Assembly (NCBI GenBank): GCA_019739225.1
Contig: JAHHDT010000003.1
Coordinates: 186,001 to 250,000, forward strand
Reading direction: 5' to 3'
Source of the DNA: Aquamicrobium sp.
Lineage (GTDB): Bacteria; Pseudomonadota; Alphaproteobacteria; Rhizobiales; Rhizobiaceae
DNA: 64,000 nt
This document shows, piece after piece, positions 1 through 64,000 of the stretch (position 1 is its first letter; the number at the start of each line of letters is the position of its first letter). The notes beneath the pieces were generated by a model that ran no database searches, was not told where the DNA came from, and saw only the letters and a program-made list of their open reading frames with translations. The position numbers and the translations under genes are program-made.

Positions 1-5
1 AGGTC

Positions 6-221
6 ATGATTGCCCAGCATCAGGCGGAGGACCTGGCCGAGGTTTTCATCGAGGCCTGGGAGCGCGGGCCCGCTTGGCGCGAAGCGATCCGCAAGAGTTT
101 ATATCAGATCGAAGACGACGCCAGAAGGCAGATCTACGCGGGTCTGTCGCACGGCATTCGGAATCTCGAAATCGATCCTGCTGATCTCGGACTCGACAAA
201 ATATTGGAGAATGGCGAATAG
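6..221 (+). CDS. Hypothetical protein, possibly the 3' end of a larger gene
   Basis: This is a 71-residue reading frame whose ATG lies five bases from the window edge. The frame stays open to the edge, so it may be the C-terminal tail of a gene that begins outside. The product is charged and helical-looking (EDLAEVFIEAWERGP near the N-terminus), soluble, and has no signal peptide or membrane segment. I do not recognise a family. It lies on the same strand as the giant operon but is separated from it by about 295 bases, so there is no direct evidence that they work together. Confidence 0.4.
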   Translation: MIAQHQAEDLAEVFIEAWERGPAWREAIRKSLYQIEDDARRQIYAGLSHGIRNLEIDPADLGLDKILENGE

Positions 222-516
222 CTGAGCAACCGGCGATCGCAGCGACCGACCGGAAACTCAATTCCGCATTCCTCTAATTTCATTTCAACAAACCATCGCC
301 GACGGCAGGGGGCTCTCGGATTACCTCGCTACGCTGATTTCTTCGGCCACAGGACCAACATCTCAATTGCGATCGGAAGGGCCTCATTAACGTTGACTTC
401 CGGCGGTACGGAAGGTGATTGACAACGATTACCAAAACAGAAGAAGATCATATCGACACTATACTTTTCCACCAGCGTAATAACGAGACGAGTGCCGCGG
501 GGGCGGAGAGGTTCTC
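222..516 (+). promoter_or_regulatory. Intergenic region upstream of the giant-gene operon
   Basis: This gap of about 295 bases is more AT-rich than its flanks and holds no credible gene. Two -35-like hexamers are visible (TTGACT at 393-398 and TTGACA at 419-424), as is a TATACT at 460-465. None of these pairs has ideal spacing, so a promoter is likely but not located. A GGAG-type ribosome-binding site precedes the GTG at 517. Confidence 0.3.
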
Positions 517-3500
517 GTGCCACAGAGCCTTGCGCTCAGTGATCTGGTTGCTCCTTACTTCCTGAAGGGGCAGAACCTGAACGCCTTTCACGCGGCATTT
601 TCCGTGCTGCGCGTGGTCGAGCATGAGACGGCGAGCGACGCTTTCGGCATCTCCATCCGCGGCCGCGCCGAGTTCCAGGGCCGGCTCAGCATTCCCGGTC
701 CAAATGGCGCGCTATTCCAGTTCCGCAACGACGAGACCGATCCACCTTTCGACCCGGCGCAGCGCGACCCCGTCTTCGATCTGTCGGAGACGAGCATCGG
801 CTTCGAGCTGCATGTGCCGCGTACCGCGTCCACGATCATTGCGGCGGGCGCGGCGCAACTTGCAGGCGACGCCAACTTTGCCGCCGCTCGCGCGGTTCTC
901 GCCGACTGGGATCCGATCCCCCTCGACGCGCCGCCATCCGACTTTCCGGCCTCGGCCTTCACGCTGGACCTGATTGTCAACGCACCGACCTTCCGGCCCG
1001 GCGGACTGCGGCCGGCGCGAATGACTGACGATGGGCTTCTGGTTCCCGACACCAATTTCAGCGAAGTGGTGCTGAATCTCCCCAAACTCCGCTTTCGCCT
1101 TGCCCACGATCAGGGTGACGGCAGGCTGCGCTTCCTGCTTTTGTCGAGCGGTGTCGAGAGCCTCGACGACCCCACTGACATTGCCACATCCGAATTCATA
1201 TCCATGGTTCCACCCTATGCGTTCGTAAACGGGACCGACATCGGCATCGGGTTCCGTGGCGGGACGCTGGACCTGTCCACCGAAAGTACCCCTCCGGACG
1301 TATTGGAGCGGATCGGAGTCGGCGACGATTGGCAGGGCATCTACCTGCCGGAACTGCGCGTGTTTGTCTCCGGCGGCCGCAACGGTTTCGCGTATCAGTT
1401 TGGTGTGCGCGATTTTCTCTTCGGCTTCGGTCCAAATGGCGGCATTTCGGGCGACTTCGAGGGCAGGATTTTCAACCAGGGCAGCGGTGACCTGACGGTG
1501 GGCGCACGCTTCTTCGACACCTCCGGCCGGAGCTTTGGCCTCCTGGAGCGGGACGGCGCGACCGCCTCCGCCGTGGTGCCGCCGATCACCCGGATGGTCG
1601 TGGACGTTGAAGGTGGGCGCACGCCCTATGCCGTTTCAGTCTCTGTCGACGGTGCGGCGCCAGCAACCGGTCGGATCTTCGAGATCGATTTGTCGGCCAA
1701 TGCCACGGCCACAATCGCGATTGCCGTATCGGATGCCACGTCGGGCGCCCCGGACAGCGCCGCGCTGACGATCGCTGTGCGCAGGGGCGATCCACGCACC
1801 ATTGTCGTCACCCCTGGCACCGCCGCTGAACCAGCCAAGCCGGCGACGATCGCTGTTGCCGCGGGCGCGAACCCGCGCATCGTCATAAAGGAGCAGAATG
1901 ATCGCTTCGTCACGCTGACCACAGAGCCTCTTGAGCGCGACGTGCGATGGTCGCTTGACGGCGGCGCCGAAACAACACCGCGACCGAATTTCACAGTCGA
2001 GGTCGTGGCCGGCGCCTCACACCAGATTCGCGCGAGCATCCCCGGCATGACGGTCCAGGCGATGCCGGTCTATTTCTATTTCGACCTCCCACCGAAGCCG
2101 GGCGCGGGCGCGGCCGAGCCACAGATCCTTGCCTCCGTGCTGCCGGAGAGCAACGACCAGGTGTGGACCAGCCTGGCGCGGGGCAGATCGCCAGGTTCTG
2201 GTCGCGAGACCGGCGGCCACCGGCCGCTGACGGGCGGCAACCATCCTGCAATCTTCGAGGCGATCGATCCCGCCGTCACGCAGATCCAAATCGTGGGGCA
2301 TGCCAGCTTCGAGGACGATGAGAGCAAGCTGGAGCACAACTACCAGCTCGCTCGCCGACGTGCGATTGCTGTACGCGAACTGATCCACCATCACTACCCT
2401 GGCCGCTTCTTGCCCAGCATAGACCCCGAGCCACTGGTCAAGGAGAGCTACGTTGCGCTTCCTGCCTGGAAGGCGGCCTGGATGACGCACAAGTCGCCTT
2501 CCGATCGTGACTGGTGGAAGGCCGAGATCAAGTTCAATCCCGACCCCAGCCGTCCGCCGCGCGCCTCTGATGCAACATTGACCCGCGATCCGTCCGGCGG
2601 TGGGACGCCGCCAGTGATATCGGTCATTGACCCGCCAGTTCCGAACCCGCCGCAGCGGCCGGACTGGTTCCGCAGCGCAGGTGTCAAGCTGCGGGTCATC
2701 GAAAGCCGCTTTGTTGCGATCCAGATCGACGGCGAGATCGATGTTCAGACGGCCGCCGAGGAAAAACTGCGCAATACCGGCCAGGTCCAAGGGCAGCCTG
2801 CCGAACGTGTTCGCACCCTGCAACGGGGTGTGCCGCTTGCGCCTGACAACCCGGGTGACGGCATCACCGCGTTCCGCTTCCTGTTGCAGGAAAACGAGAT
2901 GACCGGCGAGACGGTGGTATCGTTCTCGATCGGCGCCGACCCGTCTGACACCGATGGCCTGCTCGCCGTCGGTTGGCTTCCCGGCGAGGCACGGACGCAG
3001 AGTTTCTGGCGCGACCTGCTGGGCTCATACATCTCGTTCTGGCCGCTGCTTGCCAAAGCTGCGGACCGCGATGTCGGCTCGCCGGTCGATGCCGTGATCA
3101 CGGGGGCCGAGCTGGCCCTTCCACCATTGATCGCCGCGCTGCCATGGTTCACGGTCGAACGCGTCATCGTGCACGGTGCTGAGTATCTGGCGCGCTGGCA
3201 TGTGGCTGGCAGCGAGGGCAACGTCTTTTTCGACCTTGAGGCGTGCTGGTCGGCGTCCCTGCCTTCCGAGAATGACTGGCTTGTCCGCATCGATCCCGCC
3301 GCACCGCTCTCCGTCCGCTACAAGGCAATCGGCGTGCGGCTTTCCGACTTTGACGATGATGGTGCCCCGATCGCGCCGCGTTACGAGTTCAGGCCGGTCT
3401 TCGACAGTTCGCGCGGCTACACGATCGGCCTGCAGAACTCCGGCGGGTTGATGCTGCGCCCGCCCTTCGACCGTATCTTCAAGATACTCGGCGCGCGGCT

Positions 3501-6500
3501 CTCACGCATCAATCCGATGACCTTCGAGGTCGAGATCGGAATGGGTGTCGATTTCGGGGTCGTCTCATTCGACAGGCTGGGCATACGTGCCTATCTCGAC
3601 CAGCCCCGACCACCTGAGATCACATCCATCGGGGCACGGGTCGACATTCCCGGGGCACTCGTAGGCGACGGTTACCTGTCCATCAGCAAGACCAAGATAG
3701 GAGGCCAGATCGACCTGACGGTCCGCGCCATCGGGTTGCGCGTCGCTGGCGCGCTTGAAATCGCCGACATCTCCGAAGCCGAAGGCGGCCCAGCGACCGG
3801 GCTCTTCGTCGGCCTTGACCTCCTCCTGCCAGTCGGCATCCCGCTTGGCTCGACCGGCCTGGGCATATTCGGCTTCCGCGGCCTGTTTGGCATGCACTAT
3901 GCACGCACGCCGATCGGCGCTGACAAATCGGTTCCATCTATCGAGTGGCTGAAGGCGGCAAAGGGGCGACCGAACCTGCTCAAGGGCGAAAACGGCGTCA
4001 TTTTGTGGGAGCCGAGGATCGACCGCTGGTCGTTCGGTGTCGGGACCATAATCGGCACCATGGAAGGCGGTGTCCTCCTCAATCTTGACGGAACGCTGCT
4101 TCTGGAACTGCCGGGGCCAAACATCCTGATAGCACTCAATGCGCGTTTTCTGACACCGCCGCCAGCGATGGAAGAGGCCGGGGGCGTTGGTGGCGTCCTG
4201 GCCGTCCTGGAGATTACCCCGCAGCACATTGCGATCGGCATCTACGCCACTTACGAGATCGAGAAGCTGATCGAGATCAAGATCCCGGCGGAGGCCTTTT
4301 TTTCCACCGGCAACCTGCGCAAATGGCACTTCTACCTCGGGTCCCGGCCCGACATCCCTGGCCCTGGACCTGCAGTAGTGCGCGTGCTCGGCATCGTCGA
4401 CGGCACCGGGTATCTCATGGTGCGCGGGGAGGGGCTTCCCGCCTATAAGGCGCTGCCGGCCATTACCGGCTTCGGCATAGGCATCGGGGCCGGGGCATCG
4501 TTCATCTGGGGTGACACCGACATCGGCCTCTATCTCAAGGTCGGCGGCGGCTTCGACGCAGTCGTCGGCTTCGACCCGATGCTGATCGCCGGCACGATCA
4601 GCGTCTATGGCGAACTGCGCCTGTTCATTGTCTCGGTCGGCGCGGACGCCCACCTGACAGTAACGGTACGTGAGCAGGATGGCCCCCTGCCAGTCGCCGT
4701 TCGGGTCGACGGCAAGGCGTGCGGCCATGTCGATTTCTTCTTCTTCGAGATCAGCGAATGCGTGTCGATCTCTTTCGGAACGCCTGGGATCGAACCGAAC
4801 GTGCCGGGACTGATCGGCAAGGTGGCGCTCAAGAGCCGTTCGCCCGCATTGACCCAGGGAACCGGCGTCGACCGTCCCATCGACGGCAGTCTGGGCGATG
4901 CCCATGAGAGCGTCGGCGTGCCGGCGGCCGATGCGCCGCTGCCGGTGGTGCCGATTGATTCCATCCCTGTCATCACCATGCTGGCGCCGCCGGTGATCGA
5001 GGGCGCCGCCTTCCTCGGCACGACGCTCGCACCGCCCCCGAACTTGGACATGACGGACAACGGCTTCGTCGATCGCGGCGGGGAGCGCTATCGCTACGGG
5101 CTGCAGGTCCTCGAACTCGAACGCATCGCGCCGGACGGGTCGGTGATCGACCCGCCCGTGCTCGGCATCGGAACGCCGACGCGCTGGTGGACGCAGCAGG
5201 GTGCGACGGGCGATCCCTCGGCAGCGCAACTTGCGTTGCTGACATGGGACCTCGACCCCGCGCCCAAGGCCATCGAGACCAGCGACAAGCGCACCGAGAC
5301 GATCCGCGACCGCTGGCAGACGGTGTGCGACGACGCCGCGCCGCCGGCCGCCGTGCTGTGGACGTTCCGCTTCGAACCGCTCGGCCCGAGCACGTCCGGC
5401 TGGGATCTTGCCGGCATCGCCTGGCCAGACCCGGACGGCACGCGGCGGTCCGGGACGGCAGACGCCAGGCTCTTCGTGCACGAGAAATGGCGCAGCGGCA
5501 TCGCCTGGGTGGACGCCGCACGCGGCATCGTGCCGGCGATGGTGGTGGGAGGTGCAGTTCCCTGCATCCGCCGCACGCGCCCGCTGCGTGACCTGGCCGA
5601 GATCGTGCGTGTCGGCGGCCGCGGTCCGGTCATGCGCGAGGAGGGCGCAGGTGGGCGGGACGGTTTCTCGCTTGCGCCAGACGACACGGTCCTGGCAGCA
5701 CTTGTGGGCTCGGATGAGGTCAAGCCTTTCAGGGTTCCGGAGACTTTGCACGCCAAGGCGCTTGCCGACATGACGGCAAGGCCGCAGCGCGACCAATTCG
5801 CGGCGATAGCCGCGCTCGGCCGCGGCGAGGAGGTCTCTCGGGCTGACATCCTGGGGGCATTTTCGCCGGTCGGCACGTTGGTCGCGGGCGAAAAACGCGC
5901 ATGCGAAGCGCGGGTACTGCAATCGCCTCAGCTTGACGACGGGACCCTCGTGCGCTTCGCCGGCCCGCTGAAGGAAAAGCTCGTCAAGGAAGCGTTGGAG
6001 GAGGCCGGCATCGTGCACGGGCCACTGGACGACACGCTCGTCCTGGAGACCGCAGGGTTCGACCGCTTGCGCCTGCTGCTGTTCCTCACGCCGATCGACG
6101 AGGCGGCGACGATCGTCATCCGCGTGCTCGACGAGCAAGGCAATGAGCTGGAATCGCGGCCCGTCACCTTCGACGATCTCGTGCCCCCGCGCGACCTCCC
6201 CGAGGAATGGACCAGGACTGACATGCCGTGGGCGGCCGGAATCACCGACGTGTTCGCCTTCCTGGAGGCGGAGAAGCGCCTCGGCCGCTACCGCGCGGCC
6301 CTGGTCGAACTCGGCCCACATGAAAAGGCCGCTCGGGTTGAGATCGGCGTGAAGCGCTCCGATCCGCAGCTTCGTCCGTTCCTGCTGCCCTACTATCTCG
6401 CCGCCATCGAACTGCTGCGCCTTTCCGAGAGGCTGCGCTTCGACCACGACACCACCACGATCGACCGCGAGCGGGAGATCGTGACCGAATCGCTCGGGCC

Positions 6501-7665
6501 GGCGAGCACCGACAACGCCTTCCTCTTCCCGTCCTCGCTCTATCGCTGCCGTCTCGGCTGGGCCGGGACCCGCAAGAGTTCCGGCAAGACCCGACAGGGC
6601 GAGCAGAGCTTCTGGTTCCGCACCGATGCCGAGGCACCGGCAAGGCTGGACTCGTTCGTGCTGATGACCTCGCCGATGGAAGGCGAGACGCACTATTTCG
6701 GCGGCGAACCACCGCGCCTCGTCTTCGCCACCGCCGACATCGATCGTCTCTACGGCGCCTACGGCAAGGAGCTGAAAGTCCGCTTGCAGGCGGCTTCGGG
6801 GCGGCACCCGCCGGGGCAGGACGGATCGGCCGGACAGCTCGACATCTCGGCCGCGACGCTCGCCGGTGCGGGCGCGCTGGTGCTGTCGCCGTTCGAGGAC
6901 GCGCTCGTCGGCGTCCTCGACGGGCAGTGCATCCCGATCGACGGCGGCCGGACGCGCCAGACAGTGGTCGTGATCCCGATACCGCTGGAGCCTTTCACCG
7001 ACTACATCATGGACGTGGTGGCGGTGCCGGTCGGTCAGCATGCGACGCACGAGACACCGTTCATCTACCGTCGCCACTTCTCCACCGGCGGTCATGCCAC
7101 GATGACGGATTTCGGCGTTTCGCTCGGCGGGCTGACAGTCGGCCACCGTGCCGTGCAGGCCGGCATGACCATGACGCATCTGGCGCCGTTTGCCGGCCGT
7201 GCCCCGATGGGCCAGGAACTCGACGAGGCTTTTGCCCGCGCCGGGCTCGATGTCGACGGAGCGCCGCGGACGCCGAAGGTGACGGTGCTATGGGAGCCCG
7301 CCCCCGGCGGCAGCCGACCGACGGCCATACTCGTCGATGCGGGCGAGCCGTTGTCGCGTGCCAGGCTCTATCCCGAGAGCGTGCCCGACCCGGATGGGCT
7401 CCCTGGCACGAGGCGCTGGAAACTTGTTGAGAAGGAATGGCTGGGCTTCCAGCCGGCGGCCGCAAGTGCGGGCCTGATTGAAGGTGAGCCTGTGATTGCC
7501 CCCGGCGGCCAACGTGCATTGATACTGCTCAGACCCGGCGCGCTCGGCAGCCGCATCCAGCTTGAACTGGTCCGTCGACCGTTTTCCGAACCCTATCTGG
7601 CGGTTGCCGAGGAGCGCAGGACTGTCGTCGACCTGCAGCTTTCCCAGCCGCCGTGGGAAGAGTGA
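517..7665 (+). CDS. Giant beta-rich protein with OmpA-like segment, function unknown
   Basis: This 2382-residue protein is the first gene of a three-gene operon. The GTG start is preceded by GGAG at good spacing, and the N-terminus (MPQSLALSDLVAPYF) is not a signal peptide. Residues about 585-630 read like an OmpA/MotB peptidoglycan-binding core: IQIVGHASFEDD, followed by NYQLARRRAIAVREL. The segment is embedded mid-protein rather than C-terminal as is usual. Residues about 980-1425 are a long run of alternating amphipathic, glycine-rich strands, loosely reminiscent of DUF6603-type repeats (inference). The last third has more beta-rich modules without recognised catalytic motifs. The next gene starts 7 bases after the stop. 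A structural or surface-assembly role is possible, but nothing in the sequence fixes a function. Confidence 0.8.
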   Translation: MPQSLALSDLVAPYFLKGQNLNAFHAAFSVLRVVEHETASDAFGISIRGRAEFQGRLSIPGPNGALFQFRNDETDPPFDPAQRDPVFDLSETSIGFELHVPRTASTIIAAGAAQLAGDANFAAARAVLADWDPIPLDAPPSDFPASAFTLDLIVNAPTFRPGGLRPARMTDDGLLVPDTNFSEVVLNLPKLRFRLAHDQGDGRLRFLLLSSGVESLDDPTDIATSEFISMVPPYAFVNGTDIGIGFRGGTLDLSTESTPPDVLERIGVGDDWQGIYLPELRVFVSGGRNGFAYQFGVRDFLFGFGPNGGISGDFEGRIFNQGSGDLTVGARFFDTSGRSFGLLERDGATASAVVPPITRMVVDVEGGRTPYAVSVSVDGAAPATGRIFEIDLSANATATIAIAVSDATSGAPDSAALTIAVRRGDPRTIVVTPGTAAEPAKPATIAVAAGANPRIVIKEQNDRFVTLTTEPLERDVRWSLDGGAETTPRPNFTVEVVAGASHQIRASIPGMTVQAMPVYFYFDLPPKPGAGAAEPQILASVLPESNDQVWTSLARGRSPGSGRETGGHRPLTGGNHPAIFEAIDPAVTQIQIVGHASFEDDESKLEHNYQLARRRAIAVRELIHHHYPGRFLPSIDPEPLVKESYVALPAWKAAWMTHKSPSDRDWWKAEIKFNPDPSRPPRASDATLTRDPSGGGTPPVISVIDPPVPNPPQRPDWFRSAGVKLRVIESRFVAIQIDGEIDVQTAAEEKLRNTGQVQGQPAERVRTLQRGVPLAPDNPGDGITAFRFLLQENEMTGETVVSFSIGADPSDTDGLLAVGWLPGEARTQSFWRDLLGSYISFWPLLAKAADRDVGSPVDAVITGAELALPPLIAALPWFTVERVIVHGAEYLARWHVAGSEGNVFFDLEACWSASLPSENDWLVRIDPAAPLSVRYKAIGVRLSDFDDDGAPIAPRYEFRPVFDSSRGYTIGLQNSGGLMLRPPFDRIFKILGARLSRINPMTFEVEIGMGVDFGVVSFDRLGIRAYLDQPRPPEITSIGARVDIPGALVGDGYLSISKTKIGGQIDLTVRAIGLRVAGALEIADISEAEGGPATGLFVGLDLLLPVGIPLGSTGLGIFGFRGLFGMHYARTPIGADKSVPSIEWLKAAKGRPNLLKGENGVILWEPRIDRWSFGVGTIIGTMEGGVLLNLDGTLLLELPGPNILIALNARFLTPPPAMEEAGGVGGVLAVLEITPQHIAIGIYATYEIEKLIEIKIPAEAFFSTGNLRKWHFYLGSRPDIPGPGPAVVRVLGIVDGTGYLMVRGEGLPAYKALPAITGFGIGIGAGASFIWGDTDIGLYLKVGGGFDAVVGFDPMLIAGTISVYGELRLFIVSVGADAHLTVTVREQDGPLPVAVRVDGKACGHVDFFFFEISECVSISFGTPGIEPNVPGLIGKVALKSRSPALTQGTGVDRPIDGSLGDAHESVGVPAADAPLPVVPIDSIPVITMLAPPVIEGAAFLGTTLAPPPNLDMTDNGFVDRGGERYRYGLQVLELERIAPDGSVIDPPVLGIGTPTRWWTQQGATGDPSAAQLALLTWDLDPAPKAIETSDKRTETIRDRWQTVCDDAAPPAAVLWTFRFEPLGPSTSGWDLAGIAWPDPDGTRRSGTADARLFVHEKWRSGIAWVDAARGIVPAMVVGGAVPCIRRTRPLRDLAEIVRVGGRGPVMREEGAGGRDGFSLAPDDTVLAALVGSDEVKPFRVPETLHAKALADMTARPQRDQFAAIAALGRGEEVSRADILGAFSPVGTLVAGEKRACEARVLQSPQLDDGTLVRFAGPLKEKLVKEALEEAGIVHGPLDDTLVLETAGFDRLRLLLFLTPIDEAATIVIRVLDEQGNELESRPVTFDDLVPPRDLPEEWTRTDMPWAAGITDVFAFLEAEKRLGRYRAALVELGPHEKAARVEIGVKRSDPQLRPFLLPYYLAAIELLRLSERLRFDHDTTTIDREREIVTESLGPASTDNAFLFPSSLYRCRLGWAGTRKSSGKTRQGEQSFWFRTDAEAPARLDSFVLMTSPMEGETHYFGGEPPRLVFATADIDRLYGAYGKELKVRLQAASGRHPPGQDGSAGQLDISAATLAGAGALVLSPFEDALVGVLDGQCIPIDGGRTRQTVVVIPIPLEPFTDYIMDVVAVPVGQHATHETPFIYRRHFSTGGHATMTDFGVSLGGLTVGHRAVQAGMTMTHLAPFAGRAPMGQELDEAFARAGLDVDGAPRTPKVTVLWEPAPGGSRPTAILVDAGEPLSRARLYPESVPDPDGLPGTRRWKLVEKEWLGFQPAAASAGLIEGEPVIAPGGQRALILLRPGALGSRIQLELVRRPFSEPYLAVAEERRTVVDLQLSQPPWEE

Positions 7666-7672
7666 GATCGCC

Positions 7673-10600
7673 ATGGAAGAGGAATTCATCCTCGATCCCG
7701 ATCGCTTCCTGCTTGCCGCCGCGCTGGTAGACTGGGCCGCGCTCGCACGCCGCGACGAGACCCATATGACGGCGCTCAAGCAGAGCCGCGAGACTTTGGT
7801 GCGAGGAGTGCAGCTGCGCTGGCTGCTGTCACCGGAGCTTGGTTACCCGACCGAACCCTTTGAGGTTTGGCGGCGGCCGGCGCTCAACGTGCAGCTGGAA
7901 AAGGAGCTGCCGGTCGAGGACGAGACACTGATCGTCCAGACGTTGTTCAACTGGCGGGCCTTCGCAGCGCCGTCCCCAATGGTTTTTATTCGTGCAACGC
8001 TCCAAGTGACGGCACCGCAGGCCAATGTCATTGCTTTTGCCGGCGCGCCCTTCGGCTCGGCTGTCGTCGGCATCGAGACCGTGTCGAGCGGCTTCAGGAC
8101 GATCTCGTTTTCCGCACCGCAGATTGCCTGCCTGGTGCTTTTTGACGGGGTCGAACTCCTGCGCTGGGTCGGGATTGACGGCCAGGACGCCAACCGGGGT
8201 GAGTGGACGCTCATCGAGCGCGTTGGGCTGCCCGTCGACCAGGGCGAGTGGAGCGGCGTATTCGGCCTCGACGCGGATCAAGGGCCAGCGGGCATGCCTA
8301 TGCCCCCGGTAGACGCCGCGCTGTCGCGCTTTTCCCGGGGCGCTGCGCCGTTCGGATGGCAGAGCGCCTTCGCGCCAGGCCGACTTGCCCCCCACTGGCG
8401 AAAAGCAGACCCAAAAGCCTTCCTGCGGGTTATGGAGGACAACGTCCTTGACGGGCTGCTGGAGATGGTGACCACCCGCGCGCCGAACCTGCACGGCACG
8501 CTGAAACGCTCGGTCGCCCTGGCCGCCGAAGGCGGAGGGGAAGCTGCCGCGGCTACCTTCTCGCTGCTTGGCACGCTGATGTTCGCTGCTGCGACCGATC
8601 CTGTCGCAAGCCTGCTTGCCGGTTTTGGAACTGCAGTCGAAGAGATAGACATCCCGCCGATCTCCGTTCGCGACGTCGAATATTTCAACGATCCCAACAG
8701 AAGCGACAGCGATTTCCGCGTCACCGCGCGTTTTGCCAACGGGCTCGACGGTCAGTCCGACAAGATCGCCTTTGCTGCCATCGCGCTGTCGCCGCGCCGC
8801 GTCGTCCCGCCACCACCACCGGCCAATCTCGGTATTCTGCAGGAAGGGATGCGCTCGCCGCCCACGACCGATGGTGCATGGCGACCGGTGATGCGGTTGG
8901 GATGGGATCGGCTGCCGCCCGGTCTGCCGCTTCGATCGGCCGCCTACGCCCATGCTCGCAGCGTCGGCGGGGCCGGCACCGCGCAGGCGCTTATCCTGCC
9001 GCGCAGGGGCGACGAGGCGCTTCAGCCGATCGGCGTGACGACCGGCAGCGACGTACCTGCGAACGTGCCGCAACTGCGCGCCTCGGACGACAGCTTCGCC
9101 ATACCTGGTAGTCCGGCCGTCGTTCCGCTTCTCTACGGCGTCGCCCATCAGGACATATTCGGTGTCTGGAGCGAGTGGCGCACCGCCCCGATCAGTGTGC
9201 AGGAACCCCCCGTGCAGATCGTGCCTGTCTTGTCTGCGTCGCTCGACACTACGGCCTCCGCAGGACCCTGTCCGGCCGTGCTGACGGTGGAGTTTGCCTG
9301 GGACTGGGCAGCGCGCTCACCGGCCGATATCCGTTTCGCAGGGGTGCTCTACGCTCAGGCCCGTCGCGGCGATCCGCCGCTCGGGCCAGCGGCACCAATC
9401 GGCCTGCAGAGGAGCCTTGGCGGTGCTGCGGGTATGCCATTCGAGGTCAGGTTCGACCCCGCCGGCAACGCGGCCGTCGATGCCGGCGGCACGCTCCAGC
9501 ATCTGAGTGAGGACGGTCGCGACATCCTTGCTGGCCCGCTCAACGTTGCCGGCCCCCGCCGCTACCGGCTTCGCGTCGACGGCTTCTCACTCGATTTCAA
9601 CGCCGCCGGGCACATCGGATTGGCGCTGTCGGCAATGGCGATCGAGAGGCGCCCCCCCGGCCGTGCTGGTGGTTGGAGTGCACCGCGTATCGCTTCGGCG
9701 TCGGACCCGAGGCCACCCGTGATCGCGACAGAACACGAAGATGTGCTGCTCGCCAGTATGGAAGACGCGGCCGGGCGACATCATGCGCTTGTGACATGGC
9801 CCTCGGCACCTGGAGCGGCCGGTTATTTCATCTATGCTGCCCAGGAGGGAAAATTACGGGCCGACTGGGGACTTGCCGGGCCGCAGCTGGAACAAACCCT
9901 GTCGCAGCGCCTTGTGGAGTTGCGAAACGCCTTTGCGGCCAATCCGGCGAAGCGCTTCTTCACCCGGCTCAACGAGACCGCAGTCAGCGCAACATCCTAT
10001 CAGGCAACGTTGCCCCGCGGCAGCAAGGAGATCCATCTTTTCCTCGTGGTCGGAATCAGCGCCGGCGGCGTGGAATCCAAATGGCCTGGTGCCGGGGATC
10101 CGATGCTGCGCAAGCGACCCATCGCCTATGCCGCGCCGCAGAAGCAGGTTCCCGACGCCCCGACATTGGAAGTCCGCCGCGCCGCAGATCCCGACAGCGG
10201 AACCGATGCCTTTCGCGCGGATCTGCGGCTCACCACACTGCCGGGGGCGACGGTCGACCGCATCGACATTCACCGCGTTCGATCTGAAGCAGCCGCGGTG
10301 GAGCTGGATACCATGGGACCGCCGGTGATGACGGTGCGTAGCGGCGAGCCGAGCTGGACAATACGTGCGCTCCCGCCGCGTGGGGCCGTGCCGGGCCAGG
10401 CGATCGGCGTCGCCAATGGCGTGGACCGGCCGGCGGGCAGCTGGTCGCCGTTTTACTACCGGGCTGTCGCATGGTCACTGCCGCGGCCCGAACGTGGCCT
10501 TCTGGGTGGACGATCGAAGCCATCGGCAGCACGCAGTGTGATCATACCGCCACCTGGCCCGCCGGACCTCCAACCGCTTGAACATTCCTGGCCCGGTGGC

Positions 10601-11356
10601 GATATTGCTCTGATCGAAATTGCGACGGCGACGCCGGCTCCTATCGAGGCCACGACGCTCGGGGCGCATCGACTGCGCGTGGAGGTAACCGGTCTTGCTG
10701 AAAACGGGCCCGGAAGCGCGCTGTTTGCGTGGCCCGAGCTTGTCGATGGCGTGCCGGCAGACGGCTCGCTCCGCGCATTGCCGGCAGCTCCTCCAGCATC
10801 CGGACAGAGTGGCATCTGGCGCGAAACGCCGGATGATAATACGCGAATTCGGCTCCGCATCGTTCGTCCGAACGTGGATACCGCGCTGTCGGTGCGGTTC
10901 CAGCTCGACGATCCTCTTGGCCGCGCGACGGAGCGCACTGTAGCGGTGCCCGCAGGTTCGCCGCTTCCGCCGCTTGCCTTCGGCGTGGTTGCCGTGAGGC
11001 GCATTGCCGGAAAGGGGTTCATCGTCCGCGCACCGATCAACCTTCCGCTCAAGGCGCCTCCGGAAGCGGGATACCGACTCAGGGCTGCGTTCCGGCCGCA
11101 CCTGGCTGTGCCAGGCCCGCTTCCGCGACCCATGGGGCGCGGGGTGACGCTCGACGTCGCGTATGCCGACGTTCCGCAATTACGCCCTCTGGAGGACCCG
11201 TTCGCCGGCACGGTCCCCCTTCCGGTGCGCCGCGAGGCCGCCGGTCGAACGGGGACGGTGCTATCCTTCTACCTGCGCGGCCATGGCGGCAGTTTGCGTG
11301 CCACCCTCGGCGGCGTGGATGGAAACCCCGCGTCGTTCATGCAGGAGGTGCCTTGA
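7673..11356 (+). CDS. Large fibronectin-type-III-like multidomain protein, function unknown
   Basis: This is the second giant gene, 1227 residues. I chose the ATG at 7673 because GGAAGAG in the end of the preceding gene gives it a ribosome-binding site; the frame is open further upstream, but only inside that gene. It has no signal peptide and no membrane segment. The N-terminus contains GYPTEPFEVWRRP. Several later stretches look like Ig/FnIII modules: for example HHALVTWPSAPGAAGYFIYA around residue 700, and further VDRIDIHRVRSE-type strands. No catalytic motif is visible. The stop is separated from the next start by a single base, indicating translational coupling and probably a shared complex. 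The family is not recognised. Confidence 0.75.
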   Translation: MEEEFILDPDRFLLAAALVDWAALARRDETHMTALKQSRETLVRGVQLRWLLSPELGYPTEPFEVWRRPALNVQLEKELPVEDETLIVQTLFNWRAFAAPSPMVFIRATLQVTAPQANVIAFAGAPFGSAVVGIETVSSGFRTISFSAPQIACLVLFDGVELLRWVGIDGQDANRGEWTLIERVGLPVDQGEWSGVFGLDADQGPAGMPMPPVDAALSRFSRGAAPFGWQSAFAPGRLAPHWRKADPKAFLRVMEDNVLDGLLEMVTTRAPNLHGTLKRSVALAAEGGGEAAAATFSLLGTLMFAAATDPVASLLAGFGTAVEEIDIPPISVRDVEYFNDPNRSDSDFRVTARFANGLDGQSDKIAFAAIALSPRRVVPPPPPANLGILQEGMRSPPTTDGAWRPVMRLGWDRLPPGLPLRSAAYAHARSVGGAGTAQALILPRRGDEALQPIGVTTGSDVPANVPQLRASDDSFAIPGSPAVVPLLYGVAHQDIFGVWSEWRTAPISVQEPPVQIVPVLSASLDTTASAGPCPAVLTVEFAWDWAARSPADIRFAGVLYAQARRGDPPLGPAAPIGLQRSLGGAAGMPFEVRFDPAGNAAVDAGGTLQHLSEDGRDILAGPLNVAGPRRYRLRVDGFSLDFNAAGHIGLALSAMAIERRPPGRAGGWSAPRIASASDPRPPVIATEHEDVLLASMEDAAGRHHALVTWPSAPGAAGYFIYAAQEGKLRADWGLAGPQLEQTLSQRLVELRNAFAANPAKRFFTRLNETAVSATSYQATLPRGSKEIHLFLVVGISAGGVESKWPGAGDPMLRKRPIAYAAPQKQVPDAPTLEVRRAADPDSGTDAFRADLRLTTLPGATVDRIDIHRVRSEAAAVELDTMGPPVMTVRSGEPSWTIRALPPRGAVPGQAIGVANGVDRPAGSWSPFYYRAVAWSLPRPERGLLGGRSKPSAARSVIIPPPGPPDLQPLEHSWPGGDIALIEIATATPAPIEATTLGAHRLRVEVTGLAENGPGSALFAWPELVDGVPADGSLRALPAAPPASGQSGIWRETPDDNTRIRLRIVRPNVDTALSVRFQLDDPLGRATERTVAVPAGSPLPPLAFGVVAVRRIAGKGFIVRAPINLPLKAPPEAGYRLRAAFRPHLAVPGPLPRPMGRGVTLDVAYADVPQLRPLEDPFAGTVPLPVRREAAGRTGTVLSFYLRGHGGSLRATLGGVDGNPASFMQEVP

Positions 11357-11357
11357 C

Positions 11358-14300
11358 ATGCTGCCTCTGATGCCTGCTCAAACCGTGCTCACCGTAAATT
11401 CTGCAGCCAACGACCTGCAGGCGCGCGGTCTCGAGGCGATGGGGCTGGCTGCGCCTGCGCTAAGCCCGCTCTGGGCGGGGTCGAACCCGGCGCAGGGCGA
11501 CTACGATCCGACCGCACTGACCCTGCGCCTTGCGTCCCCGCGCGCACCTTTCATGGGCATCGCAACCTGGCTTGCCTCGCCCGCCATCTATAGTGACGTC
11601 AGCGGTCAATCACTGACGGGTCCCGCCTTCGCGCTGACGTTGCACCCGGAAGCCGCTCGTCGGCTTCAGATGCTGGTCGACCTGCGCACCGGGACCAACG
11701 TCTATCCCGTGCCCGTTGCTATGCTTCTGCGCGGCATCGCCCCGCCGTCTCCGCTGCGGCCCCCTCAAATCTATCTCGCAGGAGAAACATTGGACGACGG
11801 TAGCGCCACTGTCAGCTTCCACGATGCGCGCGGGCTTCCCATAGATCCAATCGCGATGGCGCATTTGTGGAACGACCTGATTGTCTTTCGCGCCGCGCTA
11901 CAGACTGCAAACACCTTCGCCGGCACACCCGCAGACCCTGGCGGCATCGGCTCGATGCTGGGCTTCGCCGCCGGCGATCTTTTCCACGTCGTAGATCCGC
12001 ACGGCTGGCGCTATCAGGGCACACGCCCGGCGGCCACGTTGCGTGTACTTGACGCAGCGGGAGATGCGGTACGCGATCTCGCGAGCGTCGGTCTCGAGAC
12101 GCTCGCCGCCGGTGAGACGTTCGGCCGCTCGAATGCGGATGATGCCGCGATACCGGCCAACACTGTTCCTCCGCTGCGTTGGGGGTTCGCGCGCAACGGG
12201 ACGCTCGGCCAGGCACGACTTGCCGCACCTGCGCTGCCTGCGACAGTGGGGCTCGGCCGTCGCTTCTTCCGGATCATGGCCGTCGATCTGGATTGGCATA
12301 TACTCGGCAATCGCACCACGGCGCCGGTCGCGAGCGTCACCGGTGCACCGATCCCGGCGGAGGACGGCGGCACGCCGACATTTCTGCATCCTGTCGTGCG
12401 AGACAGGACGCCGGGCTTCGCCTATGTCGCCGATGGCGTGGATGTGCTGGGCGCGATGGCAGCGATGACGCAGGGCTTCGGCAATCCCAACGACCAGTTG
12501 TTCGCCGCCGCGGTTTCGCCGACTCTGGACCCGGCGGTCCTTGCGCCGCCTGCACCGGGAGCGCAGTGGCCGGCCTTTCCGCCCGCCGCCGCGGCCTCGG
12601 AGATCGTGCAGACCGCGGACCCGCGTCAGGGGCTCACCGCATCGTGGCGCGCGCCGGGCGACGGCCCGGGCGCGGTGCAGGACGTGGTGCTGACCGTCGA
12701 TGGAGCCCAATTGCCGCTCGGTGCTCATCTTCGCGCCTATCCGCGCCGCTTTCTCGAAATCGCCTCGATCGGTGAGCAGCCATCCTTCGTGCGCGGCGAT
12801 GGCGGCGCGACCATCGTACAGGGAGGTCCCGCCAGGCTTCTGCTGGTCAATCCGTTCGGCCTATCGCCGGCCGAGCCGCATCCATCACCGGCGATCCTGA
12901 TCGTCGACCTGGTGGTCGTTTCGCGCAGCGGTCGGCGCCGCATGTATTCAGGCGTCAGGCTGGAAGTCGCGGCCGGACCGGACGCTTTTGTACCGGACAC
13001 CAGTTTCGGCGGCGTGCCATTGCTCGCGCCGGGCACACTGGTCGCCACAATTCTCGACGGTTTCATGACACGGTCGATCGCACCGGTACCGGCTTTTGGT
13101 CTGCCGCGTCCGCCCGCCTCTGCCGGACCTCCGACGAGCCTTACCGAACTTTTGCGACGGCTGGCGAGCGACGAGCAGCCGCGGCAGGGACCGCGCCTGC
13201 CGACGCAGGCCCGCTTCGACACGCAATTCGTGATCGGCGTGTCGCCTGCACCTCCTGCAGGCAATCCGAATCCACCCTATAATTGGCAGGCGGTGACGAC
13301 TGGTGCGCGATTGACGCCGGAGAGTCGCCACGCCCGGCCCGAACTCGCCAATGCCGGCCATCCCGCCGGACCGGACGTCTTTGCCTCTGGAACGGCTTTT
13401 TCGGGCGCGCTGGCTCGCGACGCCGCACTGCATGCGATCAAGCGCGCGCAGCCGATCTTCATTCCGACCGGGGGCACGAACTTCCGTGGCTGGCTCGCCA
13501 CGACGATGGATGACAAATGGAATGATCCGCCCGGCCCACCGCCCGGTGGCACGGTGGCGGCGGCTGTTCTGGAAACGATTGCGCCCTCCTGCGACACGCC
13601 CGAGCTTGCTGCTGCACCCGCGCCCGAGCCCGGTGCAACCCTGCAGAACCTGATCAATCAGATCGCCGCCGACCTCGGCATCCAGCCGCCGACCGTGACA
13701 CTTGGCAATGAGCAGCGCGTCGTGCCCATCGTTCAGCGCGAGATCGCAACCGCGCGCTCGGGCCAGCGCGATGCGTTGTGGTCGCTGGTTCGTGCAATCG
13801 GTCAGGCGCGCGAGTTGATCTACGTGGAAGGCCCCGCCTTTGCGCGCACGTCACGGCCCGATGGGCCGCCACGCCTAGACGAGATCGATCTCGTAGCCCT
13901 TATAGCGGCGCGGATGGTAGCCAATCCTCGTCTCAAGCTCATCGTGTGCGTACCGCGCGAGGGCGATTTTGCGCGCGAGCGCCCGCACTGGACAGTCACC
14001 GCATTGCGGCATCGCCGCGAGGCGCTGGCAGACGTGATTTCGGTCGACCCTCGCCGGGTCGCCGCGTTCCACCCGATCGGGTACCCCGGCCGCGCCGCGG
14101 CCATCCGCACAACCACGGTGATCGTGGACGACGTGTACTGCCTCAACGGGACGAGCCATTTCCGGCGCCGCGGAATGACGTTCGACGGCGGGCTCGACGT
14201 CGCGTCGATCGATACCGCGATAGGCGAGGGGTATTCGGCCGGCATCGCTAACTTCCGGCAACGCCTGATGGCTGCCAAGCTCGGCGTGAACCCAGCAGCG

Positions 14301-14528
14301 ACGGTCGCTGCGGCAACAGCGCTATGGATCAGGCTCGCAACGCTGGAAAGCGCCTTCGATGTTGTATTCGACCTGCTCGCAGGTGGTGGGGCGGGACGGC
14401 TCCAGCCTATATGGGCCGGAGCAGAGCCCGACAACATCATCCCGCAATCGGACGCCGTGGTCGATCCCGACGGCATTGATACGGATTCGTTCCTTCAACT
14501 CTTCGCGGCCCTCATCGTAGAAGGCTGA
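11358..14528 (+). CDS. Large protein with degenerate phospholipase-D-like C-terminal half
   Basis: This is the third giant gene, 1056 residues. The ATG at 11358 follows AGGAGGTG at ideal spacing, one base after the preceding stop. The first 780 residues are beta-rich and unrecognised. Residues about 800-970 follow the order of a phospholipase-D half-domain. A strand resembling PLD 'yIyieNqyf' (RELIYVEGPAF) is followed by a helix, LKLIVCVP, and then TTTVIVDDVYCLNGTSHFRRR where PLDs have HxKxxxxD...GSxNxxxRS. The catalytic His and Lys are replaced by Arg917 and Thr919, while Asp924 is kept. Only one HKD-like site is evident, so I infer a catalytically dead binding or scaffold domain. It is the last gene of the operon. 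Confidence 0.75.
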   Translation: MLPLMPAQTVLTVNSAANDLQARGLEAMGLAAPALSPLWAGSNPAQGDYDPTALTLRLASPRAPFMGIATWLASPAIYSDVSGQSLTGPAFALTLHPEAARRLQMLVDLRTGTNVYPVPVAMLLRGIAPPSPLRPPQIYLAGETLDDGSATVSFHDARGLPIDPIAMAHLWNDLIVFRAALQTANTFAGTPADPGGIGSMLGFAAGDLFHVVDPHGWRYQGTRPAATLRVLDAAGDAVRDLASVGLETLAAGETFGRSNADDAAIPANTVPPLRWGFARNGTLGQARLAAPALPATVGLGRRFFRIMAVDLDWHILGNRTTAPVASVTGAPIPAEDGGTPTFLHPVVRDRTPGFAYVADGVDVLGAMAAMTQGFGNPNDQLFAAAVSPTLDPAVLAPPAPGAQWPAFPPAAAASEIVQTADPRQGLTASWRAPGDGPGAVQDVVLTVDGAQLPLGAHLRAYPRRFLEIASIGEQPSFVRGDGGATIVQGGPARLLLVNPFGLSPAEPHPSPAILIVDLVVVSRSGRRRMYSGVRLEVAAGPDAFVPDTSFGGVPLLAPGTLVATILDGFMTRSIAPVPAFGLPRPPASAGPPTSLTELLRRLASDEQPRQGPRLPTQARFDTQFVIGVSPAPPAGNPNPPYNWQAVTTGARLTPESRHARPELANAGHPAGPDVFASGTAFSGALARDAALHAIKRAQPIFIPTGGTNFRGWLATTMDDKWNDPPGPPPGGTVAAAVLETIAPSCDTPELAAAPAPEPGATLQNLINQIAADLGIQPPTVTLGNEQRVVPIVQREIATARSGQRDALWSLVRAIGQARELIYVEGPAFARTSRPDGPPRLDEIDLVALIAARMVANPRLKLIVCVPREGDFARERPHWTVTALRHRREALADVISVDPRRVAAFHPIGYPGRAAAIRTTTVIVDDVYCLNGTSHFRRRGMTFDGGLDVASIDTAIGEGYSAGIANFRQRLMAAKLGVNPAATVAAATALWIRLATLESAFDVVFDLLAGGGAGRLQPIWAGAEPDNIIPQSDAVVDPDGIDTDSFLQLFAALIVEG

Positions 14529-14826
14529 ACGACACCAAGGCGATAAAGGGTCGAGGGCGCCCGGCACGCACAAAAAGCGGTGGGCTTTCCCAGGGATGGT
14601 CGGCTTTGTCTTCCCAGCCGATTGGAGCTGCAAAGCCAGCTCCAGGTCCACCCCGAACTCTCGACTGGGGGCCGGCCATCCTGGGTTGAAACCCGCGCGG
14701 ATCACCCTGGTGATCGCGGCAGGTTCTGTCACTCCATTCCATTCCGCTCGCGACCCGCGCCGCGAAACGGCACGTCCAGCGCTCGATCTCCAGGCGATTG
14801 CGGAACCAGATCGGTCGTCTTTCGTT
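14529..14826 (+). other. Intergenic region with a hairpin, between giant operon and sensor kinase
   Basis: About 300 bases lie between the stop of the third giant gene and the probable kinase start. A perfect 7-bp stem (GGAGCTG at 14624-14630, CAGCTCC at 14637-14643, 6-base loop) could end the giant operon, although no U-tract follows. The kinase frame is open from 14596, but the translated stretch before about 14827 is low-complexity and unlike any domain, so I treat it as non-coding. Confidence 0.4.
14802..14826 (+). promoter_or_regulatory. EcfG-type general stress promoter (GGAAC-N16-CGTT)
   Basis: GGAAC at 14802-14806 and CGTT at 14823-14826 are separated by exactly 16 bases. This matches the consensus recognised by the alphaproteobacterial general-stress sigma factor EcfG/SigT (GGAAC-N16/17-CGTT). 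It sits immediately before the kinase gene. A start site 6-8 bases downstream would fall after the ATG at 14827 and would favour the in-frame TTG at 14857, which follows a GGGGGGAG tract. Confidence 0.5.
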
Positions 14827-17800
14827 ATGTTGCGCGCAAAAAAATTGGGGGGAGCGTTGGGCGCGAACTCAACTCCTGGCTACCGCAGCACTAACAGGGA
14901 CGACGCTGTTCTCGCTGCTTTGGGCGATAGAATCCGTGAGCTCAGCGATCCGGATGATCTGGCCTATGCAGCCGCCGAAATTCTAGGGAATGCCTTACAG
15001 GTCAGCCGCGTGGGATACGGCGAGATCGACATTGGCCGCGAGACAATCACGATCCAGCGGGACTGGAACGCTCCTGGCATCAAGAGCCTCGCTGGCACGC
15101 TTCATTTCCGCGATTATGGCTCCTACATCGATGACCTCAAGCGAGGTGAAACCGTCGTTTTCAACGACGCCGCGCAGGATCCAAGGAGCGAAGCCGGTGC
15201 GGAGGCGCTTAAGGCGATCAGCGCCCAGGCGGTGGTCAATATGCCTGTCACCGAACAGGGGGGAACCGTCGCCCTGCTCTATCTCAACCACGCTACTCCC
15301 AGAGCATGGACCGACAATGAGATTGCACTGATCTCAGAGGTGGCGCAGCGCACAAGGACTGCGGTTGAACGCCTACGCGCAGAGGAGGCCCTGCGGCAGA
15401 ATGCCGAGCAACTCGCCTTTCTCGACCATCTCGGGAAGGCTGCAGGTGTTGCGACCGACGCCAGTGCCCTAATGGATGTGACGACGCGGCTGGTCGGCGA
15501 GCATTTGGCCGTGTCCATTTGCGCCTATGCGGACATGGAGCCTGACCAGGACCATTTCACCATCCGTGGGGACTGGAGCGCGCCAGGATCGGCGAGCATC
15601 GTTGGATATTACAGGCTCGCGGATTTTGGGGAGATGGCGGTTTCGATGCTGGGCTCCGGCCGGCCACTCGTAATTCACGACAACAGCAAGGAGTTGCCGC
15701 CGCACGAGGCAAAGACCTTTCAGTCGATCGGCATTGCGGCCACCATCTGCATGCCGCTGGTGAGGGACGGCCGCCTTACAGCATTGATGGCGATCCACGA
15801 CAAGCACCCCAGGGTGTGGAGCGAACGTGAACTCGGATTGCTGAAGGAGGTTACCGAGCGCTGCTGGGCTCATATCGAGCGGATTCGCTCGCAAGAAGCG
15901 GAGCGGGCCAGTGAGGAGCGACTGCGCCTTGCCGCCGATGCGGCGGCCATCGGCATCTGGGACTACGACCCAGTCTCCGAGCGGCTCCAGTGGGATGACC
16001 GGTGCAAGGCACTCTTTGGCTTGCCTCCAGAAGCGGACGTCAGCTACGAGGGCTCATTCTTGGCGGGGCTCCATCCCGCGGATCGAGAGCGCGCAGATGA
16101 CGCTGTGCGAAGCGCGCTCACTCCCGACGGACCATCCGGCTTCGAGATTGAGTATCGGACGATTGGTCTGCACGACAAGGTGGAACGGTGGATTGCCGCA
16201 AAGGGGAGCGCGCACTTCAGCGAGGGCCGGGCGGTCCGCTTCATCGGCACCGTTATCGACATCACGTCACGCAAGCGCATCGAGCGTCACCTCCAGATCA
16301 TGAACGACACCGGCGCGGCTGTGGCCGCCGAACTCGAGCTCGACCGTATTGTCCAGATCGTCACCGATGCCGGCGTCGAACTGTCAGGGGCCCAGTTCGG
16401 AGCATTTTTCTACAATGTTCTAGACGACCGAGGCGGCAGCTACATGCTTTACGCGCTGTCCGGCGCCCCTCGATCGGCTTTCGAAAACTACCCGATGCCT
16501 CGCGCGACTGCGGTTTTCGAACCTACATTCGTTGGAAGCGGAGTCGTGCGCTCGCACGACATCCTGCTTGATCCGCGCTACGGCAAGAATTCACCGCATC
16601 ATGGCATGCCCAAAGGACACCTACCGGTCCGGTCCTATCTTGCCGTCCCGGTAAAGTCCCGGTCAGGTGAGGTTCTAGGCGGCTTGTTCTTCGGACATGC
16701 TAATCCCGGGATGTTCCGTCGTGAGCACGAGAACGCGCTTCTCGGGCTTGCAGGTCATGCCGCGACTGCAATCGACAATGCCCGACTATTCTCTTCCGCA
16801 AGGAAGGAGATCGAGGAGCGACGGCGGGCCGAGGATGCCCTGCAGGCGCTGAATGCAACCCTTGAACAGCGAGTACTGGAAGAAGTCGCGGAACGCAGCA
16901 AAGCGGAGGAACATCTTCGCCAAGCCCAAAAGATGGAGGCAGTAGGCCAACTGACAGGCGGCATCGCTCATGACTTTAACAACATGCTCGCCGTAGTGAT
17001 CAGCGGTCTGAACCTCGCCCAGAGGAAGGTGGCCAAGGGTGAGACCGATATCGGCCGGTTCATAGAAGCGTCAGTCGATGGGGCGCAGCGTGCCGCTGAG
17101 CTGACGAAGCGTCTTCTTGCGTTCTCGCGTCAGCAGCCGCTCGCGCCGAAGCGCATCAACGTCAACCGGCTGGTTGGAGATATGAGCGAACTGCTTACCC
17201 GGACACTTGGCGAGACCATTCGGGTCGAGACGGTGCTCGGTGCAGGGCTGTGGCACGTTGAGGTTGATCCTGCTCAATTGGAAAGTGCTCTGCTGAACTT
17301 ATCGGTGAACGCTCGAGACGCCATGCCGAGCGGTGGAAAGCTCACTATCGACACCGCTAACGCACATGTGGACGCCCGCTATGCCCGCGAGTACTCCATA
17401 GCCGAAGGCCAGTATGTCCTCTTGTGTGTGACCGATACCGGGACGGGAATGACGCCGGATGTGATCGAGAAGGCTTTCGATCCTTTCTACACGACCAAAA
17501 GTGTCGGGAAAGGCACTGGCCTCGGGCTAAGCCAAGTTTACGGCTTTGTTCGCCAGTCGGGCGGGCACGTCAAACTCTACTCAGAGGTGTCTGTCGGAAC
17601 CACGGTGAAGATCTATCTTCCACGGTCGCTCTCCACCGCTTCCGACCAAGTTGACGTCCCCACGCTCGCAATCCACGGGGGCCAATCAACCGAAGTGATC
17701 ATGGTGGTGGAAGATGAGGACCGCGTCCGCGCCATGGCGGTCGAGGCCCTCAGAGAGCTGGGCTACTCCGTTGTGGAAATGCGCGGCCCGAAGGAGGCCC

Positions 17801-18051
17801 TATCGGCCATCCAGTCCGGCAATGTGCCCGACCTCCTCTTTACCGATGTCGTGATGCCGGACATGTCCGGTCGTGACTTGGTCGACCAGGTAAAGGCGCT
17901 GAAGCCAGATATGAGGGTTCTTTACACGACCGGCTATACGCGGAATGCCATCGTTCACAACGGCACGCTCGACTTCGGTACCGAGCTCCTCTCGAAACCG
18001 TATACAATCGAAGAACTTGCAGCGAAGGTAAGGGCAATCCTGGATCGATAG
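14827..18051 (+). CDS. Hybrid sensor histidine kinase with GAF/PAS domains and C-terminal receiver
   Basis: From the ATG at 14827 this is a 1074-residue soluble hybrid kinase. The order is two N-terminal GAF domains (roughly 25-185 and 200-350), a PAS domain (about 370-490; [20 protein letters not shown]) and a third GAF (about 500-640). A short coiled coil follows, then a HisKA dimerisation domain with [12 protein letters not shown] (phospho-acceptor His715). The HATPase has an N box ([12 protein letters not shown]), G1 (DTGTGM) and G2 ([10 protein letters not shown]). The receiver has IMVVEDED and phospho-acceptor Asp1007 in [11 protein letters not shown], with a conserved SKPY lysine. No transmembrane segment is seen, so it senses a cytoplasmic signal. 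The start is uncertain: 14596 and TTG 14857 are also in frame, and the EcfG-type promoter favours the last. Confidence 0.9.
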
Positions 18052-18402
18052 GTGGGTAGGGCACTTTTTGTCTCTTGTGGATGACGGTCGGCGTGAACGA
18101 TCCAACTCATCGGGTTACGACCTTGATCCATCGGAGACCTGCTCTCAAACTAACGATGTCGCTCAGAATCCGCGCAACAGGAATTGAAGATCACCCAAGC
18201 GCCGTTCGACCACAACGCAGGAACGTCGTCGTTTCCAATATCCGATGGCACAGCGCCGCGGGGAGGAAGTGCAGCACGCAAGGAATTTGCCGGCCCGTGA
18301 TCGAAGGCGGATAGACCACCGGCTCGGCTTCTACCCGCCGCTTTGGCAAGAATGCTGCCTGCCCCGAAACAATGTTGGCGCGATGTTGCCCCATTATCTG
18401 CG
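18052..18402. other. Convergent intergenic region, nothing recognised
   Basis: About 350 bases lie between the convergent 3' ends of the sensor kinase and the FadR-type regulator. Only short frames without plausible ribosome-binding sites are present. I see no convincing terminator stem, RNA gene or transposon remnant. Confidence 0.4.
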
Positions 18403-19131
18403 TCAGGGTGACAGCGCTCCTGTAATACGGTCGCGACCCACGACGATCACCGTGTTCATGGCTTCAGCAGCGTCTTCCGGATTCCGGGCCGCGATCGCAT
18501 CCACGATGCGGCGGTGGGCAAGCGCAGTGTCCTGCTGGAGGTCGGGCTCGCCGAACGGCGAACTCAACCGGAAACTCGTGGCCAATGCCGCCTCGATCAG
18601 GGCGCCGAGGGAGTACATGAACGGGTTTCCCGAGGCACCCAGCAGGGCCATGTGAAAGTCCAGATCGGCGAGCGCGAAACTCTCCATGGAATTGGCCGTT
18701 TCCATTGTCTCGACCTGCGCGTAGAGCGACCTGACGTCCTCGCCAGACGCCCGCTCTGATGCAAGGCGGGCGGCGAATGGTTCGAAGGACAGCCGCATTT
18801 CGGAAAGATGTTCTAGGAAGCGCGTATCGGTGGCGCTCTCCAGGTGCCAGGCGAGGACGTCCGCGTCGAACAGGTTCCAGTTGTTGCGGTCGGTGACGCG
18901 GGTGCCGATTCTGGTCTTCGGGACGACCATGCCCTTGGCCGCCAGTGTCTTCATGGCCTCCCGCAAGACCGTGCGCGACACCTTGAAACGCTGCGCGAGT
19001 TCTATGTCGCCGGGCAGGATGGTCCCGCTGATAAAGGTCCCGCCGACAATTGCGCGGCCCAGCTCGTCGACGACCCGCGAATGGCTGTTGCGCGGCGCGC
19101 TTCCTGAAATCGCGGATTTCAACACGTCCAT
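18403..19131 (-). CDS. FadR-subfamily GntR transcriptional regulator
   Basis: This 242-residue regulator has an N-terminal winged HTH (about 20-85; DIELAQRFKVSRTVLREAMKTL, then KGMVVPKTRIGTRV) followed by an alpha-helical FCD effector domain (about 100-230). FCD proteins usually bind sugar acids or other carboxylates through a metal-His site. It is the last gene of the ytfQRT-yjfF-type operon, starting 6 bases after the permease stop. It therefore probably represses this importer in response to a sugar or sugar-acid ligand (inference). A candidate operator, TTAC-N4-GTAA flanked by longer imperfect arms, lies upstream of the binding-protein gene at 23721-23752. Confidence 0.88.
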   Translation of the reverse strand: MDVLKSAISGSAPRNSHSRVVDELGRAIVGGTFISGTILPGDIELAQRFKVSRTVLREAMKTLAAKGMVVPKTRIGTRVTDRNNWNLFDADVLAWHLESATDTRFLEHLSEMRLSFEPFAARLASERASGEDVRSLYAQVETMETANSMESFALADLDFHMALLGASGNPFMYSLGALIEAALATSFRLSSPFGEPDLQQDTALAHRRIVDAIAARNPEDAAEAMNTVIVVGRDRITGALSP

Positions 19132-19137
19132 TTCCTT

Positions 19138-20118
19138 TCAGCCGGATGCATGCCCGGCGCCTCGTCTTCGGTCGCCCAGCCAGACGAGTGCCCGCTGCAG
19201 CGCGATGAAGACGAGCAGGAGCACACCGATCGCGATCTTGGTCCACCAGCTCGAAAGGGTGCCGTCGAAGACGATGTAGGTCTGGATCAGCCCCATGATG
19301 AGGATTCCGACCAGCGTACCGCCGACGAACCCGCTGCCCCCCGACAGCAATGTTCCACCGATCACCACCGCCGCGATCGCGTCCAGCTCGACGCCCACGG
19401 TCGCCAGCGAGTAGCCGGCCGAGGTATAGATGGCAAAGACAATTCCCGAAAGGCCCGCCAGAAAGCCGGAGAGGGCATAGACGGCAATCGTGGTCCGCGC
19501 CACCGGCACGCCCATGAGACGGGCCGTGTGCGTGCCCCCGCCCAGCGCGTACACGTTCAGCCCGAAGCGGGTGCGGTGGGCTATCACCATGCCTGCCACG
19601 AAAACCACCAGCATCAATATTCCGATGAAGGTCAGCCGCCCGCCGCCCGGCACCACCCAGCGAAGGCGCTGAAGGGAACTCATGACCTCATTGTCGATCG
19701 GCACGCTGTCGATCGAAAGCACATAGGCCATGCCGCGCGCCAGGAACATGCCGGCTAGCGTCACGATAAAGGGCGGCATCTCCAGATAGTGCACGGTGGC
19801 CCCCATCGCGGCACCAAAGAGCGTGGTGATCGCAAGCAGCATCGCGAAGACCGCGAAGACCGGCATGCCGGTGTCGCGCAGAAGCACGGCGATGAAGACG
19901 CCCGAAAAGGCGATTACCGACCCGACCGACAGGTCGATTCCTCCCGACAGGATGACAAATGTCATGCCGACCGCGGCAATGCCGATGAAAGCGTTGTCCG
20001 TCAGCAGATTGCCGATGACCCGCGTCGACAGGATCATCGGATATTGCCAATAGCAGACGGCATAGGCGGCGATGAAAATGGCGATCGTGGCCAGAAGAGG
20101 CAGGAGGCGTTCGTTCAT
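19138..20118 (-). CDS. yjfF: Sugar ABC transporter permease, YjfF type
   Basis: This 326-residue RbsC-family inner-membrane permease starts at MNERLLPLL; the frame is open for 84 further codons, but those lie inside the neighbouring gene. It has 8-10 hydrophobic segments and the family signature GMTFVILSGGIDLSVGSVIAFSGV around residues 55-80. AVVIGGTLLSGGSGFVGGTLVG follows near the C-terminus. It pairs with the YtfT-type permease, whose stop it overlaps by 4 bases, to form the channel of a galactofuranose-type importer. In E. coli YtfQRT-YjfF imports galactofuranose; the substrate here could include pentoses. Confidence 0.9.
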   Translation of the reverse strand: MNERLLPLLATIAIFIAAYAVCYWQYPMILSTRVIGNLLTDNAFIGIAAVGMTFVILSGGIDLSVGSVIAFSGVFIAVLLRDTGMPVFAVFAMLLAITTLFGAAMGATVHYLEMPPFIVTLAGMFLARGMAYVLSIDSVPIDNEVMSSLQRLRWVVPGGGRLTFIGILMLVVFVAGMVIAHRTRFGLNVYALGGGTHTARLMGVPVARTTIAVYALSGFLAGLSGIVFAIYTSAGYSLATVGVELDAIAAVVIGGTLLSGGSGFVGGTLVGILIMGLIQTYIVFDGTLSSWWTKIAIGVLLLVFIALQRALVWLGDRRRGAGHASG

Positions 20119-21104
20119 CCGTCGCGTCTCCAGGGTTTCAGATAGATTAGGGCGACGCGCGCCGCCGGCGACTGCACGACGAGGATGGCCAGTATGATCG
20201 CCGCCTTGATTACGAGATTGAACTCGGGCGGGAAGCCGGAGAGCAGTATGCCGGTGTTGATCGACTGGATGATCATGGCGCCGATAAGCGATGCGACCAG
20301 CGAAAACCGCCCTCCAAGAAGCGATGTGCCGCCTATGACGACCGCAAGGATCGCGTCGAGTTCCAACCACAGGCCAGCATTGTTGGCGTCCGCGCCGCGA
20401 ATGTCGGCCGCCACGATCATGCCCGCGATCGCGGCGCAGAGACCGGAGGTCATGTAGACCGTGACAATCAGCACCTTGGCATTGACCCCGGCAAGGCGGC
20501 TCGCCCGCTGATTGATACCAACCGCCTCGATCAGCAAGCCGAGCGCGCTGCGCCTCACGATGGCCGTCACGAGCAGGCCCATCGCGAGCCAGATCAGCAC
20601 AGGGGTGGGCAGGCCAAGCACTGTACCGGAACCGAGGAAGATTAGCCCCGGATGGTTGAAGGTGAGGATCGTGCCTTCAGTGATGAGCTGGGCAATGCCC
20701 CGCCCCGCGACCATCAGGATCAGTGTCGCCACGATCGGCTGTATCTTGAGCACGGCGACCAGCATGCCGTTCCACAGGCCGCAGGCGAGCCCCGCCGACA
20801 GGCTGAGTGCCAATGCGGAGGGCAGGCCATGGCCCTGGTCGACGGCCCATGCCGCCACTGCGCCGCAGATGGCCATCACGGCTCCGACAGACAGGTCGAT
20901 GCCGCCCGTGGCGATCACCAGCGTCATACCGATGGCCAGCAACGCGACAGGCGCGCCGCGATTGAGAATATCGATCGGGCTGCCGTAGAAGCGGCCATTG
21001 GCGAAAGACACGTCGAAGAAGCCGGGAAACACGACCGCAATGAGGAGCAGCACCGTGGCGAAGGTGGCGAGTTGCGGCAGAAGGCGGCGGGCAAGGGCCA
21101 TCAT
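20115..21104 (-). CDS. ytfT: Sugar ABC transporter permease, YtfT type
   Basis: This 329-residue RbsC-family permease contains GMTLVIATGGIDLSVGAVMAICG in the first third and AVVIGGTSLLGGRFSLVASL near residue 260, with multiple membrane helices. It overlaps the ATPase gene upstream and the second permease gene downstream by 4 bases each, so all three are translationally coupled. It would form a heterodimeric channel with the YjfF-type permease. Confidence 0.9.
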   Translation of the reverse strand: MMALARRLLPQLATFATVLLLIAVVFPGFFDVSFANGRFYGSPIDILNRGAPVALLAIGMTLVIATGGIDLSVGAVMAICGAVAAWAVDQGHGLPSALALSLSAGLACGLWNGMLVAVLKIQPIVATLILMVAGRGIAQLITEGTILTFNHPGLIFLGSGTVLGLPTPVLIWLAMGLLVTAIVRRSALGLLIEAVGINQRASRLAGVNAKVLIVTVYMTSGLCAAIAGMIVAADIRGADANNAGLWLELDAILAVVIGGTSLLGGRFSLVASLIGAMIIQSINTGILLSGFPPEFNLVIKAAIILAILVVQSPAARVALIYLKPWRRDG

Positions 21105-22645
21105 GTCGTCTCGTCCTTGCCATGGTCCGGCTGGTCGCCGGCAATCGCCTCGACGATGCGTTCGGCCGTGATCTCGTCGCCGATCAGCTCGGCGACATGG
21201 GCCCTGTCGCGCACGACTATCACCCGGTGGCTATAGATCACGAGCTCTTCCAGTTCCGAGGAGATCACGAGAAGCGACATGCCGGCTTCGCACAATTCCT
21301 CGATCAGCCTGATGATCTCCGCGTGCGCGCCGACATCGATACCGCGGGTGGGTTCGTCGAGAATGAGGAAATCGGGATTGGTGGCAAGCCAGCGCGCAAG
21401 AAGCACCTTCTGCTGGTTGCCGCCCGAGAGCTGACCGACCGGCTTTTCGGCATCGGACGTACGGATGTCGAGACGGCGGATGAAGTCGTCCGCCATCGCC
21501 TTTTGCCGCTGCGAGGGGATCGGCCGCGACCAGCCGAGCCGGGCCTGCAGCGCGAGCGTGATGTTCTCGCGCACCGAGAGCTCGCCAATGATCCCGTCGG
21601 ACTTGCGATCCTCCGGCAGGAAGCCGAAGCTTGCGGCGATCGCGGCGCGGGTCGAGGTGATGCGGATGGGTTTGCCGTCCTTGAAGGCCTCGCCGGTGTC
21701 GGCGGGCTTTGCGCCGAAGATCACTTCCGCCGTCTCCGTGCGGCCCGAACCCAGCAGGCCAGCCATGCCGATGACCTCGCCGCGATGCAGCGACAGGTCG
21801 AAAGGCTCGATCTGGCCGCGACGGCCGAAATGCGAGAAGGCAATGCGAGGCCTGTCCGATGTTGCGACGGGGGGCTTGCCGGTCTTTCGTGTCTCCTCAG
21901 AAAGGTCGCGACCCAGCATCATGTTGACGAGTTCGACCCGGTCGACTGAAGCGGTGTCTCTGCAGCCTATAAGCCGGCCGTTGCGCAGGACGGTCAGCCG
22001 GTCGCTGATGCGGAAGACCTGATCGAGGAAATGGGAGATGAAGACGATGCCCAGTCCCCGTTCCTTCAGGCGTCGTATCGTGGCAAACAGCACGTCGACT
22101 TCGTGCTGGTCGAGGCTTGCCGTCGGCTCGTCGAGGATCAGCACCTTGCCGGACAGGTCGACGGCGCGCGCGATCGCCACGATCTGCTGGATGGCGACGG
22201 AATAGCCGGCCAGCACGCGGGTCACGTCTATGTGGAGATCGTATTCGGCCAGAAGCTCCTGCGCCTGCCGGTTTCGCCGTGCCGATTGGACGAAACCGAA
22301 CCGGCGCGGCTCGTGGCCAAGAAAGAGGTTTTCGGCAACGGACAGGTTCGCCAAGAGATTGACCTCCTGGTACACTGTGCCGATGCCGAGACGCTGGGCG
22401 TCCAGCGTGTTGCGCGGATGGATTGATCGCCCTTCGAGCCGGACGTCGCCGCCGTCGCGCAGATAGGCGCCGGTCAGGCACTTGATGAGCGTGGACTTGC
22501 CGGCTCCGTTTTCACCCAGGAGCGCGTGAACCTCGCCACGCCGAAGCGAGAAGTCGACCCGCTCCAGCGCCCTGGTGCCGGGAAAGGTCTTGGACAGGGC
22601 AGAGGCGTGCAGAAGCGGCTCGGGGCCGTGCGTCGGCTCAGGCAT
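21101..22645 (-). CDS. ytfR: Sugar ABC transporter ATP-binding protein, YtfR type
   Basis: This 514-residue protein has two fused ABC cassettes, typical of carbohydrate-uptake type 2 importers. Cassette 1 has [13 protein letters not shown] (about residue 45) and VLILDEPTASLDQHEV. Cassette 2 has the altered P-loop region GLLGSGRTETAEVIFGA and a complete signature and Walker B region ([30 protein letters not shown]). It energises the YtfT-YjfF channel. The start at 22645 is 72 bases after the binding-protein stop, and a strong hairpin occupies that gap. Confidence 0.92.
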   Translation of the reverse strand: MPEPTHGPEPLLHASALSKTFPGTRALERVDFSLRRGEVHALLGENGAGKSTLIKCLTGAYLRDGGDVRLEGRSIHPRNTLDAQRLGIGTVYQEVNLLANLSVAENLFLGHEPRRFGFVQSARRNRQAQELLAEYDLHIDVTRVLAGYSVAIQQIVAIARAVDLSGKVLILDEPTASLDQHEVDVLFATIRRLKERGLGIVFISHFLDQVFRISDRLTVLRNGRLIGCRDTASVDRVELVNMMLGRDLSEETRKTGKPPVATSDRPRIAFSHFGRRGQIEPFDLSLHRGEVIGMAGLLGSGRTETAEVIFGAKPADTGEAFKDGKPIRITSTRAAIAASFGFLPEDRKSDGIIGELSVRENITLALQARLGWSRPIPSQRQKAMADDFIRRLDIRTSDAEKPVGQLSGGNQQKVLLARWLATNPDFLILDEPTRGIDVGAHAEIIRLIEELCEAGMSLLVISSELEELVIYSHRVIVVRDRAHVAELIGDEITAERIVEAIAGDQPDHGKDETT

Positions 22646-22678
22646 GGATCATCTTAGCGGGACAACGCCGACAAGTCA

Positions 22679-22702
22679 GGCCGGCAGCGGATGCCGCCGG
22701 CC
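22679..22702 (-). promoter_or_regulatory. Intra-operon hairpin between ytfQ and ytfR
   Basis: GGCCGGC (22679-22685) and GCCGGCC (22696-22702) form a perfect 7-bp GC stem, extendable inward by two pairs past one mismatch. It lies 15 bases beyond the ytfQ stop and before ytfR, with no U-tract. Such stems after binding-protein genes commonly protect the upstream mRNA or attenuate the downstream cistrons. Confidence 0.5.
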
Positions 22703-22717
22703 CTGGTTGTGGCGGGC

Positions 22718-23674
22718 TCAGTAGCCGAGATCTTTCTTCTGCTCATAGATCGCCTGCGGGTCGTCCGCCTGCGTGTAGAGCTTCGACTCGGTCTGGATGA
22801 AATCCGGCGGTACGGTGCCGTCGTTCCAGAAGGCAGCCAGCGCGTCGAAGGCGGGGCCGGCCATGTTGGGCGTCAGCTCCACCGTGGCGTTGGCCTCACC
22901 GGCCGCCATCGCCTGGAAGATATCGGGCACAGCGTCGATGGACACGACCTTGATGTCTTCGCCAGGCTTCAGGCCCGCTTCCTTGATGGCCTGGATCGCG
23001 CCGACGGCCATGTCGTCATTGTGCGCGTAGAGCGCGCAGATCGACCCCTGGGCCTCGGCCTTGAGGAAGCTTTCCATGACCTCCTTGCCCTTGGCGCGGG
23101 TGAAATCGCCGGTCTGGCTGCGCACGATCTTGATGTTGTCGTGGCCGGCGATGCCTTCCTCGAAGCCCTTCTTGCGATCGATGGCGGGCGACGAGCCGGT
23201 CGTGCCCTGAAGCTCGACGACGTTGCAGTCGGCATCGCCGACCTCGCCAACGAGCCATTCGCCCGCGACCCTGCCTTCATGGACGAGGTCCGAGCCGACG
23301 GCAGTGAGGTACAGATCCTTGCTGGAATCGACCATGCGGTCGAGCAGCACTACGGGGATCTCGGCCTCCTTGGCTTCTTCCAGGACGTCATCCCAGCCCG
23401 TTGCCACGACCGGCGCCAGCAGGATCGCGTCGACGCCCTGGGCGATGAAGGACCGAACGGCCCTGATCTGGTTCTCCTGCTTCTGCTGGGCGTCGGCGAA
23501 TTTCAGGTCGATGCCGCGCTCTTCCGCTTCCATGCGCGTCAACGTCGTTTCCGCAGCGCGCCAGCCCGATTCCGAACCGATCTGCGAGAAGCCGACCGTC
23601 TGGGCAAGCGCCGCAGACGACATCAGGCATGCGGTCGCGAGCAGGCTCGCGCCGAGAGTCAATTTCCGGATCAT
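22718..23674 (-). CDS. ytfQ: Periplasmic sugar-binding protein, YtfQ type
   Basis: This 318-residue type-I periplasmic binding protein has the same length as E. coli YtfQ and very similar sequence landmarks: TVGFSQIGSESGWRAAE, QQKQENQIRAVRSFIAQGVD and ELTPNMAGPAFDAL. The start MIRKLTLG follows GGAGGAG at good spacing; an upstream in-frame ATG is less likely. The signal peptide ends at SSAALAQ. It captures a furanose sugar (galactofuranose in E. coli; pentoses are possible) for the downstream ATPase and permeases. It is the first gene of the importer operon, read away from gbpR on the same strand. Confidence 0.93.
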   Translation of the reverse strand: MIRKLTLGASLLATACLMSSAALAQTVGFSQIGSESGWRAAETTLTRMEAEERGIDLKFADAQQKQENQIRAVRSFIAQGVDAILLAPVVATGWDDVLEEAKEAEIPVVLLDRMVDSSKDLYLTAVGSDLVHEGRVAGEWLVGEVGDADCNVVELQGTTGSSPAIDRKKGFEEGIAGHDNIKIVRSQTGDFTRAKGKEVMESFLKAEAQGSICALYAHNDDMAVGAIQAIKEAGLKPGEDIKVVSIDAVPDIFQAMAAGEANATVELTPNMAGPAFDALAAFWNDGTVPPDFIQTESKLYTQADDPQAIYEQKKDLGY

Positions 23675-23720
23675 GTGTCTCCTCCACAAGATGGGGCTGT
23701 TTGAGGCCCACGATCCAAAA

Positions 23721-23752
23721 AATCATATTATATTACTTTTGTAAATACGATT
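23721..23752 (-). promoter_or_regulatory. Promoter/operator candidate upstream of ytfQ
   Basis: This markedly AT-rich stretch lies between gbpR and ytfQ. A TATAAT hexamer lies on the minus strand at 23727-23732. An imperfect inverted repeat, AATCATAT (23721-23728) against ATACGATT (23745-23752), encloses a perfect TTAC-N4-GTAA (23733-23744). No good -35 is visible, and the repeat overlaps the -10, as expected for a repressor such as the FadR-type regulator at the end of the operon (inference). Confidence 0.45.
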
Positions 23753-23756
23753 CCCC

Positions 23757-24749
23757 TCAGGCGTCGCCGGCCGACTGAAGCCGGCGTGCGCGCTCGCAGA
23801 TGAAAGACCACAGCGTGTCGGAGGCGGGTGAGAGCGGCTTGTTCGACGATCGCAGCACCGAATAGGACGACACGGCGAGCTCCTCCGCGACGGGCAGCGC
23901 GCAGAGCTTGGCGCCCAGCCCCTCGGGCCCGGCAAAGAAATCGATGGCTGCGCGGGCGAGCGGTGCGATAGCATTGGATTGCGATATGATGGCCAGCGTC
24001 ATCAGCGTTGAGGATGTGCTGACGATGCGCTCCGGCAATTGCAGCCGGCGTTCGAGCAGATACGTCTCGACCGCGTGACGCAGCAGGCTGCCGACCGGTT
24101 GCAGCACCCAGTCATAGGCGATGCAAGCCTCGATCGAGGCGCGGCCGGGACGCATCAGCGGATGGCCGTCGCGCACGACCAGGCTGACCGGTTCGGGGCC
24201 GATCGGCTCGGCCGCGAAGTGGCTATGGTCGAGCTCCTGGGGGATGCGGCCGACATAGAAGTCGAGCTTTCGGGCAAGAAGAAGCTCGGCCAGCTTGTCG
24301 CTGGTGTCGACCGAGACGTCGATGGTGATGCCCGGGTGGGTGACGCGTGCCTGCCGCAGCACGGGAAGGACCAGCTCGAGTGCCGGGCCCGTGACCGAAC
24401 CGATGGACACCGTGCCGCGAACCCCGGAGGCCATCTCGCCGATCTCGCGGTCGGCGTGGTCGAGATCGTCCAGCACCTTGCGTGCCCACTGCACCAGCGC
24501 CAGACCCGCCTGCGTCAGCACGATGCCGCGCGCGTGCCGCTGGTAGAGCGGGGCCTCGACGATCTGCTCCAATTCGGCGAGCAGGCGGGACGCCGCTGGC
24601 TGCGACAGGGCGAGCTGGCCGGCCGCCGCGCTGACCTGGTTCGTCTCCCCGAGCTTGGCGACGAGACGCAGGTGGTTGAATTTCAGTCCTCGCCGCACGA
24701 GCCTGTCCGGACTCGTCGCGTCACGTGCCGGCGTTCGGCGCCAATCCAT
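23757..24749 (-). CDS. gbpR: LysR-family regulator, GbpR type
   Basis: This 330-residue LysR protein has an N-terminal HTH (FNHLRLVAKLGETNQVSAAA, then LSQPAASRLLAELE) and a substrate-binding domain beginning TVSIGSVTGPALELVLP. I prefer the ATG at 24749 (MDWRRTP) because AGGGAGG lies six bases upstream; an ATG at 24782 overlaps an inverted repeat. Divergent placement next to chvE matches Agrobacterium and Azospirillum, where GbpR controls chvE and sugar uptake in response to galactose, arabinose and fucose. Here it also lies just upstream of ytfQ on the same strand, so it may act on both importers (inference). Confidence 0.88.
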   Translation of the reverse strand: MDWRRTPARDATSPDRLVRRGLKFNHLRLVAKLGETNQVSAAAGQLALSQPAASRLLAELEQIVEAPLYQRHARGIVLTQAGLALVQWARKVLDDLDHADREIGEMASGVRGTVSIGSVTGPALELVLPVLRQARVTHPGITIDVSVDTSDKLAELLLARKLDFYVGRIPQELDHSHFAAEPIGPEPVSLVVRDGHPLMRPGRASIEACIAYDWVLQPVGSLLRHAVETYLLERRLQLPERIVSTSSTLMTLAIISQSNAIAPLARAAIDFFAGPEGLGAKLCALPVAEELAVSSYSVLRSSNKPLSPASDTLWSFICERARRLQSAGDA

Positions 24750-24763
24750 CGTCATCCTCCCTG

Positions 24764-24785
24764 GATATACCGTTTTGAGCATATC
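24764..24785. promoter_or_regulatory. Inverted repeat in gbpR-chvE divergent region (candidate GbpR site)
   Basis: GATAT (24764-24768) and ATATC (24781-24785) form an inverted repeat with a 12-base spacer, extendable to 6 of 7 matches. It lies between gbpR and chvE, close to the gbpR start, as expected for an autoregulated LysR site. A possible chvE promoter is TTGACG (24804-24809) with CTATCG 17 bases downstream; its -10 is weak, suggesting activator dependence. Confidence 0.4.
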
Positions 24786-24923
24786 AAAGCGATCGATCTG
24801 AATTTGACGGTTATATCAACTGAACCCTATCGCTTGTAGGCCGATGAAACGATCGGGAGGAAAAAGCTGCGGCCGGCGGAAAGTCGGCGGAGCTGGCATC
24901 ATCTGAATCGGGAGGATTCACCC

Positions 24924-25994
24924 ATGCATTTCTTGAAGGCCGCCCTGGCGGTCACGGCTCTGTCTGCGAGCTTGATAAGCGCGCCCGCAATTGCCCAGGA
25001 CAAGGGTTTCGTCGGCATCGCCATGCCGACGCAATCGTCCGCACGCTGGATTTCCGACGGAAACTCCATGGTCGAGCAGTTCAAAGAGGCCGGCTACGAG
25101 ACCGACCTTCAATACGCCGAGGACGACATTCCCAACCAGCTCGCCCAGATCGAGAACATGATCACCAAGGGCGTCAACGTGCTGGTCATCGCGGCCATTG
25201 ACGGCACGACGTTGTCCAACGCGCTTGCCAACGCCGATGCGGCCGGCATCAGCGTCATCGCTTACGATCGCCTTATCCGCGACAGCGAGCACGTCGACTA
25301 TTACGCCACCTTCGACAACTTCAAGGTGGGCGTGCAGCAGGCCAACACGCTGGTCGAAGGGCTGAAGGAGCGCTTTGCCGACGTGAAGCCCTGGAATGTG
25401 GAGCTGTTCGGCGGTTCGCCGGACGACAACAATGCCTACTTCTTCTATGACGGCGCGATGTCGGTGCTTCAGCCGATGATCGATGCGGGCGATATCGTCA
25501 TCAAGTCCGAGCAGAGCGGTATGCAGACCGTCGGCACGCTGCGCTGGGACGGGTCCGTGGCGCAGGCGCGGATGGATAACCTGCTCTCCGCCAATTACAC
25601 GGACGACCGTGTGCACGGCGTGCTTTCGCCCTATGACGGCCTGTCCATCGGCATCATCTCCTCGCTGCGCGGCGTCGGCTACGGCACCGGCGACATGAAG
25701 ATGCCGATCGTCACCGGGCAGGACGCCGAGGTTCCGTCAGTCAAGGCGATTCTGCGGGGCGACCAGTATTCGACCATCTTCAAGGACACGCGCGAGCTTG
25801 CCCGCGTCACGGTTGGCATGGTCGAGGCGGTTCTCAACGATGGCGAGCCCGAGATAAACGACACCGAAACCTACGACAACGGGGTGAAGGTGGTGCCGTC
25901 CTACCTGCTCGAGCCCTTGCCGGTGACCGAAGCCAACTGGCGCGAGGTGCTGGTCGACAGCGGCTATTACGAGGCCTCGCAGATCGAGGACTGA
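24924..25994 (+). CDS. chvE: Multiple-monosaccharide-binding periplasmic protein ChvE
   Basis: This 356-residue binding protein has a signal peptide ending SAPAIAQ. Stretches characteristic of ChvE are present: [72 protein letters not shown] and [15 protein letters not shown]. ChvE binds arabinose, galactose, glucose, xylose and related sugars and uronates. In Agrobacterium it is also the chemotaxis and VirA co-receptor; no vir genes are present here. A GGGAGG motif precedes the ATG. It is the first gene of the chvE-gguABC run, diverging from gbpR. Confidence 0.95.
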
Positions 25995-26013
25995 GCCAAG
26001 GGCAATCGCATCG

Positions 26014-26045
26014 AGGATCGGGTCCGCAGTGCCGGGCCCGATCCT
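26014..26045 (+). promoter_or_regulatory. Intra-operon hairpin between chvE and gguA
   Basis: AGGATCGGG (26014-26022) and CCCGATCCT (26037-26045) are perfect 9-bp complements around a 14-base loop, placed 20 bases after the chvE stop and 28 bases before gguA. No U-tract follows, so partial attenuation or 3'-end protection of chvE mRNA is more likely than full termination. Confidence 0.55.
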
Positions 26046-26073
26046 GCGGCGCGGCGATGATGCGGCATACGCG

Positions 26074-27603
26074 ATGAGCGACACCATTCTGGAAATGCGC
26101 AACATCACGAAGGCCTTTCCCGGCGTGAAGGCACTCGATGATGTAAGCTTCAAGGTCCGCCGCGGGGAGATCCACGCGCTCGTCGGCGAAAACGGCGCCG
26201 GCAAATCGACGCTGATGAAGGTGCTTTCGGGCGTCTATCCGCACGGTGAGTATGAAGGCGACATCGTCTATGACGGCGAGGTCAAGCGCTTCTCGGGTAT
26301 CGCCGGAAGCGAGCGCGACGGCATCATCATCATCCATCAGGAACTGGCGCTGGTGCCGCTGCTTTCCATTGCCGAGAACATCTTTCTCGGTAACGAATGC
26401 GCGCGCGCCGGGGTGATCGACTGGCGCGAGACCAACCGGCGCGCGGGCGAGCTGCTGGCCCGCGTCGGCCTGCAGGAAAAACCCGAGACGAAGGTGATGC
26501 ATCTTGGCCTGGGCAAGCAGCAGCTTGTCGAGATCGCCAAGGCGCTGTCGAAGGACGTGCGCCTGCTCATTCTCGATGAGCCGACGTCGTCGCTCAACGA
26601 GAAGGACAGCGACGCGCTTCTGGCGCTGCTGAAACAGTTCCGTGAGCGCGGCATTTCCTCGATCCTGATTTCTCACAAGCTGAACGAGGTATCGAAGGTC
26701 GCCGATTCCATCACCGTCCTGCGCGACGGAATGGCCGTCTCCACGCATGACTGCGCGGCGGGGCCTGTCCCGGAGGACCGCGTCATCCGCGACATGGTGG
26801 GCCGTCCTCTTTCCGACCGGTATCCCCCGCGAGACCCGCGGATCGGCGAAACGGTCATGGAGGTTCGCGGATGGAGCGTGCATCACCCAATCGACCGCAG
26901 CCGCAAGGTGGTGGACGATGTTTCGCTGGTGCTTCGCAAGGGCGAGGTGCTGGGCATCGCCGGCCTCATGGGCGCAGGCCGCACCGAACTCGCGATGAGC
27001 CTGTTCGGCCAGTCATATGGCAGCGGCATTGTCGGCGAGGCGCTTATCCACGGGCGCAAGGCGGACCTGTCCACCGTTCCCCGCGCGATCGCCGCCGGCC
27101 TTGCCTATGTCACCGAGGATCGCAAGAGCTACGGTCTCGTCCTGGACCAGACCATCCGCCGCAACGTGCCGCTCGCCAACCTCGGCGCCATCGCGAACAA
27201 CGGCGTTGTCGACAAGCATCGCGAGGGCGAAGTCGCGGAGGACTACCGCAGGCGCATCAACATCAAGAGCCCGTCGATCGAACAGCAGACGGTCAATCTT
27301 TCGGGCGGCAACCAGCAGAAGGTCGTTCTGGCCAAATGGTTGTTCGCCGATTCCGACATCCTGATCCTCGACGAGCCGACGCGGGGCATCGATGTCGGCG
27401 CCAAGTTCGAGATCTACACTATCATCCGCGACCTGGCGGCGAGCGGAAAGTCGATCATCGTCATCTCCTCGGAAATGCCCGAGCTGCTCGGCATCACCGA
27501 TCGCCTCTACGTCATGAGCAAGGGCCGCTTCGTGGGCGAATTGCCTTCAAATGAAGCGACCCAGGAAAAGATCATGTCCTTGATCGTCAAGTCAGGTGGA
27601 TAG
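26074..27603 (+). CDS. gguA: Multiple-monosaccharide ABC transporter ATP-binding protein GguA
   Basis: This 509-residue fused double ABC cassette has Walker [14 protein letters not shown] (about residue 37) and, in cassette 1, [15 protein letters not shown] with [15 protein letters not shown]. Cassette 2 has [32 protein letters not shown] and [16 protein letters not shown] chose [10 protein letters not shown] as the start because the family begins there; an in-frame ATG 45 bases upstream adds no conserved residues. It powers import of sugars delivered by ChvE through GguB. It follows chvE by 79 bases. Confidence 0.92.
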
Positions 27604-27607
27604 AACC

Positions 27608-28810
27608 ATGGACCAGACAGCCAATCGCGAGGAGATAGCCCATGCGCAGCCGCAGGGTCGCGCCGGCTTCCTGCGTACCCACATGCGCGAATACGGCATC
27701 CTGATCGCGCTCGTGGCGATCATGGCGTTCTTCCAGTTCGCCACCGGCGGTATACTGCTGCGACCGGTCAACCTGACCAATCTGATCCTCCAGAACAGCT
27801 ACATCGTCATCATGGCGGTTGGGATGCTGCTGGTCATCGTATCAGGCCACATCGATCTGTCGGTCGGCTCGGTGCTGGGCTTCGTGGGCGCGCTCGCCGC
27901 CGTGATGATCGTGCAATGGGACATGAATTTCGTGGTCGCGGCGATCCTGTGCCTGGCCGTGGGGGCTGCGATCGGCGCCGCGCAGGGCTTCTGGATCGCA
28001 TATTACCGGATACCATCCTTCATCGTGACGCTGGCCGGCATGCTGGTCTTCAAGGGCCTGACGCTGTGGCTGCTGGCCGGCCAGTCGGTCGGCCCGTTCC
28101 CGCAAGCCTTCCAGCGCATCGCCTCGGGGTTCGTGCCGGACTTTCTTGGCGGTACGGACATCAACCTGTTCTCGCTGGTGATCGGCGTGGCGGTTGCCTG
28201 CCTGCTGGTCTATCTGGCGCTGCGCGCGCGATGGCAGGAGCAGAAGCGCGGCATCGAAAGCGAGCCGCTGACCGCATTCACGATCAAGAACGCGCTGATA
28301 TTCGCGGCACTTGCCTATATGAGCTGGCTGATGGCCTCGTTCCGCGGCCTGCCCAATGTCTTCATCGTGATGGCGCTGCTGATCGCCGTCTATTCCTTCG
28401 TCGCCAACCGAACCACGGTCGGCAGGCGCATCTACGCCACAGGCGGCAACGAGAAGGCGGCGAAGCTGTCGGGCATCCGCACCGAACGGCTGGTGTTCCT
28501 GACCTTCGCGAATATGGGGATGCTGGCCGCGCTTGCCGGCCTTGTCTTTGCAGCGCGGCTCAATACGGCGACGCCCAAGGCCGGTCTCGGCTTCGAGCTG
28601 GACGTGATCGCGGCCGTCTTCATCGGCGGCGCGTCGATGTCGGGCGGCGTCGGCACCATCGTGGGCGCGGTGATCGGCGCCTTCATCATGGGGGTCATGA
28701 ACAACGGGATGTCGATCCTCGGCATCGGCATCGACTACCAGCAGGTCATCAAGGGCCTGGTGCTGCTCGCTGCCGTGATCTTCGACGTCTACAACAAGAA
28801 CAGGTCGTAA
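27608..28810 (+). CDS. gguB: Multiple-monosaccharide ABC transporter permease GguB
   Basis: This 400-residue inner-membrane permease has about ten hydrophobic segments. The RbsC-type motif VGMLLVIVSGHIDLSVGSVLGFVG is in the first third, and AAVFIGGASMSGGVGTIVGAVIG near the C-terminus. Its length fits the longer MmsB/GguB/XylH subgroup. The ATG at 27608 follows AGGTGG and lies 4 bases after the gguA stop. It forms the channel for ChvE-delivered sugars. Confidence 0.92.
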   Translation: MDQTANREEIAHAQPQGRAGFLRTHMREYGILIALVAIMAFFQFATGGILLRPVNLTNLILQNSYIVIMAVGMLLVIVSGHIDLSVGSVLGFVGALAAVMIVQWDMNFVVAAILCLAVGAAIGAAQGFWIAYYRIPSFIVTLAGMLVFKGLTLWLLAGQSVGPFPQAFQRIASGFVPDFLGGTDINLFSLVIGVAVACLLVYLALRARWQEQKRGIESEPLTAFTIKNALIFAALAYMSWLMASFRGLPNVFIVMALLIAVYSFVANRTTVGRRIYATGGNEKAAKLSGIRTERLVFLTFANMGMLAALAGLVFAARLNTATPKAGLGFELDVIAAVFIGGASMSGGVGTIVGAVIGAFIMGVMNNGMSILGIGIDYQQVIKGLVLLAAVIFDVYNKNRS

Positions 28811-28820
28811 GGAGCGATCC

Positions 28821-29825
28821 ATGCATTTGTCGCAAATCAGCAGGCCGGACGGCTCCGTGGCGGTGGTCTCCCGTGAGGGGACCGAGGCCTACGAGGTGCG
28901 CGGGGCCGAAAGCGTCTATCAGCTCGCGCTCGACTGCGCCGCATCCGGCGTCGACATGGCGACGAGGATCGCGAGCCTGGGCTTCGGACCCGCCGTCGAC
29001 CTCGAAGACGCCTACGAAACGGGGCGGTTGCTGGCTCCCATTCATCATCCCGATCCGGCCCATCTGCACCTGACCGGCACGGGCCTTACCCATCTGGGCT
29101 CGGCAGCCACGCGCGACGCCATGCACCAGAACGCTAACGCGCAGGAGGAGGAAAAGCTCACCGACTCCATGAAGATGTTCAGGATGGGGCTCAAAGACGG
29201 AAAGCCCGCCAACGAGGGCCCGGGCGTGCAGCCGGAATGGTTCTACAAGGGCAACGGCGCCAATGTCGTCGCGCCGGGTGCCTCGCTGCTTTCTCCCGTC
29301 TTTGCAGAAGACGGCGGCGAGGAGCCGGAGATTGCCGGCATCTACGTCATCGACGCAAACGGCGTTCCCCGCCGCGTCGGCTTTGCGCTTGCCAACGAGT
29401 TCTCCGACCATGTGATGGAGCGGCGGAACTATCTCTACCTGGCCCACTCGAAGCTCAGGCCGGCCTCGTTCGGTCCGGAAATCCGCATCGGCGCGCTGCC
29501 GGCGGACGTGCGCGGCGCCTCCCGCATCCGGCGCGGCGGCGCCACCATTTTCGACAAGCCGTTCCTGTCCGGCGAGGCGAACATGTCCCACAGCATCGCC
29601 AATCTGGAGCACCATCATTTCAAGTACGACCTGTTCCGGCAGCCGGGCGACGTGCATGTCCACATGTTCGGCACGGCAACACTGTCCTTTGCCGACGGCG
29701 TGCGCACCGAGCCCGGCGACGAGTTCGAAATCGAGGCCGAAGGATTCGGCCTCCCGCTTCGCAACCGCCTGACGATCGACGGCAGCATGGTGCGCACCGG
29801 GAGGGTGAGCGTGCATGCTCTCTAG
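28821..29825 (+). CDS. gguC: GguC/AraD1-family protein, candidate 2-keto-3-deoxy-L-arabonate dehydratase
   Basis: This 334-residue soluble protein matches the conserved gene after gguB in rhizobia. Landmarks are LTGTGLTHLGSAATRDAMHQ, GLKDGKPANEGPGVQPEWFYKGNG, and LANEFSDHVMERRNYLYLAHSKLRP. The fold resembles fumarylacetoacetase (FAH)-like enzymes that act on 2-keto-3-deoxy sugar acids, with acidic clusters suited to a metal. The operon contains the dehydrogenase, lactonase and dehydratase that make 2-keto-3-deoxy-L-arabonate but no DapA-family KDA dehydratase. I therefore infer that GguC performs or assists that step. It lies 10 bases after gguB and 36 before the dehydratase gene. Confidence 0.8.
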   Translation: MHLSQISRPDGSVAVVSREGTEAYEVRGAESVYQLALDCAASGVDMATRIASLGFGPAVDLEDAYETGRLLAPIHHPDPAHLHLTGTGLTHLGSAATRDAMHQNANAQEEEKLTDSMKMFRMGLKDGKPANEGPGVQPEWFYKGNGANVVAPGASLLSPVFAEDGGEEPEIAGIYVIDANGVPRRVGFALANEFSDHVMERRNYLYLAHSKLRPASFGPEIRIGALPADVRGASRIRRGGATIFDKPFLSGEANMSHSIANLEHHHFKYDLFRQPGDVHVHMFGTATLSFADGVRTEPGDEFEIEAEGFGLPLRNRLTIDGSMVRTGRVSVHAL

Positions 29826-29861
29826 CGACGGCGGGACCCACATGCGGAAGGCCTCATTGCC

Positions 29862-31604
29862 ATGAAATTTCGAAAGGCCGAATGGCCGCGCCGGCTGCGC
29901 TCGCAGGAGTGGTTCGGGGGCACCAGCCGCGACCACATCTATCATCGCTCCTGGATGAAGAATCAGGGCCTGCCTGCCGATCTCTTCGACGGGCGGCCGG
30001 TCATCGGCATCTGCAACACATGGTCGGAACTGACGCCGTGCAACGCGCATCTGCGTGACCTGGCGCAGCGGGTGAAGCACGGCATCTATGAAGCAGGCGG
30101 CCTGCCTCTGGAGTTTCCGGTCTTCTCCACCGGCGAAAGCGCGCTGAGACCAACGGCGATGATGTATCGCAACCTGGCGGCGATGGACGTGGAGGAGGCG
30201 CTGCGCGCCAATCCGCTCGACGGGGTCGTGCTGCTGGTAGGATGCGACAAGACCACGCCGGCCCTGCTGATGGGCGCGGCAAGCGTCGATATCCCCGCCA
30301 TCGCCGTTTCGGGCGGCCCGATGCTCAATGGCTGGTTCCGTGGCGAGCGCGTCGGCTCAGGCACGGCACTCTGGCAGATGAGCGAGGCGATCAAGGCAGG
30401 CGCCATGACGCGCGAGGACTTCCTCGACGCCGAGCAGGCCATGTCGCGCAGCCCCGGGTCCTGCAACACGATGGGCACGGCCTCGACGATGGCGTCGATG
30501 GCCGAGGCGCTCGGCATGGCCTTATCCGGCAACGCCGCCATTCCCGCCGTCGACAGCCGTCGCCGCGTGATGGCGCATATGAGCGGCCGCCGCATCGTCG
30601 AAATGGTCAAGGACGACCTGAAGCCTTCGGACATTCTCACACGCGAGGCGTTCGAGAATGCGATCCGTGCCAATGGCGCGATCGGAGGCTCCACCAATGC
30701 GGTGATCCATCTGCTTGCTCTCGCCGGCCGGATCGGCATCGACCTGACGCTGGACGACTGGGACAGGCTCGGCCGCGACATTCCCACCATCGTCGACCTG
30801 ATGCCTTCCGGCCGCTTCCTGATGGAAGAGTTCTTCTATGCCGGCGGCCTGCCGGTGGTGATCCGTGCGCTGGGGGAGGCGGGCCTTCTGCACAAGGATG
30901 CTCTCACCGTGTCTGGCGCATCGGTCTGGGACGAGGTGAAAGACGTCCGCAACTGGAACGAGGACGTGATCCGGCCGGTCGGGCATGCACTAACGCCGCA
31001 CGGCGGGATAGCGGTTCTGAAGGGCAACCTCGCGCCCAAGGGCGCGGTGCTGAAGCCGTCCGCCGCCAGTCCGCATCTCATGCGCCATCGCGGCCGCGCC
31101 GTCGTCTTCGAGGACATCGACGACTACAAGGCGAAGATCGCCGACGAGGCACTCGATATAGACGAGAACTCGATCATGGTGCTGAAGAACTGTGGGCCGA
31201 AAGGGTATCCGGGCATGGCAGAAGTCGGCAATATGGGCCTGCCGCCCAAGGTGCTCAGGAAAGGCATCACCGACATGATCCGCATCTCCGATGCGCGCAT
31301 GTCGGGTACGGCATACGGCACAGTGATCCTGCATACGTCGCCCGAAGCCGCCATTGGCGGTCCGCTCGCGATCGTGCGGGACGGCGACATGATCGAGCTG
31401 GACGTGCCGGCACGCCGCCTGCATCTCGACGTGCCCGAGACGGAGATCGAGGCACGTCTGAAAGCGTGGCACCCCAATGTGCCGGTTCCCGAAAGCGGCT
31501 ATGCGCGGCTGTTCCACACTCATGTTCAGGGAGCCGACACCGGAGCGGACTTCGACTTCCTCAAGGGCCAGCGCGGAAAGGCGGTTCCCCGTGACAGCCA
31601 CTGA
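29862..31604 (+). CDS. L-arabonate dehydratase (IlvD/Edd family)
   Basis: This 580-residue IlvD/Edd-family Fe-S dehydratase has the three cysteines expected for the cluster at Cys60 (SELTPCNAH), Cys128 (LLVGCDKTTP) and Cys201 (SPGSCNTMGTAS). That spacing equals the one reported for the Rhizobium arabinonate dehydratase (59/127/200). MSGTAYG near residue 485 carries the conserved catalytic Ser region. It dehydrates L-arabonate (probably also D-fuconate or D-galactonate-like acids) to a 2-keto-3-deoxy acid in the cytoplasm. Context supports L-arabinose oxidation: a sugar importer and gguC lie upstream, a dehydrogenase overlaps by 14 bases, and a lactonase follows. A xylonate- or galactonate-preferring paralogue cannot be excluded. 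Confidence 0.87.
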   Translation: MKFRKAEWPRRLRSQEWFGGTSRDHIYHRSWMKNQGLPADLFDGRPVIGICNTWSELTPCNAHLRDLAQRVKHGIYEAGGLPLEFPVFSTGESALRPTAMMYRNLAAMDVEEALRANPLDGVVLLVGCDKTTPALLMGAASVDIPAIAVSGGPMLNGWFRGERVGSGTALWQMSEAIKAGAMTREDFLDAEQAMSRSPGSCNTMGTASTMASMAEALGMALSGNAAIPAVDSRRRVMAHMSGRRIVEMVKDDLKPSDILTREAFENAIRANGAIGGSTNAVIHLLALAGRIGIDLTLDDWDRLGRDIPTIVDLMPSGRFLMEEFFYAGGLPVVIRALGEAGLLHKDALTVSGASVWDEVKDVRNWNEDVIRPVGHALTPHGGIAVLKGNLAPKGAVLKPSAASPHLMRHRGRAVVFEDIDDYKAKIADEALDIDENSIMVLKNCGPKGYPGMAEVGNMGLPPKVLRKGITDMIRISDARMSGTAYGTVILHTSPEAAIGGPLAIVRDGDMIELDVPARRLHLDVPETEIEARLKAWHPNVPVPESGYARLFHTHVQGADTGADFDFLKGQRGKAVPRDSH

Positions 31605-32517
31605 CATCGCCATCGTCGGGGTCGGCAAGATCGCGCGGGACCAGCACGTTCCTTCGATCGGCCGGAGCGAGGCATTCAATCTCGCCGCGACGGTCAGCAG
31701 TCATGGCGGGGTGGAGGGCGTCGAAAACCATGCGACGCTGGAGGCCCTTCTCGAGGCGCGGCCGGACATTCCGGCTGTCGCGCTCTGCATGCCCCCACAG
31801 AACCGCTTCGCCGCGGCCAAGGCCGCGCTCTCGGCGGGGCGCCATGTTCTCCTGGAAAAGCCACCCGGTGCGACCGTTGCGGAGGTTCACGCTCTGAAGG
31901 CGCTCGCGGAGCGACAGGGCGTCACGCTTTTCGCGACCTGGCATTCCCGCTTTGCCGCAGGCGTGGAGCCGGCACGCCGATGGCTTGGTGACAAGATGCT
32001 CCGCCATGTCCGTGTGACATGGAAGGAGGATGTGCGCCGATGGCATCCGGGGCAGGAGTGGATCTGGCAGCCGGGTGGTCTCGGGGTCTTCGATCCCGGC
32101 ATCAATGCGCTCTCCATTGTGACCGCCATCCTGCCGTTTCCGGTTCACATGACGATCGCGGAACTGAAGTTCCCCGAGAACCGAGAAGCCCCGATCGCAG
32201 CGGCAATCGCCATGACGGGCAATGGCAATGTGGCGGTCGAGGCCGAGTTCGACTGGCGCCATACCGGAGCGCAGACATGGACAATCGAGGTGGACACGAC
32301 GGAAGGGCGGCTCGTTCTGGCAGATGGCGGAGCGACCCTTGCCGTGGCGGATAAGCCGCCGTCGAAGGCACCCGATCGCGAATACGACGCCATCTATGGC
32401 CGTTTTGCCGAGCTCCTCACCGACCGTCAGATCGATGCGGATCCGACCCCGCTCGTTCACGTGGCCGACGCCTTCATGCTGGGCAAAAGGATCGTCGTCG
32501 AACCCTTTTTCGACTGA
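31591..32517 (+). CDS. L-arabinose / D-galactose 1-dehydrogenase (Gfo/Idh/MocA family)
   Basis: From the GTG at 31591 this is 308 residues, one fewer than the characterised Azospirillum L-arabinose 1-dehydrogenase. It has an N-terminal Rossmann nucleotide site (IAIVGVGKIARDQHVPSI), the EKPPGAT motif with catalytic Lys90, and DPGINALS giving Asp168 and Asn172. These positions are offset by one from the reported Lys91/Asp169/Asn173. It oxidises the C1 of L-arabinose or D-galactose with NAD(P)+ to the 1,4-lactone. The GTG lies inside the end of the dehydratase gene (14-base overlap) after GAAAGGCGG. It feeds the lactonase encoded next. Confidence 0.87.
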   Translation: MTATDIAIVGVGKIARDQHVPSIGRSEAFNLAATVSSHGGVEGVENHATLEALLEARPDIPAVALCMPPQNRFAAAKAALSAGRHVLLEKPPGATVAEVHALKALAERQGVTLFATWHSRFAAGVEPARRWLGDKMLRHVRVTWKEDVRRWHPGQEWIWQPGGLGVFDPGINALSIVTAILPFPVHMTIAELKFPENREAPIAAAIAMTGNGNVAVEAEFDWRHTGAQTWTIEVDTTEGRLVLADGGATLAVADKPPSKAPDREYDAIYGRFAELLTDRQIDADPTPLVHVADAFMLGKRIVVEPFFD

Positions 32518-32585
32518 TCCCGTCTGAGGAACTTCCGGCTACAATCAATTGGCCGTCGACCTAAAACGAAACCAAAGGACGTTGC

Positions 32586-33446
32586 ATGGAAGCGCGACTT
32601 TACGATGCTCGTCTTTGCAGTCTCGGCGAGGGGCCGCTGTGGCATCCTGAGCGCGAACAATTGTTCTGGTTCGATATTCTCGGACAGAAGCTGCTGTCGA
32701 GACGGGGCGAGGAGACCCTGGAATGGAATTTCGACAGGCCAGTCTCTGCAGCAGCGTGGATCGACCATGACACTCTGCTAATCGCGGGCGCTGGCACCCT
32801 CATGCGCTTTGACGTCACAAGCGGCCACAGGGAGCTGATTTGTCCGCTCGAAAGCGACCGGCCGGGCAACCGCTCCAATGACGGCCGTGCCGACCCGTGG
32901 GGCGGTTTCTGGATCGGCACTATGGGCCGAAGTGCGGAGCCGGGTGCCGGTGCGATTTGGCGCTACTACCGCGGGGAGTTGCGCGAGCTTTTGGGGTCTA
33001 TCACGATACCGAACTCAATTTCGTTCACTCCCGATGGTCGGTTCGCTCACTTCAGCGACACGCACGAAAGACTTGTCTGGCGCCAACGGCTCGGAAACGG
33101 AGGCTGGCCGACGGGTGAGCCGGAGATTTATCTCGATCTACGAGCGCAAAAGACAAACCCCGACGGAGCGGTATGCGATGCGGACGGGTTCTTGTGGCTA
33201 GCGTGCTGGGGAAATTCCCACATTGCGAGATACACGCCCGACGGCCATCGCCATACAATGCTCGCTTTGCCTGTCGAGCAACCGTCATGCCCGGCCTTCG
33301 GAGGAGCCGACTTTACCACCCTTTACGTAACAAGTGCTCGAGACGGGCTTCAGCCCAAAGAAGAAGCGCTGATGACCATGGACGGAGCTACACTCAGTTT
33401 CAACACAGGGGTTTCGGGATTGCGTGAACCCTCGGTGATACTGTAG
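32586..33446 (+). CDS. SMP-30/gluconolactonase-family sugar lactonase (L-arabinonolactonase)
   Basis: This 286-residue six-bladed propeller enzyme has the SMP-30 metal ligands in place: Glu15 in LGEGPLWHPE, the Asn of IPNSISFTPDG, and the Asp of NPDGAVCDADG. RPGNRSNDGRADPWGGFWIGTMG is also typical. It opens the aldonolactone produced by the 1-dehydrogenase to the free aldonate used by the dehydratase, in the cytoplasm (no signal peptide). It starts 68 bases after the dehydrogenase stop, so it may have a secondary promoter. Base composition is slightly lower in GC than the upstream genes. Confidence 0.87.
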   Translation: MEARLYDARLCSLGEGPLWHPEREQLFWFDILGQKLLSRRGEETLEWNFDRPVSAAAWIDHDTLLIAGAGTLMRFDVTSGHRELICPLESDRPGNRSNDGRADPWGGFWIGTMGRSAEPGAGAIWRYYRGELRELLGSITIPNSISFTPDGRFAHFSDTHERLVWRQRLGNGGWPTGEPEIYLDLRAQKTNPDGAVCDADGFLWLACWGNSHIARYTPDGHRHTMLALPVEQPSCPAFGGADFTTLYVTSARDGLQPKEEALMTMDGATLSFNTGVSGLREPSVIL

Positions 33447-33990
33447 CGCAGCCGACATTCGAAACGGCGCCGTTTGCGTACACTTGCAACGACGTGGGAA
33501 GAATCCGACCGCCTCGCTGCCCACCGGGCAAGGATCCGGTGTCGCCATCAAGGTGATTGGCTCTTTTTAGCCAGGGTTGAACGCGAAGGCTTCCTTTGGT
33601 GGGTGAGCTAACGCAGCCTCGATCAAGCTGAAAAAGGCGCAGGAGCGAAGGGCAGGGGGAAGATCATCGAGACGATATCTGGAACATCCGGCATGGCGGT
33701 AGCACTCTTGGCCGCTTCTCGCACGGATCGCCTGACGCTTGTAACGGCCTAGTTGACCCAGCTTACAGGCAGCGTCCGGCGCTTCGTTCCCTCGGTTGCG
33801 CGATCCCGACCCTGGACCACGATCTCTTCGCCGGCATTGATGCAGGACAGGATCACATATTGGCGCTTGCCGTTCAGACGCCCCAGGCGCGCTTAGCGCG
33901 TGTTCAGCATTAATTGCATGCAGATGAGCGAAGCCGATTGCAACACGCGACCCGGCAGCACCAGGCAAAAGTCAGTTGCCGGGTGCGCAA
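33447..33990. other. Convergent gap with palindrome and a gene remnant
   Basis: About 540 bases lie between the lactonase and the antiporter, whose genes converge. A perfect 14-bp palindrome (AAACGGCGCCGTTT, 33462-33475) lies 15 bases after the lactonase stop and may be part of a terminator or a protein-binding site. The only other structure is a short degraded coding remnant on the minus strand at about 33749-33889, listed separately. No intact gene is seen. Confidence 0.4.
33749..33889 (-). pseudogene. Short gene remnant, family unknown
   Basis: On the minus strand a frame ending at 33749 reads LNGKRQYVILSCINAGEEI, then a basic segment, then RRTLPVSWVN and a stop. The alternation of strands and the 'LPVSW' ending look like the C-terminus of a real small protein. 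There is no start codon or ribosome-binding site, and the frame is closed upstream by a TAA. It weakly resembles short proteins that accompany transposases (DUF5372-like), but I cannot confirm that. Confidence 0.3.
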
Positions 33991-35331
33991 CTATGCACGA
34001 TCGGCAGGTCCCTGCAGTCCTGGCGGTGGCGTCGCATCGTCGGCGTCCGGATCTCGTCCACGCAATCTGTCGAGGCTTCGCATGATGGGCGTCACGGTTA
34101 GCCCATGCATCACAATCGAGAGCAGGACGACCAGTCCAACGATAGCCCACAGTCGTTCGCCGCCTTCAACTTCGATGTGGTTCAGACCGTAGGCAAGATA
34201 GTAGAAGGATCCGACGCCGCGAATTCCAAAGAAGGCAATCGTGAGCTTTTCCGTCCAAGGGGCCCTCAGCCCGATCAGGCCTATGAGGCCGGTTGCGGGC
34301 CGCACAATTATGAGGATGACAACCACAGCAACGATGTCTGCCCAGGTGAGTGGCGTGAGCAGCCCGCTCACCAGAGCGCCACCGAACAACAGCAGCAGCA
34401 CCATCATTGTCAGCCGCTCGATCTGCTCAGTGATGTTGTGCATGTCGCGATGGAAGTCGTGCTCACGTTGGGAATGCCGAAGCGTCAAGGCGGTCACGAA
34501 CACGGCCAGAAATCCATAGCACTGGATCATCTCTGTCAGGCCGTAGGAAATGAAGGTCGCCGCAATGGCGATCAACCCGTCTCCCGTTTTGGCGAGTTTC
34601 GTGTTCGCGGGTACATGGAATGTCAGCCAGCCAAAGACTTGGCCCACTATCCAACCGCCGGCGATCCCGGCCCCAATTTCCCATATGACGCTGTGGCCAA
34701 TCCATCCGATAAGCCATGGCTCACCGGTCGCTGACGCCAACCAAAGGGCGATAGCCAGATTGACGAAGGGAAAAGCCAGCCCGTCGTTGAAGCCCGCTTC
34801 GGAGGTCAGACCGAAGCGAACCTCGTCTTCCTCGCCCGTCCTGGGAGGCCCGACCTGAACGTCGGATGCGAGGACAGGATCGGTGGGTGCGAGGCTTGCC
34901 CCGAGTAACAGTGCAATGATCCAGGGCAGGCCTAGCCACCACGCGCCTATGACCGTGATTGCCGCAATTCCAAGCGGCATGGTGATGCCCAGTAGTCTCC
35001 AGGTGATTGCCCAGTTGCGGTAGCTGAACGCTCTGTCAAGCTTCAGGCCAGCGCCCATCAGGGCGATGATCACCACGAGCTCAGTGAAACGCTCCGTGAT
35101 CTCGGGAAAATCCATTGGCAACGGCTCGTCCGTCACCTGCGGGATGGAGAAGAGCCCGGCTCCCAGCGCAATGCAAACGATCGGGAGTGATAGTGGCAGG
35201 CTTTTGATCGCTAATGGCAGCCACGCGACCAGCGCAATGAGGAACCCCATTCCGGTCAGGACGAGGATATAGGGGTCGATGGACCAGTTGCTGAAGTCGA
35301 GCATGCTCCCTAACGAACTGGTCAGGATCAC
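33991..35331 (-). CDS. Sodium/proton antiporter, CPA1 (NhaP-like) family
   Basis: This 446-residue inner-membrane protein has about 12 hydrophobic segments. CPA1 landmarks are GASLAPTDPVLASDVQVG (the functional TDP region of TM5), FGLTSEAGFNDGLAFPFVNLAI (a variant of the ND/GxxDG helix), and IAFFGIRGVGSFYYLAYGL. It would exchange Na+ or K+ for H+ and contribute to pH and salt homeostasis. The start is uncertain: GTG at 35331 or ATG at 35304, neither with an ideal Shine-Dalgarno. It stands alone between two gaps. Confidence 0.88.
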   Translation of the reverse strand: MILTSSLGSMLDFSNWSIDPYILVLTGMGFLIALVAWLPLAIKSLPLSLPIVCIALGAGLFSIPQVTDEPLPMDFPEITERFTELVVIIALMGAGLKLDRAFSYRNWAITWRLLGITMPLGIAAITVIGAWWLGLPWIIALLLGASLAPTDPVLASDVQVGPPRTGEEDEVRFGLTSEAGFNDGLAFPFVNLAIALWLASATGEPWLIGWIGHSVIWEIGAGIAGGWIVGQVFGWLTFHVPANTKLAKTGDGLIAIAATFISYGLTEMIQCYGFLAVFVTALTLRHSQREHDFHRDMHNITEQIERLTMMVLLLLFGGALVSGLLTPLTWADIVAVVVILIIVRPATGLIGLIGLRAPWTEKLTIAFFGIRGVGSFYYLAYGLNHIEVEGGERLWAIVGLVVLLSIVMHGLTVTPIMRSLDRLRGRDPDADDATPPPGLQGPADRA

Positions 35332-35625
35332 GATCCATTCGGTCTACAATCGCACACGGCTATTGCCGTGCCGCCTACACACTCTTCTCGGCGATACCCA
35401 TTGCAGCGACAGAATTCAGGTGCGGAGCAATCGGGCTTGGCCCCCGCGGATTGACTACCGCATTTCCCATGTCCGTCACGAGCATGCCTCTGTCCATAGA
35501 TGGGCTTAACCACCGCTATATCGAGGGGGGTGCAGGCGTCTTCGATGCCATGCTCGCGACAACGATCAGCCTCTGCCTCGCCCATCCCGGGCGCCTAGAG
35601 CCGACCCCATCCTTAGGTCCGGTTG
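35332..35625. other. Intergenic region upstream of antiporter, no gene seen
   Basis: About 290 bases lie between the GntR regulator stop and the antiporter start, both on the minus strand. Short frames exist on both strands but have cysteine- and arginine-rich, non-protein-like translations. I see no RNA gene or recognisable promoter. Confidence 0.35.
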
Positions 35626-36306
35626 CTACAAACGTTGCGACGCATTGAGGCTTTCGACAAGCAAGTCGCCGGTTGCGAGGATATGCTTCCGAAGCGTGTC
35701 GCATGCCCGTTCCGTGTCGCGGATCTTGCAGAGGTCCAGTATCGATCGATGTTCGGCTTGTGACTGTTCGCTATGATGCGTCTCTTCCCAGGTAAATCTC
35801 AGATAACGCTCGAAATTCATCCGCAGGTTTTCAATCAGTTCCAGCGTTTTCGCGCGCCGGGCCGGGGCATAGAGCAGTGCGTGAAAGCGGGCGTTAAGCG
35901 AGATTCTCGCGTCGACGGAGCTTGCGGCATCCAGCTCGTCCAGAACGTCCTCGCACTGGACGAAGTCGGCGCGGACCATATTCGGAACGGCCCATCGTAA
36001 GGCCTGACACTCCACAAGCGCGCGAAGCTGTGACACCTCCCATGCCTCGTCGGCGCTGAGAACCGCCACGCTCACGCCACGTCGCGGCTCGGCCTTCAGG
36101 AAACCCTCGGCGGTGAGCTGCTTGAAGGCTTCCCTGACGATCATCTGGCTAACGCCATATTGCGTTGCAATCGCATCCTGGCGGACGCGTTCGCCGCCGG
36201 CGAGGCGATTGTGCAGGATCGCGGTCCGCAATTCATCGATGACGAGGGTCGCCGCCGACCGATTGTCGCGATGACGGCGAGCCTGTGGGTTATCCGTGTC
36301 ACTCAA
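35626..36306 (-). CDS. GntR-family (FCD) transcriptional regulator
   Basis: This 226-residue regulator has a winged HTH at about 20-85 (AIATQYGVSQMIVREAFKQL, then EGFLKAEPRRGVSV) and an FCD helical domain (about 95-220). It starts with TTG at 36306 after AAGGA. It diverges from the HAD-ABC-dehydratase-aminotransferase-RidA operon. A TTAGCGAT half-site lies 24 bases upstream of its start, and a perfect two-armed copy overlaps the opposing promoter. It is therefore probably an autoregulated repressor of that operon responding to an amino-acid-like catabolite (inference). Confidence 0.87.
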   Translation of the reverse strand: MSDTDNPQARRHRDNRSAATLVIDELRTAILHNRLAGGERVRQDAIATQYGVSQMIVREAFKQLTAEGFLKAEPRRGVSVAVLSADEAWEVSQLRALVECQALRWAVPNMVRADFVQCEDVLDELDAASSVDARISLNARFHALLYAPARRAKTLELIENLRMNFERYLRFTWEETHHSEQSQAEHRSILDLCKIRDTERACDTLRKHILATGDLLVESLNASQRL

Positions 36307-36329
36307 TATCTCGGTCCTTGCCGCACATT

Positions 36330-36342
36330 TTAGCGATAATTG
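36330..36342. promoter_or_regulatory. Half-operator near gntR start
   Basis: TTAGCGAT (36330-36337) repeats one arm of the perfect operator at 36482-36498; the other arm is degraded (ATTGT...). It lies 24 bases upstream of the regulator's TTG, consistent with weak autoregulation. Confidence 0.4.
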
Positions 36343-36466
36343 TGCGCGTCTCTTGTGTCGCGGTTGTTGCTCATTTTTCTAGAGATTCCACCATAAGTCA
36401 ATATTTACATGGATTTATCCCCGAACAGCTGTGGGCGTAACGGCGGTCGACTCGATACGGCATCAC

Positions 36467-36498
36467 TTGACAAATTATCGATTAGCGATTATCGCTAA
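36467..36498 (+). promoter_or_regulatory. Promoter with overlapping perfect inverted-repeat operator
   Basis: A consensus -35 (TTGACA, 36467-36472) is followed by a 17-base spacer and a weak -10 (TATCGC, 36490-36495). TTAGCGAT (36482-36489) and ATCGCTAA (36491-36498) form a perfect 8-bp inverted repeat around one base, covering the -10. Binding of the adjacent GntR regulator here would block the catabolic operon. Confidence 0.6.
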
Positions 36499-36530
36499 AA
36501 CAATCAGATAACAGCCATGTGGATTTCCTG

Positions 36531-37235
36531 ATGTTGCGACTCTCCGATTTCGATGCCGTCACCTTTGATGTCTATGGGACCCTTATCGACTGGGAACCTT
36601 CCATCGTCGCCTTTCTGACCGAATGGGCAGGGAAGACCGGCGTGAAGGCGGATGGCGAAGAGTTGATCATGGCCTTCGACCGCGCCAGGGCGGAAATCCA
36701 GAAGGAGCGGCCAGCTCATCTTTACCCGGAGGTGCTGCGCCGCTGCTTCGATCGCATCTCCACCGAATACGGCGTGCCGGTGGATGCCGCGCAACGGGAA
36801 GCCTTTTCCAGAACGCCGCATGACTGGCCGGCCTATTCCGACGCGGCGGCGGGCTTAAAGGTGCTGCAGGCGCGCGCGAAAATCGGTGCTCTCTCCAACA
36901 TCGACAACGCTTCGCTTTCGTCGTCGTGCGCGAAGATGCAGATCGAGTTCGATCTCGTCGTCACGGCCGAGCGTGTGGGCGCCTACAAGCCCGGCCTTGA
37001 GCATTTCAATACCGCTATTGCGGAACTGGGCGCTCTCGGCATCCCGCGCGACCGCATCCTTCACGTCGGCCAAAGTCTACGGGCGGACATCACGCCAGCC
37101 AACAAGCTGGGACTGAAAAGCGCGTGGATCAATCGCCCGCAAAGGCTGCTCGGCCTTTCCGGCGAAGGAGCCGCCGAGGCGCGGCCCGATCTGACGGTCG
37201 AAAGCCTGGCGGAACTGCTGGACGCAATCGCCTGA
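36531..37235 (+). CDS. HAD-superfamily hydrolase, haloacid dehalogenase type II-like
   Basis: This protein of about 234 residues has all four HAD motifs. The nucleophile is in FDVYGTLIDW (motif I), ALSNIDN is motif II, the lysine in VGAYKPGLEHF is motif III, and HVGQSLRADITPANKLGL is motif IV. The FDxYGT form is typical of L-2-haloacid dehalogenases and relatives, but sugar- or amino-acid-phosphatase activity is equally possible. GGA seven bases before the ATG at 36531 supports that start; an in-frame GTG at 36519 is the alternative. It is the first gene of the operon that continues with a polar amino acid importer and PLP enzymes, so its substrate is probably a modified amino or keto acid. 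Confidence 0.8.
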   Translation: MLRLSDFDAVTFDVYGTLIDWEPSIVAFLTEWAGKTGVKADGEELIMAFDRARAEIQKERPAHLYPEVLRRCFDRISTEYGVPVDAAQREAFSRTPHDWPAYSDAAAGLKVLQARAKIGALSNIDNASLSSSCAKMQIEFDLVVTAERVGAYKPGLEHFNTAIAELGALGIPRDRILHVGQSLRADITPANKLGLKSAWINRPQRLLGLSGEGAAEARPDLTVESLAELLDAIA

Positions 37236-37266
37236 TCAATCTGAAAACCAGAAAAAGGGGAATGAC

Positions 37267-38139
37267 ATGAAATTTGGCACATTATCCGCGGTCGCCATGA
37301 TGACGGCCTCGCTATTCTCGACGACCTTCGCGCTAGCGCAATCCAGCGATGCGGTGATCGACCGCATCAGGGAGAAGAACGCAATCTCGATCGGGTACCG
37401 CGAGGCCTCCATTCCCTTTTCCTACATTGACAAAGAGGGCCAGCCGGTCGGCTATTCGACCGATCTCTGCAAGGAGGTCGCCGAAACGGTGAGGACTGCG
37501 CTGGACCTGCCGGACCTGAAGATCGAGTGGGTGCCCGTCAATCTTCAAAACCGGATTCCGCTGGTGGCGAATGGTACCGTCGATATCTCCTGTGAATCGG
37601 CCGTCAACACGATCGGGCGGCAGTCGCAGGTCGATTTCTCGAACCCGTTCTTCATCTCGCACACCCGCTTTCTGGTCAAGGCCGGCTCGGGGATAGCCGA
37701 ACTCGCCGACCTCGACGGCAAGTCGATTGCATTGCCGATCAATTCGGTTCCGGAGCGACTGATCAAGTCCCTGATCGAAAAGGGTGACCTCGATGTACGG
37801 ATCGTCCCCGTGAAGGACAATTCGGAAGGCTTCCTCGCGCTTCAAACCGGTCGCGCGGATGCATTCTCGACCGACGATATCTTGCTGTTCGGGCTGAAAA
37901 ACAAGGCGGTCGATCCTGCGTCGTATGAGGTCGTCGGAAAGCCGCTCTCCTATGACAGCTACGGTTTCTTGGTGCAGAAAAACAGCACGGTCTTCCTGAC
38001 CCTCGTGAATGCCACACTGGCGCGGCTTTCGCGCAACGGGGAATTGCAGACACTCTACGCCCAGTGGTTCGACCCGATGGGCGTCCCGCTTTCGCCTGAC
38101 CTTGCGACCGTCTTTCACGTGATCGCCATTCCGGAATAG
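37267..38139 (+). CDS. Amino acid ABC transporter substrate-binding protein (GltI-like)
   Basis: This 290-residue family-3 solute-binding protein has a signal peptide ending FALAQ. It contains AISIGYREASIPFSYID, then PVGYSTDLCKEVAETVR, and ESAVNTIGRQSQVDFSNPFF, the glutamate/aspartate-binding (GltI) style of N-terminal lobe. It delivers a polar, probably acidic or hydroxylated, amino acid to the permeases encoded next. AAGGGG provides the ribosome-binding site. A small inverted repeat (TTCCGG/CCGGAA, 38129-38149) spans its stop. Confidence 0.88.
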   Translation: MKFGTLSAVAMMTASLFSTTFALAQSSDAVIDRIREKNAISIGYREASIPFSYIDKEGQPVGYSTDLCKEVAETVRTALDLPDLKIEWVPVNLQNRIPLVANGTVDISCESAVNTIGRQSQVDFSNPFFISHTRFLVKAGSGIAELADLDGKSIALPINSVPERLIKSLIEKGDLDVRIVPVKDNSEGFLALQTGRADAFSTDDILLFGLKNKAVDPASYEVVGKPLSYDSYGFLVQKNSTVFLTLVNATLARLSRNGELQTLYAQWFDPMGVPLSPDLATVFHVIAIPE

Positions 38140-38183
38140 GGGCCCGGAACCGATCCAGCATTGGCGCACGGAAGGACGCAAGG

Positions 38184-38891
38184 ATGAACTATTCGTGGAA
38201 CTGGGCTGTTCTGTTCTCGGAACCCTACCTCCAGTGGCTCGTGTGGGGCACGCTGATGACGATCGCGATCTCGCTCGTCTCCTGGGTGGTAGCCCTTGCG
38301 ATCGGAACTGTCGTCGGCGTCCTTCACAGCACGGAAAATGCCTGGATCAGGCTGCTGACGCGCAGCTATATCAGCCTGTTCCGGAATATCCCGCTATTGT
38401 TGCAGATGTTCCTCTGGTTCTTCGTGGTCCCGGAATTGCTTCCGGATGCGGCAGGCACGTGGCTGAAGCGCGACCTGCCGTATCCGGCGGTGGCGACGGC
38501 CATCGTCGCGCTCGGTCTGTTCACCGCATCCCGCGTCGCCGTGCAGGTCAGCGCCGGCATCGCCGCGCTGCCGCCCGGCCAAAGGATGGCGGCGATAGCC
38601 TCCGGCCTTTCGATGGTACAGGCCTATCGCTTCGTTCTCATTCCCCAGGCCTTCCGCGTAATCGTGCCGCCTTTGACGTCAGAATTCCTGACGATTTTCA
38701 AGAACTCCTCGATCGCGATGACCATCGGCGTCTTTGAGCTCACGGCGCGAACCCAGCAAATCGAAAGCTACACCTATCAGGGCTTCGAAGCGTTCACCGC
38801 CGCCACCGTCATATACGTAACGATTGCGCTCACCGTCACGATGGTCATGCGCCATGTCGAGCGCCGCGGGGCGATACCTGGAACCCTCTGA
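38184..38891 (+). CDS. Amino acid ABC transporter permease (GltJ-like)
   Basis: This 235-residue permease has about five membrane segments and the HisMQ-type cytoplasmic EAA loop AGIAALPPGQRMAAIASGLS, followed by QAFRVIVPPL. It starts with ATG preceded by AAGGACGCAAGG. Together with the following permease it forms the heterodimeric channel of a polar amino acid importer. Confidence 0.88.
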   Translation: MNYSWNWAVLFSEPYLQWLVWGTLMTIAISLVSWVVALAIGTVVGVLHSTENAWIRLLTRSYISLFRNIPLLLQMFLWFFVVPELLPDAAGTWLKRDLPYPAVATAIVALGLFTASRVAVQVSAGIAALPPGQRMAAIASGLSMVQAYRFVLIPQAFRVIVPPLTSEFLTIFKNSSIAMTIGVFELTARTQQIESYTYQGFEAFTAATVIYVTIALTVTMVMRHVERRGAIPGTL

Positions 38892-38903
38892 GAAAGCGGA
38901 ACG

Positions 38904-39563
38904 ATGTCAGGACTTGATTTCTCCGTCATTACGGACGCCCTGCCATTTCTCGGCAAAGGCTTGATGATGAGCTTTATGCTGACGGGGATCGCCATGGTCG
39001 GCGGTCTGCTGCTCGGGCTGGTTCTCGCGATTCTGCGGCTTTCAAACGTCCGGTTCGTCAGTGCTGCCGCCGCTCTTTATGTCAATGGTTTTCGCGCAAT
39101 ACCGCTAATCCTGGTGATCTTCTGGTTCTACTTTCTGGTCCCGCTTGCGGTGGGACGCCCGGTTGGCGCGCTGCACTCGGTGATCATCGCCTTCGTCCTG
39201 TTCGAAGGAGCATATTATTCGGAAATTCTCAGAGCCGGCATGCAGAGCGTGCGTTCCGGACAATGGCAGGCGGCCAAGGCGAGCGGCCTGGGCTATATGC
39301 AAACCATCCGGCTGGTGGTGTTGCCGCAGGCGCTGAGGAAGATGGCGCCGCTGATGGTTACGCAGGGCGTCATCCTGTTTCAGGATACGTCACTGGTCTA
39401 CGTCGTCTCGCTCCACGACTTCATGACCTCCGCTAGCATTGTCGCCAATACGCAGAACCGCATCGTCGAGATGTATGTGTTCGCGGCGGTCGTCTACTTC
39501 ATTCTCTGCACGCTCGGCGGCGCCATCGCCGAGCGACTGAAACCCAGACGGGCCCGTGCCTGA
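38904..39563 (+). CDS. Amino acid ABC transporter permease (GltK-like)
   Basis: This 219-residue permease has five hydrophobic segments and the EAA loop AGMQSVRSGQWQAAKASGLGY with VLPQALRKMAPLM. It follows the first permease by 12 bases. LVYVVSLHDFMTSA near residue 170 is typical of GltK-type partners. Confidence 0.88.
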   Translation: MSGLDFSVITDALPFLGKGLMMSFMLTGIAMVGGLLLGLVLAILRLSNVRFVSAAAALYVNGFRAIPLILVIFWFYFLVPLAVGRPVGALHSVIIAFVLFEGAYYSEILRAGMQSVRSGQWQAAKASGLGYMQTIRLVVLPQALRKMAPLMVTQGVILFQDTSLVYVVSLHDFMTSASIVANTQNRIVEMYVFAAVVYFILCTLGGAIAERLKPRRARA

Positions 39564-39604
39564 GCCATCTGCGGTCCTCACGGTTCTCTCATCGATGACT
39601 GGAT

Positions 39605-40354
39605 ATGCCAATGACGTCGCGCGAAATGATCAGGGTTGAAAATCTGTCGAAACGCTATGGCCATCTGCAGGTCCTGAAAGACTGCAGCCTGACCGTCCGG
39701 CGCGGCGAGGTCGTCGTCATCTGCGGGCCATCCGGGTCCGGCAAGAGCACGTTCGTGAAATGCATCAACGGGATTGAACCCGCCCAGTCCGGCCATGTGA
39801 CGATCGATGGTGAGGCGCTCGCAAGTAAGGGTAGGGCGGCGGCGAAACTGCGTGCGCGTGTCGGCATGGTGTTCCAGCATTTCGAGCTCTACCCGCATCT
39901 GTCGGTTCTCGACAATATCTGCCTGGCGCAGGTCCATGTGCTCAAGCGCAGCCGCGACGAAGCGGTGTGCAAGGCTGAGGGCCTTCTTAAGCGTGTCGGA
40001 TTGCTGGACAAGAAACAGTCCTATCCCGCCCAGCTTTCCGGCGGCCAGCAGCAGCGCATCGCCATCGTCAGGGCGCTCGCCATGGACCCTGTCGCCATGC
40101 TCTTCGACGAGCCGACCTCTGCTCTTGATCCCGAGATGATCGGCGAGGTGCTCTCCGTGATGACCGAACTTGCGCAGGAGGGCATGACCATGATCGTGGT
40201 CACCCACGAGATGGGCTTTGCCAAGGCCGCGGCCGACCGGATGGTCTTTATGGATCACGGGTCGATCATAGAGGAGGCGGAAACCGAACGCTTCTTCGCC
40301 TCTCCAAGCTCCGAGCGGGCGCGGCTTTTCCTCTCTCGCATTCTGGTTCACTGA
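39605..40354 (+). CDS. Amino acid ABC transporter ATP-binding protein (GltL/GlnQ-like)
   Basis: This 249-residue ATPase has Walker [14 protein letters not shown] (about residue 42), Q-loop [13 protein letters not shown], signature [15 protein letters not shown], Walker [16 protein letters not shown] and H-loop VTHEM. It energises the two preceding permeases. Its stop is one base from the start of the dehydratase gene, so import and catabolism are translationally coupled. Confidence 0.92.
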
Positions 40355-40355
40355 G

Positions 40356-41357
40356 ATGACTGACCTCATAGCCCCCACCATCGACGACATACTAGAGGCG
40401 CGCCGTACGCTTGAAGGCGTGGCGGTCCGGACCCCGCTGCTGCGGTCCGAAAAGCTCGACGCCATGACCGGCGCCAGGATATTCATCAAATGCGAGAACT
40501 TGCAGCGCACAGGCGCATTCAAGTTTCGGGGCGCCTATAACTGCCTGTCGCGGCTGGATCGCGCGGCTTTTCCGGGCGGGGTCGTGGCCTATTCGACAGG
40601 CAATCATGGTCAGGCGATCGCAACGGTCGGCCGGATGCTCGACATCGCCGCAACCATCGTGATGCCTGCCGATGCGCCCGCGATCAAGATCAGCAAAGCG
40701 CGCGAGAACGCCGCGAACGTGGTGCTCTATGACCGCCAGACCCAGTCGCGCGAACAGATCGCTGCGGAAATTGCTGAAAAATCGCCCGTCGCCATCGTGC
40801 CGCCCGGCGACAATCCGCTCATCATCGCAGGGCAGGCAACCGTCGCGGCAGAAGCGTTCGAGCAGGTCGGTGACGTCGCGATCGATGCGGTCATGGTGCC
40901 ATGCGGGGGAGGCGGTCTGTCGGCGGGAACATGCCTTGCGGCAAGAGCCGCGCACTCCAGCACGGAAATCTGGGCCGTCGAGCCAGAGGATTTCGACGAT
41001 ACGCGGCGTTCGCTTGCCACTGGAAAGCGCGAAGTCAATCAGGCTCTTGGCGGCTCGATCTGCGATGCCCTTCTGGCACCGGCACCCGCCGAGCTGCCGT
41101 TTTCGATTAACCGCGAGGATCTGGCAAAGGTGCTGGTTGCATCCGACCTGGAAGTGACGCGGGCGATCCGCTACGCCTTCGAAGAACTGCGCTTGGTCAC
41201 CGAGCCGGGAGGCGTCATCGCGCTGGCGGCGCTTTTGAACAATCCTCGGGCCGTTCGCGGTAAGAACATCATCGTCATTATCTCCGGCGGTAATGTCGAA
41301 CCGGCGATTTTCAGGCGCGCTCTTGATGCCCACGACCCGCAAACGGACACGCTGTAA
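40356..41357 (+). CDS. Threonine/serine dehydratase-like PLP enzyme
   Basis: This 333-residue fold-type II PLP enzyme has the Schiff-base Lys56 in RTGAFKFRGAYN, the substrate loop STGNHGQAIA, the phosphate-binding PCGGGGLSAG, and a C-terminal SGGN. It lacks the regulatory ACT domain of biosynthetic IlvA, so it belongs with catabolic threonine dehydratase, serine racemase, hydroxyaspartate ammonia-lyase or EutB. The reaction is beta-elimination of a beta-substituted amino acid to a keto acid plus ammonia through an enamine. The operon encodes RidA, which hydrolyses such intermediates. The exact substrate is unknown. Confidence 0.87.
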   Translation: MTDLIAPTIDDILEARRTLEGVAVRTPLLRSEKLDAMTGARIFIKCENLQRTGAFKFRGAYNCLSRLDRAAFPGGVVAYSTGNHGQAIATVGRMLDIAATIVMPADAPAIKISKARENAANVVLYDRQTQSREQIAAEIAEKSPVAIVPPGDNPLIIAGQATVAAEAFEQVGDVAIDAVMVPCGGGGLSAGTCLAARAAHSSTEIWAVEPEDFDDTRRSLATGKREVNQALGGSICDALLAPAPAELPFSINREDLAKVLVASDLEVTRAIRYAFEELRLVTEPGGVIALAALLNNPRAVRGKNIIVIISGGNVEPAIFRRALDAHDPQTDTL

Positions 41358-41378
41358 TTCTCTCTCAACGAGGTTGAA

Positions 41379-42599
41379 ATGGTTTCCATCACCGAAAAAT
41401 TCGCCACGCTCGCTACCGACAACGCGCCGGGGCAGGAAATCCGACAGAACGCCGACAATATCAGCGAGGTCATGCGCGGCGACAAACTCTCGGGTCGTCT
41501 GGTCGATTTCTCACATGGCGACGTTGATGCCTTCGCGCCCACGCCCGGCGCATTCGACCGGTTTTCGGAAGCCGTCGAGGCTGGCAGCCGTCAGGCCTAT
41601 ACCGAATATCGCGGGTCGTCCGACATCCGCGCCGAACTGGCGGATCGACTCGCCTCGTTCACAGGGGCACCCGTTTCCGCAGACGAAGGCGTTATCCTTA
41701 CGCCGGGAACGCAGGGCGCCCTGTTTCTGGCGGTCGCTTCGGTGGTCTCGGATGGCGACAAGGTCGCGGTGGTGCAGCCCGACTATTTCGCAAACCGCAA
41801 GCTGGTCCAGTTCTTCGGCGGCCAGGTCATGCCGGTTGCAATGAACTACATGAACTCCGGTACTAAAGCCGGGCTGGAACTGTCCCAGTTGCGCGCTGCT
41901 TTCGAGGCCGGGGCGCGAACCTTCCTGTTTTCCAACCCGAACAACCCCACCGGCGCGGTCTACTCGGCGGGCGAGATCGACAGCATCGTCGCACTCGCCC
42001 GGGAATTTGACGTCACCATCATTGCGGACCAGCTTTACTCGCGGCTGCGCTATGACGGCGAGAGCTACACCCATATCCGGGCTCGCGGCCTGCCGGATGA
42101 GAAGGTGCTGACCATCATGGGGCCCTCGAAAACGGAGTCACTCAGCGGTTATCGTCTCGGCGTGGCCTTCGGCTCTCCGGCGATTATTGGGAGGATGGAG
42201 AAGCTACAGGCCATCGTGTCCTTACGCGCGGCGGGCTATAATCAGGCCGTGTTCAGGACCTGGCTCAATGAGCCGGAAGGATGGATGGACGAGCGGATCC
42301 GCCTACATCAGGCGATCAGGGACGACCTGCTCGCGGTTTTCCGAGGCGGTGGCCTTGCTGCGCGCACACCGCAAGCCGGAAGCTATCTGTTTCCGACACT
42401 GCCCGCGCTCTCAGTTGGCCTGCAGGATTTCGTGCGGCTGCTTCGGCATCAAGCCAATGTCATCGTGACACCCGGAACCGAATTTGGGCCTCATCCTCAC
42501 AGCGTTCGCCTGAATTTCTCGCAGGATCACGCGGCGACCGTCGAAGCCGGACAGCGCATTGTCGAGATGGTGGACCGCTATCGGAGCAAGGAAAGCTAA
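41379..42599 (+). CDS. Class I/II pyridoxal-phosphate aminotransferase
   Basis: This 406-residue fold-type I aminotransferase has the FSNPNNPTGAVYSAGE motif, Asp and Tyr of IIADQLYSRLRYDG, and Schiff-base Lys251 in GPSKTESLSGYRLG. A carboxylate-binding arginine lies in SVRLNFS near the C-terminus. It would transfer the amino group of the imported amino acid, or of its derivative, to a keto acid. The stop overlaps the start of the ridA-like gene by one base (TAATG). Confidence 0.88.
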   Translation: MVSITEKFATLATDNAPGQEIRQNADNISEVMRGDKLSGRLVDFSHGDVDAFAPTPGAFDRFSEAVEAGSRQAYTEYRGSSDIRAELADRLASFTGAPVSADEGVILTPGTQGALFLAVASVVSDGDKVAVVQPDYFANRKLVQFFGGQVMPVAMNYMNSGTKAGLELSQLRAAFEAGARTFLFSNPNNPTGAVYSAGEIDSIVALAREFDVTIIADQLYSRLRYDGESYTHIRARGLPDEKVLTIMGPSKTESLSGYRLGVAFGSPAIIGRMEKLQAIVSLRAAGYNQAVFRTWLNEPEGWMDERIRLHQAIRDDLLAVFRGGGLAARTPQAGSYLFPTLPALSVGLQDFVRLLRHQANVIVTPGTEFGPHPHSVRLNFSQDHAATVEAGQRIVEMVDRYRSKES

Positions 42600-43045
42600 T
42601 GGACCGGAGCGCGCCTAGACCACAGGGACATTATGTCCCTGCAAAACGCCATGGCGACATGATCTTCGTCTCCGGAATGACGCCACGGGAAGGCAGCCAG
42701 CTTCTTCATGTTGGGCAAGTGGATCCGGAAGCGCCGGTCGAGACCTACCGGCAGGCGGTGGAACTGGCTGCCGGGAATGCGCTGAAGGCAGCGCAGTCCC
42801 AAATGCGCGGGGAGGAACAGACAATTTCGGTTCTAAATCTGACCGTCTATGTGAATGCACCGGAGGGATACGAACTTCACAGCAAGATCGCCGATTTTGC
42901 GTCAAGCTTCCTGGAAGAGCACACAAATGATGGCGTACCCAGTCGCGCCGCAGTCGGGGTAAGTTCCCTGCCGGGAAATGCTACCGTTGAAGTGTCGATA
43001 ATTGTCGCCGCCGGCGATGTCGTGCCTGAAGCGGCTTCTGAATAA
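42599..43045 (+). CDS. RidA-family enamine/imine deaminase
   Basis: This 148-residue YjgF/YER057c/UK114 protein starts at the ATG overlapping the aminotransferase stop; an upstream open frame lies inside that gene. It contains MIFVSGMTPR and a central TVYVNAPEGYELHSKIADFAS. SRAAVGVSSLPGNATVEVSIIVAA provides the conserved Arg and the C-terminal Glu strand of the active site between subunits. RidA proteins hydrolyse reactive 2-aminoacrylate-type enamines released by PLP dehydratases, which explains its place after the dehydratase. The sequence is more divergent than the RidA archetype, so it may belong to an Rid4-7 subgroup. Confidence 0.87.
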   Translation: MDRSAPRPQGHYVPAKRHGDMIFVSGMTPREGSQLLHVGQVDPEAPVETYRQAVELAAGNALKAAQSQMRGEEQTISVLNLTVYVNAPEGYELHSKIADFASSFLEEHTNDGVPSRAAVGVSSLPGNATVEVSIIVAAGDVVPEAASE

Positions 43046-43176
43046 GACCGGTGATCAGGCGGCCGATTACTGTCTGGCCGGGAGTATTCATGCCATCAGC
43101 AGCGCCTGCTCTTCGGTATGGCTACTAGCGACATGATCATTGCGATGGCCATGTGGCTTTTGCATCGTCGTCATGA
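43046..43176. other. Gap after ridA, start of the accessory patch
   Basis: About 130 bases have no supported gene. A short frame including MIIAMAMWLLHRRHE is visible on the plus strand but lacks a ribosome-binding site. The gap marks the transition from the intact amino acid operon to decayed genes. Confidence 0.3.
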
Positions 43177-43380
43177 ATGTCTGTAGATAGCCTGGTGCGC
43201 TGCGGATGTTGCGTAGCGTGGGGCAATCACATGCGGGAGGCGGGCTTCACCGTCGCGGAAAAAAACCTGCCCCTGGCGGACCTCAACGCCGCCAAGGTCG
43301 AAGCCGGACTGAAGCCCGGCCAGACCTCGTGCCACACGGAATGATCGATGGTTCCTGAGGCGACATGCCCTGGCCTTTCC
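43177..43380 (+). pseudogene. Broken DUF411 metal-binding protein gene
   Basis: From the ATG at 43177 a 55-codon frame ends at 43344. It carries the DUF411 hallmarks: a CGCC pair (LVRCGCCVAWGNHMREAGFTV) and, further on, GLKPGQTSCHTE. Shifting one frame after CHT, the sequence continues MIDGS-stop-GDMPWP, recognisably the family's 'MIDGYVIEGHVPA' strand. The gene therefore has a frameshift and a stop, and lacks both the usual N-terminal signal peptide and the C-terminal tail. Intact DUF411 proteins are about 150 residues and are usually found with copper-handling genes, none of which survive here. Confidence 0.7.
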
Positions 43381-43427
43381 ATTGATGCACGGGTGGAGGT
43401 GTTGGCGAACGCTTACCTCAATCCCTG

Positions 43428-43838
43428 CTATGCGAGTTCACTATAGAGCGGCACGGTCGGCGCGTGAGTCTCGACCGCCTCCACCACTGAATCCACCAAG
43501 GGAAGATGCTCCTTTTCGGCCTGCCACGTCTGGCGAAATCGCTGGACGGTTTCGGCGGCGGTGTCGACGACGAGCTTTTCGGACAGGAGCGCCTTGGCCG
43601 CCAAGTGGCGCAGTTCATCGACATTAAACTCCGCCATCTTCCTTGTCCGGGAGTGGTTGAGCGCGGCCGTGTCCTCGCCCTTCATATAGGGAATGGTCGA
43701 CACCAGGTCGTAGGCCGGCGACAACGCTGCCGAGCGCCGATCAGGATAGATCAGCGACCAGTTCTTGAGGTGCATGTTGCCATTGCCGATCAGATGGAGG
43801 CGTATCAAAAATCGCATGTACCACGCCGAAAGAATCAA
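43428..43838 (-). pseudogene. HipA-family kinase, C-terminal remnant
   Basis: This 136-residue frame corresponds only to the C-terminal third of a HipA-type Ser/Thr kinase, which is normally over 400 residues: LIGNGNMHLKNWSLIYPD, then LSPAYDLVSTIPYMKGEDTAALN. The C-terminus looks complete, but everything upstream of about 43800 is missing and replaced by unrelated AT-rich sequence. The catalytic GNxDxHxKN motif reads GNGNMHLKN, so the metal and phosphotransfer Asp has become Asn. Both features argue for a dead remnant. No HipB antitoxin is present. Confidence 0.8.
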
Positions 43839-43912
43839 AATTCATTGCTTGTGAACGTTTTTCAGGCGATACTCTCCTTGTCATAGATTTTCAGGTGCAA
43901 GCATCGCAAATC

Positions 43913-45454
43913 ATGGATCGCGGGCAGAGGAAGCCGTTTTCAGGAAGTGTCAGCGTCTTTCACGGCCGCTGGCTGCCTGAGACCGCGCTCCCTGTGGGCT
44001 ATGCCGCTCTGATTGACGCCTTTGATCTGGCTGTCCCGATCCCCATCACCCTCGCTGCGATTGGCCCCCGGCATAAGGTCTATCAGGAGGCGGGATGGAA
44101 ACTCTATACACCTCGCCACGAGCCTGAAGTCAGTCTGGTCGGCCACCTGACCTTTGCATTGCGCTACGAGGGGCTGGATCTTGCTGTCCTGAAGATGCTC
44201 TTTCGCGCGACGGGTCCGGAAGCCATCGTCGAGATCGTTCACGCGGCCCCGACCGGGGCCTATGCGCGACGGCTTTGGTTCCTCTACGAATGGCTGCTCG
44301 ACGAGCGGCTCGATCTGCCCGACGCCACCCGCGGCACCTATGCCCTCGTCGTCGATCCTGAACAGCAGTGGGCATCTCAGGGCGAGACCTCTTCACGCCA
44401 TCGGGTGAAAAACAATCTGCCCGGAACACCTGCCTGGTGTCCGTTGATTTTCCGTACGCCGGAATTGGACGCCTTTGTGACCCGGAATCTCGCCGAGGAA
44501 GCTCGGCGCGTGATCGCCGATGTTCCGGCGGATCTTCTGGCTCGCACCGCTGCTTTCCTCCTGCTCAAGGACTCGCGATCCAGTTCCCAGATCGAGGGCG
44601 AAGACCCACCCCAGGATCGCATCCAGCGGTGGGGGCAGGTAATTGGCGAGGCGGGGCGCCGCCCGGTGGCCCGTGCGGAGCTGGAGCGATTGCAGCGCAT
44701 CGTCATCGGCGACGCTCGCTTTGTTCACCTCGGCCTGCGTCAGGAAGGCGGGTTCGTCGGCGAGCAGGATCGCGCAAGCGGTGCGCCGATCCCCGACCAT
44801 ATATGCGCCCGGCATGAGGACCTGCCGGACCTGATAGACGGGTTGGCCGCTTTCGATCGGGGGGCGGCCCGGCATCTCGATCCGGTTCTGGCCGCTGCCG
44901 CGCTCGCTTTCGGGTTCGTTTATATCCATCCTTTCGAGGACGGGAATGGCCGCCTGCACCGCTACCTCATCCATCACGTGCTTGCCGAGCGTGGTTTCAA
45001 TCCGCCCGGGCTTGTCTTTCCGGTCTCGGCCGTGATCCTCGACCGCATCGACGAATATCGCCGTGTCCTCGAAAGCTATTCGCGGCGGCTGCTGCCTCAT
45101 GTCCGCTGGAGGCCGACCGACCGTGGCAATGTCGAAGTGCTGAACGACACCGCGGATTTCTACCGCTATTTCGATGCGACACCGCATGCGGAGTTTCTGT
45201 TCCAATGCGTGGCGCGGACGATCGATGTCGATCTGCCGGAGGAAGCCAGATTCTTAAAAGCTTATGGTGGGTTCAAGGCCAGCGTGTCGCTTATGGTCGA
45301 TATGCCGGACCGTCTGCTCGATCTTCTGTTCCGCTCCCTGCATCAGAATGGCGGCAGGCTCTCGAGGCGGGCGCGGGAGAAGGAATTCGCGCCGCTGACA
45401 GAAGACGAGATCGCAACGATAGAAGCGCTCTATGCTGATCAGTTGCACAGTTGA
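43913..45454 (+). CDS. Fic-family protein (AMPylase-type)
   Basis: This protein of about 513 residues has an N-terminal extension that includes a region resembling HTH/antitoxin-fold domains, a Fic_N-type segment (ARTAAFLLLKDSRSSSQIEGE), and the Fic core. The catalytic motif HPFEDGNGRLHR is intact (His339). The class II inhibitory motif S-x-x-x-E-G is present as SSQIEGE with Glu228, so activity is probably autoinhibited. Fic enzymes transfer AMP or other nucleotide moieties to Ser, Thr or Tyr of target proteins. Neither the ATG at 43913 nor the GTG at 43895 has a clear ribosome-binding site. It sits between remnants of HipA and HigA genes and appears to be the only intact gene of this patch. 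Confidence 0.87.
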   Translation: MDRGQRKPFSGSVSVFHGRWLPETALPVGYAALIDAFDLAVPIPITLAAIGPRHKVYQEAGWKLYTPRHEPEVSLVGHLTFALRYEGLDLAVLKMLFRATGPEAIVEIVHAAPTGAYARRLWFLYEWLLDERLDLPDATRGTYALVVDPEQQWASQGETSSRHRVKNNLPGTPAWCPLIFRTPELDAFVTRNLAEEARRVIADVPADLLARTAAFLLLKDSRSSSQIEGEDPPQDRIQRWGQVIGEAGRRPVARAELERLQRIVIGDARFVHLGLRQEGGFVGEQDRASGAPIPDHICARHEDLPDLIDGLAAFDRGAARHLDPVLAAAALAFGFVYIHPFEDGNGRLHRYLIHHVLAERGFNPPGLVFPVSAVILDRIDEYRRVLESYSRRLLPHVRWRPTDRGNVEVLNDTADFYRYFDATPHAEFLFQCVARTIDVDLPEEARFLKAYGGFKASVSLMVDMPDRLLDLLFRSLHQNGGRLSRRAREKEFAPLTEDEIATIEALYADQLHS

Positions 45455-45461
45455 TCGACCC

Positions 45462-45653
45462 TCAATCGAGTCCGATCGGATGGGGCGGATCCATCGGATG
45501 GTGTTTTTCCTCATGGACCTTGATCAGCGTCGCCAGAACGTCGAGCCTGTCGCCATCGGGCGTGCCGCTGGCAGAGCCCCACAGTCGTTCGACTCTGGCG
45601 AACGCCGCGTCGTAATCCGCTTCGGTATGGATGGGTTCAAGCTCAGTCGCCAT
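45462..45653 (-). pseudogene. Truncated HigA-like antitoxin
   Basis: This 63-residue frame with a strong GGAGG site matches the N-terminal half of HigA-type antitoxins: ELEPIHTEADYDAAFARVERLWG, then GTPDGDRLDVLATLIKVHEEKHHPMDPP. It stops at HPIGLD, just where the C-terminal HTH DNA-binding domain should begin. The neighbouring 3' end is that of the Fic gene, 7 bases away. No higB-like toxin is found upstream. Either it is a remnant or it encodes a toxin-binding domain alone. Confidence 0.65.
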
Positions 45654-45900
45654 GTCCTAACCTCCGGTGACGGTCCGTGCAGGTTTATTCATCGCCTTGT
45701 GCGGACCGCCTAGTGCTGTCGGTCCGCCCGGTGCGCCACTTGAGGCAACAAAAGACATATCATACTGGCGCTACCAATGATTGTTGGCATCAGTAGCTGC
45801 GAGCCCCACGCAACCACTTCTGTCATAACTTCCTGGAAATCGAGGTGCGACGTAAGCGCGACGGCATCCCCCGATGTGTCGAGGCTTGACGTCTGATTGA
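45654..45900. other. Gap in the accessory patch, no gene recognised
   Basis: About 250 bases lie between the HigA-like start and the IS66 remnant. A minus-strand frame across this stretch and the remnant gives a translation without known motifs and is probably spurious. No higB-like sequence could be read. Confidence 0.3.
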
Positions 45901-46074
45901 AGCGCCATGGCATAGGATTTCGAAGTCGCCTAGCGAGTGACCGTCGAGGATCGCACGCAGGGTGGCGGCAAGCGAAGCTAGCATCGCTCAGTTTTCGGCA
46001 CCGATTTCGTTTCCCGCGAAAAGTGCGTTTTCCGAGCGGATCTGGTTCTCCATCGCGTTGGTATCCAGTTCGAG
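45901..46074 (-). pseudogene. IS66-family transposase, C-terminal remnant
   Basis: On the minus strand the frame reads LELDTNAMENQIRSENALFAGNEIG, then AEN-stop-AMLASL, then AATLRAILDGHSLGDFEIL. This follows IS66 TnpC C-termini (IEIDNN-VEN-IRP...KNALFAG-GAENWA-LASL...L-AI-GH). Trp is replaced by a TGA stop, and segments after 'IR' and after 'LASL' are deleted. The remnant directly abuts the 3' end of the rpiR-like gene. It shows that this patch was visited by an insertion sequence. Confidence 0.65.
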
Positions 46075-46079
46075 CGCCC

Positions 46080-46994
46080 TCAGGGCGTCTCGATACCCAG
46101 CGCCTCAATCAGGTTTTCGCGCCGCTGCAGCGCCTCCAAGGCCGCATCGCCCAGTTGCCAGGCGACAAGGTTCAGCAAGCCCTCGCAGAAGACGATATAG
46201 GCGCCCATGCTGTTGGAGATGAAGCTGCTGGCGTGTGGTATGAAGAACGCATGCTCGGCCGGCGCGACAAGCGGCGAACTGCGGGAATCGGTGATGGCGA
46301 TAACCCTCTGGCCGTTCCGTGCGGCCGCCTTGGCCACGTCGGCGACCGAGCGCGTGTAGGGTGCGCAGCTTGCAACGACGACCACGTCGCCGGGTTCGAG
46401 CTGCGAGATAGCCTCCGCCAGGCCGAGCCGCGGCGCATCCAGCAGCGCCGCATCGGACCGCAGCATGCCCAGCCCGTAGGCAAGAAAGCTTGCAAAGCCG
46501 TGGAACTGGCGCTCGCCATGAACGCGGACCCGCTTGGCCTTGGCGAGAAGTCCGGCTGCAGCGGCGAGCCTGTCGGCCTCGAGCTGGCCGATGAACCCCT
46601 CGATATTGGCGATCGATTCCCTGCCGAGGCGCGCCATCGTCTCGATCTCGCTCGCTTCGGCGTCGGCGTGGTGAAGCAACTGGTCGGCCTGCCGGCTGTA
46701 GAAATAGCGCGGCTCGCCGGCGATGGCGTTGCGAAAGACCGACTGGAACTCGCCGAAACCCTCGAAGCCGAGACGCTTGGCAAGCCGGGTCAGGGTCGAG
46801 GGATTGACGTCGAGCAGGGCGGCCAGTTCCGAAATGGAGCGGACCGCCGACTGCTCGGGCATGTCGACCAACCGCGCGAAAACCTGCTGCGTCTTGCCTC
46901 CGAGCGCGTCGCCTGGCTCGGCCCGCGCAAATTTCAGCGCCAGTTCGCGCAGTTCGTCCAATGTCTTTGGCGGTGTTGGCGTTCTGGCCTGCAT
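46080..46994 (-). CDS. RpiR/MurR-family transcriptional regulator
   Basis: This 304-residue regulator has an N-terminal HTH_6 domain (ISELAALLDVNPSTLTRLAKRLGFEGF, about 55-85) and a C-terminal SIS domain (about 125-285; RVRVHGERQFHGFASFLAYGL and VIAITDSRSSPLVAPAEHAFFI). SIS domains bind phosphosugars or related metabolites. I chose the ATG at 46994, 7 bases after the hydrolase stop. It is the last gene of the importer-C45 operon and is likely its local regulator (inference). The 3' end touches an IS66 remnant. Confidence 0.87.
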   Translation of the reverse strand: MQARTPTPPKTLDELRELALKFARAEPGDALGGKTQQVFARLVDMPEQSAVRSISELAALLDVNPSTLTRLAKRLGFEGFGEFQSVFRNAIAGEPRYFYSRQADQLLHHADAEASEIETMARLGRESIANIEGFIGQLEADRLAAAAGLLAKAKRVRVHGERQFHGFASFLAYGLGMLRSDAALLDAPRLGLAEAISQLEPGDVVVVASCAPYTRSVADVAKAAARNGQRVIAITDSRSSPLVAPAEHAFFIPHASSFISNSMGAYIVFCEGLLNLVAWQLGDAALEALQRRENLIEALGIETP

Positions 46995-47001
46995 GGCGTG
47001 A

Positions 47002-48045
47002 TCAGTCGGCACCCGTAATGACGCCCGAATGGACCGGCGCCCGATGCCGGCCGTCATAGACGGTCCACGCCACCCTGTCAGCAGTGAGTTCGAAAACAGC
47101 GGTCGCGAGCGTGTTCTCGTGGTCGGGATCGTCCGCCTGCCGGCGATAGATCGGCAACGCACCGGTCTGGTCGGAAAGAATGCCGAGAACGAGCGCGCTA
47201 CCCTGCGCGCCTCCCGCGCTCAGCAGTGCATCCGCATGCTGTTGTCGGCTGCCCGACGAGGCAGTGATGCGCTGGTCGAGACCTGCCATCCGCGGATGGA
47301 CAAGATGATTGGCGTGGGTCGCCGGTGCTTCGATCTCCAGCGTAGACAAGACGTCGGCGTTGAACTCAACGCTGACGATCCGTGGATCGCCCATCATGGC
47401 GAGCGTGACGTGGAAACCGCCTGCGCGCGGAACATCCTGCAGTACTGACACCGCCGCATCGATGCTTTCGCAACCCAGCATCGCCCGCGTCAGAACCATG
47501 CGCGGGAGGCCCGGCCGATGCGCGGTGCAACGGATGTTGTTGACCGTCTGCACGAGCCCCCGGCCGTTCACCGAGAAAGTATGGCCGGGGATCGAGCCTG
47601 GATAGACGAAGGCCGTGAAGGACGGACCTACCGCCGCATGGACGGTGGCGAGGGCGCAATTGCCGTCGAATTCCGGCATGCCGTCTTCGTTGTGGGCCAC
47701 CAGATTGGTCGATCCTGGCAATTGAACGGTCGTGCAGCCATCGGGCGCATGCGTGCGCAGGTCACCACGGCAATTCCAGGCGAATATATCGGCAAAAGGC
47801 ATGTCCAGCCCGTCTGCCAGTCCACGCAATTCTTCAAGGACTGCGGGATAATGCCGCTCCGTCAGCGCCACCATCGCCGGCACGCGCGGATCGTCCCGCG
47901 CAGGAACCACGATCTCGCGCCAGTGCGGCGAGGGCACCAGCCTGTCGTGGACCGCGCTCGCACCGAACTGGCCCAGTGCGAAGCCGGTCTCGTATGGTGT
48001 GCCTGCGATCTTGATGGCGGCCAGGCCGCATTCCTTACTGGACAT
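47002..48045 (-). CDS. C45-family autoproteolytic acyltransferase/hydrolase
   Basis: This 347-residue protein of the C45 peptidase family is related to fungal isopenicillin-N/6-APA acyltransferase. The Gly-Cys autocleavage site is clear in DGCTTVQLPG, which would free Cys104 as the N-terminal nucleophile. STNLVAHNEDGMPEFDGNCA follows with the typical Asn/Asp cluster. There is no signal peptide, so it works in the cytoplasm. It overlaps the upstream ATPase gene by 11 bases and is followed 7 bases later by the RpiR regulator. The operon context suggests that it hydrolyses an amide or N-acyl bond in a compound brought in by the glutamine-type importer. The substrate is unknown. Confidence 0.85.
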   Translation of the reverse strand: MSSKECGLAAIKIAGTPYETGFALGQFGASAVHDRLVPSPHWREIVVPARDDPRVPAMVALTERHYPAVLEELRGLADGLDMPFADIFAWNCRGDLRTHAPDGCTTVQLPGSTNLVAHNEDGMPEFDGNCALATVHAAVGPSFTAFVYPGSIPGHTFSVNGRGLVQTVNNIRCTAHRPGLPRMVLTRAMLGCESIDAAVSVLQDVPRAGGFHVTLAMMGDPRIVSVEFNADVLSTLEIEAPATHANHLVHPRMAGLDQRITASSGSRQQHADALLSAGGAQGSALVLGILSDQTGALPIYRRQADDPDHENTLATAVFELTADRVAWTVYDGRHRAPVHSGVITGAD

Positions 48046-48763
48046 GCTGGAGGAACTCCCGCAGGCGCGGGTTTTCCGAGCGATCCAGAAGCTCGGCCGG
48101 TGCGTCATCCATGGCGATCTTGCCGTCTTCCATGAAGATCAGGCGAGAGCCCACACGGCGCGCAAAACTCATCTCGTGGGTGACGACGATCATCGTCATG
48201 CCTTCTTCGGCAAGCACCTGCATGACCCGCAGCACCTCGTGGCGCAGCTCGGGGTCCAGCGCTGAGGTGGGTTCATCGAAGAGTACGAGCTTGGGTTTGA
48301 CGGCCAGCGCGCGGGCGATGGCGACGCGCTGCTGCTGGCCGCCTGAAAGTTCGGACGGATAGTGATGGGTGCGCTCGGCAAGTCCGACCTTGGCAAGCAG
48401 GTCGCGTGCGGCCTCGCGAGCCTCGGGGCGCGACAGGCCGCGCACGTGCTGCGGGCCGAAGGCAACATTGTCGAGCGCGGTCATCTGCGGGAACAGGTTG
48501 AACTGCTGGAACACCATGCCGGCCTCCTGCCGGATCAGCCGCACATTCTTGCTGCCCGAACGCACGCTGATCCCGTCGACGACCAGATCGCCGCCGTCGA
48601 TCTCTTCGAGGACGTTGATGCAGCGGAGCAGTGTGGACTTGCCGGAGCCAGAAGGCCCGATCACCACGACGACCTCGCCGCTTTCGATGTTGAGGTCGAT
48701 CTGATCCAGCACGACCAGGGAGCCGAAGCGTTTGGTGACGTTGGCGAATTCGACGATGCTCAT
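48035..48763 (-). CDS. Polar amino acid ABC transporter ATP-binding protein (GlnQ-like)
   Basis: This 242-residue ATPase has Walker [14 protein letters not shown] (about residue 37), Q-loop [13 protein letters not shown], signature [15 protein letters not shown], Walker [15 protein letters not shown] and H-loop VTHEM. It overlaps the permease stop by 4 bases and the C45 gene start by 11, so uptake and hydrolysis are translationally coupled. Confidence 0.92.
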
Positions 48764-49416
48764 AGGATCCGCATCCTCTTTTCGATGATCCGCAGGATCA
48801 GCGTGAGCGTGCCGGTCAGGATCAGGTAGAAGATCGCGACGGCGGACCAGACTTCGACGGCGCGGAAATTAGCCGCCATGATCTCCTGGCCCTGGCGTGT
48901 GAGCTCACCCACGCCGATGACGATGAACAGCGATGTGTCCTTGAGGCTGACGATGAACTGGTTGCCGAGCGGCGGTATCAGCCGCCGGAACGCCACAGGG
49001 CCGATCACGTAGACGAGCACTTTCCACATCGGCAGGCCCAGCGCGAGCCCGGCCTCTTTCAAGCCCTTGTGCACGGAGATGAAGGCGCCGCGCACGATCT
49101 CGGCGATATAGGCGCCGGCGTTCACGGTAATGGCGATGATGGCCGCCGAAAGCGGATCGATCCTGATGTCGGCTAGCGTCGGCAGGGCGAAATAGATGAA
49201 CATCACCTGGACGACGATCGGCGTGCCGCGGATCAGCTCGATGTAGAAATAGGCGATGCCGTTGACGATCGCGTTGCCATAGGCGCGCATCAGCCCTGCA
49301 ACGGTGCCTATGATCACTCCGCCGACAAGGCCGGCCACGGTGATGAAGACGGTAAGCTGCGCGCCGCGAAATAGCGCCGGAAGCGCTTCGACGACGGCGG
49401 ACCATTGAAAGTCCAT
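48760..49416 (-). CDS. Polar amino acid ABC transporter permease (GlnP-like)
   Basis: This 218-residue permease has five membrane segments, [14 protein letters not shown] in the middle, and the EAA loop [21 protein letters not shown] followed by [16 protein letters not shown]. Only one permease gene is present, so a homodimeric channel is expected, as in GlnP. It lies 81 bases after the binding-protein gene across a strong hairpin. Confidence 0.9.
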
Positions 49417-49448
49417 GACGGATCAGTCCTCTCGGTCTGGAAAAGGAG

Positions 49449-49487
49449 CGGGCCGCCGCGCGGGAAGACGCAGCCGGCAGCGGCCCG
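49449..49487 (-). promoter_or_regulatory. Intra-operon hairpin after the binding-protein gene
   Basis: CGGGCCGC (49449-49456) and GCGGCCCG (49480-49487) are perfect 8-bp complements, 10 bases beyond the binding-protein stop and upstream of the permease gene. The 23-base interval is itself GC-rich. The position parallels the hairpins at 22679-22702 and 26014-26045. Confidence 0.5.
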
Positions 49488-49497
49488 TTGGCGGAAC

Positions 49498-50235
49498 TCA
49501 GCTCTGGGGCTTGGTTCCGAACCACTTTTCGTAGATCGCGTCGTAGCGGCCGTCGGCCTTGATCTTGGCGAGCGCCTCGTTGACCCGCGCGACCAGATCG
49601 CTGCCCTTCGGAAAGGCGATGCCGTATTCATGCGCCATCATCTGCTCGCCCACCGCCTTGACGCGGCCCTGGCCCGCCTTGGCGATGTAGTAGAGCACGT
49701 TCGGCGTATCGTGCATGGCGGCGTCCACGCGGCCGGTCTGGAGCTCCAGATACGCATTGTCGATGTTGGGGAACTGCCGCAGCTCGGTCTCGGTGAAGTG
49801 CTCCTTGGCATAGTCCGTCGCCGATGTGCCCGTCTTCACGGCGAGCGTCTTGCCTGCGAGGTCGGCGGCGCCGGCAACCTCGCTTTCGACCGGCACCATC
49901 AGCAGGAAACCGCTATCGTAGTAGCCGTCGGAGAAGTCGATGACCTGCTTGCGTTCGTCCTTGATGGTGATGCCTGCCAGCGCCACGTCGACCTGCCTGG
50001 TCTGCAGCGCGGGGATGATGCCGTTGAAGTCCATCGGCTGAAGCCGGTATTCGAGGTCGAGATCGTCGGCGATCGCGTCCCAAAGGTCGATGTCGAAGCC
50101 GACATAGGTGTCGCCTTCCTTGAATTCGAAAGGCACGAAGGCCGTGTCGGTGGCGACGACAAGCTCCTCTGCTGAAACTTGAACGACGGCAAAGCCCATG
50201 GTCATCGCCGCAAGGGCACTGAGAAGTCGGTTCAT
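49498..50235 (-). CDS. Glutamine-type ABC transporter substrate-binding protein (GlnH-like)
   Basis: This 245-residue family-3 binding protein has a signal peptide ending VQVSA-EE. It contains [30 protein letters not shown], the GlnH-type N-terminal lobe, then [28 protein letters not shown] and an [11 protein letters not shown] hinge. I chose [10 protein letters not shown] as the start; the open frame continues upstream without a signal sequence. It is the first gene of a five-gene operon that ends with the C45 hydrolase and RpiR regulator. The real ligand may be an amidated or acylated amino acid rather than glutamine (inference). Confidence 0.9.
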
Positions 50236-50290
50236 GGCTGGTGGTCCCTCTGGTTCTTTTTGTGAATGCGACGCCGAGGCTAGCACGCAC

Positions 50291-50335
50291 ATTTGCATGA
50301 CGCAAATTATGAATGCATTCTTTAAGTGGTGCATT
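50291..50335 (-). promoter_or_regulatory. Promoter/operator candidate of the glnH-like operon
   Basis: Two perfect inverted repeats lie in tandem: ATTTGC-N5-GCAAAT (50291-50307) and AATGCA-N12-TGCATT (50312-50335). A minus-strand CATAAT (50306-50311) between them could be the -10, with a weak TGCACC about 17 bases upstream. The arrangement fits control by the RpiR regulator encoded at the end of the operon (inference). Confidence 0.4.
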
Positions 50336-50572
50336 GTGGATTTGCGTATTGCTCGTCTGCCTGGAAGCGTTCGCCATAGAGAGACGGTCGCGATGGAAAA
50401 TTGTTGGAGACCATCGAGCGCGTCAACGAGCACTGTTGGGGCTGCCGGAACGGATCGTGCTTCCGGAGAAGGTGCTCCAGCGGATCGACGAGCATGTGAG
50501 GGCGATGACGCCAACACCGATGACCTGCGCCGGACCACAATCGCGCGTTAGATAGCTTCACATAGCGGTTTT

Positions 50573-50640
50573 GGGGCCGGAAACGGACGGTCCGGTTCTG
50601 GCTCAGAAACTGAGAAAGCCGCCGTTCGGGCAACGACGCC
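50573..50640. repeat. Dispersed intergenic repeat, copy A
   Basis: GGGGCCG, CGGAC-N-GTCCG, TTCT, CTGAGAAA, CGTTCG and CAACGAC occur in the same order and spacing as at 54361-54430, with one single-base indel. The CGGAC/GTCCG core is self-complementary, so each copy can fold. It lies in a gap between convergently transcribed or unrelated genes and has no coding content. Confidence 0.6.
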
Positions 50641-50745
50641 ATTGCGGTCATTAACCGCAACTGATGATGTCGCATAAAGCGGACACCCCGATGGCCAAAT
50701 GTGTCGACGTTTCGGCCGTTTCACTACAGCTCGTGGAATCAGAAC

Positions 50746-51438
50746 CTATTTGGCCAACCAGCGAAACGCCCGACGTAGAAATGCTTGCCCGCCATTGGTG
50801 ATCGGGGGGCCGTGGGCGACAATCAGCTTTTCGGTAGGCCACGCCAGAATGTGCCGCAGAGACTGGCGAGCTGCGTATCGGTCGGTGAAGGCTACCCGAA
50901 ATTTCCGTGGCACTGAGGGTTCGGCAGCTGTCATCAGGTCAAGCCGTGCGACCAGCGCCCGCCAGCCTCTGAACCACCCGTGCGGAAATTGCTGTATCAG
51001 ATCGGTGAAGATCGCGGTCCCACTCTCACGGTGAAAGAAAACAACTTCCTTCGTGATCCGGTTGCCCCACATAACCGCATGGTCGATCTCCTCTGCCCAT
51101 GCCGCTATCGGGCTGTCGGTGAGATCAGCGTCGAACCTGATATCAGGGCGTTTCTCCCGCAGGCCAGGCGGCGCATAGACAGTGGCGCCAGGATATACCC
51201 GCTGCCAGTCGCCAAGGAATGTATGGTGGAGCGAATTTGGAGCGAGCAGATGCTTGACCGTTCCCAATGTCTCGATCGTGGAGAGAAGTGCTTCCGTAAG
51301 CGCCGTTGGTGACCAAAGGACGAGGTCATCGTTGGCCAATTTGATGACAACCATGCGCGTGGGATAATGAAAACGGGCCGCTGCCGTGACCGTTGGTCCG
51401 TCCGCAATCCAGATGTTGGGGCCGAATTCGGCTAGCAT
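50746..51438 (-). CDS. DUF4336 domain protein (metallo-beta-lactamase-like fold)
   Basis: This 230-residue protein spans the DUF4336 family: FGPNIWIADGP, YPTRMVVIKLANDDLVLWSP, KHLLAPNSLHHTFLGDWQRVYPGATVYAP split over the middle, and FFHRESGTAIFTDLIQQF. The fold is related to metallo-beta-lactamases, but the HxHxDH metal motif is not complete. The activity of the family is unknown. I chose the ATG at 51438; an ATG at 51453 is also possible. It diverges from a TetR gene with two inverted repeats between them, so it is probably the TetR target. Confidence 0.8.
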   Translation of the reverse strand: MLAEFGPNIWIADGPTVTAAARFHYPTRMVVIKLANDDLVLWSPTALTEALLSTIETLGTVKHLLAPNSLHHTFLGDWQRVYPGATVYAPPGLREKRPDIRFDADLTDSPIAAWAEEIDHAVMWGNRITKEVVFFHRESGTAIFTDLIQQFPHGWFRGWRALVARLDLMTAAEPSVPRKFRVAFTDRYAARQSLRHILAWPTEKLIVAHGPPITNGGQAFLRRAFRWLAK

Positions 51439-51456
51439 GGCAGTGTCTCGCATATG

Positions 51457-51488
51457 TTTACATGAGTGTAAATTTATACCACTGTATA
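51457..51488. promoter_or_regulatory. Twin inverted-repeat operators between DUF4336 and TetR genes
   Basis: TTTACA-N4-TGTAAA (51457-51472) and TATAC-N4-GTATA (51475-51488) are both perfect, with centres 17 bases apart. They fill the short divergent region just before the tetR start. A minus-strand TATAAA (51473-51478) lies between them and could be a -10 for the DUF4336 gene. The layout is typical of TetR autoregulation. Confidence 0.55.
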
Positions 51489-51491
51489 GAA

Positions 51492-52097
51492 ATGACAACA
51501 CCGAAGCGAACCGACCGCTCCCGAAATCTCATCCTCGACGCTGCCGACGCGGCATTTGGTGAGAAGGGATTTGCCGCGACCTCCGTTGAGGAAATCGCGA
51601 CACGGGCAGGTCTGACCCGCAAGACGGTCTACAACCTGTTTGCTTCGAAAGATGACATCGCCTCGCAGCTTATTGCCCGCGTGGAAGCGAATGATGCAGC
51701 CTATCGAGATCGCATGGCCGCCGGTGAAGACGCGTTGCGCATTCTCGAAGACGTCTTCCAAGACAGCGCGGGTTGGTGCTTGGCCAATCCCTCACTTGCG
51801 AGGCTGGCGCTTGCTCCGGTCGACCGGCCATCCCTTGAACCGCCTCCGGGCCGGCCGTCATTTCAGGGGCTTGTCAGGGATATTCTCATCTTGGGCCAAC
51901 GGCAGGGTGTTATCCGTAAGGACGACGATTCCAATTTCATGGCGCTGGTTTTGCTCGGAGTTTACGGGCAGGCAATGCTCTCGGCTCTTGCGGGAGAGCG
52001 GTTTGGCAATGAGGAAATCAAACACATCATCCGTGTCGTTGTTGAAGGTATCGGGGAGCCCTCATTACGGCGAAGCGTCGTGTCGCGTAGCTCATAA
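51492..52097 (+). CDS. TetR-family transcriptional regulator
   Basis: This 201-residue repressor has a TetR_N HTH at about residues 15-60 (NLILDAADAAFGEKGFAATS, then VEEIATRAGLTRKTVYNLFASKDDI) and a helical ligand domain. The ATG at 51492 is the natural start; the frame is open further upstream but only across the operator region. It is divergent from the DUF4336 gene, with two perfect inverted repeats in the intervening region. The ligand is unknown. Confidence 0.87.
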   Translation: MTTPKRTDRSRNLILDAADAAFGEKGFAATSVEEIATRAGLTRKTVYNLFASKDDIASQLIARVEANDAAYRDRMAAGEDALRILEDVFQDSAGWCLANPSLARLALAPVDRPSLEPPPGRPSFQGLVRDILILGQRQGVIRKDDDSNFMALVLLGVYGQAMLSALAGERFGNEEIKHIIRVVVEGIGEPSLRRSVVSRSS

Positions 52098-52338
52098 GTG
52101 TTCTTGCATAAGCGAATGTCGGATCTGTCCTTCGCCGCCTCCAAAGCAGACCGTCCGCTCCCCACCCCGGTCCGGCCGTCGGCGTCAGGCGGCGTGGCAC
52201 GCTGGGAAACGATTTCCTACCGACGCCTTAGGGACCGAAAGCGGAATGTCTGCCATCGGAACGAAATACCGATAAACGGACGTTCAGGCGGCGGACGCTA
52301 AGCCATTCTAGTCGCTGCGGGCCGAAATCCGTCCATTT
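52098..52338. other. Convergent gap with degraded repeat copies
   Basis: About 240 bases lie between the tetR and LysR 3' ends. They contain repeat copy B (52230-52293) and, at 52319-52340, a second partial unit (GGGCCGAAATCCG...CCATT) that recurs at about 60154-60172. No gene is seen. Confidence 0.4.
52230..52293. repeat. Dispersed intergenic repeat, copy B (degenerate)
   Basis: GGGACCG, CGGAA-N-GTCTG, GATAAACGGACGTTC follow the order of copies A and C, with several substitutions. It is the weakest of the three copies and could be a relative rather than a direct duplicate. Confidence 0.35.
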
Positions 52339-53238
52339 TCATGTGATGTGCTTGGGCAAAGCTGCCGCCAGCGCGTCGATGGAAAGACGGGTTTTCAACG
52401 GCAGGTGAGGTGTCTTCAGCCAAAGCGCGTAGGCATTATACAGGAAAGCTGGCTCATCAGGCAGGACCTCGACCAGCGCGCCGGCCAGAACGCGTTCGCG
52501 AACCAACCAATAGGGCAGCCAAGCCAGCCCGATGCCGGTGGATATGGCATCTGCGATGGCGTCGAGGTCGTCAAGCCGCAAGCGGTTTGGCGGCGTAACC
52601 GCAACGTCAGGCTGGCCGCTGCGTGGAAAAAGCCATGGCGGAACGGGGCCAGCCCGGCAGTAGACGACGGCTTGGTGCCTGTTCAAATCCTCGATCTGCC
52701 GCGGCCGGCCGTACCTCTCAATATAGTCCGGCGATGCACAGACCACCATGCGTTGGTGCGCGATGCGGCGCGCAATCACCCCGGTTTTGTCTTGCAGGCT
52801 GCCGGTCCGGATAGCGAGATCGTAGCCACCTTCCGAAAGGTCGACGATACTGTCATTGAACGACAGATCGAGCTCCAGTGCGGGAAATTGCTGCGCGAGG
52901 TCCACCAGCACAGGGGCAACGCAGCGCCGGCCGAAGTGCACGGGCATCGTGACGCGCAGCTTCCCGCGCGGCTCGCCAAGCTGGTTAGCCACAAGGGCAT
53001 CGGCCGCTTCGGCTTCGGCCAGTACCACCCGGCAGCGTTCGTAGTAGGCGCACCCGAACTCCGTAAGGCTCTGGCGGCGAGTGGTGCGGTTGATGAGGCG
53101 CACGCCCAACCGCCCTTCGAGAAACCGGATGTGCTTGCCGACCATCGGTCCCGACATATTGAGCGCCGTGGCGGCAGCCGCAAACGATCCCAAGTCGGCG
53201 GCCTTGATGAACACGGTCATGCTGGTCAGGCGATCCAT
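52339..53238 (-). CDS. LysR-family transcriptional regulator
   Basis: This 299-residue LysR regulator of the AaeR/DsdC-like subgroup begins MDRLTSMTVFIKAADLGSF. The HTH is AAAATALNMSGPMVGKHIRFLE (about 20-42), followed by RLGVRLINRTTRRQSLTEFG and a periplasmic-binding-like effector domain from about residue 90 (KLRVTMPVHFGRR). It diverges from the quinone-oxidoreductase gene with 105 bases between them, the classic arrangement for LysR control of its neighbour. Confidence 0.9.
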   Translation of the reverse strand: MDRLTSMTVFIKAADLGSFAAAATALNMSGPMVGKHIRFLEGRLGVRLINRTTRRQSLTEFGCAYYERCRVVLAEAEAADALVANQLGEPRGKLRVTMPVHFGRRCVAPVLVDLAQQFPALELDLSFNDSIVDLSEGGYDLAIRTGSLQDKTGVIARRIAHQRMVVCASPDYIERYGRPRQIEDLNRHQAVVYCRAGPVPPWLFPRSGQPDVAVTPPNRLRLDDLDAIADAISTGIGLAWLPYWLVRERVLAGALVEVLPDEPAFLYNAYALWLKTPHLPLKTRLSIDALAAALPKHIT

Positions 53239-53343
53239 GATTAAAAACCTTTGGTTCCGGCTGTGCTGCTATCTCAACTCTTTATCGGCGTTCCACCTGT
53301 TGGCATAGCTCATTCAGTTCAATCGTTTTGGAGTAACAGCCGG

Positions 53344-54333
53344 ATGGCGCGTGTTGTTCGTATTCATGAGCATGGTGGTCCCGAAGTCCTGCGCATCGAG
53401 GATGTCGACGTTCGACCGCCCGGTCGCGGAGAGATCCAGATTCGCGTCAAGGCGCTAGGGCTCAACCGGGCGGAGGCCCTGCTGCGCAATGGCACCTATA
53501 TCGAAACCCCGACGTTGCCATCCGGTCTTGGTCTTGAGGCCGCCGGTCTCGTCGAAGCGATTGGCGAAGGTGTGGACAATTTCGTGCTGGGCGACGCCGT
53601 CAGCGTTGTACCGCCGGTATCAATGGTGTGCTGGCCGGCCTACGGCGAAATCGCCACGTTTCCCGCCGAACTGATCGTCAAGCACCCACCGTCTCTTAGT
53701 TGGGAGGCCGCGGCGGCTGTTTGGATGCCGTATCTTACTGCTTACGGTGCACTGGTCGATATCGCCAAGCTCCGCAGCGAGGATTTCATTGTAATCACTG
53801 CGGCATCAAGCAGTGTCGGTATCGCCGCAGTGCAATTCGCCAATATGCTCGGCGCAACTCCCATCGCGGTCACGCGGACGTCTGCCAAGAAGGAGGCGTT
53901 ACTTGGTGTCGGTGCGGCCCATGTCATCACCTCTGACGAAGAGGATCTCGAATCCCGGCTGAAAGATATCGCCGGCGTGGCGGGTGTAAGAGCTGTGTTT
54001 GATCCTATCGGCGGCCCGATCTTCGAGCCATTGACGGCCGCGATGTCCCGGGGCGGGATACTCATCGAATACGGCGGATTGAGCCGCAAGGACACGCCAT
54101 TCCCGCTGTTCGCAGTCTTGAGCAAATCACTGACGCTGCGCGGTTACCTCGTCCATGAGATCGTCGGCGATCCGGCGCGGCTAAAGGCGGCCAAGGCATT
54201 CATCCTCGAAGGGCTGGAAGCCGGCGCTCTTAAGCCAGTTGTCGCCAAAACCTTCACGTTCGACCGGATTGTCGAGGCACATCGCTTTTTGGAATCGAAT
54301 GAGCAGTTCGGCAAGATCGTCGTGACGGTTTGA
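53344..54333 (+). CDS. Zinc-independent quinone oxidoreductase-type MDR protein
   Basis: This 329-residue medium-chain dehydrogenase/reductase has an N-terminal GroES-like domain (GEIQIRVKALGLNRAEALLRNG) and an NAD(P)H-binding domain with ITAASSSVGIAAVQFANMLGA in place of the classic GxGxxG. GVGAAHVITSDEED follows. The catalytic-zinc Cys/His ligands are absent, which places it with QOR/crystallin-type reductases that reduce quinones or enones with NADPH. The ATG at 53344 follows GGAG. It is presumably controlled by the divergent LysR regulator. Confidence 0.88.
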   Translation: MARVVRIHEHGGPEVLRIEDVDVRPPGRGEIQIRVKALGLNRAEALLRNGTYIETPTLPSGLGLEAAGLVEAIGEGVDNFVLGDAVSVVPPVSMVCWPAYGEIATFPAELIVKHPPSLSWEAAAAVWMPYLTAYGALVDIAKLRSEDFIVITAASSSVGIAAVQFANMLGATPIAVTRTSAKKEALLGVGAAHVITSDEEDLESRLKDIAGVAGVRAVFDPIGGPIFEPLTAAMSRGGILIEYGGLSRKDTPFPLFAVLSKSLTLRGYLVHEIVGDPARLKAAKAFILEGLEAGALKPVVAKTFTFDRIVEAHRFLESNEQFGKIVVTV

Positions 54334-54360
54334 CCAGTCCTAAGCACTTCGGTTTGCAAG

Positions 54361-54430
54361 GGGGCCGATTCCGGACTGTCCGATTCTAGATGAAACAGCT
54401 GAGAAATCCGACGTTCGACCAACGACCACC
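54361..54430. repeat. Dispersed intergenic repeat, copy C
   Basis: This copy matches copy A at roughly 70 percent by eye: GGGGCCG, CGGACTGTCCG, TTCTAG, CTGAGAAA, CGACGTTCG and CAACGAC. It lies directly after the oxidoreductase gene and before the broken recombinase gene. Confidence 0.6.
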
Positions 54431-54497
54431 GAAATGACCTATCAAAACGAATGCCGTGAGCGGCCATCCGCGTCAGGTCCGGATGGCCGCTCAAACG

Positions 54498-55125
54498 TCA
54501 GATCTCGGTTCGCTCAGCTAAGAGGAGCGCGTCCTCCACGTCCACGCCAAGATAGCGCACCGTGTTCTCGATCTTGGAGTGACCAAGAAGTATCTGGATA
54601 GCGCGGATGTTTCCGGTCGCCCTGTAGATCATCGACGCCTTCGTGCGCCGAAGCCAGTTCGTGCCATACTCCTCCGGACAGAGACCAATTGCGATCACCC
54701 ACTCATCCACCAGGCGAGCGTACTGCCGCGTGCTCATGTGGTGTCCATGGTCGACCCGGCTCGGAAACGCATAGTCCTCGACCGAGCCTCTACGTCGTTC
54801 AAGCCAGGCCAGAAGGCTGGCTCTCGCTGGTGAACTCGAACTGGACCGGCCGCCCCGTCTTTTGCTGAATGACGATCGCCCGAGTCCGTATCTCGGGTCC
54901 GGCGACCACATCGCGGATTCTGATCTTGACGAGGTCACAGCCGCGAAGCTTGCTGTCGATCGCCAGATCGAACAGCGCCCGGTCCCGTACGCGTCTCTCG
55001 CGATCAAGGAAGAAGCGGATCGCCCAAATTTGCTTCTGGGTGAACGGGCGCTTGGTGCCGACCTTCTTTCCGGCGTTCCAAGCCGCTCGCTCGCGGATAG
55101 CATCATCGAATTGAGAATGACCCAA
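54498..55125 (-). pseudogene. Frameshifted tyrosine recombinase (phage-type integrase)
   Basis: The N-terminal half is read from a TTG at 55125 (AGGAGA six bases upstream): AAWNAGKKVGTKRPFTQKQ, then FDLAIDSKLRGCDLVKIRI with catalytic Arg. The frame runs off at FEFTSES near 54810. The C-terminal half continues in another frame as RASLLAWLERR, TRQYARLVDEW, and ILLGHSKIENTVRYLGVDVEDALLLAER with the catalytic Tyr. A one- or two-base change near 54815-54820 therefore splits the gene. In addition the HxxR box reads NWLRRTKAS, so the box II histidine is also lost. The intact family is about 200 residues. Confidence 0.8.
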
Positions 55126-55412
55126 CTAAGTTCTCCTGGGCCTTGATTGGCCTGGAGAAGAATGCCGCAGCTCACTGCGGCTGAGGGGCAGGGTGTGGCT
55201 GTCCGGTTGTGGATCCGATTACGAGAAGGCCGACACTCAGCCGACCGTAGCATGGCACACGGTGGTGGTGAGTCCCCCAACAACTGCAAACAACGTGCAG
55301 TAGAGCATCGATTGATGTCGTCAAGGGTCGTGAGTCTGGAGGGAAGATGAACTCGTTGCGTCACTGCGACGCGCAACGCATATTGGATGACCCGGTTCAA
55401 CCCTGAGGGTGC
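55126..55412. other. Intergenic region with a hairpin, upstream of AraC regulator
   Basis: About 290 bases lie between the divergent recombinase remnant and the AraC gene. A perfect 7-bp stem with a 4-base loop (GCCGCAG-CTCA-CTGCGGC, 55164-55181) is the only clear structure. There is no recognisable gene, attachment site or consensus promoter. Confidence 0.35.
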
Positions 55413-56372
55413 ATGACAGTTCTATCGATACGCTCGCACGATTTCGAAGTTTCCCGCCGTGTTGAGGAATTTCAGTCTGTAGTTGGGGCGATTACAAAGG
55501 TCGACTTCATTCCGGACGATCCTGGATCTTTCCAATCGGAAACAACAATCGGTGTGCTACAGAACCTGATCGTCGGACACGGTCGGCACTCCACATCGAC
55601 CGCTGTGCGCACGAAAGGCCATGTCGCCGATGCCGAAGACAATGTGATGTTCCATGTCCCTTTATCGGGAAGCTGTTCCATCGAACAGCGTGGTGGCGAG
55701 CGCACGGAACTGAAGTCGGGGGTCGTCTATGCAGACCCCGCCGAGGTTCCCGGTGTTATCCGCTTCAATGGTGAACCCAGCGAGGGGTTCTACGTCTCCG
55801 TTCCGCGCATCCACCTCTCGGCCGCGACACTCGGGCTCAACGCCGTGTTGCGACGCACCGCCCCGCTGACCCCGCAATGGCGGCTGTTCTTCAATTACTC
55901 ACGCAGCCTGCATCAGGAATTGGCTTCACTCGCGCCGGTAGACGCCGCGCAATGCGCATCACATGTTCAGGATCTGGCATTGATGGCGCTGGGCGCCACG
56001 CGGGAGGCCGCAGAGGTCGCAGCCGGTCGAGGCGTGCGTGCGGCACGGCTCAGAGCGGTGAAGGCGGATGTCGAACTCCATCTGACCGCACCGGATCTGA
56101 CGGCTGATGGGATTGCGACGCGCCACGGGATCAGTCCCCGCTATCTGCGCTCGCTGTTCGAGCGCGAGGGCACGTCGTTCGGGGACTTTGTTGCGACACG
56201 CCGACTGGCCTTGGCTCACCGCATGCTGAGCGACCCGCGCAACGCGGCATCGAGCATCGCGAGCGTGGCCATGAGCGCCGGCTTCGGCGACCTCTCGTGG
56301 TTCAATGCCAGATTTCGCCGTGTCTATGGCATGACGCCGAAAGAAGTGCGCGCTTTGTCGCGCATGTTCTGA
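55413..56372 (+). CDS. AraC-family transcriptional regulator
   Basis: This 319-residue regulator has an N-terminal cupin-type AraC_binding domain (about 35-200; VMFHVPLSGSCSIEQRGGERTEL) and a C-terminal double HTH (about 215-318). The HTH reads ATRHGISPRYLRSLFEREGTSF, then VAMSAGFGDLSWFNARFRRVYGMTPKE. The effector is unknown. It precedes the VWA gene by about 200 bases on the same strand and may regulate it, but no operator is evident. Confidence 0.87.
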   Translation: MTVLSIRSHDFEVSRRVEEFQSVVGAITKVDFIPDDPGSFQSETTIGVLQNLIVGHGRHSTSTAVRTKGHVADAEDNVMFHVPLSGSCSIEQRGGERTELKSGVVYADPAEVPGVIRFNGEPSEGFYVSVPRIHLSAATLGLNAVLRRTAPLTPQWRLFFNYSRSLHQELASLAPVDAAQCASHVQDLALMALGATREAAEVAAGRGVRAARLRAVKADVELHLTAPDLTADGIATRHGISPRYLRSLFEREGTSFGDFVATRRLALAHRMLSDPRNAASSIASVAMSAGFGDLSWFNARFRRVYGMTPKEVRALSRMF

Positions 56373-56579
56373 GCGACGCTAGGCGGCACTGTTCCGTTCT
56401 CCCCCTATCTCGGTGCCTCTGCCCCCAAGACCACGGGCGTCCGTGCGCTTACCTTGCGGCACAGATTTACGTTCGGATTCCGGAGAACGGCCCCTGAACC
56501 ACAGCAAATTGGCATCGCCAGATTTCATCCGCCCGTTGTCGGTCGTGATGTCGAGAGCGACGTCCTGTCGAGGAAAACC

Positions 56580-59378
56580 ATGAGACGATCGAGCTTCAGT
56601 GCCATCCTGAGCGTGGCAGCGTTTTCGCTGCTGAACCTGTCGACCCCCGCCCTCGCGCAATCCGCCAATGTCACGCCCGAGAAGGCGGCCATGCTCATCT
56701 TCGATGCGTCCGGCTCGATGTGGGGACAACTCGATGGCGGCATCACAAAGATCGAGGTAGCGCGCGACGTGATGGGGCAGTTCTTTTCCACGCGCGATGC
56801 GGCGATCCCGCTTGGCGTCATCGCCTACGGCCACAACCGTCGCGGTGACTGCGCCGACATCGAGGTGATCGCGCAGACCGGTGTGCAGGAAGCGGCAACG
56901 CTGTCGCAGCGGCTCAACCGTATCAACCCGCGCGGCATGACGCCAATTTCGGAAAGCCTTCGCATCGCTGCCGGCCAGATCCCGCCCACGGCGGAAGAGG
57001 CAGACATCATCCTCGTCACTGACGGTCTGGAGACGTGCAACGCCGACCCGTGCGCGGTGGCGGCGCAACTGGCAAGCGAAGGCATCAAGATCCGTGCCCA
57101 TGTCGTCGGCTTCGGCCTGACCGAGCAGGAGGCAGAGGCGCTAGCCTGCGTGCCGGACCAGACCGGCGGACGATTGCTGCGCCCGCAGTCCGGCACCGAG
57201 CTCGCCGACGCGCTCAACCAGATCGCGGCGGCGGAACCAATACCCGAGCCCGAGACACCTATGCAGGAGGCGTTCTTCGACATCGGTCCCAAGGCCGAGG
57301 CAGGACACACCTACCGCATTTCGTATCACGGCACCGCACGACCGGCCGACTATGCCGGCTTCACGCGACGCGGCGAAGGCTCCCCCGACGTCAGCCCGTC
57401 CTACGGCGTCATCGGTGGCGGCAGCACTGCCAACAACCCGTTTTCCCGGCAGGCGCCACAGGAGCCGGGCGAATACGATCTCATCCTGTTGGTGACGGGC
57501 CAGGGCATCATCGCGCGCCAGCCGGTCGAGGTGGTAGCCGCATCTAACGGCTTCGACCCGATCGGGTCGGTGGAGCCGGGCAAGCGATTCCAGTTCACCT
57601 GGCGCGGACCCGATCGACCGGAGCAGCGTGTCGTCATCGCGCAGCCAGGAGACCCGGCGCAAACATATGAGGGCGACTGGGGTTATTCCCTGAGCAAGAA
57701 CGGCCGCATGGGTCTGCGTGCTCCCGCTGAGCAGGGCATCTACGAATTGCGATACCTCTCGGCCGATCGAAAGGAAATCATGTTCTTCCGCAAGTTCGGC
57801 GTCGGCGTGCCCTATGAGGACGTAGACTTGACGACGGGCGATGAACTGGCCGTGCGCGCTGCGGCCGCCACGCAGGCTGCGCCCGGACAGGACGCGCTGC
57901 CGATGGTCCTCGCGACGTTCCGCCTTCCCGATGGTTTCCCGGAGGTACCCTTGTCCTGGTCGGCGGTGCCGCTCGATCCCGACATGAGCCCCGAAGCCTG
58001 GGCGCCGCAGGACCAGACCTTTGTCGCCCAGGGCGCGTTCGAGCCGGGCCGCTACGAAGTCTCGACCATGGGGGCAGGCGAGGTCGAGTTCCGCGGCGTG
58101 GTGGAGATCGTGCCGGGACAGTCAAATGACTTCGTCATTCCGCTGGTCGACGACTCCGACGACGAGGCTTCTGCGACGACGCTTGCCGGCCCTTGGCAGG
58201 TGATCGGTGTGCCGCCCTATCAGGTTCAGGCGGGAGCGGATCAGTTATTGACGCTCGCCCTTGAACAGGCTCAGCCCAATGGCCCGATTGGCGGAAGCTG
58301 GACGGCTGGGGAAAAGCTTGCCGGACCGCAGGTCGCCGGGCGCGAAGGCGTGTTCACGACCGCAACGCGCGATGGTGACGCGCTGCGCATGACCTTCACG
58401 GTGGGCGAGCCGATCCCGGCTCCCATGACGCTCTATCTCACGCCTTACGGCATCGGTTATGCAGGCTCGCTGTCGTCGGGGGCGCAAGGCATGAGCGTGG
58501 TCATGTGGCCGGGCGGCTACGTACCACCTTCGCTGGCCGAAATGCGCGAGGCCGTGCATGGTCCCGCACCCTCCGATTTTGTCGATATGAGCGGCACCGC
58601 CCCAGTACGATCCGACGGACCCTCGCAGGATACCCAGACGGTTCGGGTGCGGTTGCTCACCCCTTTCGAGATCGGCGGCAAGCGGGTCCAGTGGTCTGCG
58701 ATCCGCACCGACACGCCCGTCTCCGATGTCGCTTTTGCCATGAACGATTTTGAGCAGATGCTGATCGTTGATCTCGCGCCGGGGACCTATGCGGTGGAAG
58801 GTGTCAACGAAGCTGAAGGCATCTTCCTCGCTGACACCATTTCCGTGACCGTCGGGGGCAACGACAGCTTTGAGATTCCGGTCGCAAAGGACGGTGAACG
58901 TGGCAGCGCTGAAACCGTACATGGCGAGGACCTCGCCTTCGCCTGCACCGATGCGCCCGCAGGCTGTGAGGTGCGCCATGAAGCAAGTGGCATTTCTCTG
59001 ACGCTGCCCAACAACTGGAGTATGGGCGAGCCTTATTTCTACGAAACCGCCGGTGGCGTACGCGCCGGTCAGCCGACTGTCACCTTCTTCACGGAAGACT
59101 TCGGCAAGGTCGTCAGCGTGGAACTCAATCCGCGCCAATGGATGCAATCTAGCGGTCCGTGCCGATCCTTGGGCACTAATCAGCTCTGCATGTTCGGTGG
59201 GCAGGGTATGACTTCGGAGATCGGCTTCGAGGGGATTGCTTCCTCGCTTCAGGTTACCTCGTTGGGATCGGACGATGCGACAGCAGCAGAATTGGACGCC
59301 GTCATTCCGATAGACCTTGGAGGACGTGATCCGCAAAGGGTCCTGCGTTCCCTTTTCGGCAACCGGGCGGAGCATTAG
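56580..59378 (+). CDS. Secreted VWA-domain protein, function unknown
   Basis: This 932-residue protein has a signal peptide ending PALAQ; the ATG at 56580 follows AGGA. A von Willebrand A domain (about 35-215) carries the MIDAS motif DASGS (Asp42), a Thr in GMTPISESL, and VTDGLETC. The remaining 700 residues are beta-sandwich-like repeats without recognised catalytic motifs, including VRVRLLTPFEIGGKRVQW and a cysteine-containing CTDAPAGCEVRHEASG. It is likely periplasmic or extracellular, binding a partner through a metal-dependent site. Its stop is 3 bases before the next secreted protein, which suggests that they act together. Confidence 0.82.
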   Translation: MRRSSFSAILSVAAFSLLNLSTPALAQSANVTPEKAAMLIFDASGSMWGQLDGGITKIEVARDVMGQFFSTRDAAIPLGVIAYGHNRRGDCADIEVIAQTGVQEAATLSQRLNRINPRGMTPISESLRIAAGQIPPTAEEADIILVTDGLETCNADPCAVAAQLASEGIKIRAHVVGFGLTEQEAEALACVPDQTGGRLLRPQSGTELADALNQIAAAEPIPEPETPMQEAFFDIGPKAEAGHTYRISYHGTARPADYAGFTRRGEGSPDVSPSYGVIGGGSTANNPFSRQAPQEPGEYDLILLVTGQGIIARQPVEVVAASNGFDPIGSVEPGKRFQFTWRGPDRPEQRVVIAQPGDPAQTYEGDWGYSLSKNGRMGLRAPAEQGIYELRYLSADRKEIMFFRKFGVGVPYEDVDLTTGDELAVRAAAATQAAPGQDALPMVLATFRLPDGFPEVPLSWSAVPLDPDMSPEAWAPQDQTFVAQGAFEPGRYEVSTMGAGEVEFRGVVEIVPGQSNDFVIPLVDDSDDEASATTLAGPWQVIGVPPYQVQAGADQLLTLALEQAQPNGPIGGSWTAGEKLAGPQVAGREGVFTTATRDGDALRMTFTVGEPIPAPMTLYLTPYGIGYAGSLSSGAQGMSVVMWPGGYVPPSLAEMREAVHGPAPSDFVDMSGTAPVRSDGPSQDTQTVRVRLLTPFEIGGKRVQWSAIRTDTPVSDVAFAMNDFEQMLIVDLAPGTYAVEGVNEAEGIFLADTISVTVGGNDSFEIPVAKDGERGSAETVHGEDLAFACTDAPAGCEVRHEASGISLTLPNNWSMGEPYFYETAGGVRAGQPTVTFFTEDFGKVVSVELNPRQWMQSSGPCRSLGTNQLCMFGGQGMTSEIGFEGIASSLQVTSLGSDDATAAELDAVIPIDLGGRDPQRVLRSLFGNRAEH

Positions 59379-59381
59379 ACC

Positions 59382-60110
59382 ATGAGAAACAAGCTGGCAC
59401 CCGTCCTTTTCGGTTTGGCCTTGTCATTCGGTTTCATTCCTGCGGCGCAGGCCCAGATGGTGCAGATCGCCATGTGCATGGAAGGCGGTTGTAGCTGCCA
59501 TGTTCCGGGCACGACCCTGGCTGATGTCGAGATGATTCTGGGCGCTCCCAATCCTCCGGGGGCTACCGACATGACCCTCGTGGTGTATCAGAATGAATAT
59601 AGCTGGCGCTCCCAAACGCTAGCGCAGATTGATGCGTCGTTCGGCGGGCCGGGCGAGTGTCCCATACAGCTTGAAGCACCGATCATTCCCGAAGACGGAA
59701 TGTGGCGCATCACCACCGGGGCCGCCGACGCCTCAGCCTGTCCGTTGTTTTCGCTCACTGGCCAGGCCGTGCCGGGCCAGATCAGCGGCGAAACGCGACA
59801 GATCAACTGGGGCGGATGGTTCTCGCCCAGCAAGCTGATGTCCGGAGCCGTCGGTCATGTAAACTGGACATCCACCGGTGGGCATTCATGGCGCGGCGTT
59901 TTCGTGGATGAGCGCCTGTCAAACGCCACTGCTACCACGGGTGCAAGCGTCAGTTGGACGTTGGGGCTGGTGAGCCCAACCGAGATCACCGGGTCAAGCG
60001 TTTTCGAATATGACATTTCCTCAGGATCCGCAGATGCTGCCGCACAGGCCGTTCTTAAAAACATGCAGTGCCGGACGGTTACACCGTTCACCGCGCGAAA
60101 GGTGGGCTGA
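59382..60110 (+). CDS. Secreted protein of unknown function, partner of VWA protein
   Basis: This 242-residue protein has a signal peptide ending PAAQAQ and a cysteine-rich mature start (AMCMEGGCSCHVPG). The mature part then contains TLADVEMILGAPNPPG and a Trp/Gly-rich C-terminal half (INWGGWFSPSK, NWTSTGGHSWRG). I do not recognise a family. It begins 3 bases after the VWA stop with no independent promoter, so co-expression is almost certain. Confidence 0.75.
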   Translation: MRNKLAPVLFGLALSFGFIPAAQAQMVQIAMCMEGGCSCHVPGTTLADVEMILGAPNPPGATDMTLVVYQNEYSWRSQTLAQIDASFGGPGECPIQLEAPIIPEDGMWRITTGAADASACPLFSLTGQAVPGQISGETRQINWGGWFSPSKLMSGAVGHVNWTSTGGHSWRGVFVDERLSNATATTGASVSWTLGLVSPTEITGSSVFEYDISSGSADAAAQAVLKNMQCRTVTPFTARKVG

Positions 60111-60139
60111 CTGGCCAGCGGTCGGCACCTGCGGTTTGC

Positions 60140-61183
60140 TCACCGGCCGATTTGGGGCCGAAATCCGCCATTCCTAATCGCACCTACGTGCCTGCCACTG
60201 TTCTCCTGAAGACCAACTGCGCCTACTCCCACATCAAGTGGATGGTTTGTCTCTTCGTGCCTAGTGGCCAGGCGCCGGTATTCCGCCGGCGTCGGGCCAA
60301 CTGCGGCGCGGAAAGCGCGTTGGAAGTGCGGCTGGTCGCTGTAGCCTGCAAGTAGCCCGACGAGCGCAAGAGGGGTGTCTGTTCCTGCGAGTAGCCGCGT
60401 CGCCAGATGGACACGCGCGGAGGCGACGATTTCGCTCAGCGTCCAGCCGGCTTCCGCCAGCCGCCGCTGAAGCGACCGAAGGCTGAGCCCGGCCGCGTGG
60501 GCAATATCGGCCGCCCTGCGGCGTCTCGTCGGTGCTCCGAGCTGTTCTGCAAACACTCGCCTCACATGGGGATCGCTTATGCTGCGCCCCGCAACATCCA
60601 CGGCGGGAACTCGCCCGTCGTCCGATGGCGAAGGAGCATTCGGCGGAGGCGTAAATCCTTGCCAGGAGACCCACCAGATATGGGTCCGGGCGGCTGGTGC
60701 GGCAGGTTTAGTGAGTGAGACCGACCCATCAAAACTCAACACAGCACCGTGCGCCCCGCGCCACCTGAGAATGCCCAGGATCAAGCCTGCTGCTGCGATG
60801 TTCTCGCCTGCAGATATGGACAAACCTCGCGTGTCGAAATGCTCCATGACAATCCTGTCATCAGCGCTGTCGACGACACGGGTGCGATGCCGGGAATGGA
60901 AATAGCGCTCAATGGCGATCCAGCTTGCGACCACATCGCTCGGCGTCCGGCATCCGGCGAACACGCCGGCGACCGGATGATCTGCGAAATCCGGCACGAT
61001 GTCGGCAACGCGCAGGATCGTAGCCGGGCCGTGAGCCCCAAGCACTCCGTCGAGCAGCGCCCGCTTCTCGGCCGGGTCCACGGTGCGATCACCTACCGCC
61101 GTCGAAGCAGGCACCGCTATCGCCTGGCGGGCAAGGGAACGGCGCACCATCGCCACAACAAGCGCGCTGGCGAAATCGTCCAA
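60140..61183 (-). CDS. AraC-family regulator with Arabinose_bd-type N-terminus
   Basis: This 347-residue regulator has a long N-terminal domain of the OruR/ArgR-like AraC subgroup (about 20-210; GPATILRVADIVPDFADHPVAG) and a C-terminal AraC HTH. The HTH contains DIAHAAGLSLRSLQRRLAEAGWTLSEI and LVGLLAGYSDQPHFQRAFRAAVG. The TTG at 61183 lies one base after the stop of the molybdenum subunit gene, with AAGGCGG inside that gene as ribosome-binding site; an ATG at 61150 is the alternative. Its position as last gene of the operon suggests that it regulates the hydroxylase. Confidence 0.83.
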   Translation of the reverse strand: MDDFASALVVAMVRRSLARQAIAVPASTAVGDRTVDPAEKRALLDGVLGAHGPATILRVADIVPDFADHPVAGVFAGCRTPSDVVASWIAIERYFHSRHRTRVVDSADDRIVMEHFDTRGLSISAGENIAAAGLILGILRWRGAHGAVLSFDGSVSLTKPAAPAARTHIWWVSWQGFTPPPNAPSPSDDGRVPAVDVAGRSISDPHVRRVFAEQLGAPTRRRRAADIAHAAGLSLRSLQRRLAEAGWTLSEIVASARVHLATRLLAGTDTPLALVGLLAGYSDQPHFQRAFRAAVGPTPAEYRRLATRHEETNHPLDVGVGAVGLQENSGRHVGAIRNGGFRPQIGR

Positions 61184-61184
61184 G

Positions 61185-63338
61185 TCAGGCCGCCTTAACC
61201 GGGAGCGCCGTCACCGTCCGGCCCGTCATCGCCGCGATGGCGTTGGTGACGGCCGCCGTTCCGCAGACAATCGCGGTCTCGCCAGCACCCGTCGGCTCGT
61301 TGCTGCCCTCGATCAGGCGGATTTCGATGTTCGGCACATCGGACAGCACAGGCAGCGGGTAGTCGAAGAAGCTCTCAGGCAGTATGCGCCCGTCCCCCAC
61401 CACCAGCTCCTCCCTCAACGCCATGCCGATCCCCCACACGAGATTGCCTTCTACCTGCGTCCGAACCTGATCGGGGTTTATCACAAGGCCGCAGTCATGC
61501 GCGCACCACAGGCCCGACACTGTGTACCCGGCATCGCGTCTTGTCACGCGCGCCACTGCGGCGGCGTAGGACATATCCTTGTAGATGCCGCAGGCGAGCC
61601 CCCAGCCCTCATTAGGTGAGTCCTTCGGCCGCGACGCCCAGCCGGCCATTTCCGCCGCCTCGCTGAGCACCGTGCTCAACCGCGCGTGTTCCGGCTTGAT
61701 CGACTTCAGGCGCATGTCCAGCGGGTCGATGCCCTTTGCCTGGGCGAGCGCGTCTATGGCGGTCTCGACCGCCCAGTGGTTGGCCGCGGCACCCAGCCCG
61801 CGCCAAGGACCGGTCTTGACCGGCAGGCGAACATCCTCGAACTCGACGCGGCCGGCATCCGCCGCGTAAGGTGGGATCGAGCCCCGCGCGACACCCGGGT
61901 CTGCGACGAAACTGGTGGCAAGCTGCAGGCCCGGTCCCATCGCCGCCGAGGTGAAGATGATGTGGCCCGAACGGAATGCGTGGTGCCAATTCGTGATCCG
62001 TCCTGCCGCATCTGCTGAAAGCCGGATTCGGTGGGACGATGGAGGGCGATGGAACCCTGCACGGAATTCGTCGCTCCGGCTCCATTGCACCTTGACCGGC
62101 CGCCCGCAGAGCTTCGCCAGCCGCGCCGCTTCCATCTCGGCGGCCACGATGGTTCGAGCTCCGAAACCGCCTCCCATGCGCATGCCGTGAACCACCACCT
62201 TGTCCCGGTCGAGACCGAATTCATCGGCAAGGCTGTCTCGGACGAAGAACGGATCCTGAGTGCCAGTCCACACATCCAGGCCACCATTCTCACCGAACCG
62301 GGCGATAGACGTGCGGGGCTCGATCGAGGCGTGGGCGGCGTGTGGCACGGTGAGCGTCAGGTCGACGTCGACCGGACCGCTGCTTGTGTCGCCTGTATCA
62401 AGGACACTATGCTCCAGCGCGCCGGATACGTTGCCGACGTCGACCATTGCCGCAATGGCGGCGGAATCGATGTTCGGCCCTTCCTCTTCTTCGACAACAA
62501 GCAAGCTTATCGCCTGTGCCAGCGCGCCACGGCGGGAGGCGATGAGGCCTGCGAAGTTGCCCTCCTGGTAGAGGCCAAGGAATCCTGGGATCGATCCACA
62601 TTCCGACGCATCGATGCCAAGGATTCGCCCTCCGAGGGTCTGTGGGCGGACGACCGCACCGAACACCATTCCCGGCAGGCGGATGTCGTCGGCATAGAGC
62701 GGGCGGTTGCCAGTGACGATTGCATCGATGTCGTGGGTCGGATGAGCTCGGCCGACCTCACGACGACCGCCCCGACCCACGAGCAGCCGGGGCGTTGCGC
62801 TCTCGACATCCTCGACGGTAACGAGAAGGGGCGTGCCTGCGCCCAACTCTTCGAAGGTGAGGATCGTCTTGCCATCAGATGCGACGCCATCCGGTGCCAG
62901 TTGCAGGTCTGCAACCGGACGGCCAAGCCGTTGCGCGGCCTCGCGCAGAACGGCGCCCGCAAGGGCCGCCGCCGCGCGCCCCACCAGCACACCAGTCTCA
63001 CGCATAGCGTCCGAGCCGACGGTAGAGCGGGCCACCGGAACCAGGCTCGTATTGGGCTGCACGAGACGGACGCGGTCCGCGCCGACGCCCAGTTCGTCGG
63101 CTGCAACCTGCCGAAGCCCCATCGAGATGCCCTGGCCCATCTCGGCGCGAGTGGAATATAGCTCGACAAACCCGTCCGGCCTCAAGCTGAGCCACGCCGC
63201 GGCATCCGCAGTCGTCGGCGCATTTCGCGGTGGCAGGGTCGGCATCAACGCCCAGGCCGCCCCCCCGGCGACGACCGTGATACCGACAGCGCCCCACCCG
63301 AGCGTGGTGAGGAAGCGGCGTCGCGACAGCTTCGGCAT
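61185..63338 (-). CDS. Molybdenum hydroxylase large subunit (IorB/aldehyde oxidase type), Tat-exported
   Basis: This 717-residue xanthine-oxidase-family Moco subunit resembles isoquinoline 1-oxidoreductase beta. The start MPKLSRRRF lies within a twin-arginine signal (SRRRFLTTLGWGAVGITVVAGGA), preceded by GGAGG. Family landmarks are RAEMGQGISMG, GMRMGGGFGARTIVAAEMEAA, GPWRGLGAAANHWAVE, and GAGETAIVCGTAAVTNAI with the catalytic Glu near the C-terminus. It hydroxylates an N-heterocycle or oxidises an aldehyde at the Mo centre in the periplasm. It overlaps the 2Fe-2S subunit stop by one base. No FAD or cytochrome c subunit gene follows. Confidence 0.88.
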   Translation of the reverse strand: MPKLSRRRFLTTLGWGAVGITVVAGGAAWALMPTLPPRNAPTTADAAAWLSLRPDGFVELYSTRAEMGQGISMGLRQVAADELGVGADRVRLVQPNTSLVPVARSTVGSDAMRETGVLVGRAAAALAGAVLREAAQRLGRPVADLQLAPDGVASDGKTILTFEELGAGTPLLVTVEDVESATPRLLVGRGGRREVGRAHPTHDIDAIVTGNRPLYADDIRLPGMVFGAVVRPQTLGGRILGIDASECGSIPGFLGLYQEGNFAGLIASRRGALAQAISLLVVEEEEGPNIDSAAIAAMVDVGNVSGALEHSVLDTGDTSSGPVDVDLTLTVPHAAHASIEPRTSIARFGENGGLDVWTGTQDPFFVRDSLADEFGLDRDKVVVHGMRMGGGFGARTIVAAEMEAARLAKLCGRPVKVQWSRSDEFRAGFHRPPSSHRIRLSADAAGRITNWHHAFRSGHIIFTSAAMGPGLQLATSFVADPGVARGSIPPYAADAGRVEFEDVRLPVKTGPWRGLGAAANHWAVETAIDALAQAKGIDPLDMRLKSIKPEHARLSTVLSEAAEMAGWASRPKDSPNEGWGLACGIYKDMSYAAAVARVTRRDAGYTVSGLWCAHDCGLVINPDQVRTQVEGNLVWGIGMALREELVVGDGRILPESFFDYPLPVLSDVPNIEIRLIEGSNEPTGAGETAIVCGTAAVTNAIAAMTGRTVTALPVKAA

Positions 63339-63805
63339 CAGGCGCCTCCCGCCATTGCGGCTTGCGCCCGTGCAATCGCTTTGCGGATGCGCGCCTGTGT
63401 GCCGCAACGGCAGAGAACACCGTCCATTACCGCCTCGATCCTGGACGCGTTGGCGCCCGGCCGGGCAGCCAGCAGGGCAAACGCGGTCATGATCTGGCCG
63501 TTCTGGCAATAGCCGCACTGCGGCACGCTCTCCTCGATCCAGGCCTGCTGGACCGGATGCAGTTTGTCGCCATCTGCAAGCCCTTCCAGCGTGAGAACCT
63601 CGGAGCCATGTGCTGCCGAGGCCGGATAGACGCACGAGCGCTGCGCTTCCCCGTCGATGACGACCGTGCAGGCACCGCAGGACGCCACACCACAGCCGAA
63701 GCGCGGCCCATTCAGTCCGAAATGGTCCCGCAGGACGAAGAGCAGGGGTTCGTCGGAAAATTCATCGGGGATTTCCACCGACTGGCGATTGAGAATGATA
63801 CGCAT
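63338..63805 (-). CDS. Molybdenum hydroxylase (2Fe-2S)-binding small subunit (IorA type)
   Basis: This 155-residue subunit has a plant-type ferredoxin domain with [11 protein letters not shown] and a later Cys in [11 protein letters not shown]-terminal helical domain holds the second cluster ([10 protein letters not shown] and [10 protein letters not shown]). I chose the ATG at 63805 because GGAGG lies six bases upstream and the N-terminus [12 protein letters not shown] matches the family. It passes electrons from the Moco subunit to an external acceptor. Confidence 0.9.
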
Positions 63806-64000
63806 CTGGACCTCCGTTGATCGGCGGAGGTTCGCGCACCATAGGCAAGCCGTATTGAATGATCGCGCCACAATGGTGGAAGGCAGCTTCGGGGCCGAGA
63901 TCTGACTGTCTACTATTGAGGACTTCGGACGTAAAGCGGACATATCGCTGATGACTGACCGAGGCCGTCACTGACTCATAGGGGAAGTCCGGGCGGTCCG
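63806..64000. other. Upstream region of the hydroxylase operon to window end
   Basis: No gene is visible in these 195 bases. A stretch at about 63929-63945 (CGTAAAGCGGACAT) resembles the GCATAAAGCGGACA unit at about 50669-50682, so part of the dispersed repeat family may be present. The promoter of the hydroxylase operon should lie here but is not recognised. Confidence 0.3.

What the first reader, a model, noticed from the sequence alone, without database searches (positions are those of the whole stretch)
517..14528. Tightly coupled operon of three giant proteins (2382, 1227, 1056 aa) of unknown function
Three consecutive genes with gaps of 7 and 1 bases fill 14 kb. They encode large beta-rich proteins without signal peptides or transmembrane segments. 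Modules seen are an OmpA-like segment, FnIII-like strands and a dead PLD-like half. This does not look like an NRPS/PKS, a T6SS, a known toxin complex or an adhesin. The stoichiometric coupling suggests that they assemble into one large complex.
Basis: partly seen in the sequence, partly recalled or inferred. Interest (0 to 1): 0.8.

Follow-up and report, generated by a model that had tools for sequence, protein, structure and literature searches.

The report
Mobile module of three giant proteins
Three adjacent genes encode giant proteins of unknown function that many unrelated bacteria carry in the same order and pass on as one unit; one of the three looks like a phospholipase that has lost its active site, so this is probably an undescribed molecular machine.

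Summary
In detail: P1 (2382 aa), P2 (1227) and P3 (1056) lie intact at 517-14528 with gaps of 7 and 1 bases, and none reaches a curated Pfam or NCBIfam cut-off or a PADLOC model.

The set is not unique to this genome. A scan of one genome each of 84,980 species gave 67 relatives of the P1 core, by record title in eight phyla. P2 follows P1 in 67 of 71 loci examined; P3 is present in 38 of 71. Distances among the three correlate at r 0.98-0.99, the P1 tree mixes phyla, and dN/dS is 0.07-0.20. No gene recurs beside it. So it is a self-contained, selected, mobile module.

Likely reading (inferred): one complex acting on lipid or envelope surfaces. Complex formation and function are unproven.

The parts
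517..7665 (+). P1, 2382 aa: core giant protein of the module
   Evidence: Open frame; homologues in Rhizobium, Paracoccus and 67 scan loci
1444..2076 (+). P1 residues 310-520: beta-rich, Ig-like-looking strands (tentative)
   Evidence: AlphaFold strands, block pLDDT 74-92 with one dip to 40; weak PDB profile hits to phage decoration proteins, E 0.06-0.08
2194..2436 (+). P1 residues about 560-640: OmpA-like domain
   Evidence: Profile match to the OprF OmpA domain E 2.2e-6; sub-threshold Pfam OmpA hits at the matching place in the window, R. tropici and Paracoccus proteins; Arg615 kept in 58 of 58 aligned, Asp at 597 in 14 of 57
3517..4737 (+). P1 residues 1001-1407: divergent DUF6603 region, long antiparallel beta strands, the best conserved part of P1
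   Evidence: hhalign to DUF6603 proteins Prob 95, E 3.9e-8; Pfam DUF6603 in 3 of 19 P1 proteins; strands; conservation
4720..4761 (+). Co-varying cysteine pair C1402 / C1415 (likely disulfide)
   Evidence: Both in 57, neither in 8, one alone in 0 of 65 P1 proteins
7673..11356 (+). P2, 1227 aa: regular partner of P1, no recognisable family
   Evidence: Present in 67 of 71 loci, gap to P1 -104 to 43 bases in 62; no Pfam family at E 0.1 in any of 20 members
11358..14528 (+). P3, 1056 aa: about 300-aa N-terminal part plus pseudo-phospholipase D
   Evidence: Present in 38 of 71 loci; AlphaFold pLDDT 79.8, pTM 0.88
12276..14474 (+). P3 residues about 307-1039: whole two-lobed PLD fold
14106..14129 (+). 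P3 residues 917-924: place of the second HKD motif; His and Lys are replaced, Asp kept
   Evidence: 26 of 26 P3 sequences that reach this place lack His and Lys; 0 of 28 have HxKxxxxD anywhere

Best explanation
Shown by sequence: P1-P2(-P3) is a self-contained, horizontally transferred gene module kept together by selection. Inferred: its products form one giant complex that works on lipid or cell-envelope surfaces, probably outside the reducing cytoplasm and reached without a Sec signal (by lysis or an unknown route). P1 would be the scaffold: an OmpA-like domain for envelope contact and a DUF6603-type region of long amphipathic strands that could make a barrel, pore or lipid-covering belt. 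P2 would be the regular structural partner. P3, where present, would bind a phosphodiester ligand such as a phospholipid head group with a PLD fold that can no longer cut it, acting as a recognition or targeting subunit.
For: Conserved order: P2 in 67 of 71 loci; 62 P1-P2 gaps with median -1; 33 P2-P3 gaps with median 10 (near relatives included). Matching distances, r 0.986 / 0.987 / 0.984. Purifying selection, dN/dS 0.068 / 0.197 / 0.152. Six-row set of three phyla around the window with 100/100 support. P3 PLD fold and lost catalytic motif. OmpA-like and DUF6603-like regions. Long amphipathic strands: 25 core strands picked from the DSSP list, mean length 13. Co-varying cysteines. No recurring neighbours on either side.
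Against: No complex was predicted or measured. The P1 model has pTM 0.46 and its porin/ApoB matches have rmsd 6.5-13.9, so barrel closure is unknown. Strand amphipathicity is similar in the core and in the N-terminal strands, so it does not single out a membrane role. The OmpA ligand Asp is replaced by Ser in 38 of 57, so peptidoglycan binding is doubtful. The cysteines could bind metal instead. With no signal peptide the proteins may simply be cytoplasmic. P3 is absent from many loci.
Confidence: 0.3

Rival explanations
1. A lysis-released, toxin-like complex against neighbouring cells or hosts: P1 inserts a beta structure into a target membrane, P3 recognises the target, P2 links them.
For: No Sec signals by hydropathy, large sizes, long amphipathic strands; patchy spread; neighbours in a few genomes are conflict-type genes: VgrG-like or PAAR-like by eye (L037, L068), hemopexin (L085, L088).
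Against: No toxic enzyme domain was found in P1-P3; no toxin or immunity gene recurs beside it; the PLD motif is lost.
Confidence: 0.2
2. A cell-surface structure (adhesin, S-layer-like or matrix protein set) assembled without Sec.
For: Beta-rich giants with an OmpA-like domain; weak Foldseek similarity to S-layer and porin chains.
Against: No signal peptide by hydropathy and no exporter that recurs; distribution across Gram-negative and Gram-positive phyla; those Foldseek rows have rmsd above 15.
Confidence: 0.15
3. An intracellular conflict or anti-phage system.
For: Mobile, patchy and self-contained; by-eye caspase-type genes beside two loci (L033 upstream; L046 downstream), Gabija-like genes beside L059, a metallo-beta-lactamase-fold gene beside L031.
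Against: No PADLOC match; no nucleotide-binding or sensor domain found in P1-P3; neighbours differ from locus to locus.
Confidence: 0.12
4. An accessory or cargo of contractile injection systems (eCIS or T6SS).
For: Pvc16_N (eCIS cap, role recalled) in 15 of 51 module-bearing genomes, in Actinomycetota 8 of 19 against 15 of 149 sampled; a lone sheath gene beside two loci (L029 by Pfam, L031 by eye).
Confidence: 0.06

Closest known systems
DUF6603 (Pfam PF20248)
   Same: P1 residues 1001-1407 align colinearly with it (hhalign E 3.9e-8); a Kribbella P1 exceeds the Pfam cut-off; DUF6603 genes also lie in runs of large genes.
   Different: Window P1 itself does not reach the model. Classical DUF6603 loci carry other partners (A11- and A13-type genes) that hhalign did not relate to P2 or P3.
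Phospholipase D superfamily (human PLD1/2, plant PLD alpha, bacterial PLD)
   Different: No HxKxxxxD motif in 28 P3 sequences, two of which end before the second motif; extra 300-aa N-terminal part; operonic with P1 and P2.
FAM83 pseudo-PLD scaffolds (passages of PMC6008594 read)
   Same: PLD-like domain that mostly lacks the catalytic His; reported there to act as anchor for CK1.
   Different: One pseudo-motif, vertebrate only, no relation to giant bacterial partners. Analogy only.
OmpA C-terminal domain (Pfam PF00691)
   Same: Profile-level match and invariant Arg.
   Different: Below the Pfam cut-off; ligand Asp mostly replaced by Ser; sits inside a giant protein without signal peptide.

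Membership tests
DUF6603 | Window P1 reaches the Pfam gathering score | tested here: not met
   No DUF6603 hit at E up to 1
DUF6603 | Family-level homology of the P1 core | tested here: met
   3 of 19 P1 proteins match at E 0.1 or better, best 2e-11; hhalign Prob 95, E 3.9e-8
Phospholipase D superfamily | Two-lobed PLD fold | tested here: met
Phospholipase D superfamily | Catalytic HxKxxxxD motif | tested here: not met
   0 of 28 P3 sequences, 26 of which reach the second motif
OmpA-like peptidoglycan-binding domain | Sequence-level homology | tested here: met
   E 2.2e-6 to the OprF domain by profile; single proteins below the Pfam cut-off
OmpA-like peptidoglycan-binding domain | Conserved Asp and Arg that bind diaminopimelate (recalled) | tested here: inconclusive
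   Arg in 58 of 58, Asp in 14 of 57 aligned
Contractile injection systems (eCIS) | Cap protein Pvc16_N encoded with the module | tested here: not met
   Absent from the own genome; in none of the 51 genomes seen beside the module
Known or candidate anti-phage systems (PADLOC 2.0) | Any component model matched | tested here: not met
   0 families at E 0.01 for P1, P2, P3 and R. tropici P1
Tc toxin complexes | Homology to TcA/TcB/TcC | tested here: inconclusive
Phage structural proteins | Match in phage records, viral contigs or PHROGs | tested here: not met
   No phage record with P1; PHROGs best E 0.39; no viral contig with P1 core or P3
One physical complex of P1, P2 and P3 | Direct interaction | not testable with these tools
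   Only single-chain prediction available

The most novel reading that the evidence does not exclude
P1-P2-(P3) and the separate giant DUF6603 operons are two branches of one undescribed class of bacterial giant-protein machine, built around a DUF6603 beta scaffold, released without Sec, with interchangeable recognition subunits (a pseudo-phospholipase D here), and spread across phyla by gene transfer.
Probability: 0.25. Interest if true: 0.85.

Novelty: categorically new. Interest (0 to 1): 0.62.

Why it matters
About 14 kb and 4,665 codons are kept under selection and passed between phyla as a unit, so they must pay their way, yet no family model, no solved relative by sequence (the OmpA-like domain apart) and no open paper that I found explains them. 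A bacterial pseudo-phospholipase D kept across phyla and a co-varying cysteine pair in a protein without an evident signal peptide give direct handles. If it is a new machine, it would also give a first lead on DUF6603.

Tried and rejected
Phage or prophage origin: no match in phage records with P1 and none in viral contigs with P1 core or P3. Foldseek against viral models gave only low-grade hits for P1.

Conserved neighbours: clustering of 3,020 flanking ORFs from 73 loci gave no family in more than 9 loci, and that one looked by eye like ABC transporters in general. Many raw clusters of GC-rich ORFs looked like wrong-frame artefacts, so gene calls by codon usage were used after that. These loci hold about 7 kb upstream but little beyond P3, so I fetched about 11 kb downstream of P3 in 17 of 20 genomes located (the other three lie near a contig end): among 158 called genes no family recurs in more than 3 of 17.

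Link to eCIS: see rivals.

P2 as kin of the giant HLHW-type genes of DUF6603 operons: both have a GxHLRW / GIHLHW motif near the N-terminus, but hhalign gave E 0.15 over 13 columns. Rejected for now. P3 against the same genes, and P2 and P3 against the A13 type: nothing.

Not folded, so folds untested: all of P2, P1 1-309 and P1 1501-2382. The N-terminal 300 residues of P3 were modelled but hardly touched by the search.

Literature: DUF6603 occurs in 0 held papers. Five other searches (listings only) showed no description of such a module. Only passages of PMC6008594 were read. Preprints and most subscription papers are not in the library.

Full report
OBSERVATION. The three frames stand as described: P1 517-7665, P2 7673-11356, P3 11358-14528, on the + strand. 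The window lies at 186001-250000 of a 548.5-kb contig. Scans of the three proteins gave no hit above a curated cut-off in Pfam or NCBIfam, none in PADLOC at E 0.01 and nothing below E 0.39 in PHROGs. Hydropathy, the only test available, shows no TM segment or signal peptide in the window proteins. Among homologues (window included), 6 of 69 P1, 0 of 60 P2 and 1 of 31 P3 reach a 12-residue mean of 2.0 in the first 45 residues.

DISTRIBUTION. P1 was found in 1 of 199 sampled genomes of the window's family, the window's own; the other collections add R. tropici and Mesorhizobium species. With a two-row profile, 3 of 385 class genomes had a match: the own genome, one relative of the core (G201) and one short weak hit (E 8e-4) over the OmpA region. 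Plasmid records gave Rhizobium tropici CIAT 899 (all three genes) and Paracoccus aminophilus pAMI4 (P1 and P2). A scan of one genome each of 84,980 species with the P1 core (A4) gave 284 pattern matches, of which 67 were confirmed. The record titles name Pseudomonadota, Actinomycetota, Myxococcota, Acidobacteriota, Bacteroidota, Cyanobacteriota, Gemmatimonadota and Chloroflexota (several are metagenome bins). The scan works through short exact peptides, so 67 is a lower bound.

GENE ORDER. One search examined 71 loci (the 67, the window, L004, L005, L026; R. tropici and some genera occur more than once). P2 follows P1 in 67. The four without it are L026 and L092 (other giant neighbours), L075 (contig end) and L034 (a broken MAG locus). 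P3 is present in 38. Of 30 loci with P1-P2 only, four end at P2 (L030, L043, L079, L093) and one has 797 bases left (L080); the other 25 have 2.7 kb or more and show no P3. P1-P2 gaps (62 loci with single frames) run from -104 to 43, median -1; P2-P3 gaps (33 loci) from -10 to 666, median 10.

CO-INHERITANCE AND TRANSFER. Pairwise distances correlate at r 0.986 for P1/P2 (59 loci), and 0.987 for P1/P3 and 0.984 for P2/P3 (28 loci). A tree of 65 P1 cores needs 14 changes of phylum label where 6 is the least possible (shuffled mean 28.1). The window sits in a 100/100-supported set of six with Sphaerotilus, Leptothrix, two Actinomycetota and a cyanobacterium, far from R. tropici. Long branches are present and paralogues could split groups, so transfer is the likeliest reading, not proof. 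The sister locus in Mesorhizobium sediminum (L028) shares one 15-kb block at 96% identity that ends at window 14530, just after P3.

SELECTION. Against L028, dN/dS is 0.068 (P1), 0.197 (P2) and 0.152 (P3). In L028 12 of 13 indels break the frame, mostly by one base: sequencing error or early decay, which I cannot tell apart.

P2. No family at E 0.1 and no solved relative. Its function is open.

NEIGHBOURS. No gene family recurs beside the module, upstream or in about 11 kb downstream of P3 in 17 genomes. Single cases include hemopexin genes (L085, L088), a sheath gene (L029), a metallo-beta-lactamase-fold gene (L031), a giant subtilase (L092) and a small PG_binding_1 gene (L086) (all by Pfam), and by eye VgrG- and PAAR-like genes (L037, L068) and caspase-type genes (L033, L046). 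Pvc16_N, an eCIS cap family (role recalled), is in 15 of 51 module genomes: Actinomycetota 8 of 19 against 15 of 149 sampled, at least one of them a module genome, Pseudomonadota 2 of 22 against 10 of 200, others 5 of 10; groups assigned from record titles. The own genome has none. So the module is not an eCIS part.

DUF6603 OPERONS. DUF6603 proper occurs in 8 of 349 phylum genomes, always in open frames of 1,565-3,518 codons. In those eight loci and L097 (where the DUF6603 gene has 948 codons), two more gene types recur beside it (A11-type, 1,136-1,343 aa where complete, with VPIDVQAL- and GIHLHWALP-like motifs; A13-type, 501-708 aa) (L130's A11-type gene judged by eye). hhalign does not relate them to P2 or P3. 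Two different partner sets around one scaffold domain make a broader class plausible, not proven.

VERDICT. Conserved, mobile, selected three-gene module: about 0.95. Products in one complex: about 0.6. The specific lipid/envelope mechanism: 0.3. The parts have kin, but no described kind of system that I tested fits; I therefore rate it categorically new, subject to the limits of an open-access library.

Noticed in passing
window 14596-18051 +: Large gene (1,151 aa, start more likely 14857) with GAF, PAS, histidine-kinase and receiver sequences by eye; missing at the same place in Mesorhizobium sediminum, where the shared block ends at window 14530.
   Followed up: partly
window 3565-7179 -: Open frame of 1,204 codons antisense to P1; probably a side effect of high G+C.
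   Followed up: no
L002 14679-15680 - and 16650-17186 - (upstream of the window): Two transposase-like genes (by eye) upstream of the module; L028 lacks both stretches while sharing the DNA around them.
   Followed up: partly
L028 7030-21067: The Mesorhizobium sediminum copy is split into pieces; 12 of 13 indels against the window break the frame, mostly single bases.
   Followed up: partly
L029 1467-3167 -, L031 3051-4742 - and 4902-6038 +: Lone phage-sheath gene (Pfam in L029, by eye in L031) and a metallo-beta-lactamase-fold gene (Pfam in L031) beside the module in Sphaerotilus and Leptothrix.
   Followed up: partly
L130-L134, L127-L129, L097: Conserved operons of giant genes around classical DUF6603 (up to about 3,290 aa), with two further uncharacterised gene families and sometimes a protease near the end (subtilase by Pfam in L097; one metalloprotease-like gene by eye in L138).
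   Followed up: partly
L092 263-19197 and L026-L027: P1 relatives of about 2,000 aa flanked by other giant proteins; in L092 one is a 2,663-aa subtilase and one has weak P2 likeness, E 9e-5 in a three-locus search.
   Followed up: partly
L086 and L090, just upstream of P1: Pair of small genes shared by two Mesorhizobium genomes, one a PG_binding_1 protein (Pfam tested in L086).
   Followed up: no
L033 617-6029 and L154 1852-5874 (downstream of L046): Caspase-type genes, by eye, beside the module in two Actinomycetota that are far apart on the P1 tree.
   Followed up: no
genomes of L033, L046, L051, L053, L055, L065, L067, L088: Excess of Pvc16_N (eCIS cap) among module-bearing Actinomycetota (8 of 19 against 15 of 149), not adjacent and not size-matched.
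   Followed up: partly
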